A DNA stretch of 44,297 nucleotides from Akkermansiaceae bacterium. GTDB taxonomy: Bacteria > Verrucomicrobiota > Verrucomicrobiia > Verrucomicrobiales > Akkermansiaceae. Both the position numbers and the translations under genes were made by a program. Shown one piece after another: positions 1-44,297 of this stretch. The stretch spans positions 1 to 44,297 of the forward strand of contig CAIKHZ010000359.1 in NCBI GenBank assembly GCA_903827375.1. Reading direction: 5' to 3'. Numbering within the stretch: the first letter of the stretch is position 1; each line of letters begins with the position of its first letter. The notes beneath the pieces were generated by a model. That model ran no database searches. It was not told the origin of the DNA and was given only the letters and a program-made list of their open reading frames with translations.

Positions 1-762
1 CAGTGGCTGGTGGCCCACCAACTGAAGTGCAAGCGCATGGATCTGTACGTCCAATTCGACCGCCCACTGAGCGAAAGTGACCTGCAACCCTTGAGGGAAG
101 CCCTGAAACTGCGCGGCGAAGGAGTGCCACTCCAGCATTTGCTAGGGCGTGTTTCCTTCCATCACCGGGAGTTCAAGAGTGATGCCCGTGCACTCATTCC
201 CCGGCCGGAAACTGAAGAACTCGCCGAATGGCTGCTGGGGATGAGTTTTCCCGATGACCAATCGCTGCTGGACATGGGTTGCGGATCAGGCGTGCTGGGC
301 TTGACGCTGGCCGCCGAACGACCGGCCTGGAGGGTGACTCTGGCTGACATCTCACCTGCCGCCCTCGCGTTGGCTCAGGAAAATGCGGCCGCCCTGGCCA
401 TTCCCAACCTGCATTGGCGCGAAAGCGATTTATTTGCAGCCATTGACGGGACGTTTGACGGGATTGTGGCCAACCTGCCCTATGTTGCCGAGTCCGAGCG
501 GGCCGAGTTGAGTCGGGAAGTGCAGCACGACCCGCCGCTGGCGCTGTTCAGCGGGCCGGATGGTCTGGATTTGCTCAAGCGTTTCATTCCAGAGGCATTC
601 GAGAGGCTCAAGCCCGGTGGTTGGCTGGCCTTGGAAATCGGACACGATCAGGCTTCCCAGATCGGCGAAATTCTAAGAAGCTCCGGCTTCAGCGAGATCG
701 AAATCAAAACCGACCTCTCCGGCGTGGCGCGTTTCCCCTTCGCCCAGCGGCCAGTTCTCTAG
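1..762 (+). CDS. prmC: Peptide chain release factor N5-glutamine methyltransferase PrmC (HemK), 5' truncated
   Basis: SAM-dependent methyltransferase that would methylate the Gln of the GGQ motif in release factors RF1/RF2 in the cytoplasm. The frame is open to the left edge, so the first tens of residues of the N-terminal helical domain lie outside the window; the GTG at 10 is only an internal codon. Visible family features are the HLLGRVSFHHREF segment, IPRPETEELAEW, the SAM-binding loop LLDMGCGSGVLGL, and the substrate-Gln motif, which here reads NLPY rather than the usual NPPY. The C-terminal LKPGGWLALEIGHDQ segment is also typical. It precedes murA by 58 bp on the same strand. Assignment to PrmC rather than another HemK-like enzyme rests on the IPRPETE and N-x-P-Y motifs. 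Confidence 0.88.
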   Translation, partial: QWLVAHQLKCKRMDLYVQFDRPLSESDLQPLREALKLRGEGVPLQHLLGRVSFHHREFKSDARALIPRPETEELAEWLLGMSFPDDQSLLDMGCGSGVLGLTLAAERPAWRVTLADISPAALALAQENAAALAIPNLHWRESDLFAAIDGTFDGIVANLPYVAESERAELSREVQHDPPLALFSGPDGLDLLKRFIPEAFERLKPGGWLALEIGHDQASQIGEILRSSGFSEIEIKTDLSGVARFPFAQRPVL

Positions 763-794
763 GCGAGTCTCGCCACCACCACCTCCCCCCCCCC
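762..794 (+). other. Small hairpin and ten-cytosine tract before murA
   Basis: The prmC-murA gap holds a short hairpin at 762-774 (GGCGA/TCGCC arms) and an uninterrupted run of ten C at 785-794, ending 26 bases before the murA ATG. No good Shine-Dalgarno sequence is visible before murA. The C tract is prone to slippage, but it lies outside both coding sequences. Confidence 0.5.
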
Positions 795-820
795 GAAGCC
801 ACTTTCCCACTCTATTACCT

Positions 821-2089
821 ATGGACAAATTGCTTGTTCACGGCGGCGCTACCCTGCGCGGAGCCATCAATATCTCCGGTTCAAAAAATGCCTCATTGCC
901 GATTTTAGCAGCCAGCTTGCTCACCGCCGAGGACTGTATTATCGGCCGCGTGCCTGATGTCTCGGACACCAATTACATGATTCAGATCCTCAGCGCACTG
1001 GGGGCCAGCGTCGAGCGCTCGTCTGGCACCGTGCGCATCTCATGTGCTGAGTTGGCGGTGGAAGCGCCCTACGAACTGGTGCGCCGGATGCGCGCCTCCA
1101 TCTGCGTGATGGGCCCGCTGCTGGCTCGCAAGGGCCGCGCCGTGGTGTCGCTGCCCGGGGGCTGCGTGATTGGCGACCGCCCGGTGGACCTTCATCTGCG
1201 AGGTTTGCAGGCGCTGGGTGCCAAGGTCGAATTTGAAGGGGGCAACATCATCCTAACGGCTCCTGATGGTTTGCGCGGCGCGGAAGTGGACCTTTGCGGG
1301 ACGCACGGGCCGACGGTGTTAGGGACGGACAACGTGATGATGGCCGCAACGTTGGCCGAGGGCCTCACAATTATTGAGTCTGCTGCGGCGGAACCCGAAG
1401 TGCTGGACCTGGCGAATTTCCTCAATGCCATGGGCGCAAAAATCGAGGGTGCGGGCACCCGTCGCATCCTCATCGAAGGGGTTAAAGCCCTCCACGGTGC
1501 CCAGCACACGGTCATTCCTGACCGCGTTGAAGCGGGGACCTTCATGACGGCCGCCGCGCTGGCTGGCGAAGGCGTCACCCTGCGGCGCGTTTGCCGCGAT
1601 CACCTCAAGGCGGTTACCGCAGCGTTGGTGAAGGCCGGTCACCGGGTGGACTTCAACGCCGCCGGTGATATTTGCACGGTGCACCGCGGGGATGACCCCA
1701 AAGGCTGTGACCTGGTCACTGCGCCCTACCCCGGTTATCCCACCGACATGCAGGCGCAAATGACCGCGTTGCTAGCCACCACCCCTGGGTTGAGCGTCGT
1801 CAAGGACACGATATTTGCCCAGCGCTTCATGCATTGTGCAGAACTCAAGCGGATGGGTGCCGACATCACCGTGGACAGCGGCACGGCGGTTATTCGCGGC
1901 GTCGCTCAACTCTCCGCCGCCCCGGTCATGGCCTCCGATTTGCGTGCCTCCGCCGCGCTGGTGCTCGCCGCACTGACGGCCAAAGGCACCACTGCGATCC
2001 ACCGCCTCTATCACATCGACCGCGGTTACGAGCACATCGACGAGAAGCTGTCGATGCTGGGGGCTGACCTTCAGCGCGTTAGAGATTGA
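821..2089 (+). CDS. murA: UDP-N-acetylglucosamine 1-carboxyvinyltransferase MurA
   Basis: Catalyses the first committed step of peptidoglycan synthesis, transfer of enolpyruvate from PEP to UDP-GlcNAc, in the cytoplasm. The 422-residue product has normal MurA length. SGSKNASLPILAAS near residues 19-32 carries the conserved Lys22-Asn23 pair. The active-site loop LPGGCVIGDRPVDLHL places the catalytic, fosfomycin-reactive Cys at residue 115, exactly as in E. coli MurA. DLRASAALVLAAL near the C terminus is the conserved Arg-containing segment. The ATG at 821 gives the standard N terminus (MDKLLVHGG), although no clear ribosome binding site precedes it. It lies between prmC and ispD on the same strand and is probably co-transcribed with them. 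Confidence 0.96.
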   Translation: MDKLLVHGGATLRGAINISGSKNASLPILAASLLTAEDCIIGRVPDVSDTNYMIQILSALGASVERSSGTVRISCAELAVEAPYELVRRMRASICVMGPLLARKGRAVVSLPGGCVIGDRPVDLHLRGLQALGAKVEFEGGNIILTAPDGLRGAEVDLCGTHGPTVLGTDNVMMAATLAEGLTIIESAAAEPEVLDLANFLNAMGAKIEGAGTRRILIEGVKALHGAQHTVIPDRVEAGTFMTAAALAGEGVTLRRVCRDHLKAVTAALVKAGHRVDFNAAGDICTVHRGDDPKGCDLVTAPYPGYPTDMQAQMTALLATTPGLSVVKDTIFAQRFMHCAELKRMGADITVDSGTAVIRGVAQLSAAPVMASDLRASAALVLAALTAKGTTAIHRLYHIDRGYEHIDEKLSMLGADLQRVRD

Positions 2090-2110
2090 TTTCCGTCCGC
2101 CTATCCAGGG

Positions 2111-2779
2111 ATGAACACCACCGCCATCATCGTCGCAGCAGGTAGCAGCCAGCGCATGGGTTTTGACAAGCTCGCTGCGCCATTGGCTGGCCTGCCCGTG
2201 TTGCGGAGGACGATTGATGCTTTTCTAACGTCCGAGTGGATTGCCGAGATCATCGTGGTGGGACCGCCGGAGCGGTTTCAATTTTTGGAAAGTACCGGGG
2301 GTTTTGCCAAGCCGGTGAGGCGGGTGGACGGTGGGGCCACCCGTCAGGAATCAGTGGCCAACGGGCTGGCGGCACTCGCAACGGGCACCCAATGGGTCGC
2401 TGTTCACGATGGGGCCCGGCCGCTCGTCAGTTTGGAAGACATCGCCAGTTGTGTGGCAGCGGCGCGGGCATTTGGTGCGGCCACCCTGGCACGGCGTGTA
2501 ACGGAAACCTTGAAGCGCTCCGACGCCGATGACTTTTGCGCCGAGGCAGTACCACGCGACCAACTCTGGTTCATGGAAACCCCTCAGGTGTTTGAGGTGG
2601 CCCAACTGCGCGATGCTTATGCCGCAGTGCAAGCCCGCCACCTCGAGGTGACCGACGAGGTCAGCGCCCTGCAAGCCATCGGAATGCCCGTGAAATTTGT
2701 TGAAGCCCGCCACCCAAATCCCAAAATCACCCGGCCGGACGATCTGACGCTGGCCAGCGCCATTCTAGCAATCCAATGA
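2111..2779 (+). CDS. ispD: 2-C-methyl-D-erythritol 4-phosphate cytidylyltransferase IspD
   Basis: Third enzyme of the MEP isoprenoid pathway; converts MEP and CTP to CDP-methylerythritol. The 222-residue protein has the normal length. It shows the N-terminal nucleotide-binding motif AIIVAAGSSQRMGFDKL, then VAVHDGARPLVS, ETLKRSD, ETPQVF and EVTDEVSALQ, and ends with HPNPKITRPDDL, all in the expected order. It starts 21 bp after murA. Its stop overlaps the ATG of the next gene in an ATGA arrangement, suggesting translational coupling to the M16 peptidase. No anomaly is seen. Confidence 0.95.
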   Translation: MNTTAIIVAAGSSQRMGFDKLAAPLAGLPVLRRTIDAFLTSEWIAEIIVVGPPERFQFLESTGGFAKPVRRVDGGATRQESVANGLAALATGTQWVAVHDGARPLVSLEDIASCVAAARAFGAATLARRVTETLKRSDADDFCAEAVPRDQLWFMETPQVFEVAQLRDAYAAVQARHLEVTDEVSALQAIGMPVKFVEARHPNPKITRPDDLTLASAILAIQ

Positions 2780-4011
2780 GTTCTGCGAATTATGCATGGC
2801 GGCAATTGCCGGGCGGGCCGCGTTTGGCGGTGGCGACGCTGGCGGATAGCGAATGTGCCGCGCTATCGATTTACGTGCCGGCGGGCAGTCGGGATGAGGT
2901 GGGATTGCCGTCGGGCTTGGCGCATTTTGTTGAGCACATGGTGTTCAAAGGCACGGCCCGCCGGAGCGCACGGGAGTTGAGTTTTGAGATTGAAAATGGC
3001 GGCGGCCAGCTCAATGCCGGCACCACCGAGGACCACACGGTTTACGAAGGGCGCGGCGAAGCGGGCTTGCTGCCGGTATTGGCTGATGTCCTAACGGATA
3101 TGGTGTGGCACGCGGCGTTTGCCCACCCGGAAATCGTCCTGGAGCGCGAAGTCATCGGCGAGGAAATCACGATGTATCGCGAGTCGCCCTCGGATCACAT
3201 CGCCGATTTAATATCAGGCGCGCTGTGGGCACCTCATCCGCTAGGCCACCCGATTTCCGGCACCCTCGGGTCGATTGCCCGGATCACCCGCAAGAAGTTG
3301 CTGGATTTTCGTGACCGGCATCATTTTCGTGAGGACATGGTCATTGCTGCGGCCGGGCCGTTCACGCTGGAGCAGGTTCAGGCGTTGATCGAGCCGCGCT
3401 TGCCCGGGACGTTTCAGCGGGTGGATCGGGCGGCGGCGTTTGTCCGGCGGGAAGGGCCGCCGCTTCGGGTGGTGGAGACGCGCGAAACCGAGCAACTGCA
3501 ACTTTCGCTGGCCTGGCACACGCCGGGGCGGCAGGATCCAATCCGCCATGCGTTGCGTCTGCTCAGTTTGATGCTTGGGGAGAGTGCCAGTTCGCGGCTG
3601 TTTCTGGAGCTGCGCGAGGAGCGGGGGTTGTGTTATCAGATTGCCAGTGATGTGACGTTTTTCCATGAAACCGGGGCCTTCGAGATCAGTGCCGGCCTCG
3701 ATCCAGATGCCCGCGAGCAAGCCATCGCCTGCATCATGCGGGAAATGAATGACATCGTCGCCAACGGCCCTCGCCCCGGCGAATTGGATCGCGCCAAGCG
3801 CCTGGCCATCGCCCAAAGCAAACTCGCCTTTGAATCCACCGCCGCCCACGCGGCTTGGGCCGGCGAAGGGTTGCTGGATTTCGATGGAATTCCGACACCC
3901 GCTCAATGGCGCGAGCAGCTGGTGACTGTGACCGACGAGGCCGTCCAACATGCGGCTGCACGGGTTTTCGGCGGCCAGGAGCCCGCGATGGCGGAGATTG
4001 GCATGGGATGA
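2776..4011 (+). CDS. M16 family zinc metallopeptidase (insulinase/processing-peptidase-like)
   Basis: Single-chain, 411-residue M16B-type protein. The inverted zinc motif HxxEH is present as HFVEH at residues 50-54, and the distal glutamate segment REVIGEEITMYRESP follows about 75 residues later, so the N-terminal half looks catalytically competent. The C-terminal half (LSLAWHTPGRQDP, then SSRLFLELREERGLCY) matches the inactive second M16 domain that contacts substrate. No signal peptide is visible, so a cytoplasmic location is likely. The start codon overlaps the ispD stop (ATGA). The natural substrate cannot be inferred from sequence. Such peptidases are found singly in many bacteria. Confidence 0.9.
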   Translation: MSSANYAWRQLPGGPRLAVATLADSECAALSIYVPAGSRDEVGLPSGLAHFVEHMVFKGTARRSARELSFEIENGGGQLNAGTTEDHTVYEGRGEAGLLPVLADVLTDMVWHAAFAHPEIVLEREVIGEEITMYRESPSDHIADLISGALWAPHPLGHPISGTLGSIARITRKKLLDFRDRHHFREDMVIAAAGPFTLEQVQALIEPRLPGTFQRVDRAAAFVRREGPPLRVVETRETEQLQLSLAWHTPGRQDPIRHALRLLSLMLGESASSRLFLELREERGLCYQIASDVTFFHETGAFEISAGLDPDAREQAIACIMREMNDIVANGPRPGELDRAKRLAIAQSKLAFESTAAHAAWAGEGLLDFDGIPTPAQWREQLVTVTDEAVQHAAARVFGGQEPAMAEIGMG

Positions 4012-4072
4012 AACCCTTTTCCTTTTTAGCATAAAACCAGAGGAAAAAATGTTAGCAAATCACCCACATGCC

Positions 4073-4077
4073 GGAGG
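4073..4077 (+). promoter_or_regulatory. Shine-Dalgarno sequence deciding the start of the first ABC-2 permease
   Basis: GGAGG lies four bases before the ATG at 4082. A second candidate, AGAGGA at 4039-4044, precedes the in-frame ATG at 4049. The longer open frame back to 3950 runs inside the M16 gene and is not needed. Confidence 0.6.
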
Positions 4078-4081
4078 CGCG

Positions 4082-5209
4082 ATGAACTGGCTGTCTTGGC
4101 GGCGGTTACGGGCGCTGTGTTGGAAGGAGACGTTGCAGATATTTCGCGACCCTAGCAGCATCCTCATCGCGTTTTTTATGCCGCTGCTGATGCTCTTCAT
4201 TTTTGGCTACGGCATCAACCTGGATTTTTCGCGGTTGCGCATCGGTTTGCGGATGGAGGATGGGGGAGCGGATGCCACGGCTTTTGGGGCGGCGCTGAGG
4301 GGTTCGCCGTGGCTGGACGTGCGTGCCTATGACTCCCGGGAGGCGCTCGAACTCGCGCTGGTGGACTCGCAGATTCGCGGCTACGTCATCGTTCCGGGGG
4401 ATTTTTCGCGCAAACTCAAACAAGCCGGGGCCACTGCGCCTGTGCAACTGGTGGCCGATGGCTCGGAGCCTAACATCGCTCAGTTCGTGCGGGCCACCGT
4501 CAGCGGCGTGTGGCAGATGTGGCAGGAGCAGCGAGCCGGGGATCATGGCGAGGCCCTGCGGCGCGAAATCGCGTTAGAACCGCGGGTGTGGTTTAACTCG
4601 TCGGCCGAAAGCCGCAATTTCATCATTCCCGGTTCGATCACCGTGATCATGACGGTCATCGGTGCCCTGCTCACCTCGCTGGTGGTGGCACGCGAATGGG
4701 AGCGCGGCACGATGGAGGCGCTGCTGGCCTCGCCGGTGACCCGCGCAGAATTACTGCTGAGCAAGATCTTGCCGTACTATGGGTTGGGAATGATTTCGCT
4801 GCTGCTGTGCGTGGGCGTGGCGCACTGGGTCCTGCAAGTGCCGTTTCGCGGGACCTTGCTGGCCCTGTGGGTGGTGGGCTCGTTGTTTCTGTTGAGTGTG
4901 TTAGGTATCGGGCTGGCAATCTCCACCGGAATGCGCAACCAATTCAACGCGGCGCAGGCAGCGTTGAATGCGGCGTTTTTGCCAGCTGTGATGTTATCTG
5001 GATTCATCTATGAAATTTCCAGCATGCCAGTATTTTTGCGCGGGGTGACGCGGATCATTCCAGCCCGCTATTTCGTTTCGTCCATGCAAACCATCTTTCA
5101 GGCCGGTTCTCTGTGGAAGCTGCTGCTGCCAGATATATTTATGTTAGGTTGCACCACGGTGGTGTTTATCGGGCTCACTGCCAAGCTAACAAAAAGGAGG
5201 ATGGAATGA
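4082..5209 (+). CDS. ABC-2 type transporter permease (YbhR/YbhS-like)
   Basis: Integral membrane permease of an ABC-2 exporter, 375 residues from the ATG at 4082 (386 from the alternative ATG at 4049). It has the family layout: an N-terminal KETLQIFRDPSS segment before transmembrane helix 1, a large extracytoplasmic loop of about 150 residues, then a C-terminal block of five helices. VVAREWERGTMEALLASPVTRAELL is the characteristic cytoplasmic signature after the second helix. It overlaps the next permease by ATGA, so the two probably form a heterodimer. Neither an ABC ATPase nor an HlyD-type adaptor, the usual partners, is encoded nearby. The cargo is unknown. Confidence 0.9.
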   Translation: MNWLSWRRLRALCWKETLQIFRDPSSILIAFFMPLLMLFIFGYGINLDFSRLRIGLRMEDGGADATAFGAALRGSPWLDVRAYDSREALELALVDSQIRGYVIVPGDFSRKLKQAGATAPVQLVADGSEPNIAQFVRATVSGVWQMWQEQRAGDHGEALRREIALEPRVWFNSSAESRNFIIPGSITVIMTVIGALLTSLVVAREWERGTMEALLASPVTRAELLLSKILPYYGLGMISLLLCVGVAHWVLQVPFRGTLLALWVVGSLFLLSVLGIGLAISTGMRNQFNAAQAALNAAFLPAVMLSGFIYEISSMPVFLRGVTRIIPARYFVSSMQTIFQAGSLWKLLLPDIFMLGCTTVVFIGLTAKLTKRRME

Positions 5210-6318
5210 AGTTTCTCAGCCGCATCGATGCGCTGGTGCGCAAGGAATTCCAGTCGCTCTTCAGCACCAAGAGCGGGCGGATGCTGTTGATCATGCCAGT
5301 GTTGCTGCAGACGGCGTTGTTTCCATTTGCTGCGACGCTGGAGGTGAAAAACGCATCGCTGGCGGTGTTCAACGAGGACCGTGGCCTCGCCTCAGTCGAG
5401 ATGATGCAACGCTTCGCCGCATCGGGTGCCTTCACACGCATCGTGCCGGTGTGGAGTGCCGACGAGTTGGACCAATCCATCGGCACCCGGGAGGCACTGT
5501 TGGCTGTTCACATCCCGGCGGACTTTTCCAAGCGGCTGATCACGGCACAGCCCTCGCCGGTGCAGGTGATTTTGGATGGCCGCCGATCCAATAGTTCGCA
5601 AATTGCCTTCAACTATCTGCAAAATGTGTTAGATGGTTTTCTGAAGGATCGGGCGGCTGCGGCGGGGCGGGTGATGCCATCCGAGATCGTGGCGCGCAAT
5701 GCGTTTGTCCCGAATCTGGAATACACCTATTTCATCCTGCCCAGTCTGGTGGCTATCATCACCACCATTGGCTCGCTCATTGTCACGGCCCTATCGGTGG
5801 CCCGCGAACGCGAGCAGGGGACGTTTGAGCAGTTGCTAGTGTCGCCGCTCTCGCCGGAAATGATCATGATCGGCAAGGCGGTGCCGGCGGTGGCGGTCGG
5901 GTTTTTCCAAGCCACTCTCATTCTCATTGCTGCGGTTTTTATCTATCACATCCCGTTTCGCGGCAACCTGTTATTGTTATACGGGGCGATGTTTTTTTAT
6001 GCGTTGGCGTTGGTGGGGGTGGGACTGTTTATTTCCTCCATCAGCAAAACCCAGCAGCAGGCGTTTCTCGGTGCCTTCGTCTTCATGGTCCCCGCCATCC
6101 TGCTTTCCGGCTACACCGCACCGGTGGAAAATATGCCACTATGGCTCCAGCACCTGACATGGGTCAACCCGGTGCGTCACTTCGTTGAGGTCGTCAAAGG
6201 GGTGTTTCTCAAGGATGCCTCGTTCGCCAGGGTGCTCACTCTGGTGTTGCCGTTGGTGGTCATCAGCTTCGTCAATCTCCTGCTCGCCGCCCTCATGTTC
6301 CGCCGCAAAGCCGCCTGA
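5206..6318 (+). CDS. ABC-2 type transporter permease, partner of the preceding gene
   Basis: Second ABC-2 permease of the pair, 370 residues. The ATG at 5206 is chosen because AGGAGG at 5195-5200 sits five bases upstream and because the ATGA overlap couples it to the first permease; the open frame upstream to 5113 is shadow. The protein has an N-terminal helix (LLIMPVLLQTALFPFAATLEV), a large soluble loop with IPADFSKRL, and a C-terminal six-helix region. SVAREREQGTFEQLLVSPLSPEMIM is the family signature. It resembles YbhR/YhhJ-type exporters of small molecules, but substrate and ATPase are unidentified. Confidence 0.9.
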   Translation: MKFLSRIDALVRKEFQSLFSTKSGRMLLIMPVLLQTALFPFAATLEVKNASLAVFNEDRGLASVEMMQRFAASGAFTRIVPVWSADELDQSIGTREALLAVHIPADFSKRLITAQPSPVQVILDGRRSNSSQIAFNYLQNVLDGFLKDRAAAAGRVMPSEIVARNAFVPNLEYTYFILPSLVAIITTIGSLIVTALSVAREREQGTFEQLLVSPLSPEMIMIGKAVPAVAVGFFQATLILIAAVFIYHIPFRGNLLLLYGAMFFYALALVGVGLFISSISKTQQQAFLGAFVFMVPAILLSGYTAPVENMPLWLQHLTWVNPVRHFVEVVKGVFLKDASFARVLTLVLPLVVISFVNLLLAALMFRRKAA

Positions 6319-6347
6319 TACCCCGCCCATCCGGAACGCCTCCCCTT

Positions 6348-6423
6348 GTAGCGTCGCTCTGTGAGCGTCGCGAGCCAATGAAACGCCCAATCTTGCCCAG
6401 CGACGGTCACAGACCGGCGCTCC
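6348..6423. repeat. REP-like imperfect inverted repeat
   Basis: Two arms of 23 bases, 6348-6370 and 6401-6423, are imperfect reverse complements of each other (shared core AGCG-CG-TCTGTGA-CGTCG) around a 30-base centre. It sits 29 bases after the permease stop codon, where it could act as an mRNA 3' stabiliser or weak terminator. The arrangement resembles dispersed REP/BIME elements; copy number in the genome cannot be judged here. Confidence 0.6.
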
Positions 6424-6860
6424 CCAACCTCTCTAAAACATGAAATTATCTGAGCCGCTTGCGGCAAGCCCGCGATACGAGGCGGATACGGCTCGCCGTG
6501 GGCATCGTTACTAACCGCCGCCGATGATGCTTTACCAAGGATGGATTGTTCTAACGAGGAGCACCACCGCGAGGCGGCTCTCTTGCATCCAAAATTCAAA
6601 AATTGATGTTGTCTCCTGTGAAACGCTATCTTGGGTTCGATGGGATGCCGTGCATGAGCGCTTGCAAGCGAGTTTCCGTTATGTCACAAATCGGAACCGG
6701 AACATCGATGAGAGAAACACCCACTGGATTCATAAATACCCGCAGACCTATGCACATCCCGCAGTTCCCACGCCGAGCCCACCCCATGTTTTCGCCAGAA
6801 CGGGATCGATCTACCCGTCATTCAGGATGCCGCGCGAACCACGTGGAATTGAAACCAGCG

Positions 6861-9614
6861 ATGGCATGGCTGATAGGCGGGTTGACAACACTGGCATGTT
6901 GCGCCGGGCTAGCTGCTCAAGACGTCGCTACGGTAAACTACAAGGTGGATCCGTCCAAGGTGGAAAACACCGTGGATGCAAGGATCTACGGGCAATTCCT
7001 TGAACACATATTTAACTCGGTGCATGGCGGACTGTGGGGTGATATGATTCTCAATCCTTCACTGGAAGCGCAGGGCGGAGGTGGCTGGATGATCAAGGAT
7101 GACTCGGTCATGAGCAGCCAGTTGATCACAGACCAAAAGCTGATTTTCGGTGATGACAAGTGGGGCGACTACGAGTTGACCCTGGAGGCTCGGAAGATCG
7201 AGGGAGCGGAGGGATTCATCGTGATGTTCCGGGTGGCCGACCCCGGCCGCTTCTATTGGGTGAATTTCGGTGGCTGGGCCAACCGTGAGCACGGCCTACA
7301 AAAAAACGGTGGGGCGATGGGCAAACACGCGAAAGGAAAGATCGAAAGTGGCAGGTGGTACAAAGTGCGGATCCGTTGCGAGGGACCCCGAATCCAAGCA
7401 TTTTTGGATGACCAACTCCTGTTGGATGATACTGACGCGGACGGCCCGATCCTCAAGGGCGCAGTAGGCCTGAACGGTTGGAATAGCAAAGTTGAGTTTC
7501 GCAATATCAAGGTGACGGATCTAGCCGGCAAGACATGCTTCATGGGCTTGCCGCCGCGCAATGCACTCGCCGCCAAACCCGCCTACTGGCAGTTCTTCGG
7601 CGATGCCACATTCTCTAACGAAGGAAGCGAACCGTTCAACGGCGCATCCTCGTTGCGCATTCACAGCCAGCAAGCGTCAGGCGAATCGGGTATCCGCCAG
7701 TCGCCCATGATGGTCCGCAAAGGCGAGCATTACACCGGCTCAATCCATCTGAAGGGTGAGGCCACAGCGGGGGTAAAAGTGCGCCTGCTGGATGACAAGG
7801 GCGATGAGGTGTTCGCGACCATCCTGCGCGATATCGGCCCATCATGGAAAAAGCTGGCCTTCGAGGTCACGGCCGACCGAACGGTGGAAAACGCCGTCTT
7901 CGAGGTGGCCTTGGCGGGCACCGGCGATGTTTCCCTGGATATGGTCAGTCTGTTTTCCAAGAGCGCTCTGAACCACGGCGGATTCCGGCCTGACGTGCTG
8001 CAAGCGATCCAGGATCTCAAGCCCGCCACAATCCGTTACCCCGGGGGTTGCTTTGCTTCGGCCTATCGCTGGAAGGACGCCATCGGACCACGCGAAAATC
8101 GCAAATATTTCCCTAACATTATCTGGGCCGATCAGGACCCTAACCAGATGGGCACGGATGAGTTCATGGACCTGTGCAAGCGAGTGGGCGCAGAACCGAT
8201 TCTGCCGGTTAACATGAACCTGAGTGTGCAGGAAGCCCTCGACTGGGTCGAATATTGCAATGGAGACGCCAGCACGCAATGGGGGGCTCAGCGCGCAAAA
8301 AACGGCCATCCAGAGCCCTACCACGTGAAGTTATGGGAAATTGACAATGAGACGTGGGGCATGGGACCCGAACGATACGGCGAGGTGGTTAGCAAATTCA
8401 GTCAGGCCCTGCGCGGCAAGGATCCCTCTATCAAGATCATCGCCTGTGGCGGCTATGGCTACGACGATGGCAAAGGCAGCTCTAACGGATGGAACAAGCA
8501 TCTTCTCGACAAATGTGCCAAGGACTTCGACTTCTTAAGCATCCACTATTACAACGGTATTATGTATGCGCAGGATTTCATCGATGATCCGAGGCGCTAC
8601 GAGGCCTACATGCGGGATGACGTCGGCAAGTTGATCAAGGACTCGGCCAACCCGTCCATCCGTATTTACTGCTCGGAATGGGGCATGATGAATGACGAGT
8701 GGTGCTCGGGACTCTACACCGGCGGCATCCTCAATGGCTTCGAACGGCAAAGCGAACTCGTGCCAATGACCTGCCCGGCGGTGTGGTTGCAAACAGTGTC
8801 GGCTAACAGGCAGCGGCCGCGCTGGGCCAGTTGCCTCATCCTCTTCGACCACAAAACATGCTACGGTGCCCCCTCGTGGGTCGTGGAAAAACTCTGGCGG
8901 GAACACTTCGCGCCAAAGCGCTTGCTCCTCGATGGCCCGGACCTTCCACTCAACACCGTGGCCACACAGAGCGAGGACGCTCACACGCTCTATCTAAAAT
9001 CCGTGAACCCAACAAAACATCCGGTCAACGTCAGACTAGCAACTTCCAAGGCCTTCACGAACCCCCAAGCCGAACTACTGGTGGTGAGCGGGCGGGAAAG
9101 CGATCGCAATAGCCTCGCTGAGCCGACGAAATTGGCACCCAGGCCACAACCGGTTCGGCTTGAGGCGGGCGTTATTTGTTTTACAATGCCAGCACTTTCG
9201 GCAGGGGTTCTGACGCTGAGATCAGCAGAGATAACAGAGCGTGAACTAGGTGCCTTCCAACGTCCCAAAGATGGACAGGACAAGAACTTCGCCGACAAAC
9301 GCGGAGAGGGCGTGCTGGCCGAAATTACGAAAATGGCGTCATTCGAGAAGTGGAAGACCTTTGAAGATAATTACGTCAAATTTAGCTACCCCGATCACGA
9401 GGCGATTATGCTCGAGGTCAAGACTAACGAGCCGATTGCCGTGGACGGGGACCGTGTTTCGGATGTCGATGTCTCATATTCCCGTGCCTATCGGCTCGTT
9501 GTGTCTGGAACGACTCTCACAGCCCTAATGCTCAGTGACGCTGTCTGGCTTGATGACGGTATGAGGATCCATTGGTACGCGGGGCCGAGGCGGAAACGAT
9601 GCCGGAGGACCTGA
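6861..9614 (+). CDS. Secreted GH51-type alpha-L-arabinofuranosidase-like protein with abnormal C-terminal fusion
   Basis: Predicted exported glycosidase acting on arabinose-containing polysaccharides. From the ATG at 6861 it begins with a Sec signal peptide (MAWLIGGLTTLACCAGLAAQ); in-frame ATGs at 6603 and 6786 give longer, less convincing N termini. In order: the GH51 N-terminal strand (DARIYGQFLEHIFNSVHGGLW), an inserted LamG/DUF1080-like beta-sandwich (about residues 75-225), a CBM-like sandwich (about 240-370), then the TIM barrel. The acid/base is Glu497 in WEIDNE and the nucleophile Glu606 in YCSEWG. A C-terminal beta domain ends at about residue 795 (LSAGVLTLR). The last ~120 residues do not look like GH51 and continue, after a probable -1 frameshift near 9578, into the next gene. 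Confidence 0.85.
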   Translation: MAWLIGGLTTLACCAGLAAQDVATVNYKVDPSKVENTVDARIYGQFLEHIFNSVHGGLWGDMILNPSLEAQGGGGWMIKDDSVMSSQLITDQKLIFGDDKWGDYELTLEARKIEGAEGFIVMFRVADPGRFYWVNFGGWANREHGLQKNGGAMGKHAKGKIESGRWYKVRIRCEGPRIQAFLDDQLLLDDTDADGPILKGAVGLNGWNSKVEFRNIKVTDLAGKTCFMGLPPRNALAAKPAYWQFFGDATFSNEGSEPFNGASSLRIHSQQASGESGIRQSPMMVRKGEHYTGSIHLKGEATAGVKVRLLDDKGDEVFATILRDIGPSWKKLAFEVTADRTVENAVFEVALAGTGDVSLDMVSLFSKSALNHGGFRPDVLQAIQDLKPATIRYPGGCFASAYRWKDAIGPRENRKYFPNIIWADQDPNQMGTDEFMDLCKRVGAEPILPVNMNLSVQEALDWVEYCNGDASTQWGAQRAKNGHPEPYHVKLWEIDNETWGMGPERYGEVVSKFSQALRGKDPSIKIIACGGYGYDDGKGSSNGWNKHLLDKCAKDFDFLSIHYYNGIMYAQDFIDDPRRYEAYMRDDVGKLIKDSANPSIRIYCSEWGMMNDEWCSGLYTGGILNGFERQSELVPMTCPAVWLQTVSANRQRPRWASCLILFDHKTCYGAPSWVVEKLWREHFAPKRLLLDGPDLPLNTVATQSEDAHTLYLKSVNPTKHPVNVRLATSKAFTNPQAELLVVSGRESDRNSLAEPTKLAPRPQPVRLEAGVICFTMPALSAGVLTLRSAEITERELGAFQRPKDGQDKNFADKRGEGVLAEITKMASFEKWKTFEDNYVKFSYPDHEAIMLEVKTNEPIAVDGDRVSDVDVSYSRAYRLVVSGTTLTALMLSDAVWLDDGMRIHWYAGPRRKRCRRT

Positions 9615-10243
9615 AGAAGGTGCTGCTGGGCTTCTTTCTGGAGAAAGCGAAAGATGCAGACGCGGACTTCGACGGGCTTTGCCAGGTCCTGCGAACTCTC
9701 GTTAGGCAGGGCGTACAGGATGAGCAGGCGCTCGATATCGTCCGGCGACGATTTGCAAGGGAAGGGGGACAGTGCGCTGCGTGGGTCCTTCATGAGGTCG
9801 GTCACAAGGAGGATGTTGACCTCTTCATCGAAAAAATTCGCGAGGTCTATCGGGTGGCGAACCAGAAACACGATGACAACATCGGCCTCAGTTCTGACCT
9901 TCACAACTGGCTCGCCTTCATCCCTGACGATGACGAACGCTATCCTGGCCTTTTGCGAGAAGGCCTCACAAGCCCGAATGCGTCGGTGCGGGAAGAGTCC
10001 TTGTTCTTTATACACACGGCGCCTTTTCCCCTGGATGAACGCCTGTCCTTTGTGCGCTCTGCCCTTCGCGATCCAAACAACGAAATCCGGCGCTTGGCTG
10101 CGAGATACTACGACCGCTCCGAGATGTCTGATAATGACTGGAACCTCCTCAAGGACGCCGCAGAACAGGAGAAAGACAAGTTTACCCTCAAGGAGATGAA
10201 TAAGGTGCTGGAGGGAAGGGAGAAGCAGCGGACCGGAAAATAA
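9599..10243 (+). CDS. HEAT-repeat-like protein of unknown function, probably the frameshifted 3' part of a longer gene
   Basis: The open frame runs from about 9572; the first ATG is at 9599. The product is helical, with repeated patterns such as RYPGLLREGLTSPNASVREESLFFI and LSFVRSALRDPNNEIRRLAARYY that resemble HEAT/ARM repeats. The upstream frame (end of the GH51 ORF) reads ...AVWLDDGMRIHWY and then turns into basic nonsense ending at 9614. Switching to the -1 frame at 9578 continues as RGAEAETMPEDLKK. The simplest reading is one ancestral gene made of the GH51 ORF tail (about 9230-9578) plus this frame, broken by one missing base. A real mutation and a sequence error cannot be told apart here. 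Confidence 0.55.
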   Translation: MPEDLKKVLLGFFLEKAKDADADFDGLCQVLRTLVRQGVQDEQALDIVRRRFAREGGQCAAWVLHEVGHKEDVDLFIEKIREVYRVANQKHDDNIGLSSDLHNWLAFIPDDDERYPGLLREGLTSPNASVREESLFFIHTAPFPLDERLSFVRSALRDPNNEIRRLAARYYDRSEMSDNDWNLLKDAAEQEKDKFTLKEMNKVLEGREKQRTGK

Positions 10244-10408
10244 ACCGAATCAAATCGTGCAGATGGCCCACGAAAAGGCGGCCGAGAGATCATTGGAGGT
10301 CGGTTGGAATGGCGGAGCTAGTGCGGAAGTTCATCTCTCTTTTGCTATATTTGTCCTTGTCAGACTATCATCAGCGGCGCTGAATCCCTCTTGTTCGGCA
10401 AGAAAATC

Positions 10409-11194
10409 ATGAAAAGAGCATCCTCAACTGTTAGGAACGGCATTATTTTCCTGCTAGTGGCTTTTTCAATCGCGTCATGCCTGGCGACACTTGTGGTATT
10501 GCGTGTGGCGATGCACTATTATACGGAAGCCAATGCAATTCGCCTTGATCCGCTTGGACTGAAACAACTGGAGGTTCCCAAGAATCATCGGCAGCCGAGC
10601 ATCGTCTTCTACGGTGACTCCCGTGCGGCCCAGTGGCCCAAACCCTCATGGGTTGCTGGCGAGTCCCTCAATCTCGGAATTGACGACCAGACCACCGAGC
10701 AGGTCCTACTTAGGTTCAATGATCATTTTGCACAGATCCGGCCTAAAGTCGTCGTGATTCAGGTCGGCATTAATGACCTGAAAGCCATTCCGCTGTTCCC
10801 ACTGAGTGAAGACAAGATCGTCGAAACTTGCAAAGAGAACATTGGGAAGATTGTTAGTCTCTGCCGGGAACGGGGCGCTCATGTAGTAGTGACAACCATT
10901 TTTCCTGTCGGGAAGTTGCCAATTGGGCGACGCATGGTATGGTCAGACCGAGTTGCACCTGCAATTGATTCGGTCAATCACTTTATCCTGTCTCTTGGAT
11001 CGGACGATGTAACCGTTTTCAATACTACAACCATCTTGACCGGCAAGGACGGTATCCTTATTTCAGCCTATAGCCGTGATTTTCTCCACCTTTCCGCCGC
11101 CGGTTATGAGAGGCTAAATGAGAAATTAAGAGATCAAATTGATTTGCTTCTCCAAGCAGCAATAGCCACAAATCCCGCCTCAAACAGAAAATGA
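10409..11194 (+). CDS. SGNH/GDSL-type hydrolase with N-terminal membrane anchor
   Basis: A 261-residue protein with one N-terminal hydrophobic segment (IIFLLVAFSIASCLATLVVL), so it is probably membrane-anchored with the enzyme outside the cytoplasm. The SGNH blocks are present: block I GDSR with catalytic Ser71, a glycine in block II (ESLNLGIDDQTT), block III GINDLK with its Asn, and block V DFLH with Asp224 and His227. This predicts esterase or deacetylase activity on a glycan or lipid, but substrate cannot be assigned. The ATG at 10409 is preferred to the TTG at 10391. The gene stands alone, with 165 bp before it and a degenerate region after it. Confidence 0.85.
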   Translation: MKRASSTVRNGIIFLLVAFSIASCLATLVVLRVAMHYYTEANAIRLDPLGLKQLEVPKNHRQPSIVFYGDSRAAQWPKPSWVAGESLNLGIDDQTTEQVLLRFNDHFAQIRPKVVVIQVGINDLKAIPLFPLSEDKIVETCKENIGKIVSLCRERGAHVVVTTIFPVGKLPIGRRMVWSDRVAPAIDSVNHFILSLGSDDVTVFNTTTILTGKDGILISAYSRDFLHLSAAGYERLNEKLRDQIDLLLQAAIATNPASNRK

Positions 11195-11351
11195 AAATTG
11201 CCTGAACCCGGAATGCCTCCTTGAGGCCCGGAGGATGCCGATGAGATTACAACGACTGTAAATCGACGGACTGCAATGTCCATATCTCATTCACCTTGCC
11301 TCCGTGCCGATCTCCGTCTCACCGCGAATGCCCCGGAAGATTACACCTGTC

Positions 11352-11403
11352 GCTGGTTCGAGCCCAGCCCCGCGCCAGGGGGTAGCTCAGTTAGGTAGAG
11401 CAG
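11352..11403 (+). pseudogene. tRNA-like remnants: a T-arm followed by a 5' half with D-arm
   Basis: Bases 11352-11368 form a perfect T-arm (5-bp stem GCTGG/CCAGC, loop TTCGAGC) followed by a C/G-rich acceptor-like strand ending in CCA at 11375-11377. Immediately after, 11378-11403 reads like the 5' end of another tRNA, with acceptor G run, TA, and D-arm GCTC...GAGC. Further on, CGGAT and ATCCT around a CTTCCCA loop (11410-11426) resembles a Gly(TCC) anticodon arm, but seven extra bases separate it from the D-arm. No complete cloverleaf can be folded, so these are taken as remnants rather than functional tRNAs. Confidence 0.45.
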
Positions 11404-11447
11404 TTATAACGGATCTTCCCAATCCTTGTCGCGGTTATGTGGGGAGC

Positions 11448-11488
11448 GCCGGCGTCCCGCCGGCAATGTTCGGCATCCTGCCGAACAT
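11448..11488. repeat. Double perfect hairpin, REP-like
   Basis: Two stem-loops lie side by side. The first, 11448-11464, has GCCGGC arms around GTCCC; the second, 11466-11488, has 10-bp arms (ATGTTCGGCA/TGCCGAACAT) around a 3-base loop. The pair interrupts the tRNA-like/rtcB remnant, as a REP-type mobile repeat would. Confidence 0.65.
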
Positions 11489-11496
11489 CCACCATT

Positions 11497-11676
11497 GAAA
11501 CGCTCTACTCCATCCGCAAACCCGACGGGCACGCCGGATATGGTGCGCCGATCGGATGCGTGATGGTATCGCCGACGCATATCTATCCGGGGCCAGTGGG
11601 GGTGGATATCAAGTGCTCAATGTCCCTGTTGCAGCTCAACATCCCAGAAGATGCCCTGGTGGACAAGGCACCCGAC
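11497..11676 (+). pseudogene. rtcB: RtcB (RNA ligase) N-terminal fragment
   Basis: The frame translates to about 60 residues containing DGHAGYGAPIGCVM, then PGPVGVDIKCSMSLLQLNI, which match the N-terminal RtcB segments with the HxGYG.PIG and GGVG.DI.CG-type metal/GMP-site motifs. Full RtcB proteins are about 400-480 residues. Here the match starts abruptly after the hairpins and is lost after about 11676, where the frame runs to a stop at 11718 without the rest of the protein. The conserved Cys-Gly of the second motif reads Cys-Ser. It is therefore a decayed fragment of an RNA-repair ligase gene. Confidence 0.6.
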
Positions 11677-11807
11677 GCCTATTCGGCATCACCGAGGCAG
11701 CCCGCAGCACCCGTATGATCACCGTGGTGGGGGCGTAGAAGTGCGCCAGCGGTGTTCTGTTCACTGGGGCGCAATCAGGGCGCGTTGAGGCCGCCGCCCC
11801 TACCGCG

Positions 11808-12905
11808 TTATTTGTCCGTGGCTTTTTCGATCTGGGCGATGAGTTCCTCTTTGGAAGGAGGGGTTGCGTGGGTGACAAAGAAGGCGGTCACTGCGTTGGC
11901 GATGACGAGGCGTTCCTTGAGTGACAAATCGCCGAGCGACGCGCAGAGGAAACCGCCATTGAAACTGTCGCCAGCGCCTGCCAGGCGGACGACGTTTGAT
12001 TGGCGCTCTTGGATGGCATAGGCTTCACCATCCACAGCACTGGAAGCGGCTGCAAATTCCGGCGTGTGGACAACCAGTTCATCGAAGCCGATTTTTTGAC
12101 GGGCGACGGTCAAGGCTGAGGAGATCGCCGCCGGTGTCAGTTCCGGGCGCTCGACGCCAATTCTTGAAAACAATTCCAACACCTCATGTTCGTTGAGGCT
12201 CAAGGTCATGGGGATTTTGCTGCTGAACGATTGGATCAACTCCAGGCTCTTGATGAAACTCTCGCTGGACTTTTTCTTGATGTCGGCGAAGTCGAAGAAC
12301 ATCCGGCGTGGCGGTGTGCTGGTTTCATACTGTTTCATGAAGCCACTGAAGAGTTCATCAAAGGCTGCAGTAAGCGACCAGTAGCCAAGTCCCAGGATAT
12401 CGACCCCTGCGAACATTTCCTTGAGTTTGTCTTCTCCGAAGTGCTTTTCAAAGTGCCCCCAAGTCAGGCTGGAGACCGCCTGGATATCACTCATCAGGAC
12501 CTTGCCGTCGCTGAACTCCAAAACAATCGTCAGGGCGGGGTCGCCGAGGGATGCTAACTCACACATGTCCTTGAATGGCTCGTAGGCCGGATCGAGTGCT
12601 TGGTTGCCGAATAGACCTGGCAAAAGGGGCTTGAGGCCCAAGCATCCGGCGACGCGGCCTGTGTTGATGGCAAAGCCACCCTCGCAACGGCGCTTTGCGA
12701 CGAGTTCGACGCCTACCCCGCCGTCTGCGCGCTCGACGAGGAGTTCGCCGAACTGCTTGAGGTTTTCCATTGGCGTGAACTCGGACAGGCTTTTCCGGAC
12801 TTCGACAATCACGTAGGTTTCATCGACGAAGCCGTCGCAACCGAGCAGGATTTTGCCGCGAACGTTTTGGAGGAAATCGGTGTATCTTTTCATGGTGGTG
12901 CTCAT
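11808..12905 (-). CDS. PfkB/ribokinase-family carbohydrate kinase
   Basis: A 365-residue kinase from the ATG at 12905 (an in-frame ATG at 12893 is equally possible; the ORF extension to 13292 is shadow of the next gene). The PfkB signature near the C terminus, VRLAGAGDSFNGGFLCA, contains the GAGDS anion hole and catalytic Asp. The N-terminal half has GCDGFVDET and a GGFAINTGRVAGCLGL segment equivalent to the sugar-binding GG.A.N motif. It probably phosphorylates a sugar or nucleoside; specificity is not evident, and it is somewhat longer than ribokinase. It follows a mutarotase-fold gene on the same strand with a 17-bp gap, so a two-gene sugar-utilisation operon is likely. Confidence 0.85.
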   Translation of the reverse strand: MSTTMKRYTDFLQNVRGKILLGCDGFVDETYVIVEVRKSLSEFTPMENLKQFGELLVERADGGVGVELVAKRRCEGGFAINTGRVAGCLGLKPLLPGLFGNQALDPAYEPFKDMCELASLGDPALTIVLEFSDGKVLMSDIQAVSSLTWGHFEKHFGEDKLKEMFAGVDILGLGYWSLTAAFDELFSGFMKQYETSTPPRRMFFDFADIKKKSSESFIKSLELIQSFSSKIPMTLSLNEHEVLELFSRIGVERPELTPAAISSALTVARQKIGFDELVVHTPEFAAASSAVDGEAYAIQERQSNVVRLAGAGDSFNGGFLCASLGDLSLKERLVIANAVTAFFVTHATPPSKEELIAQIEKATDK

Positions 12906-12922
12906 TGCTGGGGTTTGGGTAT

Positions 12923-13987
12923 CTATTTGAGAAAAATGGTATCGACGGCGTGATCGATGTGCGCGCCGCTGGCGGCTTGGAGGCGGATGCCGGTGTCTGT
13001 GCGCTGGATGCTTCGGACGGCATCGAAACCGGCGCTCAGAGGGGCGATGCCCATGATGTAGGGGATGCGGGTGCCTTTGCTTTGGGTGAGGGCAAGCGAT
13101 GTGGGCACGCCCTTTTCCTTCCAAGGATTGTCGGCCAGCGATGCGGCGAGACCGAGGTGGAAATAGGCGGTGACGTCCTCGATGCCGAGCACGCCGCGAT
13201 GGCGTCCGTTCCATGGGGCGTAGTGACGGCCGCCGTTCGAGTGCCACATCACGGTGGATGCGAGATGGGCAGGGTTTTTCAAGGAGAACCAAACGAACTT
13301 TTTATCAGGGAAAACGACGGCTGCCCAAGCGAAGTCGTCCGCGTCCTTGTGGTGGAGCATCACGAGGTCCTCGAAGCCCTCCCGGGCGGGGTAGCGGGTG
13401 AGATCGGACTTGCCGCCATTGGCCATGGGCACGCTGTCGAGGTGGCGGAACCAAGCGCCTTCTTTGAGTGAGCAATAGCCGCCTTGGACGGGGTTTTCGA
13501 ATGGAGCAGGGAGGACTTGTGCGAGGCGCAGTTTGCTGGTGGAGATGATGCCCGGTCCGTTGCGGGTGAAGTCGAGCATGGCGTGGTGTCCCAGGCACAT
13601 CCCACCTTTGAAACCCTCCAGCAGGTGGGTTTGGTAAAGGTTGGTCTCACCTTCACGGGCTTCGATGACCTTGGTGATTGTCCCGAGCCGGACGCGTGTC
13701 CGAAGCGTGGCGACCAAGCGCCCGCCTTCGGATGACTTCACTTTCCATGTGGCATTGGCGGACTCGCCGTGAGGTGGATGCGCCTCGCCGTGCCAGGCGG
13801 GCCCGGCCCCAAAGGGCGCGCAGAAGAAGTCCCCGCGCAATTCCCGGAGCAGGGGAATGAGCTTGACAGCCTCCGGTTTATCACACCACGGAGCGGTGGA
13901 GAAGGGTTCCACGATTTGGCGTCCGACGCGGAATTTAACTTTGCTGAGTTGCCCGCCAACGCGGGTGATGTCGAAAGTAACGTTCAT
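12923..13987 (-). CDS. Galactose-mutarotase-like fold protein, function unknown
   Basis: A 354-residue protein without signal peptide. The beta-rich sequence and segments GPAWHGEAHPPHGESANATW and WNGRHRGVLGIEDVTAYFHLGL resemble the aldose-1-epimerase/galactose-mutarotase superfamily, where His and Glu residues handle the sugar ring. No subfamily is recognised, so the call is to the fold only. It lies directly upstream of the PfkB kinase in the same orientation, suggesting a role in presenting or epimerising the sugar that the kinase phosphorylates. A 19-bp tandem repeat lies in its upstream region. It might instead be a non-catalytic sugar-binding protein. Confidence 0.55.
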   Translation of the reverse strand: MNVTFDITRVGGQLSKVKFRVGRQIVEPFSTAPWCDKPEAVKLIPLLRELRGDFFCAPFGAGPAWHGEAHPPHGESANATWKVKSSEGGRLVATLRTRVRLGTITKVIEAREGETNLYQTHLLEGFKGGMCLGHHAMLDFTRNGPGIISTSKLRLAQVLPAPFENPVQGGYCSLKEGAWFRHLDSVPMANGGKSDLTRYPAREGFEDLVMLHHKDADDFAWAAVVFPDKKFVWFSLKNPAHLASTVMWHSNGGRHYAPWNGRHRGVLGIEDVTAYFHLGLAASLADNPWKEKGVPTSLALTQSKGTRIPYIMGIAPLSAGFDAVRSIQRTDTGIRLQAASGAHIDHAVDTIFLK

Positions 13988-14016
13988 GGGGTGCTGCTGG
14001 TTGGTGTGGGGTGATG

Positions 14017-14054
14017 GCCGCTGAAAGTGTCAATAGCCGTTGAAAGTGCCAATG
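14017..14054 (-). promoter_or_regulatory. 19-bp tandem direct repeat upstream of the mutarotase/PfkB operon
   Basis: Two adjacent 19-base units, 14017-14035 and 14036-14054, share GCCG-TGAAAGTG-CAAT with three differences, beginning 30 bases before the start codon of the mutarotase-like gene. On the coding strand this places two CACTTTCA boxes one and a half to two helical turns apart. The position suits an operator, but no regulator gene is nearby. Confidence 0.35.
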
Positions 14055-14168
14055 GCTGGACTGGCAGGCGGGGAAATCGTGTCGAAATATCCAGTCGTCC
14101 GTCATTGGCGGGCAGCACCATGGTACTGCTAGCCTATCGATCAAGTAAATCTCTAATATCCGATCCTT

Positions 14169-14197
14169 GATGGGGTCAGTCCTCGCATTGTAACATT
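14169..14197 (-). repeat. Left terminal inverted repeat of the RAYT element
   Basis: A 29-base end containing GGGGTCAGTCCTCGCATTG. On the minus strand it supplies the last two sense codons and TGA stop of the transposase. It differs from the right end by one base. Confidence 0.75.
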
Positions 14198-15201
14198 TGT
14201 TCGAGGTGTTGCAGGTGTTTTCTCACTTCGTTGTGGTCGGCCGCCTGCCGGATCAGCCGGCTTACTGATCGATCGTGGCCCATTTCGAGTCTTTTTGCGA
14301 TCCACTGGTTACTGATCGAGGTGTGCGTGCGCAGCAGGGTTGCCAGCGCCACCTTGCGCGGGTCACCTTTGCGGGCGGAAAGCAACTTTTCGTCCTCATC
14401 GCACAACTCCAACTCCCTCAAGCCGACTGCGACCAAGCGCTCAGCCTCCCGCTCGCCGTGTGCAGCCACCGCCTTTCCGCTGTGGCTGCCACCCTTGCGC
14501 AACGCCTTGTTGCCTTTCTCCACCAAGGCCAGCAAGCGGTCCCGGAACGACTCATCGCCTAAGTACCAACCCCGGCGCAGCGCAGCGCTCGCCTCTGGCG
14601 AGAACTTCCCTCCATTCTCAGCCGCACGGGCCTCAAGATAATCCACATACGCAAGCCGACCCCGGGCATCCGTCGCGAGCTGGTGGGCCGCCAGTACGCG
14701 GTCGGAAACCTGCCAGAGAGGAGCTTTGCCAGAAAGATACGCAGGGAGGCTGCTCCATGCGTACCCGACGAGCTTGCCGTGTTCGCCGCCGGCCAACCCG
14801 GCGCGGGCGGCGTTGAGGTGGATGTAGTCCGCAACGACTTTGAATTGCGAAGCGTCGCCCGCGCCTGCCCCGGCTACCGGCACGGATTTGTAACGGCCTT
14901 GGAATACATGGCCTCTTCGACTGTGCAACCGGTTCCATGCTTGGCTGAAAGCGCCGAGCAACAGGCGCATGCCGGAGACGAGGTTGGGCTCGGGCGTTTC
15001 CAGCAGCAGATGAAAGTGGTTGCCCATGAGGGTCCAGGCATGTACACGCCAACCGCAGCTTCGGCACACCTCGCCTAGCCGGTGCAGGAACAACAGGGGC
15101 TCGTCCTTCACAACAAAAATGGCCTTGCCTCCGTCACCGCGGGCCATGACATGATAGACAGCCCCCGCATACTCGAATCTCAATGATCTAGCCATCCACA
15201 A
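14176..15201 (-). CDS. REP-associated tyrosine transposase (Y1_Tnp, HUH family)
   Basis: A 341-residue single-strand DNA transposase. The N-terminal Y1 domain begins SLRFEYAGAVYHVMARGDGG; the HUH metal motif is HFH at residues 62-64 in LMGNHFHLLLE; and the likely nucleophile is Tyr126 in ADYIHLNAARAGL, the usual RAYT tyrosine helix. The C-terminal ~150 residues form an extra helical region ending in a helix-turn-helix-like segment (ISNQWIAKRLEMGHDRSVSRLI), as in long RAYTs that carry a DnaA-C-like domain. All key residues are intact, so it may be active. The alternative start at 15195 drops only two residues. Confidence 0.9.
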   Translation of the reverse strand: MWMARSLRFEYAGAVYHVMARGDGGKAIFVVKDEPLLFLHRLGEVCRSCGWRVHAWTLMGNHFHLLLETPEPNLVSGMRLLLGAFSQAWNRLHSRRGHVFQGRYKSVPVAGAGAGDASQFKVVADYIHLNAARAGLAGGEHGKLVGYAWSSLPAYLSGKAPLWQVSDRVLAAHQLATDARGRLAYVDYLEARAAENGGKFSPEASAALRRGWYLGDESFRDRLLALVEKGNKALRKGGSHSGKAVAAHGEREAERLVAVGLRELELCDEDEKLLSARKGDPRKVALATLLRTHTSISNQWIAKRLEMGHDRSVSRLIRQAADHNEVRKHLQHLEQMLQCED

Positions 15202-15233
15202 ATCCTGCCCGGAAATCTCATCGAGTCAAGAAT

Positions 15234-15262
15234 AATGTTACCATGCGAGGACTGACCCCATC
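15234..15262 (+). repeat. Right terminal inverted repeat of the RAYT element
   Basis: A 29-base end containing GCGAGGACTGACCCCATC, reverse complement of the left end at 28 of 29 positions and equal to the solo copy at 40495-40523 at 28 of 29 positions. It ends 14 bases before the stop codon of the adjacent FGE-domain gene. Confidence 0.75.
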
Positions 15263-15276
15263 GAGGCGCGGGCTCG

Positions 15277-17049
15277 CTAGGGATTGGCGGTGATGAGGAA
15301 GTTGTCGATATACCAACCGGCGTGGGGGAGGTCGTTCCAATCATCGCTCTGGAGGCGGAATTCGATCTGGATCTGCTGGGTGAAGGCGGCGGCGGGCAGT
15401 GCTTTGGAATAACTCTGCCAAACGCCCCCGGAGTTTCCGTCAATGCGGGCCTCAAGCAGCGCCAGCACGCTGCCGTCAGCAGCAGAAAGAACCCGCATCG
15501 TGCCGTAGTCATACGTTTTCTCGATATCTATGAACTCTTCCAATTTCAAGGTGCCGGAGGTGTAGGCAGTCAGGTCGATGACCGGAGAACGCAACCAGAT
15601 ATTGGCATTGATGCCGTAGTTGCTGTTGATATTAGTGCCGTAGCAATTTGGGGCGCTGAAGGCGGCCAGAGGGCCAACGTTGATGGGTGTTCCGAGTTGC
15701 CATTGGGTATCGACGCCGCCATCGACGCCGCTGGTCCAACCGGTCACGGTGCCATCGAAGTTCTCGCTGAACGCGATCACCTCGGCCGCCGCATATTCTT
15801 CGATGACGTAGAACATTTTGGGATCGGCGGGTTCGAGGATCTGCAGGGCTGGGGTGCCCGCTGGGATGCCCTCTTGAACCAGTGTCCATCCGGTAGGAGG
15901 CTGGTTGGCGAGGTCCGGGCTGCTCCAAAGTCTGTAGAGCTTTCCGCTCCGGCTGTTCCATTTGAATGTTAGATTTGGCGGATTTCTAGCCACCGTCAAC
16001 ATCCCGTTAAAAGGCAATTCGGGAGGTTTGCCCACGGCGCCGAGGCGAAATCCGAAATCCTCTTGCTCGCTGTATTGCCAGAGTCCGCCGAAGTACAGGC
16101 CGTGGACGTCGAGCCCATAAAAACTTGAACTGCCTAACACCGTTTCTCGGATGCCATTTGAATTATAGGTATTCTCGACTAGCTCGCATACATTGTCGTC
16201 CTGATTGTAGGTCCCGTAGTAACTCTGGCTGGCAGGCCCGCCACTGCCCACCGTGTTAGGGCTGTTTTCAAAATTATTCAGCACCGCAGTGTTGCCCGTC
16301 GGCGTCGTGTAATCGCCACTGGTGCCGACGTTGAAATACCCATCGATGTTACCCAGGGCGTCGAGGTGCGCCTCATTGGGCGGAGTGTCGGATTGGGTGG
16401 CATACTTCCAGTAGCCGTTCGTGGTGCTTCCGCCCTTGTAATACGCCGCTTTGAACCACTCGTTCTGGTCTGGAAGGACATAGGTAAGCGGGCCGTTAGC
16501 CAGATCGGCATGAACCGGCATGGTAACAGTGCCCGAATTAACTCCGCCGCCGACAATGGTGTAAGGACCCGTCTCGGTGGAACCGTTACCGCGACCGTTA
16601 TTGAGCCAGTTGGTAAAACGCATTGCGTCGTAGCGGCAAACATTATTCACCGGTTTTTCAGCCATGTTAGGTTTGACGGCATAGACATAACTGCCGCTCG
16701 AACCGCTGCGGGTGATTCCGCCGGAAGGCAGGTTTCCCATATCCGTGTTGTAGAGCCCGTAGGTGTCGGTCGCTGCCTTGGCATTGAGAAACTCACAGTA
16801 CTGGGCATTGGTCACCTCGTACTTTCCCATCCAATAGCTGTAGGTCACCATCCCCAATTTCCAAGGGGTCAATGCCGTCCGATTGTTCTGCCATGCGGGA
16901 CCCGTCGTTGTGTTGCCAGCATCGCCGACCGGCACCAATGCGTAGGGAAATTCAGAGGCAAGCGTCCGGCTACCCAGGAACAATAGCGCAGCTAACACCG
17001 GGCAAACCGTCTGCACGCGAGTAGGGGAACGGGTGGTCGCGGCGAACAT
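15277..17049 (-). CDS. Secreted FGE-sulfatase (SUMF1)-domain protein with C-terminal jelly-roll domain
   Basis: The frame opens at 17166, but the ATG at 17049 (590 residues) places a Sec signal peptide (VCPVLAALLFLGSRTLAS) near the N terminus; neither start has a clear ribosome site. The FGE-sulfatase domain follows (about residues 35-340): YWMGKYEVTNAQYCEFLN, RYDAMRFTNWLNNGRG, LPDQNEWFKAAYYKGG and the closing EDFGFRLGAVG. The paired catalytic cysteines of true formylglycine-generating enzymes are not evident, so a binding or structural role is more likely. A short NPPNLTFKWNSRSGKLYRLW module and a MAM/jelly-roll-like domain (ENFDGTVTGWTSG to HAGWYIDNFLI) complete it. Its 3' end lies next to the RAYT element. 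Confidence 0.8.
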   Translation of the reverse strand: MFAATTRSPTRVQTVCPVLAALLFLGSRTLASEFPYALVPVGDAGNTTTGPAWQNNRTALTPWKLGMVTYSYWMGKYEVTNAQYCEFLNAKAATDTYGLYNTDMGNLPSGGITRSGSSGSYVYAVKPNMAEKPVNNVCRYDAMRFTNWLNNGRGNGSTETGPYTIVGGGVNSGTVTMPVHADLANGPLTYVLPDQNEWFKAAYYKGGSTTNGYWKYATQSDTPPNEAHLDALGNIDGYFNVGTSGDYTTPTGNTAVLNNFENSPNTVGSGGPASQSYYGTYNQDDNVCELVENTYNSNGIRETVLGSSSFYGLDVHGLYFGGLWQYSEQEDFGFRLGAVGKPPELPFNGMLTVARNPPNLTFKWNSRSGKLYRLWSSPDLANQPPTGWTLVQEGIPAGTPALQILEPADPKMFYVIEEYAAAEVIAFSENFDGTVTGWTSGVDGGVDTQWQLGTPINVGPLAAFSAPNCYGTNINSNYGINANIWLRSPVIDLTAYTSGTLKLEEFIDIEKTYDYGTMRVLSAADGSVLALLEARIDGNSGGVWQSYSKALPAAAFTQQIQIEFRLQSDDWNDLPHAGWYIDNFLITANP

Positions 17050-17277
17050 TTGGGCGCTTCGGCAGCTGGGAGTGTTGCTTGGCGCGATGGGTGAGGGGAG
17101 GGGGCTCGAGTGAAACGTGAGTGATCCGGAGGATTGCGTGAGATAGGGGTTTATGGATGTCTTCATGGCAATTGGGTTTGGGATTTTATGTCAATAGGCA
17201 AAAGTGTTAGAAAGAATATTACTGATATCTCTGGTTAAGTGAGACCACGTCAACCACTTCCACGTATCGTTTACGGC

Positions 17278-18432
17278 TTATCGGCGGGGGATAAAACGGA
17301 CGGTTAGAGAATCGTAGGCGAGTGGCCGGTCATAGCGCTCCTCATGTTCGACCTTCTCTTTGGCATCGATGGTTTGGATAGCGCCGACCTGCTCGCACAG
17401 GCACTTCAGGAGGCTGCGAACGACCAAGCGGGCGTGGGCCGCCCCCAAGCAAAGATGTGGGCCGAAGCCGAACGCGACGTGAGGGTTAGGTTTGCGATCC
17501 AAGCGGACCTCATTGGGTGCCGGAAACACACTTTCATCATAGTTGGCCGAGGCGAAACAGAGTGAGACGAGCGAACCAGCCTCCACACTCACTCCGTGGA
17601 CATCGGTTTTTGCGGGGCATAGCCGTCCGATGTGGGTTACGGGAGAGATGGCCCGAAAGAATTCCTCGGTGGCGTTGACGATGCGCCTGGGATCCTCCCG
17701 TAGAAACTCGAGGTCCCTTGGGGATGCTGATAGGTGGCCGATAACACCGGTAATCGAGTTGATGAGCGTATCGCGACCACCGGCAAACATGATGCTTCCG
17801 AAGCCGAGCATTTCCTCCCGGGTGAGCGGGCGTCCGTGGAAGGTTGTCCGGAACAAACTGCTGAAGAAATCGTCGCCTGGGGAAGCCTCAGCCCGGTCTA
17901 AAAGAGAGTTCATATACGTTTCCAGTGCGGCACCTTTGGACTTGCCGTCGCCCTCGCGAAAAACATGCGTGCCCCAACCAATCCAGACACTTGCTTCGGA
18001 ATCCGCCATATTGAGCAGGCAGGCCAGGGCGCGGGATTGCAGCGGGATTGCAAACTCACGGACCATCTCGATGGTGTCGCACTTGAGCGCCTCGGCGAGC
18101 AGACACTGAACTAGAGACTCGACTTTAGCGACCACCTCCGGATGTTTGGCCCGGTTGAAAAATGGCTCGGCTATCTGGCGGTAGTCGCCGTGCTCAGGCG
18201 GATCAATCTCCAAAGGCAACTGGCGGACTGTTCGCACAGCTTCCTCCGAGGGAATCGGGATGCGCAGCGGAGCATCAGAACTGAACGTCTGCCAGTCCTT
18301 CGCAACAGTCCGCACGTCCTCGTGCCGAAGGATCATCGGCACCGGCTTGCCTTGAAAATTGTTGACGAGGACGCCGTGATTGCGACGGGCTTCGCCAAAT
18401 GGATCCGGCTGGCTGTGAATTGGGCAGGGCAT
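17278..18432 (-). CDS. Cytochrome P450 (soluble bacterial type)
   Basis: Haem monooxygenase of 384 residues, normal for soluble bacterial P450s. The I-helix motif reads MFAGGRDTLIN (A-G-G-x-D-T form of AGxDT), the K-helix ExxR lies in TEEFFRA, and the haem loop FGFGPHLCLGAAHAR carries the axial Cys328. No ferredoxin or ferredoxin reductase gene is adjacent, so redox partners must be elsewhere. No biosynthetic cluster surrounds it; its neighbours are a lipoprotein and an FGE-domain protein on the same strand. Substrate is unknown. No Shine-Dalgarno sequence is seen before the ATG at 18432. Confidence 0.92.
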   Translation of the reverse strand: MPCPIHSQPDPFGEARRNHGVLVNNFQGKPVPMILRHEDVRTVAKDWQTFSSDAPLRIPIPSEEAVRTVRQLPLEIDPPEHGDYRQIAEPFFNRAKHPEVVAKVESLVQCLLAEALKCDTIEMVREFAIPLQSRALACLLNMADSEASVWIGWGTHVFREGDGKSKGAALETYMNSLLDRAEASPGDDFFSSLFRTTFHGRPLTREEMLGFGSIMFAGGRDTLINSITGVIGHLSASPRDLEFLREDPRRIVNATEEFFRAISPVTHIGRLCPAKTDVHGVSVEAGSLVSLCFASANYDESVFPAPNEVRLDRKPNPHVAFGFGPHLCLGAAHARLVVRSLLKCLCEQVGAIQTIDAKEKVEHEERYDRPLAYDSLTVRFIPRR

Positions 18433-18464
18433 GGCAAGAAAATATTAAATTTCCAAGGGGTGAC

Positions 18465-18818
18465 TTAACGCATGATAGTGGCCTCCCACTTCCGGTCATT
18501 TGTAAATCGAAATACCAGCTTGTCATCTTGGCCGGGCATTTTGGTAGCATCAATTACTAGTTTTGTCGTAGAGTCGGAACCATTGGGTTTGTATGACCAA
18601 TGAATGACAACTTCGTGAGGAATTCGCGTGCTATTCACATCTGCATACGTGGCCATGCCGCTACCTATAGCCCCGACCGTTGGCTCGCTTTTGAATCCTT
18701 CGACGTGAGCGACCCAGACATCCCTGTCGCACTTGTTCTCAAAGCCAACTCTTCCGGAGTAGGTGCCACAACCAGTTAGAACACTCGCCGTGATTGCCAG
18801 GATATGGATGTATTTCAT
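18465..18818 (-). CDS. Small putative lipoprotein, unknown function
   Basis: A 117-residue protein beginning with a lipoprotein signal (MKYIHILAITASVLTGCG), lipobox LTGC; the Cys would be lipidated and the protein anchored to a membrane. The ATG at 18818 is preferred because the longer frame to 18872 buries this signal. The mature part (NKCDRDVWVAHVEGF, then HEVVIHWSYKPNGSD) looks like a small beta-sandwich; no family is recognised. It is encoded 32 bp upstream of the P450 gene on the same strand, which may be incidental. Confidence 0.7.
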   Translation of the reverse strand: MKYIHILAITASVLTGCGTYSGRVGFENKCDRDVWVAHVEGFKSEPTVGAIGSGMATYADVNSTRIPHEVVIHWSYKPNGSDSTTKLVIDATKMPGQDDKLVFRFTNDRKWEATIMR

Positions 18819-18924
18819 AAGGTCGGTTTCAAGCGGCTGAGTATAGCCCGAGAAGTATCCGGTCAAGAGCAAATTCTTCGATCCCTACACGAGCCACCAC
18901 CACCGGCAAGGCGTGTCTGCACGC

Positions 18925-19017
18925 GTGAGCTTAGTCGAACGATTGATGATTGCCGACCGATGAACGTCGATTTCTGATGTGAGCTTGGACACGAGATTCA
19001 GCACGAACTAAGCTCAC
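18925..19017. repeat. Inverted repeat flanking the gap before the FAD dehydrogenase
   Basis: Perfect 11-base arms GTGAGCTTAGT (18925-18935) and ACTAAGCTCAC (19007-19017) are separated by 71 bases in the divergent region between the lipoprotein and FAD dehydrogenase genes. A partial third copy, GTGAGCTTGG, lies at 18979-18988. It could be a regulator-binding pair or a decayed mobile repeat. Confidence 0.4.
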
Positions 19018-19030
19018 TTCAAAAATCGTT

Positions 19031-20653
19031 GTGAACGGCTGGTGGTTTTGGTACGTCTGCCGGGCCGTCCTTCCTCACCGCGTGCTGCCACTCGTCGAAA
19101 CCGTTGATATTGTCCTGCCCTTGGAGCGCTCCGAGGACGAGGGCGCGCGGCGATCAGCGGCGGCCGCCAAGCTGGGAGTGGCCGTCTCGCGGATTGGCGC
19201 GACGCGTTTGCGCAAGCATTCCATCGACGCCCGCCAGAGCAGCGTCAAGGTGCAACTGCGGTTGGATATTTCGTTAGACGGACCCTTGCCAGAGGAATCC
19301 GAGCCGAGCTGGGCAGTGCCGCCGCTGCCGGCGCAAGCCCGGCGGATGCTGATTGTGGGCTGCGGGCCGGCGGGGATGTTTGCGGCGTTGCGTTGTTTGG
19401 AGCTGGGCATTAAGCCGATCGTATTGGAGCGGGGCAAGGACGTGAGTGCCCGCCGATTCGATCTGGGCCCGTTGTTGCGGGAGGGGCGGGTCATTGAGGA
19501 GAGCAACTACTGTTTTGGGGAAGGAGGGGCGGGTACGTTTTCCGATGGCAAGCTCTACACTCGCGCCACCAAACGCGGGCCGGTCGCCAAGGTGTACGAG
19601 ATCCTCGTCGCCCACGGTGCCCCCGCCCGCATTCTCACCGATGCCCATCCGCACATCGGCTCGAATCTACTGCCCAACGTCGTCAAAGCCATCCGCAGTT
19701 CCATCATCGGGGCCGGCGGCGAAGTGCACTTCCAGACCAAGGTCGTCGATTTTTTGGTCAGTGCTGGACGCCTCCACGGGCTGCGCAGCGAGGGCGGCGA
19801 GGAGATTTTTGGCGACGCCCTGATCCTGGCCACCGGCCACTCGGCCCGCGACATCTATCGACTGCTGGCGGACCGGTCGATTTTATTGGAGCCGAAGCCG
19901 TTTGCCGTCGGCTGCCGCATCGAGCATCCGCAGGCGTTCATCGATCGCGCCCAGTACCACTTGGGCAGTGGCGTGCCGCGGCCGCGCCTGTTGCCTGCCG
20001 CCCGCTACCGACTGGCCACCAAGATTCGCGATCGGGGTGTGCATTCGTTCTGCATGTGTCCCGGCGGCTGGATCGTACCGGCTGCCACTGAAAATGACGA
20101 GGTGGTCGTCAATGGCATGAGCCTTTCGCGACGCGATTCGCCATTTGCCAATTCCGGTCTCATCGTCACCGTGGAACCGGCCGACCTGCCCGGGTTTTTT
20201 CAACAACACGGGGTGCTGGGTGGGATGGTTTTCCAAAAATTGCTGGAGCAGGCTGCCAAATCCGCCGGCGGCGGCGGCCAGGTTGCCCCTGCCCAGCGGG
20301 TGGCCGATTTCCTGAGCGGCAAGCTCTCAGCGGACCTGCCGGACACCAGTTATTTTCCGGGTATTCAAAGCGCCCCGCTCCACGAACTGTTGCCGACTTG
20401 GATCACCGGGCGGCTGCGCGAAGGTCTGCGGCTGTTCGGACGGCAAATGCCCGGCTACACCGCAGACCCGGCATTGTTGTTGGGATTTGAGACCCGCACC
20501 AGCTCGCCGCTGCGGATTCCTCGCCGCGACGACACCCTCGAACATCCACAACTGCGCGGATTGTACCCCTGCGGCGAGGGCGCGGGATACGCCGGCGGCA
20601 TCGTAAGTGCCGCGCTGGATGGCATGCGCAGCGCCGAAGCTGCCGCACATTGA
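19031..20653 (+). CDS. FAD-dependent dehydrogenase/oxidoreductase of the COG2509 type
   Basis: Flavoprotein of up to 540 residues. The dinucleotide-binding loop is MLIVGCGPAGMFAALRCLELG near residue 105, followed by VLERG. The pattern EGGAGTFSDGKLYTR, ATGHSARDIYRLL, and the closing LYPCGEGAGYAGGIVSAALDG are typical of this uncharacterised FAD dehydrogenase family. The extra N-terminal region (ETVDIVLPLERSEDEG onward) is the small domain that precedes the Rossmann fold in this family. The start is uncertain: GTG at 19031 gives an odd Trp-rich leader, and GTG at 19082 gives a more usual N terminus. Electron donor and substrate are unknown. Confidence 0.87.
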   Translation: MNGWWFWYVCRAVLPHRVLPLVETVDIVLPLERSEDEGARRSAAAAKLGVAVSRIGATRLRKHSIDARQSSVKVQLRLDISLDGPLPEESEPSWAVPPLPAQARRMLIVGCGPAGMFAALRCLELGIKPIVLERGKDVSARRFDLGPLLREGRVIEESNYCFGEGGAGTFSDGKLYTRATKRGPVAKVYEILVAHGAPARILTDAHPHIGSNLLPNVVKAIRSSIIGAGGEVHFQTKVVDFLVSAGRLHGLRSEGGEEIFGDALILATGHSARDIYRLLADRSILLEPKPFAVGCRIEHPQAFIDRAQYHLGSGVPRPRLLPAARYRLATKIRDRGVHSFCMCPGGWIVPAATENDEVVVNGMSLSRRDSPFANSGLIVTVEPADLPGFFQQHGVLGGMVFQKLLEQAAKSAGGGGQVAPAQRVADFLSGKLSADLPDTSYFPGIQSAPLHELLPTWITGRLREGLRLFGRQMPGYTADPALLLGFETRTSSPLRIPRRDDTLEHPQLRGLYPCGEGAGYAGGIVSAALDGMRSAEAAAH

Positions 20654-20673
20654 GCGGCTCGTGCCGGGTGGCC

Positions 20674-20710
20674 AGGAAAATTTCCTCGTTTCTCGCCTCG
20701 ACAAAACGAG
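20674..20710. promoter_or_regulatory. Palindrome and short stem-loop before the MoxR gene
   Basis: AGGAAA-A-TTTCCT (20674-20686) is a perfect 13-base palindrome. It overlaps a stem-loop with 7-bp arms CTCGTTT (20685-20691) and AAACGAG (20704-20710). It could be a terminator for the upstream gene or an operator for the MoxR cluster; there is no clear T run. Confidence 0.35.
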
Positions 20711-20752
20711 TCGGCGATCTAGCGTCGCTTCTTGTTCGCACTCGCACCCTCC

Positions 20753-21775
20753 ATGGATCCAAACACCACCCTCACCAGCCAGCTGCCGCCCGATGACGTT
20801 GCCGCCATCGATGAACTCGGAAAAACCTACCAAGCGTTTCGCGCGGAACTCGGCAAAGCCATTATCGGCCAGGACCAGGTGATTGAGCGGTTGGCCATTT
20901 GTCTGTTTGCGCGGGGCCATGCCCTGCTGATGGGCGTACCCGGCTTGGCCAAGACGCTGTTGGTGTCTTCGGTGGCTCAAACCTTTGATTTGAGTTTCAA
21001 CCGGATCCAGTTCACCCCGGACCTGATGCCCGCTGACATCACCGGTACGGACATCATTCAAGAAAGTGGCGTCGGCGGCCGACGGGAATTTGAGTTCATC
21101 AAGGGACCTGTCTTTGCCAACATCGTTCTGGCCGACGAAATCAACCGCGCCCCGGCCAAAACCCAGTCGGCTATGCTCGAGGCCATGCAGGAAAATAAGG
21201 TCACCGTGCTGGGCAAAACGTACACGCTGATGCCTCCGTTTTTCGTGCTGGCCACTCAAAACCCGATTGAACAGGAAGGCACCTACCCCTTGCCCGAAGC
21301 CCAGCTGGACCGCTTCATGTTCCTCATCGAGGTCGATTACCCGAGCGTCGAGGAAGAAAAACGCATCGCCCGCGAAACCACCGGTGCCGCCCGCCAAATC
21401 CTCAGCCACCTGCTGGACGGCGAGAAAGTGCTTGCCTATCAACAACTCGTGCGCCGCGTCCCCGTCCCCGAACACCTCTACGAATACGCGGTGAACATTG
21501 TGCGCAAAACCCGCCCGCACCAACCCGAATCTCCGCAATGGATCAAGGATACCGTCGGCTGGGGTGCCGGCCCGCGCGCCGTCCAATACCTCATCCTCGG
21601 GGCCAAATCCCGTGCCGCCCTGCGCGGTGCCTACATGGCCTCACTCGAGGATATCGAGGCAGTCGCCTCGCCGGTGCTCTCCCATCGCGTCATCACTAAC
21701 TTCTCCGCTGAAAGCCAAGGCATGACCTCCAAGAAAATTGTTGAGCGACTGATCAAGGAGATGCGGGAAGCATGA
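20753..21775 (+). CDS. MoxR-family AAA+ ATPase
   Basis: A 340-residue AAA+ chaperone-like ATPase. Walker A is GVPGLAKT, Walker B ILADEINRAPAKTQSAMLEAM, sensor 1 VLATQNPIEQEGTYPLPEAQLDRF, all diagnostic of MoxR. The ATG at 20753 is preferred over the TTG at 20732. The stop overlaps the DUF58 ATG (ATGA), the standard MoxR/DUF58 coupling. MoxR proteins are thought to help mature or remodel protein complexes with the VWA proteins encoded next to them; here these are the DUF58 protein and two large membrane VWA proteins. Confidence 0.95.
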   Translation: MDPNTTLTSQLPPDDVAAIDELGKTYQAFRAELGKAIIGQDQVIERLAICLFARGHALLMGVPGLAKTLLVSSVAQTFDLSFNRIQFTPDLMPADITGTDIIQESGVGGRREFEFIKGPVFANIVLADEINRAPAKTQSAMLEAMQENKVTVLGKTYTLMPPFFVLATQNPIEQEGTYPLPEAQLDRFMFLIEVDYPSVEEEKRIARETTGAARQILSHLLDGEKVLAYQQLVRRVPVPEHLYEYAVNIVRKTRPHQPESPQWIKDTVGWGAGPRAVQYLILGAKSRAALRGAYMASLEDIEAVASPVLSHRVITNFSAESQGMTSKKIVERLIKEMREA

Positions 21776-22665
21776 AATACGACTTCCTCGACAACCCCTT
21801 GCTGTCCCGCCTCGGTGCCCTGCCCATCGAGGCTCGCGTGCCGATGTTGGGCAACGTCGCCGGCAAACACCGCTCGCCACACCGCGGCTCGTCGGTCGAA
21901 TTCGCCGAGTACCGCAAGTACGTTCCCGGTGATGATACCCGCCGCCTCGACTGGAAGGCGTTTGCCCGCTCGGACCGGTTTTACATCAAGGAATTCGAGG
22001 CCGACACCAACCTGCGCGCCTACTTCGTCGTCGATGCCTCCGGCTCGATGAAATTTGCCGGCCGCGGTGAGGCAAAGATTCAGTTTGCGCGGCGCATCGC
22101 CGCCTCCCTGTCCTATCTGCTGGTCAACCAAGGTGACGCCGCAGGCTTGTCCATCTGCACCGACAAGTTGCACATGGAAGTGCCGCCGAGCCGCCGTGCC
22201 GCCCATCTCGACCGGCTCTTCAGCACCCTCGGTGCGCTCACACCAAGCGGGCCCACCGGCCTGATTGAGGCGCTGCACACGATCGCCGAAAAAGTAAGCC
22301 AGCGGGCGTTTGTGGTGGTGTTGTCGGATTTATTCACCGATCCCGATGCCCTCGGTGACGCCCTTCAGCACCTGCGCTACCGCAAGCACGACATCTCCGT
22401 GTTCCATTTGCTCGACCCGTTGGAGATCGGCTTCGAGTTCGACCGGCCGCATCGCTTTGTCGATTTGGAGGACAACACCGCGCTGGTGGTCGAGCCCAAC
22501 CTGATCGCCGAAGAGTACAAGGCGGCCCTGCGCGACTTCCTCACCGCTGTGCGCGCCAAGTGCCACGATGCCGCTGCCGACTACCAACTTGTCCTGACCG
22601 ACACCCCACTGGAGCCCTTGCTGCGTGAATTCCTGACCGCACGATTGCCCAAATCAAAGCACTAG
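21772..22665 (+). CDS. DUF58 domain protein (VWA-like MoxR partner)
   Basis: A 297-residue soluble protein. It has the DUF58 hallmark RKYVPGDDTRRLDWKAFARSD near residue 50 and then a VWA-like core beginning FVVDASGSM (D-x-S-x-S metal site) near residue 85. No membrane segment is visible. The ATGA overlap with the MoxR gene and the 10-bp gap to the next gene show it is the second gene of an operon. The family role is as an adaptor or substrate of the MoxR ATPase, inferred from conserved neighbourhood rather than from this sequence. Confidence 0.93.
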   Translation: MKYDFLDNPLLSRLGALPIEARVPMLGNVAGKHRSPHRGSSVEFAEYRKYVPGDDTRRLDWKAFARSDRFYIKEFEADTNLRAYFVVDASGSMKFAGRGEAKIQFARRIAASLSYLLVNQGDAAGLSICTDKLHMEVPPSRRAAHLDRLFSTLGALTPSGPTGLIEALHTIAEKVSQRAFVVVLSDLFTDPDALGDALQHLRYRKHDISVFHLLDPLEIGFEFDRPHRFVDLEDNTALVVEPNLIAEEYKAALRDFLTAVRAKCHDAAADYQLVLTDTPLEPLLREFLTARLPKSKH

Positions 22666-22675
22666 ATCCTAAACA

Positions 22676-24676
22676 ATGCTGTTTTTAAATCCATTGTTGC
22701 TGTGGGGCCTGCTGGCCGCGAGCATCCCGATCATCATCCACCTGCTGAATCGTCGCCGCCACAAGACGATCCACTGGGCTGCGATGCAGTTTTTGCTCAA
22801 GGCAACCCGCGAGAGCCGGGGCAAGAAAAAGTTGCGCCACTTCCTCATTCTCGCTTGCCGCACACTCGGACTGGCCGCCCTCATTTTTGCCGCAGCGCGG
22901 CCGATCGTCTCCGGCCTTCTCGGCTGGGGCGGTGGCGCAATCGATGTGGTGGTTTTGGTGCTCGACCGTTCGGCATCGATGGAAACCAAGCCTGGCGATG
23001 GACTGAACTCGCGCCGCCAGATTGTTTTGGAAAAAGTGCGCGATGCGATGAAGAACCTCGGTGGTGCCCGCTTGGTCCTCATTGATAGTGCCAGTGGCCA
23101 ACCTCAGGACGTGCCCTCGCCGGATGTTCTAACTGAGCTTGCAAGCACCGCCGCCACGGATAGCAGCGCGGATTTTCCAAGTTTGCTCATGCGAGCCGCC
23201 GAGTTTCTAGCGGAAACCCCCGGTCGCGCTGAAGTCTGGCTCGCCTCCGACCTCCAAACGTCCAACTGGCAACCTGAAAACGAACGCTGGGCCGCCGCCC
23301 GCGCCACCCTCGCCAACCTCCCGCAAAAACCCGCCGTGCGCGTCCTCTCGCTCACCGGCAGCACCGCTCCCAACGCCTCCATCCGCCTGCTCGCGTCGCG
23401 CCGGGTGGCCGATGAGCTGCTGGTGGATCTGGAGGTCAGCCGCTCGGCCGACTCTCAAGTCGCAGCCAATTTGCCGCTGACCACCACCGTCAACGGCACC
23501 CGCACCACCGAGACCCTCATTTTGCCCGGGCAGTCCCTGCGCTTCCAAAAACGCCTCGCCCTGCCCGCAGGCAGCGAGTCCGGCTCCGGATGGTTCTCCA
23601 TCCCCGCCGACGGCAATCCGCGCGACAATGCCGCCTTCTTTGCCTACGGCCCGGCCCGCCAGACGAAGTCCGTCATCGTCGCCCCTATTGGCGAATCCGC
23701 CGACTACCTTGCGCTGGCTGCCGCCCCGCCTGGATTCGGCAACCAGCACACAGAGCGGATCGATCCTTCCCAAATCGCCAGCCTGAGCACCGCAGAGGTT
23801 GCCGCCATTCTGTGGGCAGCCCCCCTGCCCACCGGTGCCGCCGCCGATCAACTCAGCCGCTTCATCTCAGCCGGCGGCCAGGTGATTTGCTTCCCACCCG
23901 GCACCCCCCCGGCCAAACCATTTCTCGAATTGAACTGGGGACCACCAACCCCAGCTGAAAAAGACAAGTACTTCATCCTCAAGGACTGGAACCACAATGA
24001 CGGGCCACTGCGTGATGGCATCGACGGCACCCCGCTGCCAGCCGATCGCCTCAAAGCCATCCGCCGCCAAATCCCCGTCGGCGATGCCAGCCAACTCGCC
24101 CGCTGGGAGGATGGCGAGGCTTTGCTGACCCGCCGCATCGTAGATCGCGGCACCCTCTGGTTCCTTGCCTCCACCCCGGACTACACCTGGTCCAACCTCG
24201 GAGATGCGGATATCTTGCTGCCTCTGGTCCAGCGCATCCTCGCCCTCGGTGCCGAGCGCTTCGATGCTTCCTACCTCACATCCGTCGGAGCCGAACCCAC
24301 CAAAACCCTGCCAGGCGAAACCCGCAGCCGCCTCGACGACTTCGGGAGCCCAGACCCAGCCAACGACCCCTACCTAGCCGGCATTTTTAAGCTCAACGAC
24401 CGACTGCTCGCCGTGAACCGCCCGCCCGCCGAGGATACCCCGGAAGTCCTCACTCGCGAAGCCCTCGATACCGCCCTCACCGGCACCGGTTACACCCTGC
24501 TCGAGCAAGCCGGCCAAGCATCCGACCCCTCGCTCTCACGCGACGTTTGGCGCGCTTTCCTCATCGCCGTCCTATGCTTCTTCCTCGCCGAGGCCATCCT
24601 CTGCCTACCAAAAAAAGTCTCCGTCCAAGTCCTTCCCACTCCTCTAAAAGCTGAAAGTTTGAAAGCAGATATTTGA
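22676..24676 (+). CDS. BatA-type membrane protein with VWA domain
   Basis: A 666-residue membrane protein. The N terminus (FLNPLLLWGLLAASIPIIIHLLNRRR) is the BatA/aerotolerance domain; a second helix lies near residues 55-75. The VWA domain starts VVVLVLDRSASME, with the metal-site D-x-S-x-S at Asp97, Ser99 and Ser101. A long extracytoplasmic beta-rich and glutamine-amidotransferase-like region follows, and a final helix (AFLIAVLCFFLAEAILCL) is near the C terminus. It is the third gene of the MoxR operon and likely works with the MoxR ATPase at the inner membrane. Function in stress tolerance or envelope biogenesis is family-level inference only. Confidence 0.88.
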   Translation: MLFLNPLLLWGLLAASIPIIIHLLNRRRHKTIHWAAMQFLLKATRESRGKKKLRHFLILACRTLGLAALIFAAARPIVSGLLGWGGGAIDVVVLVLDRSASMETKPGDGLNSRRQIVLEKVRDAMKNLGGARLVLIDSASGQPQDVPSPDVLTELASTAATDSSADFPSLLMRAAEFLAETPGRAEVWLASDLQTSNWQPENERWAAARATLANLPQKPAVRVLSLTGSTAPNASIRLLASRRVADELLVDLEVSRSADSQVAANLPLTTTVNGTRTTETLILPGQSLRFQKRLALPAGSESGSGWFSIPADGNPRDNAAFFAYGPARQTKSVIVAPIGESADYLALAAAPPGFGNQHTERIDPSQIASLSTAEVAAILWAAPLPTGAAADQLSRFISAGGQVICFPPGTPPAKPFLELNWGPPTPAEKDKYFILKDWNHNDGPLRDGIDGTPLPADRLKAIRRQIPVGDASQLARWEDGEALLTRRIVDRGTLWFLASTPDYTWSNLGDADILLPLVQRILALGAERFDASYLTSVGAEPTKTLPGETRSRLDDFGSPDPANDPYLAGIFKLNDRLLAVNRPPAEDTPEVLTREALDTALTGTGYTLLEQAGQASDPSLSRDVWRAFLIAVLCFFLAEAILCLPKKVSVQVLPTPLKAESLKADI

Positions 24677-24800
24677 AAGCAGAATCTAACACCCGCTCGA
24701 TCCCTCCACCCCATCCAGTCAATTGCCTGCCCATCATCTCCCTGCCTAACTCTTCTCTCCGTTTAGAATTTCATGCTTAAGATTTAATGCTTTCCATTTA
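24677..24800. other. AT-rich spacer with short imperfect repeats between the two VWA genes
   Basis: The 124-bp gap is AT-richer than its surroundings. It contains repeated short words (TGAAAG-AGA-TTTGAAAGCAGA at about 24651-24685, and ATTTAATGCTT twice at 24783-24806). No start signal stronger than the ATG at 24801 and no terminator-like hairpin is seen. Confidence 0.4.
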
Positions 24801-27005
24801 ATGCTTCATTTATCCCCCACTCCACTCACCCTCGCCATCGGCATCGTCGCGCTGATTCTGACCGGCGGGCTGGCGCTGCTCGCGTGGAGACGCAGCCCGC
24901 ACCGCCGACGCACCGCCATCCTTGAGTGCTGCCGCTGCCTCGCCGTGCTCGTCGTCGTCATCTTGCTGTGGCAACCTGAATGGAGCACCACCCTGAATCC
25001 CGAGACCAAGCCGCGCATCGCCATTCTGTGGGACGATTCGAAGTCGATGACCACCGCTGACGCTGCCTTGCCCCTCGAACTTTCGGATACCCCGGCCGTC
25101 GTCACCCGCGCCGAATGGGTGAAAAAGGCCCTCGCTGCCAACCTCTGGAAACCCCTCCAAGCCGATGGCAAAAACGAGTTGCTGATTGAGCCGTTTGCCA
25201 CTCCTCCCAAGGATCCGGCACCTCTGACCGGCACCGACCTCGAGGCACCGCTCTCCGCTTTGCTGGAAAAGGAAACCAACCTGCGGGCCGTGATCATGCT
25301 TAGCGACGGGGATTTCAACCTCGGCCAGCCTCCGGTAGCCGCCGCCCAAAAAATGCGCCTGCGGGGGGTGCCACTCTTTCCCATCCCCGTCGGTAGCAAA
25401 ACCCGCCTGCCCGACCTCGACCTGCTCTCAGTGACCGCACCCAGTTACGGCATCGTCGGCGAAAACGTCCAAATCCCCTTCACCATCCGCTCGTCACTCG
25501 ACCGCCAAGTGCGCACCATCGCACGCCTTCGCGATGAATCCGGCCATGAGCGCACCAAGGAATTGGTGATCCCGCCCAACACCGAAATCTACGATTCGAT
25601 GCTCTGGCGAATCGAAAAAGAGGGTGCCGCCACCCTCGAACTCTCAATCCCCGTCGCTGAGGGCGAGGTGACCGCTTCAAATAATTCTAGCAAATTCAAC
25701 ATTGCCGGCCGCCCCGAGCGGATTCGCGTGCTCGTCGTCGAAACTCTGCCCCGCTGGGAATACCGCTTCCTCCACAACGCCCTCAGCCGCGACCCCGGCG
25801 TCGAACTCACCTGCCTGCTGCTCCACCCCCAACTCGGACCCGCCACCGGCAAGAATTTCATCACCGAGTTTCCCTCCAAACTCGAAGACCTCGCCAAGTT
25901 CGACGTCATTTTCCTCGGCGACGTGGGCGTTGGCACCGGCCAACTCACCAAGGAACAATGCACACTCATCCGCGGCTTGGTCGAAAATCAGGCATCCGGC
26001 GTCGTCTTCCTGCCCGGCCCACAAGGCAACCAGGCGACTCTCGCTGATACCGATCTGTCCGATTTGCTGCCTGTTGTCATGGATTCCGAGCACAAAACCG
26101 GCATGCCTGAAACCCTCGCCGCGCCGCTCAATCTTACCACCGAAGGGCGCAAGTCACTGCTCACCATGTTAGGCAACAGCGAAGAGGAAAACCCCGAAAT
26201 TTGGCGCCGCTTGCCCGGCTTTTTCTGGCACGCTGCGGTGGTCAAGGCCAAGGGAGGCACCGAGGTGTTGGCCGTCCACGGCAACCGCCGCGGCAAATTC
26301 GGCCCGATCCCCTTGATCGTCACCAAGCCGGCTGGCAGCGGCAAGGTCCTCTTCATGGGTATCGACTCGGCGTGGCGTTGGCGTCGCGGCGTGGAAGACC
26401 TCTATCACTACCGCTTCTGGGGCCAGGTCGCCCGCTGGATGTCCTACCAACGCAACATGGCCGCCGGCCAACGTGTGCGCCTTTTCTTCACTCCCGAACG
26501 CCCGGTGCCCGGCAGCAATATCACCCTCAACGCCAATGCCTTTGATCCCAACGGCGCTCCCCTCCAACAAGGGAACGTCGCCATTGACGTCACCTCCCCC
26601 GACGGCCGCACCCAGCGCCTTGAGTTGCAGAAAAACGACAGTGCTTGGGGTGCCTACTCGGGTCGCTTCAAAGTGGACCTGCCAGGGGCTTGGAAACTCC
26701 GTGCCGCTGTGGCCGGCAACGAAGACAAACCCGTCGAAACGACGCTTTTTGCTCAAGGGGTCGAAATTGAAAAGACCGGCCAACCGGCGCGGCCCGAGGT
26801 GCTCGAAGAAATGGCCAAAATCTCCAAAGGCAGGGTCATCCAGCCCAGCCAACTCCTCGCCCTCGTCAAGGAAATCGAAACCCTCCCCGAGCCGCGCCCC
26901 CTCGAAAACCGCATCCAACTCTGGAGCGACTGGCGCGTCCTCACCGCCCTCGTCTCACTCCTCGCCATCTTCTGGACCGGCCGAAAACTCAGCGGCGTCT
27001 TCTAA
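24801..27005 (+). CDS. Large membrane VWA/glutamine-amidotransferase-like protein
   Basis: A 734-residue protein with two N-terminal helices (LAIGIVALILTGGLALLAW and CLAVLVVVILLW), a VWA-like domain whose metal site reads WDDSKSM near residue 77, and a VIMLSDGDFNLGQP segment. A CARDB-like beta region follows, then a class-I glutamine-amidotransferase-like fold (RVLVVETLPRWEYRFLHNAL to VLFMGIDSAWRWR). A late beta domain and a C-terminal helix (VLTALVSLLAIFWTG) complete it. The amidotransferase-like part has no evident catalytic Cys triad, so it is probably structural. Fourth gene of the MoxR cluster and a distant relative of the preceding BatA-like protein. Confidence 0.8.
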   Translation: MLHLSPTPLTLAIGIVALILTGGLALLAWRRSPHRRRTAILECCRCLAVLVVVILLWQPEWSTTLNPETKPRIAILWDDSKSMTTADAALPLELSDTPAVVTRAEWVKKALAANLWKPLQADGKNELLIEPFATPPKDPAPLTGTDLEAPLSALLEKETNLRAVIMLSDGDFNLGQPPVAAAQKMRLRGVPLFPIPVGSKTRLPDLDLLSVTAPSYGIVGENVQIPFTIRSSLDRQVRTIARLRDESGHERTKELVIPPNTEIYDSMLWRIEKEGAATLELSIPVAEGEVTASNNSSKFNIAGRPERIRVLVVETLPRWEYRFLHNALSRDPGVELTCLLLHPQLGPATGKNFITEFPSKLEDLAKFDVIFLGDVGVGTGQLTKEQCTLIRGLVENQASGVVFLPGPQGNQATLADTDLSDLLPVVMDSEHKTGMPETLAAPLNLTTEGRKSLLTMLGNSEEENPEIWRRLPGFFWHAAVVKAKGGTEVLAVHGNRRGKFGPIPLIVTKPAGSGKVLFMGIDSAWRWRRGVEDLYHYRFWGQVARWMSYQRNMAAGQRVRLFFTPERPVPGSNITLNANAFDPNGAPLQQGNVAIDVTSPDGRTQRLELQKNDSAWGAYSGRFKVDLPGAWKLRAAVAGNEDKPVETTLFAQGVEIEKTGQPARPEVLEEMAKISKGRVIQPSQLLALVKEIETLPEPRPLENRIQLWSDWRVLTALVSLLAIFWTGRKLSGVF

Positions 27006-27045
27006 GCAAAACTAAGCCATATAACCAACCAACCCATAAAATCCC

Positions 27046-28047
27046 ATGAATATCCCCCTCATACCTAACATCCGCCTCGGCGTCGTTCCCACCCACCTGC
27101 GCTTTGTCGGCGCCTTGGTGCCTGAATCCGGCCAATATCCACGCGATGCCTCGGGCGAAATCAAGGTTGTCGCCGGAATGAGGGAGCTTTGCGCCATTTC
27201 ACCGGTCAAGCCCAGCTGCGTGCAAATTTCGTTTTTTCCGGGCACGGATCCGGGACAAGTCGATGAGCTCATTGCGGGCCTCAAAGCGCTCGACCTTGAA
27301 GTGGACTTCATTCTGATGGTCGGTGGCGTCAATCCGATGAATCCTGCGGACGAAGATGCCGTCGTCGCTCAGTTGCTGCCCAACTTGAAGGCCGCCATCG
27401 CCCACGGTGCACGCAATGTCTCATCCACCTCCATCGAAGAATGGATGAGCACCGAACCCCGCCACGACGGCGCCGCTTTCGAGGCCGCCATCGCCCAAAA
27501 CGTCAAGGTCCACCTCCGTGCCTATCACGAAGCCGGCCTAGCTGGCTCTTGTATCGAGAACTGGAACATCGAGTTCCTCCGCCCCGGAGAATTCAAGACG
27601 TTCACCAACCTCGAACGCGGCTGGGCGTTCGTCAGCGCCGCTAACAAGGCCCTCGGCTCCAAATTCTTCAAACAACTCGTCGATGCCGCCCACTGCGGAG
27701 ATTCCGGCCTGAGCATCGCAGAAAATGCCGATCTGATCGCCCGCATCGCCGCCGCCGGCGAACTCGGCTCATTCCATGCCTCCGCCAAAACCACCCGCGG
27801 CTGCCTCTCAACCGATGACGGCTGGATCGGCGCATTGCTCACCGCCATGGCCAAAACCGGTGAGTTGCAACAGGTATTCGTCGAACTCTTCGACCACGCA
27901 GACCCCGCCCTCGAAGCCCTTCGCAACCTCGATCCCGGCCACGGCATCGACACCCGCGATGGCCGTACCTACAACCAAGTGACCGCCGACGGCCTAACTG
28001 ACATTGCCCGTCGCCTCAACAATCTCGCCGCCCGCGGGTTGCTCTGA
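27046..28047 (+). CDS. TIM-barrel sugar isomerase/epimerase-like protein
   Basis: A 333-residue cytoplasmic protein that appears to be a xylose-isomerase-like TIM barrel. It has repeated strand-helix units such as VDFILMVGGVNPM, KVHLRAYHEAGLAGSCIENWNI and GELGSFHASAKTTRGC, with acidic and His residues at strand ends that could bind a metal. No precise family is recognised and the substrate is unknown. It starts 40 bp after the VWA protein gene, probably with a separate function. It is followed by a 239-bp non-coding gap with a perfect palindrome. Confidence 0.6.
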   Translation: MNIPLIPNIRLGVVPTHLRFVGALVPESGQYPRDASGEIKVVAGMRELCAISPVKPSCVQISFFPGTDPGQVDELIAGLKALDLEVDFILMVGGVNPMNPADEDAVVAQLLPNLKAAIAHGARNVSSTSIEEWMSTEPRHDGAAFEAAIAQNVKVHLRAYHEAGLAGSCIENWNIEFLRPGEFKTFTNLERGWAFVSAANKALGSKFFKQLVDAAHCGDSGLSIAENADLIARIAAAGELGSFHASAKTTRGCLSTDDGWIGALLTAMAKTGELQQVFVELFDHADPALEALRNLDPGHGIDTRDGRTYNQVTADGLTDIARRLNNLAARGLL

Positions 28048-28100
28048 AATTCTCTTCTTGGATACGGGGACCGGAAATGACCCCCGAGCGCGACCTACCC

Positions 28101-28118
28101 GTGGTCCGCTCGGACCAC
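28101..28118. promoter_or_regulatory. Perfect 8-bp-arm palindrome before the heptose operon
   Basis: GTGGTCCG and CGGACCAC surround a 2-base centre (CT) in the 239-bp gap between the TIM-barrel gene and hldD. With no T run it looks more like an operator for a dimeric regulator than a terminator. Nothing else is recognised in this gap. Confidence 0.4.
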
Positions 28119-28286
28119 TGGAATGTTGCCCCACCATAGCGGATTGGTGCCCTCTCCCTCCGTGGTAGCCGCTCGCCTCGGAACGACACTTGCCAATTTC
28201 GGCGATTTTGGGCTTTTCCGGATTGCTGCGGCAGCCTTTACTCCTGAGGCAAGCGGCGCGATTCTCCACCCACTCACCCATCTCCC

Positions 28287-29285
28287 ATGCAGCAACATGA
28301 CTCGATCCTGGTAACCGGTGCCGCCGGGCTCATTGGCAGCGCATTGGTGTGGGCGCTTAACCGACGCGGTTGTTACAATATCATTATCACCGACCGCCTC
28401 GGCAGTGACGAGAGATGGCGCAACTTGGTGCCGCTGCGCTTCGCCAACTGCATCGATGCAGACCAACTCTGGGAACAGTTGGAGACCCCCGCCCTCTCGG
28501 CCGTTCGCTGGGTGTTCCACCTCGGTGCCTGCTCCACGACCACCGAAAAGGACGCCGACTTCCTGATGGACAATAACTTCCGCTACACCCGCCGCCTCGC
28601 CGAGTGGGCTCTGGCCGGGCAGCGGCGCTTTGTTTACGCATCCTCTGCCGCCACCTACGGCAACGGGGAGGCCGGTATGGACGATGGAGCGACAAACCTC
28701 CGCGCCTACCGCCCGCTCAACATGTATGGTTACTCGAAGCACTTGTTTGATCTCCACGCCCAACAACGCGGGTGGCTGGATCACATCGTCGGCCTCAAGT
28801 ATTTCAATATCTTCGGGCCTAACGAAGATCACAAGGGCGACATGCGCAGCGTCGTCCACAAGGCCTGCGGACAAATCCGCCAGACCGGCAAAGTCAGCCT
28901 GTTCCGCAGTCATCATCCGGATTTTCGCGATGGCGAGCAGCAGCGCGATTTCCTCTACGTCAAGGACGCGGTGGCGATGACCTTGCATCTGGCAACAACT
29001 CCGAGCGCTGCCGGCATCTATAACATCGGCTCCGGCATCGCCGCCACTTGGATCGAGCTCGTCACACCTATCTTCGATTCCCTCAAGCTACCGGCTAACA
29101 TTGATTTCATCGACATGCCCGACGCTCTCCGCGGCAAATACCAATATCATACCTGCGCCAACACCGGCCGCCTGTTGGATTCAGGTTGGAGCGGTCCCAG
29201 CCACTCGTTGGCTGGAGCGGTTCGGGATTATGTGACGAACTATCTGCTCCCCGACCGCCGCCTCGGCGATGTCCCAGAACCCTGA
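28287..29285 (+). CDS. hldD: ADP-L-glycero-D-manno-heptose 6-epimerase HldD (RfaD)
   Basis: Converts ADP-D-glycero- to ADP-L-glycero-D-manno-heptose, the last step of LPS inner-core heptose activation, in the cytoplasm. The 332-residue protein has the Rossmann motif ILVTGAAGLIGSAL, then the HldD-specific HLGACSTTTEKDADFL and YASSAATYGNG. The catalytic YxxxK is in MYGYSKHLFD and the family segment KYFNIFGPNEDHKGDM follows. The length matches E. coli HldD within about 20 residues. It opens a heptose block with gmhA, hldA and an MsbA-like exporter. The ATG at 28287 gives the expected N terminus. Confidence 0.95.
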   Translation: MQQHDSILVTGAAGLIGSALVWALNRRGCYNIIITDRLGSDERWRNLVPLRFANCIDADQLWEQLETPALSAVRWVFHLGACSTTTEKDADFLMDNNFRYTRRLAEWALAGQRRFVYASSAATYGNGEAGMDDGATNLRAYRPLNMYGYSKHLFDLHAQQRGWLDHIVGLKYFNIFGPNEDHKGDMRSVVHKACGQIRQTGKVSLFRSHHPDFRDGEQQRDFLYVKDAVAMTLHLATTPSAAGIYNIGSGIAATWIELVTPIFDSLKLPANIDFIDMPDALRGKYQYHTCANTGRLLDSGWSGPSHSLAGAVRDYVTNYLLPDRRLGDVPEP

Positions 29286-29871
29286 TTCCATGACTCATCC
29301 CTCATTTGAAACTTCACTCACCGAGCTGCGGGGCGTCCTCGACGCCTGCCTCACCCTCGCACCCGCCGTCGAGACTGCCGGCCAGGCGATCATCACCAGC
29401 ATCCTACAGGGTGGCAAGCTGCTCACCTGCGGCAATGGCGGCAGCGCCGCCGACGCCCTGCACCTCGCCGAGGAACTCGTCGGGCGCTATCACATCGAAC
29501 GCCGCGCGCTGCCGGGTTTGTGCCTCAACGCCGATCCCACGGCCATCACCTGCATTTGCAATGACTATGGCTACGAGCAGGTCTTTGCCCGCGGCGTACA
29601 AGCACTGGGGCGCCGCGGCGATGTGCTCGTCGGCTTCACCACAAGCGGCAACAGCTCTAACGTCATCGCCGCCTTCCACGCTGCCGCAAGTCTTGGCCTA
29701 ACCACAGTCCTGCTCTCCGGCCGCGACGGCGGCCAGGCCCGCGGCCTCTGCCACCACGAAATCATCGTTCCCTCCAACAACACCGCACGCATTCAGGAAA
29801 TCCATACCCTCGTCCTCCACCAGTGGCTCGAAGCCATCGACGCCACCCGCTGGCCCGAGTTGCTTCCCTAA
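29269..29871 (+). CDS. gmhA: Sedoheptulose 7-phosphate isomerase GmhA (SIS domain)
   Basis: First step of the heptose pathway: sedoheptulose 7-phosphate to D-glycero-D-manno-heptose 7-phosphate. The 200-residue SIS protein shows LLTCGNGGSAADALHLAEELVGRY, then LNADPTAITCICNDYGYEQVF, GFTTSGNSSNVIAAF and the C-terminal IQEIHTLVLHQWLEAID, all as in GmhA. The same fold is used by DiaA, but heptose neighbours favour GmhA. Two starts are possible: ATG at 29269, overlapping hldD by 17 bases, or ATG at 29290 just after it. Confidence 0.9.
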   Translation: MSQNPDSMTHPSFETSLTELRGVLDACLTLAPAVETAGQAIITSILQGGKLLTCGNGGSAADALHLAEELVGRYHIERRALPGLCLNADPTAITCICNDYGYEQVFARGVQALGRRGDVLVGFTTSGNSSNVIAAFHAAASLGLTTVLLSGRDGGQARGLCHHEIIVPSNNTARIQEIHTLVLHQWLEAIDATRWPELLP

Positions 29872-29890
29872 CGCACTTCTCCTTTGCTAA

Positions 29891-29909
29891 CGGCGGTCGC
29901 AGTCCGCCG
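29891..29909. repeat. Short REP-like hairpin between gmhA and hldA
   Basis: CGGCGG (29891-29896) pairs with CCGCCG (29904-29909) around a seven-base loop TCGCAGT, in the 80-bp gap before the hldA ATG. It resembles small dispersed hairpins common in such genomes; a regulatory role is not shown. Confidence 0.4.
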
Positions 29910-29951
29910 CCACAATGCCCTTCTCCGCCACATCGAACATCGCACAAGGCC

Positions 29952-30926
29952 ATGAACCCATCTGCCATTCTCAAGGCCATTCGCAACGTCCGCATCCTGG
30001 TGGTGGGAGACGTCATGTTAGATCATTACATCTGGGGCGACGTCAACCGTATTTCGCCCGAGGCTCCGGTGCCGGTCCTGCATGTGATGCGCGAAAGCCA
30101 CAGTGCCGGTGGTGCCGCCAACGTCGCCCTCAACGTCGCCGCGCTCGGCGGCCAGGCCTCGCTGATGGGCATGCTCGGTGACGATGAAGCCGGCCGCCAC
30201 CTCACCCGGATGTTGAGCGAGGCGGCCATTGATATCAGCCACTGCGTCGTCGCACCAGAGGTGGCCACCATCGTCAAGACCCGGGTGATTGCCCGCACCC
30301 AGCAACTCTGCAGGATCGACCGCGAGGCCGCACGCCATGCCTACGCGCTGGATGCCGCCGCAGGGGTTGCTAAATTGTTAGACTCAGCGATGGCCAACGC
30401 CGATGCCCTCATTATTTCCGATTATGCCAAAGGAGTGGTCACCCAATCCCTGATTGATCAACTCCTCGTCCTCGCCGCAGCACGCGGCGTGTTCGTCGCC
30501 GTGGATCCCAAGCCTGCCCGCCACCTCAATCTGCGCGGTGCCGACCTGCTCACACCCAACCGCCACGAAGCACTCGAACTCGCCGGACTGCCGGAACCGG
30601 GCCCCGGCGAGACCTACCCGTTAGCTGAGATCTGTCGGCTAATTCACGCCGAGTTTGCCCCCAAATGGCTGGTCATCACGCTCGGCGCCGATGGCATGGC
30701 GGTCAGCCGCGAAGGTGAAGTGGCCCACCAACTGGCCACCGAGGCCCGCGAGATTTTCGACGTGTGCGGAGCCGGCGACACGGTCATCGCCACCCTCACT
30801 GCGGCGCTGGCTGGCGGGGCGAGTGCGGTGGAAGCGGCCAGCCTGGCAAACCGTGCGGCGGGTGTGGTGGTCGCAAAAATGGGCACAGCCACTGCCACCG
30901 CCGAGGAGATCCTCAGTCCTCGGTAG
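29952..30926 (+). CDS. hldA: D-glycero-beta-D-manno-heptose-7-phosphate kinase HldA (RfaE1 type)
   Basis: PfkB-family kinase that makes heptose 1,7-bisphosphate. The 324-residue product from ATG 29952 begins MNPSAILKAIRNVRILVVGDVMLDHYIWG and has the RfaE signature ISPEAPVPVLHVMRE, GGAANVALNVAALGG, DPKPARHLNLRGADLLTPNRHEA and the terminal FDVCGAGDTVIATLTAAL anion hole. The adenylyltransferase half of bifunctional HldE is missing, so a separate HldC and the phosphatase GmhB must be elsewhere. The long upstream extension to 29823 overlaps gmhA and is shadow. Confidence 0.93.
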   Translation: MNPSAILKAIRNVRILVVGDVMLDHYIWGDVNRISPEAPVPVLHVMRESHSAGGAANVALNVAALGGQASLMGMLGDDEAGRHLTRMLSEAAIDISHCVVAPEVATIVKTRVIARTQQLCRIDREAARHAYALDAAAGVAKLLDSAMANADALIISDYAKGVVTQSLIDQLLVLAAARGVFVAVDPKPARHLNLRGADLLTPNRHEALELAGLPEPGPGETYPLAEICRLIHAEFAPKWLVITLGADGMAVSREGEVAHQLATEAREIFDVCGAGDTVIATLTAALAGGASAVEAASLANRAAGVVVAKMGTATATAEEILSPR

Positions 30927-31020
30927 GTGGGCTTTTCGGGGTGAAAGTGGCTGGGGAATTGGAATTGACCGCCCCCCGCCAAGGCTCCAAGCTTTGCCTG
31001 CGGCAGCATCCCCACTCGGC

Positions 31021-32919
31021 ATGATCAAATTCACCCCTGGCATTCTCGCCAATGACACATATCGCGGCCTCATTGGCAGGGTCTTGCGCGAGAATTTCCG
31101 GCTCTATGTGGCCCGCTATGTGCTGGCGTTTGCCTTGATGGCCTGCGCGGCGGCCGCTACCGGCGGATCCGCCTTCCTGATGAAAAATATCACCGAGACG
31201 ATTTTCGGCACTCCCGAGGCGCTCGGCCAGGCGGCAGCGATGGCCAGTCGTTCCAACGCGTTTGGCCAGCACGGGTTGCGGGTCCTCGGTGAGACGGTCA
31301 CCCACTTTCTCACCGGATCGGCTCCGGGAATGCTGCAAATTTTCAATGTGGCAGCGGCTATTCTGCTAGTATTTTTTATCAAGGGATCATGCCAATACGG
31401 ATCGACCGTTATTCTATCAAAAATTGGCAACAACATTGTGGCCCGCCAGCAATCCCGGGTAAGTAACCACATCCTCAACCAGTCACTGACGTTTTTCGTG
31501 CACTTTCCCACCGGGGATTTAATCACCCGGGTGGCCCGAGCCGCCAGTGCCGCCCGAGACGTGATGAATCTGCTCATGATGCGGGTGCAGGATGTGTTCA
31601 CTGCCATCGCACTGCTTATCGCCATGTTCACGTTGGATTGGCGCTTGTCCTGCGGAGCCCTGTTCATTATGGGGCCCCTCATCCTCATGCTCAGCAGCAT
31701 TATCAAACGGATCCGGAAGATTGCCAATGCCGAGTTTACCAGTTCGGTGCGCGTCATCTCAACCATCCAAGAGGCAATCTTAGGCAACAAACTGATCAAA
31801 TCATATAACCTCGAACCTCACATAAGCGGGCGATTCGATGAGGCAATCGCCTCCGTCGAAAATCGATCCAATAAAATGGCTGTCGTCTCCGCTCGCACCA
31901 CCCCTCTGATGGAAACCATGGGCGGCGTCGCCATCGCCTGCATCGTCTTCTACGGTGGCTACCGCAATCTCGTCCATGGCCAAAATGCCAGTTCGTTGCT
32001 CGCCTTCCTCACCGCCTTGCTGCTTGCCTACGAGCCTATCAAGCGCATCGCCAAGATGAATGTATCCCTGCAAAGCGCGCTCGTCGGCGTTCAGATGCTC
32101 TACGATGTGATCGACGCGGATTATGCGATTCCAGAACCTGCTGACGCCCAGCCGTTGCGGGTTACTAACGGCGAGATATCCCTCAACCACCTGTCCTTCG
32201 CCTATCGGCCCGGCCAACCCGTTATCAACGATGTGACCCTCAACTGTCCCGGCGGCCACGTCACCGCCTTGGTCGGCCCCTCCGGCAGCGGCAAATCCAC
32301 CATCCTCAACCTCATCGAACGCTTCTACGGAGCCAATAGCGGCTCGATCGAAATCGACGGCCAGGACCTCCGCCAGGTCACCACCGCCTCGCTCCGCCGC
32401 GAAATCTCACTCGTTAGCCAAGATACATTTTTGTTTGCCGACACCCTGCGAAATAACATCCGGTTGGCCCGTCCTGCGGCCACCAATGAAGAAATCGAAC
32501 AAGCCGCACGCGCCGCCTTCGCCCATGACTTTATCATGGAACAACCTAACGGCTATGACACCCAGGTGGGCGAAAATGGCGGCAATCTATCCGGCGGCCA
32601 GCGCCAGCGCATATCGATCGCCCGCGCCTTTCTCAAAAATGCTCCGATCCTTCTGCTCGACGAGGCGACATCCGCACTGGATAGCGAAAGTGAGCAAAAA
32701 GTCCAACTGGCCTTCGACTGCCTCATGCAAGGCCGTACCACCATTGTCATCGCCCATCGGTTTTCCACCATCCGCAACGCCCGAAAAATCCAGGTTCTCC
32801 AAGACGGCCGCTTGGTTGCCAGCGGTTCCCATCAGGAACTCATCAGCGAACCAGGCAGCCTCTACGCCCACCTCTACCGCCTGCAATACCAAGAGGCAGA
32901 TCACGGCGGGGCCTCTTGA
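31021..32919 (+). CDS. MsbA-like ABC transporter (fused permease and ATPase)
   Basis: A 632-residue half-transporter that would flip lipid A-core or another lipid-linked glycan across the inner membrane. The N-terminal part has six helices, with a long insertion after helix 1 (about residues 45-110). The C-terminal ATPase has Walker A GPSGSGKST, Q-loop SLVSQDTFLFADTLRNNI, signature LSGGQRQRISIARAF, Walker B ILLLDEATSALD and H-loop IVIAHRFSTIRNA. The ATG at 31021 is preferred; the open frame to 30655 covers the end of hldA. Context between the heptose genes and a sugar operon supports LPS export, but specificity is inferred. Confidence 0.88.
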   Translation: MIKFTPGILANDTYRGLIGRVLRENFRLYVARYVLAFALMACAAAATGGSAFLMKNITETIFGTPEALGQAAAMASRSNAFGQHGLRVLGETVTHFLTGSAPGMLQIFNVAAAILLVFFIKGSCQYGSTVILSKIGNNIVARQQSRVSNHILNQSLTFFVHFPTGDLITRVARAASAARDVMNLLMMRVQDVFTAIALLIAMFTLDWRLSCGALFIMGPLILMLSSIIKRIRKIANAEFTSSVRVISTIQEAILGNKLIKSYNLEPHISGRFDEAIASVENRSNKMAVVSARTTPLMETMGGVAIACIVFYGGYRNLVHGQNASSLLAFLTALLLAYEPIKRIAKMNVSLQSALVGVQMLYDVIDADYAIPEPADAQPLRVTNGEISLNHLSFAYRPGQPVINDVTLNCPGGHVTALVGPSGSGKSTILNLIERFYGANSGSIEIDGQDLRQVTTASLRREISLVSQDTFLFADTLRNNIRLARPAATNEEIEQAARAAFAHDFIMEQPNGYDTQVGENGGNLSGGQRQRISIARAFLKNAPILLLDEATSALDSESEQKVQLAFDCLMQGRTTIVIAHRFSTIRNARKIQVLQDGRLVASGSHQELISEPGSLYAHLYRLQYQEADHGGAS

Positions 32920-33007
32920 TTTCGAGCGTTTCCAATTCGAACCTCACAGCATCAATCTTCACGCTTGATTTGTAGGGCCTGACTCATTACACTCCAAGAC
33001 CCACATC

Positions 33008-33778
33008 ATGAAAGCCGTTATTCTAGCAGGAGGCATGGGAACCAGGATTTCCGAGGAGACCCACCTCAAGCCGAAGCCGATGATAGAGATTGGAGGCAAG
33101 CCCATCCTCTGGCATATCATGAAACTCTATTCCACCCACGGAGTGAATGATTTTATCATCTGCTGCGGATACAAGGGGTATTACATCAAGGAGTACTTCG
33201 CCAATTACTTCCTGCACATGTCCGATGTGACGTTTAATATGGAAAATAATCACATGGAGGTTCACAATCACAAGGCCGAACCTTGGCGCGTAACCCTCGT
33301 GGATACCGGCGACGAAACACTAACCGGCGGCCGCCTGCGCCGCGTCTCCTCTTATATCCGGGACGAACCCGCGTTCTGCTTTACCTATGGCGACGGACTC
33401 GCCAACGTCGATATCTCCGCCCAAATCCGCTTCCATCACGCACATGGCAAATGGGCCACCGTCACCGCCGTGCAGCCGCCCGGTCGCTATGGCGCCATCC
33501 AAGCCGAGGGTGCCCGCGTCACCGGCTTCACCGAAAAACCCCGCGGCGATGGAGGTCTGATCAACGGCGGCTTTTTCATCCTCTCACCAAATGTGCTGGA
33601 TTTTATCGAAGGCGATCATACATCATGGGAAAGCGCGCCCCTGGTGGAACTGGCCAAGTGCTCACAACTCATGGCCTTCGAGCACCATGGGTTCTGGCAA
33701 CCCATGGACACCCTGCGTGATAAAAACATGCTAGAGCAACTCTGGGATTCCGGTAACGCCCCTTGGAAACTATGGTAA
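33008..33778 (+). CDS. rfbF: Glucose-1-phosphate cytidylyltransferase RfbF
   Basis: Makes CDP-glucose from glucose 1-phosphate and CTP, the entry step to CDP-deoxysugars. The 256-residue protein has the family length and the motif [20 protein letters not shown], followed by [32 protein letters not shown] and the [19 protein letters not shown] segment. It is clearly closer to RfbF/DdhA than to RmlA or GalU. The next gene overlaps by 16 bases and encodes the expected partner RfbG. It starts the second half of the polysaccharide locus, 88 bp after the exporter. Confidence 0.95.
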
Positions 33779-34860
33779 TCCCCAATCCCAAATTCTGGCA
33801 CGGCCGATCCGTTTTTCTAACTGGCCACACCGGCTTCAAGGGCAGCTGGCTGGCACTGTGGCTGCACCAGCTCGGAGCCACAGTGCATGGCTATGCGTTA
33901 GATCCACCGACCCATCCGAGCTTGTTCGAGGCGGCCTCTATCCACTCGCTGCTCGCCAGTGATACCCGGGCAGATATCTCCGATGCGCCGCGCCTCGCAC
34001 AAGCACTCCAGGCCGCACGCCCCGAAATTGTCTTCCACCTCGCCGCCCAACCGCTGGTTCGCCTGAGCTATCAGAACCCCGCCGCCACATTCATGACTAA
34101 TGTCATGGGCACCGTCCATTTGCTAGAAGCTGCCCGCGCCTGCGACGACACCCGCGCCATCGTCGCCATCACCACTGACAAGGTCTATCACAACAACGAG
34201 TGGGTCCATCCCTACCGGGAAAGCGATCCGTTAGGCGGACGCGACCCCTACAGCGCCAGCAAGGCCGCTGCGGAAATTGTCACTGCGGCCTATCGGGCCA
34301 GCTTTTTCCAAGGCCCGAACGGTCATCCGGCCCGCGTTGCCACAGCGCGAGCCGGCAACGTCATAGGCGGCGGCGACTGGGCTTTGGATAGGATCGTCCC
34401 GGACTGCCTGCGCGCCTTCGCCGCACACGAACCCGTCCACATCCGCTGCCCCAATTCGGTGCGGCCTTGGCAGCATGTGTTAGAGCCTCTGGCCGGCTAC
34501 CTAACCCTTGGCCACAAGTTGTTTGGTGAGGGCGGCCATGAGTTTGCAAAGGCATGGAACTTCGGACCTAACGCGAGCGACAACGTCACCGTCGGCAACC
34601 TCGCCGAAAATTTAGCCGCTCTGTGGGGTGGCGATGCGCGGGTGCTGCTCGACACGACCGGCGGCCATCCCCACGAGGCGGGCAGGCTAAGCCTTGATAG
34701 TTTTGCTGCCCGTCATCAGTTGGGTTGGACGAGTTGTTGGGGGTATCGCCACGCCTTGGCACGCATCGTCGAATGGCACCAACTGTGGCTGCAAGGTGCC
34801 GACATGCTGCAGGCCACTCTGGACCAAATCAAATCCTATCAAAACCAACCACGCCCGTGA
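33763..34860 (+). CDS. rfbG: CDP-glucose 4,6-dehydratase RfbG
   Basis: NAD-dependent SDR enzyme converting CDP-glucose to CDP-4-keto-6-deoxyglucose. The 365-residue protein has the motif [18 protein letters not shown], then [29 protein letters not shown] and the catalytic YSASKAAAE (YxxxK). [19 protein letters not shown] is diagnostic of RfbG. Starts at 33763 and 33772 are both possible, overlapping rfbF. The 3-deoxygenating enzymes (RfbH/DdhC, DdhD) that usually follow are absent, so the 4-keto-6-deoxy product is probably used for C-methylation instead. Confidence 0.95.
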
Positions 34861-35420
34861 TCTCCAGCTTCCTTCTGCAGGCCACCCCGATCGCCGGATT
34901 GAGCGTCATTCATCGCCAAACCAAGGGCGACAGACGTGGCTATCTGGAACGTCTGTATTGCTTGGAGGAACTCGCCGCCATCACCGAAGGCAAACCGTTC
35001 GTCCAAATCAATCATACTCTAACATTCAACCCGGGCGTGGTGCGCGGCCTGCATTTCCAGCGCCCGCCGCATGCCGAGGTCAAGCTCGTCACTTGCCTGC
35101 GCGGCGAAGTGTTTGACGTAGCTGTGGATCTGCGCACCGACTCACCGACGTTTCTCCACTGGCACGCGGAAATCCTCACTGCCGATAATCACAAGTCCCT
35201 CGCCATCCCTGAGGGATTCGCCCACGGATTTCAGACACTAACCGACAACTGCGAGATGCTCTATTTCCACACCTCCGCCTATCATCCCGAAGCGGAAGAT
35301 GCCCTCAACGCCTGTGATCCAGCCCTGGCCATCCGCTGGCCTCTGGCCATCTCCGAACTCTCGCCACGAGACGCAGCCCATCCGCTGCTCAACCCGGATT
35401 TTAAGGGGGTAACCTTATGA
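34857..35420 (+). CDS. RmlC-like NDP-4-keto-6-deoxysugar 3,5- or 5-epimerase
   Basis: A 187-residue cupin, the normal RmlC length, read from the GTG at 34857 that overlaps the rfbG stop (GTGA). The frame extending to 34725 lies inside rfbG. Family motifs are RRGYLERLYCLEE, NPGVVRGLHFQ with the catalytic His, GEVFDVAVDLR, IPEGFAHGFQTL and YFHTSAYHPEAEDAL with the likely Tyr. Since no dTDP-glucose enzymes are present, the substrate should be a CDP-4-keto-6-deoxyhexose, possibly after C-methylation; whether C3, C5 or both are inverted is not evident. Confidence 0.85.
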   Translation: MISSFLLQATPIAGLSVIHRQTKGDRRGYLERLYCLEELAAITEGKPFVQINHTLTFNPGVVRGLHFQRPPHAEVKLVTCLRGEVFDVAVDLRTDSPTFLHWHAEILTADNHKSLAIPEGFAHGFQTLTDNCEMLYFHTSAYHPEAEDALNACDPALAIRWPLAISELSPRDAAHPLLNPDFKGVTL

Positions 35421-36646
35421 AATGCCGCCATTGCCAGTGCGAGGTGTCGCTGCCGCTCATCGACCTCGGAAGTGCGCCGCCTTCCAATGCCTATCTAACG
35501 GCAATCTCGTTGCGGCGGCCGGAGAAATGGTTTCCGCTCAAAGTAGTCATCTGCGAAGCCTGCTGGCTGGTACAAGCCGAGGCTTACTCGCGGGCTGCGG
35601 AGTTGTTCAACGAAGAGTATGCCTATTTCAGCTCCTTTTCCAGCCAGTGGCTGAAGCATGCCGAGAGCTACGTCCAGACGATGCTTGAGCGCTTTGCCCT
35701 AACGCCCGCTAGCCGCGTCATCGAGGTGGCTTCCAACGATGGCTACTTGCTTCAATACGTCAAGGCGCGGGGGATTCCCTGCCTTGGCATTGAGCCAACC
35801 GCAAGCACTGCTGCGGCCTCGCGCCTCAAAGGCATTGAGACCCTCGAGGAGTTCTTTGGCGTCGGCTTGGCAAAGCGTCTGGTTACCAATGGCTGGCAGG
35901 CAGACCTGATTGCAGCCAACAATGTTCTCGCCCATGTGCCCGACATCAATGATTTTGCCGCTGGCTTTGCCATCTTGCTCAAACCCGCCGGCGTCGCTAC
36001 TTTCGAGTTTCCTCATTTGATAAATCTGATAGAAAAAAACCAGTTCGATACAATCTATCACGAGCACTTCTCCTATCTCTCACTCACAGCGGTGCAGCGG
36101 ATATTCGCCGCCAACGGTTTGCGGGTCTTTGATGTTGAAGAACACCCAACCCACGGAGGCAGCATTCGCGTTTTTGCCCAGCGTGCCGATATGGGCATCC
36201 ATCCTGTCAGTCAGCGGGTTCACCAGTTGCTCGAACAGGAAGAGACTGCTGGTATGCGATCCGCCGCCTATTATGCCGGCTTCCAGGCCCGCGCAGAAAA
36301 AGTCAGGGACGACTTTGTCCATTTTCTCATTGATGCCAAGCGCCGAGGCCAATCGGTGGCCGCGTATGGAGCCGCCGCCAAAGGCAATACTCTGATGAAC
36401 TTTGCCGGCATCCGCCCCGATCTCATCCGCTTTGTGGTGGATCGCAACCCGGCCAAGCAGGGGAAATTCATGCCGGGAAGCCGCATCCCAATTGTGAATG
36501 AGGCCACACTCGCAGAATTCAAGCCGGACTATGTTGTTATCCTGCCATGGAATTTGAAGGATGAAGTCATGCAACAACTCGCCTCTATCCGGTCCTGGCA
36601 CGGGCAATTTGTGACTGCCATTCCCAGTCTGGAGGTTCTGCCATGA
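35417..36646 (+). CDS. NDP-sugar C-methyltransferase (TylC3/NovU/TcaB9-like)
   Basis: SAM-dependent enzyme adding a methyl branch to a 4-ketosugar carbon, probably C3. The 409-residue protein has the full three-part layout: an N-terminal zinc domain with CRHC and CEAC pairs, a central SAM fold (RVIEVASNDGYLLQYV), the catalytic IYHEHFSYLS motif near residue 215, and a C-terminal NAD-like Rossmann domain (VAAYGAAAKGNTLMNF and VVDRNPAKQGKFMPG). It overlaps the epimerase stop by ATGA and the next gene likewise. Its position after rfbF-rfbG is the main evidence that the sugar is CDP-activated. Confidence 0.9.
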   Translation: MKCRHCQCEVSLPLIDLGSAPPSNAYLTAISLRRPEKWFPLKVVICEACWLVQAEAYSRAAELFNEEYAYFSSFSSQWLKHAESYVQTMLERFALTPASRVIEVASNDGYLLQYVKARGIPCLGIEPTASTAAASRLKGIETLEEFFGVGLAKRLVTNGWQADLIAANNVLAHVPDINDFAAGFAILLKPAGVATFEFPHLINLIEKNQFDTIYHEHFSYLSLTAVQRIFAANGLRVFDVEEHPTHGGSIRVFAQRADMGIHPVSQRVHQLLEQEETAGMRSAAYYAGFQARAEKVRDDFVHFLIDAKRRGQSVAAYGAAAKGNTLMNFAGIRPDLIRFVVDRNPAKQGKFMPGSRIPIVNEATLAEFKPDYVVILPWNLKDEVMQQLASIRSWHGQFVTAIPSLEVLP

Positions 36647-37482
36647 AAATCGCAGTCACCGGTGCATCCGGCTTTCTCGGCCGCCACGTCGCCGCCGAAC
36701 TGATCCGCTGTGGCATCACCCCTGTGCTTGCCACCCGCAACCCGACCGCGCTCGCAGAGCAATTTCCGAATGCTAACATCGTCAACCTGGATGTCAACGC
36801 ACCGCCGCCGGACCCGTTCGAGGCGCTGGGCCGCCCCGATGCACTGATCCATCTGGCGTGGGGAGATCTATCTAACTTTCACTCGCTCACCCACCTCGAA
36901 GTCGAACTGCCAGCCCACATTCAATTCCTCAAATCCCTGGTGCTCGCCGGGTTGCCCGCCCTGGCCATCACCGGCACCTCTCTGGAATACGGGACCACAA
37001 GCGGCCTGAAGAGCGAGGGGATGCTTGCCGATCCCTCCACGGCCTACGCGGTTGCCAAGGACACGTTGCGACGGCACCTCGAACTACTCAACCTAGTTCA
37101 TCCATTTCAGTTCACCTGGCACCGGCTGTTCTACCTTTACGGGCCTGGCCAGTCACAGCAATCGCTGTTGCCTCAGCTAGCTCGCGCCGTAGCCAACGGC
37201 GAGCCAAGCTTTAAAATGTCCGGCGGCCAGCAAATCCGCGACTTCCATCACGTCGCCACCGCCGCCGCCGAAATTGTTAGTCTTGCCCTCAAGCAACAGC
37301 CATTTGGCATCGTCAATGGTTGCAGCGGCAGGCCAGTTGCGGTGCGCTCTTTCGTCGAACGTTACCTCGCTGAAAACCACCTTGCCATCAATCTAGAACT
37401 CGGCCATTACCCATATCCCGCTTACGAACCCTTCGCCTTCTGGGGCGATGCCTCCTATCTCCGCCTCTGCCTCGCCTCATGA
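36643..37482 (+). CDS. SDR-family NDP-sugar epimerase/4-ketoreductase
   Basis: A 279-residue extended SDR protein with the NAD(P) motif KIAVTGASGFLGRHV and catalytic YAVAK. It is shorter than classic epimerases, typical of RmlD-like or C4-ketoreductase enzymes. Within this operon it probably reduces the 4-keto group of the C-methylated CDP-6-deoxysugar. Stereochemistry cannot be read from sequence. ATGA overlaps at both ends show tight coupling to the two methyltransferase genes. Confidence 0.82.
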   Translation: MKIAVTGASGFLGRHVAAELIRCGITPVLATRNPTALAEQFPNANIVNLDVNAPPPDPFEALGRPDALIHLAWGDLSNFHSLTHLEVELPAHIQFLKSLVLAGLPALAITGTSLEYGTTSGLKSEGMLADPSTAYAVAKDTLRRHLELLNLVHPFQFTWHRLFYLYGPGQSQQSLLPQLARAVANGEPSFKMSGGQQIRDFHHVATAAAEIVSLALKQQPFGIVNGCSGRPVAVRSFVERYLAENHLAINLELGHYPYPAYEPFAFWGDASYLRLCLAS

Positions 37483-38543
37483 ATCCCCAACAAATCGAAC
37501 TCTACCGCTGCGAGGGCCTGCCGGTCTTCCAAAACCGCATGTATCATTCGAAGGCCGCCGCCTGCGCCTGCCAGACCGGCGATGTGCGCCTCGTCCATGA
37601 CCTCGGAACCGGCCTTATATCTAACCATGACTTCGATCCAGCACTGCTGGTGTACGACGCGGACTATCAGAACGAACAAGCTCACAGCCGCGCCTTTCAA
37701 ACCCATCTGGATTCCATTCTTTCCCTCATAGACGGTCACCTTGGCAACCACACGCTCATCGAGGTGGGCTGCGGCAAGGGGTTGTTCCTCGAAAAACTCC
37801 AACAACAAGGATATGCCGTTACCGGCATCGATCCTACCTACGAAGGCTCCAATCCGGCCATCCTCAGACAATACTTCTCCCCGCAAACCGGCATCCAGGC
37901 CGATGGTATGGTGCTGCGTCATGTGCTCGAACACATCCAGCACCCATACGATTTCCTCTGCCTCTTGCGCGACGCCAATGGCGGCAGCGGCAAAATCTAT
38001 ATCGAAGTGCCCTGCTTTGATTGGATCTGCGCTCGCGGCTCGTGGTTCGATGTCTTCTACGAACATGTAAACTACTTCCGCCTCGAGGATTTTCACCGAC
38101 TCTTCGGCCACATCCACCACGCCGCTCATAGCTTCAACGGCCAATACCTATCCATCGTTGCCGATCTGGCCAGCCTCCGGCCGCCGGTCTATCAGGGCGG
38201 GCCGGCCGTCTTTCCCCCTAACTTCAACGCCACAGTGCTCACTCATTCACAGCGCTTGGCGGCTTTCCCGGAGCGCCGCCGCATCATCTGGGGTGGAGCC
38301 TCCAAAGGGGTGATCTTCGCCATCTTCATGGCTCGCGCAGGCACTCCGGTCGATGCCGTCATCGACGTCAACCCGGCCAAACAAGGCAAGTTCATCGGAG
38401 TCACCGGCCTGCGCGTCAGCTCACCGGATGAGATCATTGCCGATCTGCCAGATGCTGCCGAAATCATCGTCATGAATAGCAATTACCTCGATGAAATCCG
38501 CCAGTTGACAGAAAATCGCTTTACCTATTATCCCGCAGACTAA
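37479..38543 (+). CDS. Second C-methyltransferase-like SAM enzyme
   Basis: A 354-residue relative of the preceding C-methyltransferase. The SAM motif is LIEVGCGKGLFLEKL; the VFYEHVNYF segment corresponds to the catalytic Tyr-x-Glu-His region of the first enzyme; and the C-terminal Rossmann domain repeats the RIIWGGASKGVIF and DVNPAKQGKFIG motifs. The N-terminal zinc domain is reduced and does not show two CxxC pairs. It may methylate a second position or sugar, or act as a structural partner. The ATG overlaps the reductase stop (ATGA). Confidence 0.8.
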   Translation: MNPQQIELYRCEGLPVFQNRMYHSKAAACACQTGDVRLVHDLGTGLISNHDFDPALLVYDADYQNEQAHSRAFQTHLDSILSLIDGHLGNHTLIEVGCGKGLFLEKLQQQGYAVTGIDPTYEGSNPAILRQYFSPQTGIQADGMVLRHVLEHIQHPYDFLCLLRDANGGSGKIYIEVPCFDWICARGSWFDVFYEHVNYFRLEDFHRLFGHIHHAAHSFNGQYLSIVADLASLRPPVYQGGPAVFPPNFNATVLTHSQRLAAFPERRRIIWGGASKGVIFAIFMARAGTPVDAVIDVNPAKQGKFIGVTGLRVSSPDEIIADLPDAAEIIVMNSNYLDEIRQLTENRFTYYPAD

Positions 38544-38564
38544 CAATCAATTAATCCACTTGCC

Positions 38565-39350
38565 ATGTCAGATCCCTCCACCAACTTTGCCGCCGAAGTA
38601 GCCCACCGTATCCGCAGCCAGGCTGCCAACGCCCCGCTCCAAGCAGCGGCCGCCGATATGGCCCGCGAGTCAATTTTGTCACAGTATTCCTATAACTTCT
38701 CTTGGTTGGGTCGTCCGATCATTCAATACCCGCAGGACATGGTCGCCCTGCAAGAACTCATTTGGTTGGTCAAACCCGACCTGATCATTGAAACTGGCAT
38801 TGCTCATGGAGGCTCACTCATTTTCAGCGCCTCCATGCTGGCATTGCTAGATTTGTGTGATGCCAGCGCGGCAGGCACCACGCTCGATCCCCGGATCTCG
38901 CAGCGAAAGGTGCTGGGCATCGATATTGATATCCGCGCTCACAATCGCAGTGCCGTTGAGGCCCATCCACTGGCCCCGCGCATCCAGATGATCCAGGGTT
39001 CAAGCATCGCACCGGAGATCATCGCACAGGTGCATGGCATCGCGGAAAACCACTCACGGGTTTTGGTCTGCCTCGATAGCAATCACACTCATGAACATGT
39101 CCTCGCTGAACTTGAGGCCTATGCCCCGCTGACGTCCATTGATAGTTACTGCGTGGTCTTCGACACCATCGTGGAAGATCTGCCGGAAGACATGTTCGGC
39201 GACCGCCCCTGGGGCCCGGGCAACAATCCCAAAACCGCAGCGCGCCAATACTTGCAGACCCACCCGGAATTTGTCATCGACGCAAGTATCCAGCACAAAC
39301 TCCTGATCACTGTGGCCCCGGACGGCTTCCTCAAACGCGTCGCTCATTGA
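38565..39350 (+). CDS. CmcI-type SAM-dependent methyltransferase (cephalosporin-hydroxylase family)
   Basis: A 261-residue protein. Despite the family name, characterised relatives in polysaccharide loci are sugar O-methyltransferases. The motifs are SQYSYNFSWLGRPIIQYPQD, LIIETGIAHGGSLIFSA (SAM loop), VLGIDIDIRAHNRSAV and VLVCLDSNHTHEHVLAEL, with CVVFDTIVEDLPEDMF near the C terminus. It lies 21 bp after the second C-methyltransferase, so it probably O-methylates the branched sugar or a neighbouring residue of the same glycan. Confidence 0.85.
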   Translation: MSDPSTNFAAEVAHRIRSQAANAPLQAAAADMARESILSQYSYNFSWLGRPIIQYPQDMVALQELIWLVKPDLIIETGIAHGGSLIFSASMLALLDLCDASAAGTTLDPRISQRKVLGIDIDIRAHNRSAVEAHPLAPRIQMIQGSSIAPEIIAQVHGIAENHSRVLVCLDSNHTHEHVLAELEAYAPLTSIDSYCVVFDTIVEDLPEDMFGDRPWGPGNNPKTAARQYLQTHPEFVIDASIQHKLLITVAPDGFLKRVAH

Positions 39351-39369
39351 ATACAGCCTTTTACCAGTC

Positions 39370-40230
39370 ATGCTAACCGTCGGAGTGCCAGTGTTCAATG
39401 CCGAGCGCTTTCTCGAGCGTTGCCTGACCAATCTTTGTGCGGAAGACCTCGACTATAAAATCGTTATATCCGACAACGCATCCACCGACCGGACAGCGGA
39501 AATTGCGCAGGCATTTGCCAAAGCCGACGGGCGAATCCACTACATCCACCATGAAACCAACTTGGGCGCATGGGGAAATTTCCAGTATTTGCTAGATAGT
39601 GCGACTACGGAGTTGTTTGCGTGGCGGGCTTATGACGATCTCAGTTCGCCAGACTATTTCAAAACCCTTTCGGCGACATTGGAGAGCCAGCCACAGTTCC
39701 ATCTGGCCGTCGGCAGCCTGGCCTATGAGGACGAGCAAGGAACACCTCCCGCCCCGCAGCAAGTCCCGGCGTTGCTGCCAGAAGATCCAGCGCAACGCCG
39801 CGCATCGCTCCTGCGCATCGCCGAAGTGACGTGGATTTATGCGGTTTTCAGGCGCCACGAGTTATGTCGGCGCTATGCTGCTGCTCGACAAGCCTATGCG
39901 TATGTTTGGTCATTCGATCCCTTGGTGATTCTGCCGTTTGTGCTCGAAGCCAGCGTCGTCACCGAGCCGAATGTCACATTCACTCAATATGTTTGTGGGG
40001 GATCGGCTGCGCGTTACCGGCCAAAAGGTGTCATCGCCAGCTCCCGCTTGGTATCACAATTCTGCCGCCATGGGTTTTCCATCGCAGATGAATTGTCAAC
40101 CTCGCCCACCGAACGTCTCCAACTCTACGCCGATGTGATTCGTTATACGAACAAGTACGGTCTAAAGTTTTCGCGCATCGCTAAGCGAGCCCTGTTGTGG
40201 CCCTACTACCGTCTAGCCAATCAATTGTGA
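39370..40230 (+). CDS. Family 2 glycosyltransferase
   Basis: A 286-residue GT2 (GT-A fold) enzyme. The N terminus LTVGVPVFNAERFLERCL and ISDNASTDRTAEIA bind the nucleotide, and the DxD-like motif is WRAYDDLSSPDYF. No clear transmembrane helices are present apart from a hydrophobic C terminus (ALLWPYYRLANQL), so it is cytoplasmic or membrane-associated. As the last gene of the operon it is a candidate to transfer the CDP-branched sugar to the growing glycan. Acceptor and donor are inferred from position only. Confidence 0.85.
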   Translation: MLTVGVPVFNAERFLERCLTNLCAEDLDYKIVISDNASTDRTAEIAQAFAKADGRIHYIHHETNLGAWGNFQYLLDSATTELFAWRAYDDLSSPDYFKTLSATLESQPQFHLAVGSLAYEDEQGTPPAPQQVPALLPEDPAQRRASLLRIAEVTWIYAVFRRHELCRRYAAARQAYAYVWSFDPLVILPFVLEASVVTEPNVTFTQYVCGGSAARYRPKGVIASSRLVSQFCRHGFSIADELSTSPTERLQLYADVIRYTNKYGLKFSRIAKRALLWPYYRLANQL

Positions 40231-40494
40231 CCCCCATCCCGCCCCCCGGAAACTCGCCACGTTGGGCCTAGGCGCTGCATCCTGGCCTCCGCCCTTCCGC
40301 CGCACTTCATGCATTGCCGGTTCATGCACGGCCCAGATAAGTATCCGCGATGTCGTCCGCGATGTCGTCCGCCGTCGCGGACGACACCTCACGCAGGCAC
40401 CCTCACTCAGTGTCCAACCTCGCTTTCCACAACGAAACCAGCAAGTCGTGTTCCCTAAACGCCGATTGCAGGCGGATGAATCATGTGTCTAGCA
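40231..40494. other. Intergenic region with a strong hairpin between polysaccharide operon and CRISPR locus
   Basis: No gene is seen. A 12-bp perfect stem (40351-40362 with 40375-40386, arms TGTCGTCCGCGA/TCGCGGACGACA) lies 121 bases after the last polysaccharide gene. Its left arm also contains a direct repeat (GCGATGTCGTCC twice, at 40347-40370). It could end transcription from the left or from the CRISPR array on the right, but no T run follows. Confidence 0.45.
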
Positions 40495-40523
40495 AATGTT
40501 ACCGTGCGAGGACTGACCCCATC
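40495..40523 (+). repeat. Solo copy of the RAYT element terminal repeat at the array trailer end
   Basis: Twenty-nine bases equal to the right terminal repeat at 15234-15262 except for one base (CGTG for CATG), so GAGGACTGACCCCATC is conserved; the next two bases, GA, are shared too. It is joined directly to the truncated CRISPR repeat at 40526. No transposase gene or second end is present nearby. Confidence 0.75.
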
Positions 40524-40525
40524 GA

Positions 40526-40909
40526 CGCCACGAATGGCGCGGAAATAAAGCAGCAAGGACGCGCTTGCGATGGCTCAAACGTTGGCTTCAATGTGACCGC
40601 GCCACGAATGGCGCGGAAATTGGCGTAACCTATGACGGCACCACAGCCATCACCATGCTTCAATGTGACCGCGCCACGAATGGCGCGGAAATTTCTTGAG
40701 CTAATCGACCACAATTCACCCGGCGAGGGCTTCAATGTGACCGCGCCACGAATGGCGCGGAAATATGCCCGAACTTGATGACGCAGGCTCCCTGCCAAAA
40801 GCGCTTCAATGTGACCGCGCCACGAATGGCGCGGAAATAAGTGTGATTGTGCATGTATTAGCGGTTACATTTAGCTTCAATGTGACCGCGCCACGAATGG
40901 CGCGGAAAT
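40526..40909 (-). CRISPR. CRISPR array: five full 36-bp repeats, one truncated repeat, five spacers
   Basis: Full repeats lie at 40585-40620, 40657-40692, 40729-40764, 40803-40838 and 40874-40909 and are identical as read. A 21-base partial repeat at 40526-40546 matches only one end. On the plus strand each repeat begins GCTTCAATGTGACC and contains a perfect stem CCGCGCCA/TGGCGCGG around CGAA. Spacers are 40547-40584, 40621-40656, 40693-40728, 40765-40802 and 40839-40873 (35-38 bases). On the minus strand repeats end in ATTGAAGC, a common repeat 3' end, and the degenerate repeat falls at the far end from cas2, so transcription on the minus strand with the leader at 40910 onward is inferred. 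A short array suggests modest or recently reset acquisition. Confidence 0.95.
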
Positions 40910-41115
40910 CCTGCTGGGCTGAAACCAAGCAGGGGCAAGGGGAAAATGAGTGAATTTGCGAGCGGTGGCAAATGGAATCGTACTACGTGCCCAAAAGGAG
41001 GGCACCGAAGTCTAAATGTCATTGATATCAAAGAGCGCGAGTGCCTGCCGGAGATCCCGGACACCGGAGGCGCTCGCAACGGATTTTTGAGCCATTGGAA
41101 GCCCTCAGCTTGCGC
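40910..41115 (-). promoter_or_regulatory. Putative CRISPR leader between cas2 and the array
   Basis: The 206-bp gap holds three inverted repeats: CCTGCT/AGCAGG at 40910-40915 and 40928-40933, directly against the first repeat; GTGCCC/GGGCAC at 40987-40992 and 41000-41005; and a long imperfect stem at 41037-41051 with 41064-41077 (GCGAG-GCCT-CCGG against CCGG-AGGC-CTCGC). The last lies soon after the cas2 stop and may end the cas transcript. On the minus strand TTGATA at 41023-41028 is a possible -35 box. These assignments are positional. Confidence 0.45.
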
Positions 41116-41427
41116 TCAGAAGATATGGGAGCGGACCTGCGGCGTCCATTCTTTTCCGATGCAATGGAGGTTTTGCGTTAGATCCACAGTGACGTCGCCG
41201 ATATCGAGAATAAGCAGTTGGTCGTCGTCCTGGTGAATGATTTCTCGGCTGAGAGCCACCAATCTGGCACGTTCCGACTCGTTGAGTTCGCATAAGAAGA
41301 CACTGAACTGGACGTGTTCGCCACGATCCTTGAGGGCCTCAAAAAGTTTGTTGCGGCGCTTGTCGTCCGCCACATCGTAGGTGCAGAGATAGAGGCGGCG
41401 GTAATGATTCAGCGCACGACGGGACAT
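41116..41427 (-). CDS. cas2: CRISPR-associated endoribonuclease Cas2
   Basis: A 103-residue Cas2, the normal size; it bridges Cas1 dimers during spacer integration. The first strand LYLCTYDVADDKRRNKLFEAL carries the conserved Asp, followed by GEHVQFSVFLCEL and a C-terminal DDQLLILDIGDV. The ATG at 41427 is chosen because the extension to 41598 lies inside the cas4-cas1 gene. The start overlaps the cas4-cas1 stop by 19 bases, so the two are translationally coupled on the minus strand. The array follows 206 bp downstream. Confidence 0.95.
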   Translation of the reverse strand: MSRRALNHYRRLYLCTYDVADDKRRNKLFEALKDRGEHVQFSVFLCELNESERARLVALSREIIHQDDDQLLILDIGDVTVDLTQNLHCIGKEWTPQVRSHIF

Positions 41428-43169
41428 GTGAAGGCTGGGATGTCGCCACGCAACCAACGGGCCAGCAGGCGGGCTTGAATTTTGATGATGGTGCGCCATG
41501 AACAGCGGTAATCGAAAAGCGGATGGGTATAGAGTTGGTCGAGGCGTTGTTCCCACGCTTGGAGGAGGGCCTTCTTGCCTTTGGGTTGAAGCGCGCAACC
41601 ATTGGCGTTGGTAACAAAATCCCGGCCTTTGACCATGCCGGTATTGATGGCGGTGAGCACCACGCTATCGGCCACCAGCGGACGGAACGGCTCCATGAGG
41701 TCGAGCGCCAAAGCCGGTCGGCCATGGCGTGCCTGATGATAGAACCCCCACCAAGGATCGAGCCCCTCAGCCATTAAGGCGACTGAGCATTCCTTAGCTA
41801 ACAGTGCGTAGCAAAACGAAAGCAACGCATTGACCGGATCCTTGGGTGGGCGGCGGTTGCGAGAAGTAAACTGGAAGTCTCCCAATTCCCCGGTCTTGAG
41901 CATTGATGAAAATGCTGAGAAATAGCTGGCCGCAGCCTGACCTTCACAGCCAAGTAATTGATACAGATCGGCGAACTCTAGGTGGGGAAAATCCTTGAGT
42001 TGGCGGGTGAGGGAGAGCAGCGCTGACTCGGCAGCCGGTCCGTTGCCGTTGCGTTGGATGAGTATCCGCTGATTTGATATTTTAGCGCGGACGATTTCCC
42101 TGGCAAAGGTGAGGCAGCGTGCGGGATCGGTGGCCGCCGTGTATTGAGCTGAGCGGTTGTAGGCGTTGCGGATGCCTTGGCCATGAGAGATTCCATGAAA
42201 CCAACCGCCGGTGGACAGGTGGATCACGGGAATCTCCTTTTCCATCAACAAATGGAGGGCCTGTGCGGAAAGTTGTACATTGCCCATAAGCACCAGCTGG
42301 GAAATATCGCGGAGTTTTGCTTCGCCAAGCTTTTCGTCGCCCTTGTGAATTTCCAGCCGTTCGCTGGTCTTGCCGATTCGAGCGCCCTGCTCCTGCACGT
42401 AGAGCGGCGTGGCGTGGTCGCGGGCCGGATAGAGCCGACGCGGGTCTGGGCCATGATCGGGCTTGTTGTTGGAAGTGGCGGCATTCGCTTCATCACGAAG
42501 CTCGCGGGTTTCATCAGGCAAACAAATTCCATTGAGCGAGCATCCCCAACACTTGGGACTGTCATCCAACGGCAACGGCATTTCTTGTGCATCCCGCCCA
42601 ACACGCACTGCGGCAATGATGGCACGGGTCTCGGCCTCCAGTTCGGCACTGAACTCGATGCGAACCCGCAAGCGACTGCCTGCATAATAGATGTACCCGT
42701 GATTGCTGGTGTAGCCATGAGCCCGTAAAAGCAGTCCTTGCGCCATGAGTTGGGCACGTTCGGGCGGGTAACTGCGCTCCGGCGTGTTAGGCACTCGTGC
42801 CTTTTTGGTTTCCACCGGCACCGCCTCGCCTCCCTCGGGATCGGCTGACACCAAATCAAGTTTGCCCATGAGACCCAGCACCTCACAACCCAATGCAACA
42901 CTGCGGGCAATAATCGGTGGGGCATCGCCGATACTCTCGCTTTCTGCGCTTTCCGGTGCGTCGCTCTTTTGTTCAGTTGTCTCCGGTAACAGATTGTCGA
43001 TTCGATCTACGCGGCGATGCACATCCTTGCCGACCAGCGTGTGAGCATTGTCTTCCCAGCGCCCTTCGACATACATGAGGTGATATCGCCGGGGGCAATA
43101 GGCATGCTGGGCTACCATGTCAATGGTGCTCCAGTCATCTGGAAGTTCTGAGGAAAGTTCGTTGCCCAT
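41409..43169 (-). CDS. cas4-cas1: Cas4-Cas1 fusion protein, spacer-acquisition integrase with PAM-selecting nuclease
   Basis: A 586-residue fusion. The Cas4 half (about residues 10-220) has the four iron-sulfur cysteines, Cys25 in AYCPRRYHL and Cys207, Cys210, Cys216 in CWGCSLNGIC, plus RecB-type residues in GKLDLVSAD and VETKKAR. A linker of about 30 residues leads to Cas1, beginning PLYVQEQGARIGK. Cas1 active-site residues are Glu409 (GCEGQAAASYF), His478 (FYHQARHGRPALALDL) and Asp490/Glu493 (DLMEPFR). All appear intact. Such fusions are known in type I-G (formerly I-U) and V-B systems; cas2 follows directly. The effector genes are not contained in this window, apart from a possible one at the edge. 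Confidence 0.95.
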   Translation of the reverse strand: MGNELSSELPDDWSTIDMVAQHAYCPRRYHLMYVEGRWEDNAHTLVGKDVHRRVDRIDNLLPETTEQKSDAPESAESESIGDAPPIIARSVALGCEVLGLMGKLDLVSADPEGGEAVPVETKKARVPNTPERSYPPERAQLMAQGLLLRAHGYTSNHGYIYYAGSRLRVRIEFSAELEAETRAIIAAVRVGRDAQEMPLPLDDSPKCWGCSLNGICLPDETRELRDEANAATSNNKPDHGPDPRRLYPARDHATPLYVQEQGARIGKTSERLEIHKGDEKLGEAKLRDISQLVLMGNVQLSAQALHLLMEKEIPVIHLSTGGWFHGISHGQGIRNAYNRSAQYTAATDPARCLTFAREIVRAKISNQRILIQRNGNGPAAESALLSLTRQLKDFPHLEFADLYQLLGCEGQAAASYFSAFSSMLKTGELGDFQFTSRNRRPPKDPVNALLSFCYALLAKECSVALMAEGLDPWWGFYHQARHGRPALALDLMEPFRPLVADSVVLTAINTGMVKGRDFVTNANGCALQPKGKKALLQAWEQRLDQLYTHPLFDYRCSWRTIIKIQARLLARWLRGDIPAFTCPVVR

Positions 43170-43743
43170 AGAAAATATTAGATGTCGAGGACTGCATCAA
43201 GGGGGCTCGGGCGACCCGCCCGTGATTCATCTTTAAGCCCTGTATGGCCGGTACCACACCGTAAAGACATCGAGCTATGCATCTGGTGACGAGATGCCAA
43301 GGGTTCCCCCAAACTCTGGCTTAGACTCAATCTTCCTTCCCAGGAGCGCCGGAACGCTGCTTGAGTTTGCGAATTAAGGCTGAGCTGCGCGTGACGTCTC
43401 GCTCTCGCTCGCTGGTTAATGCGGATGATAAACTCCCTGTCCCAGTTTGAGAGAAAAGCGTCTCTGACCTGTAGCGGTGATTGTGGGTCTCCACGCTCTC
43501 CACGCTCTCCATCACGTCCTTGGGGCGGAGTTTCGCCAATAGGTCGGTGCGGAGTTTCATTGGGCATAGAGTCTGGGGGGATTCGGATTGTCAAGCTCGC
43601 ACCTGAATCTAATAATTATTAGTCGCATTCTCTACCGGGACATCGGCCACTTGGCTTCCAGCAACTCAATTCCCTGGTAAATCGGTCGTTCAGATCAATC
43701 AGTCTGATAGGGTTGGTGTCTGGCGGGAGGGAGGACATGAGAT
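43170..43743. other. 574-bp gap upstream of cas4-cas1
   Basis: No known cas gene fits here, although cas genes usually lie close together. A 77-residue ORF (43327-43560, listed separately) is the best coding candidate; a 138-residue minus-strand frame (43178-43594) ends nine bases before the cas4-cas1 ATG but has the composition of an accidental frame. Tandem words occur (CTCCACG twice near 43490, GCGGAGTTTC twice near 43523-43560). The rest is unremarkable. Confidence 0.5.
43327..43560 (-). CDS. Small hypothetical ORF, unrecognised
   Basis: A 77-residue frame starting MKLRTDLLAKLRPKDVMESV, hydrophilic and rich in Ser, Arg and Glu, with no membrane segment or motif. The first half uses G/C-ending codons like genuine genes of the window; the second half does not. 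It lies between the edge Cas-like gene and cas4-cas1 on the same strand. It may be a real small protein, a gene remnant or part of a dispersed repeat. Confidence 0.25.
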   Translation of the reverse strand: MKLRTDLLAKLRPKDVMESVESVETHNHRYRSETLFSQTGTGSLSSALTSERERDVTRSSALIRKLKQRSGAPGKED

Positions 43744-44297
43744 TCAAAGCAGTTGTTCCGCAGGTGAGAAATACAGACTCTTGTCCGCACTGAACCTCCG
43801 GCTCCGCCATACACGCAAGCACCCTCGGGCTCGCATATGTATCTGATCGACACCCGAAGCGTGCAGTTGAGGCAGGAGAATCAGTGATGAAATCGAATCC
43901 ATCGTGAGAGAAGCTTCCCAAATAGGCCATGTAAAACATTCAAAATACTTCGCAGATACTTCTTGATTAGAGAATCCAAGGGTCTCCTCAGCCCTCCTAC
44001 GATCAACAACCGGATAGAAACTGAGGCCCATAAATGCTGCAATATTTGCCTCTTGGTTATCCCGATAGGTTCCACCACCTGCGAGATATGCAGATGGGCG
44101 ATATTCATCTGGCGACCATCTGAATGTCTGACAATTCGTCTTTGGAAGTTCAGGTAACGTAAGGTTTACAAAATCTAGGGAGTTCATCACTCCTTGCTGT
44201 AGGCCATACAACAAATATTTTTGGCCTTGCTTATTCGCAAAAGAAAACGCGCTGATGTTACCCCGAGGTTTCTTGTCTTTTGGAATATTCACATGAA
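43744..44297 (-). CDS. Possible type I-G CRISPR effector-associated protein, 5' truncated by the window edge
   Basis: The frame is open to the right edge; the visible 184 codons are the C-terminal part (the GTG at 44292 need not be the start). The sequence has RWSPDEYRPSAYLAGGG, ANIAAFMGLSFYPVVDRRR, ETLGF, then FTWPIWEASLTMDSISSLILLP and ends RVWRSRRFSADKSLYFSPAEQLL. This order of motifs resembles, from memory, accessory/Csb-type proteins encoded with type I-G (I-U) Cas3, Cas7 and Cas4-Cas1, which would fit its place on the cas strand. No catalytic motif is visible. The family call is unconfirmed; an unrelated gene is possible. It is AT-richer than most of the window, compatible with transfer. 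Confidence 0.45.
   Translation of the reverse strand, partial: HVNIPKDKKPRGNISAFSFANKQGQKYLLYGLQQGVMNSLDFVNLTLPELPKTNCQTFRWSPDEYRPSAYLAGGGTYRDNQEANIAAFMGLSFYPVVDRRRAEETLGFSNQEVSAKYFECFTWPIWEASLTMDSISSLILLPQLHASGVDQIHMRARGCLRVWRSRRFSADKSLYFSPAEQLL

Follow-up and report, generated by a model that had tools for sequence, protein, structure and literature searches.

A 3′-truncated terminal repeat of a type I-G CRISPR array lies beside a near-complete REP-headed element in an Akkermansiaceae genome

The old end of the CRISPR array described here probably brings together two ordinary things that lie side by side, a decayed terminal repeat and a non-autonomous element of a REP family. The sequence analyzed (the window) is a stretch of 44,297 nucleotides from an Akkermansiaceae bacterium (contig CAIKHZ010000359.1, assembly GCA_903827375.1), and its features are given in Table 1. 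The initial annotation had read this junction as a CRISPR repeat cut at base 21 and fused to a solo transposon end, and had proposed either that a Y1 element, perhaps attracted by the repeat's hairpin, inserted there and then lost its body, or that recombination at the end deleted the older part of the array. The cut itself was confirmed, given that the terminal repeat is an exact 21-base match to the 36-bp repeat. The solo end and the lost body were not borne out.

Table 1. Position and identification of the features discussed, numbered along the window
Feature	Position	Strand	Basis
First of the two REP copies that bound the RAYT element	14169-14195	-	Sequence match to the array-side REP
RAYT-like Y1 transposase gene	14176-15201	-	Pfam Y1_Tnp 25.3 bits (cut-off 23); NF047646 45.9 bits, below the cut-off of 80
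Second of these REP copies, inverted	15236-15262	+	Sequence match to the array-side REP
Stretch beyond the element	40230-40400	-	No sign of the 15 lost repeat bases
Near-complete, ~121-bp non-autonomous REP-headed element	40401-40523	-	Certain homology between 40523 and about 40405; off consensus in the final ~5 bases
REP head of the element	40495-40523 (core 40505-40521)	-	Core in 73 genome places at ≤2 mismatches
Leader-distal CRISPR repeat	40526-40546	-	First 21 of 36 bases kept, exact match; class 3′-truncated
Five full CRISPR repeats with spacers	40585-40620, 40657-40692, 40729-40764, 40803-40838, 40874-40909	-	Repeats mutually identical
Open frame holding cas2	41116-41598	-	Pfam CRISPR_Cas2 63.1 bits; NCBIfam cas2 44.5 (cut-off 24.5)
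cas4-cas1 fusion, type I-G	41409-43169	-	NF049935 673.7 bits (cut-off 560)
Type I-G Cas3-extension protein, fragment near contig end	43744-44292	-	NF049934 59 bits (cut-off 65), profile positions 171-298 of 299

The locus carries the Cas4g/Cas1g fusion and the cas2 next to the array that characterize type I-G. As for the effectors of this type, the contig stops inside the Cas3-extension gene; Csb2 and Cas3g are present in G170, a genome of the same genus. The array spans 40526-40909, with a crRNA sense on the minus strand and a leader on the cas side, so that 40526 is its old end; the repeat there is leader-distal given that cas2 and cas4-cas1 lie on the opposite side and read towards the array. 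When 30 bases of the repeat were searched with up to three mismatches, no further copies were found elsewhere in the genome. The lost 3′ part of the repeat would be needed solely for the 5′ handle of the next crRNA, which this end of the array does not have. A transcript folded across the junction of repeat and element gave a z of -0.31, and the search of the window against Rfam returned zero matches at the gathering threshold. ARAGORN called no tRNA genes in the window. By eye, a likeness to a tRNA's 5′ half was seen at 11383-11718, ahead of a short frame that matches the RtcB profile at positions 14-67 of 426 only, and this frame reads as the remains of an RtcB gene.

Related arrays indicate that a transposon is not needed for a cut of this kind, given that six of the 25 others with a readable end are similarly cut in the absence of an element. 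These arrays derive from a Cas4-Cas1 alignment search of 384 genomes of the class, which gave 65 places besides that of the window. Downstream stretches were retrieved for 37 of these places, picked for contig room, and for G170, G237, and one Phycisphaeraceae locus. Fifteen of the 37 had no readable end, either because of a contig end, an array not detected by the script, or an odd consensus. Among the 26 readable arrays, the window's included, the terminal repeat is 3′-truncated in seven, degenerate in three, and carries some mismatches in two, and the remaining 14 have none of these past their last full repeat. The other six truncated repeats retain 20, 22, 26 (with one mismatch), 26, 28, and 28 bases. 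The repeat is clearly different in five of the 25 other arrays, and truncation is found in four of the 20 that have a similar one. The fact that 14 of the 25 end in a full repeat, as does that of G237, means that truncation is common and not the rule. By this comparison, the cut terminal repeat of the window looks ordinary.

What sets the window apart is the neighbor of the cut. No other truncated array has an element at the cut, and in all 25 other arrays the REP core (≤2 mismatches over 13 bases) was absent within 600 bases, counted from where the last full repeat begins; two of these arrays were represented by shorter stretches. The nearest case is the array of G170, with 38 repeats, where the terminal repeat is cut at base 28 and is followed without a gap by tandem copies of about CTCTTGATTCTTG (locus L090, 10760-10880). 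The same locus contains, at about 9638 and 9926, two near-identical spacers a few units apart, likely an internal duplication.

The 29 bases beyond the cut had been taken for a copy of the terminal repeat of the RAYT element. The likeness stands, given that 40497-40523 matches both ends of that element, with two mismatches to 14169-14195 and one to 15236-15262 (mean of 0.00 in 100 shuffles), but the homology continues far past the 29 bases, to about 40405. The array-side copy has its own body of ~90 bp after the REP head and departs just in about the last five bases from the ~121-bp element, the right end of which is GAGTTCTG. The unit at the array is thus a near-complete non-autonomous element and not a solo transposon end. 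It occupies a non-coding stretch between the array and a convergent glycosyltransferase gene, with the REP head 2 bp from the repeat remnant. The two bases between them are GA (40524-40525, + strand), which had been described as shared with the end of the real element. The GA is there, but it carries little weight, given that among 44 usable flanks the last four bases ahead of TGGGG are TCGA ten times and CCGA ten times. YGA before TGGGG is the sole preference seen in the flanks of the copies. On the other side of the element, a GC-rich palindrome (GTCGTCCG...CGGACGAC) was noticed by eye at 40350-40390, between the element and the glycosyltransferase gene, and is a possible terminator for the convergent transcripts.

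The element is one of a large family. The places counted for the core come from a 6.1-Mb assembly in 370 contigs, in which the reversed pattern, used as control, has 0; all 73 were retrieved and, with one identical duplicate set aside, represent 72 distinct contexts. A query of 123 bases gave at least 45 matches in the genome, itself included, and at least 30 of the other 44 are nearly full-length (starting within six bases and reaching base 118 or further), at 72-81% identity, both counts being lower bounds from the 40 of 107 candidates that were scored. There is also a shorter form, of about 80 bp, from which an internal segment is missing. The exact core is present in 9 of 195 genomes of the bacterial family. 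The copy at the array is the sixth most diverged of 41 aligned rows (counting L066, a probably spurious row), and, being among the more diverged copies, it does not look like a recent arrival. A short core in many copies per genome is a mark of REP sequences and REPINs, and this the family has. The two inverted REPs that make up a REPIN were not found: the array copy has one standard REP, and none of the 72 contexts has an inverted REP pair around a body, that of the RAYT gene excepted. For the single standard REP of the array copy, the element is filed here as REP-headed and not as a REPIN. Head-to-head elements also occur, with twelve REP copies that have an inverted neighbor ahead of them through CCCCATCGG-like junctions, several at contig ends (L004, L007, L011, L012, L023, L024, L025, L026, L033, L048, and L052).

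The partner of the element is likely the RAYT-like gene of the window. This gene lies between two inverted copies of the REP, as expected of a cognate RAYT, and related RAYT genes in G170 and G023 (67% and 59% identity) are likewise enclosed by two inverted REP copies. The assignment of the 29 bases to the repeats of the RAYT element thus held, given that one REP family both flanks this gene and adjoins the truncated terminal repeat. The genome contains six Y1 genes or pieces of such genes, and among the stretches retrieved, three of which (for the other Y1 genes) sit at contig ends, the REP core is found at that of the window alone. When 2.4 kb around the RAYT gene were compared with other genomes, the matches listed for G170 and G186 (best 40 of 93-94 candidates scored) do not extend past the RAYT element and the bases that immediately border it, and for this reason the exact borders of the element are set by the copies themselves. 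In G170, the same REP occurs as classical inverted pairs about 80 bp apart (for example at 777 and 856 in L134, 777-872), with five such pairs among the places found. Compared with the one REP and different right end found in the genome of the window, this suggests that the unit has changed within one genus.

The Y1 scenario of the initial reading, insertion of a Y1 (RAYT) element attracted by the repeat's hairpin and subsequent loss of the body of the element, is hardly credible. It could appeal to the 29 bases common to the RAYT ends and to the hairpin that abuts the left end of the element, but the full-length alignment refutes the loss of the body, since the body is present and is that of a non-autonomous unit, one of dozens. 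Copies of the 29 bases unconnected to Y1 genes had been named in advance as evidence that would count against a Y1 origin, and these are what the genome holds: in 67 stretches of up to ~3 kb on both sides of the non-window copies, a single RAYT match was obtained, a weak fragment of 30 residues (L061). In the 72 contexts, RAYT protein matches downstream of the REP are limited to three, the two ends of the window's RAYT gene and this same fragment. Full-length relatives across the genome, together with RAYT remains near one of the 67 stretches, make a lost body the wrong explanation. Nor is attraction to hairpins supported, because the left flanks fold much like the control windows. The mean for 41 copies is -3.97 kcal/mol, against -3.44 to -3.69 in four upstream and -3.12 to -4.26 in five downstream control windows (the other 31 of 72 contexts had a flank below 200 bases or an adjacent element and were excluded), and 12 of the 41 left flanks fold below -5 kcal/mol compared with 8-13 in the upstream controls. 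The flank of the array copy is the third most stable of the 41 (-8.8 kcal/mol), on account of the hairpin of the CRISPR repeat.

The preferred reading, that a decayed repeat and a REP-family element lie side by side, would combine a leader-distal repeat shortened at its 3′ side, a common fate of terminal repeats, with an element that would have been moved by the RAYT and would have arrived long ago. The element may have landed in or next to a terminal repeat that was already decaying, or a later deletion may have ended at its border. What counts against this reading is the distance of just 2 bp between the two borders, a closeness rarely expected from independent events. This distance, and the left end of the element sitting where the repeat stops, would fit an insertion of the element into an intact repeat, after about base 21, followed by loss of the repeat's far half along with any older spacers. 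There is a precedent on record for a MITE in a CRISPR array (PMC3119063). Such an insertion is nonetheless unlikely: the other half of the repeat was not found on the far side of the element, where the best match to the missing 15 bases within 172 bases is 9 of 15, equalled by 49.4% of shuffles. Moreover, the far end of the element is nearly intact, so the deletion would need to start just beyond it. A separate candidate, in which the 21-base piece is set into an otherwise retained repeat, was suggested by CGGTAACATT after the REP core, which resembles the missing CGGTCACATT in nine of ten positions. It was rejected because GGTAACATT is the family consensus, with the C found in other copies too, and because at least one repeat-element match of 9 of 10 is seen in 6.5% of 400 shuffles.

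A deletion could also have run from the left end of an element lying in the trailer into the array, removing older spacers and stopping within a repeat. This would account for a border at the very end of the element and for an array that is short (five full repeats, against 38 in G170), but it has left no direct trace, and a strain with a longer array was not found in the genomes searched; we regard it as quite unlikely. The wider proposal that RAYT-moved REP-headed elements enter arrays at the repeat hairpin and cap their old end, with a fixed terminal repeat that cannot recombine and so protects the array from collapse, is very doubtful.

No strain with the cut repeat or the element, but not both, was found. 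The syntenic genome G186 keeps the neighboring glycosyltransferase gene (93% protein identity), but its sequence diverges from that of the window near 40316 and its contig stops soon after. No array was found in the 782 bases read there, nor the CRISPR repeat at up to three mismatches in the genome. A search with the 163 bases past the element against 195 genomes of the family returned, among the matches listed (best four candidates scored per listed genome), only the window itself and two short matches, 24 and 29 bases long. Neither G186 nor these 195 genomes provided a close strain with an empty site.

The finding otherwise changes little, given that both of its parts are known phenomena, and its contribution is to the record. 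It adds a REP-headed non-autonomous family with a likely RAYT in a Verrucomicrobiota genome, a single member of which adjoins the old end of a CRISPR array, and a small base rate for 3′-truncated terminal repeats in readable arrays downstream of related Cas1 genes (7/26, counting that of the window).

In a narrow search of the open-licence literature, judged by titles and the opening lines of abstracts, no report that places a REP element at the terminal repeat of a CRISPR array was found. Passages of a review (PMC8047081) describe substitutions and deletions at the 3′ side of terminal repeats as frequent, and the leader-distal repeat of the window, lacking its 3′ part, resembles these cases. 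It differs in that its cut lies 2 bp from a dispersed element, of which these passages make no mention. In Haloquadratum walsbyi HBSQ001, a CRISPR array contains the MITE HqIRS37 (PMC3119063), which is alike in being a miniature non-autonomous element at an array; HqIRS37, however, lies in a spacer with repeats on both sides, whereas the element of the window lies past the last repeat. With the REPs and REPINs associated with RAYTs, as presented by Bertels and Rainey (2011, PMC3116915), the family of the window shares the core in many copies, the RAYT between inverted REPs, and the miniature element that carries no gene, while it departs from REPINs in having one standard REP on the left and the different right end GAGTTCTG.
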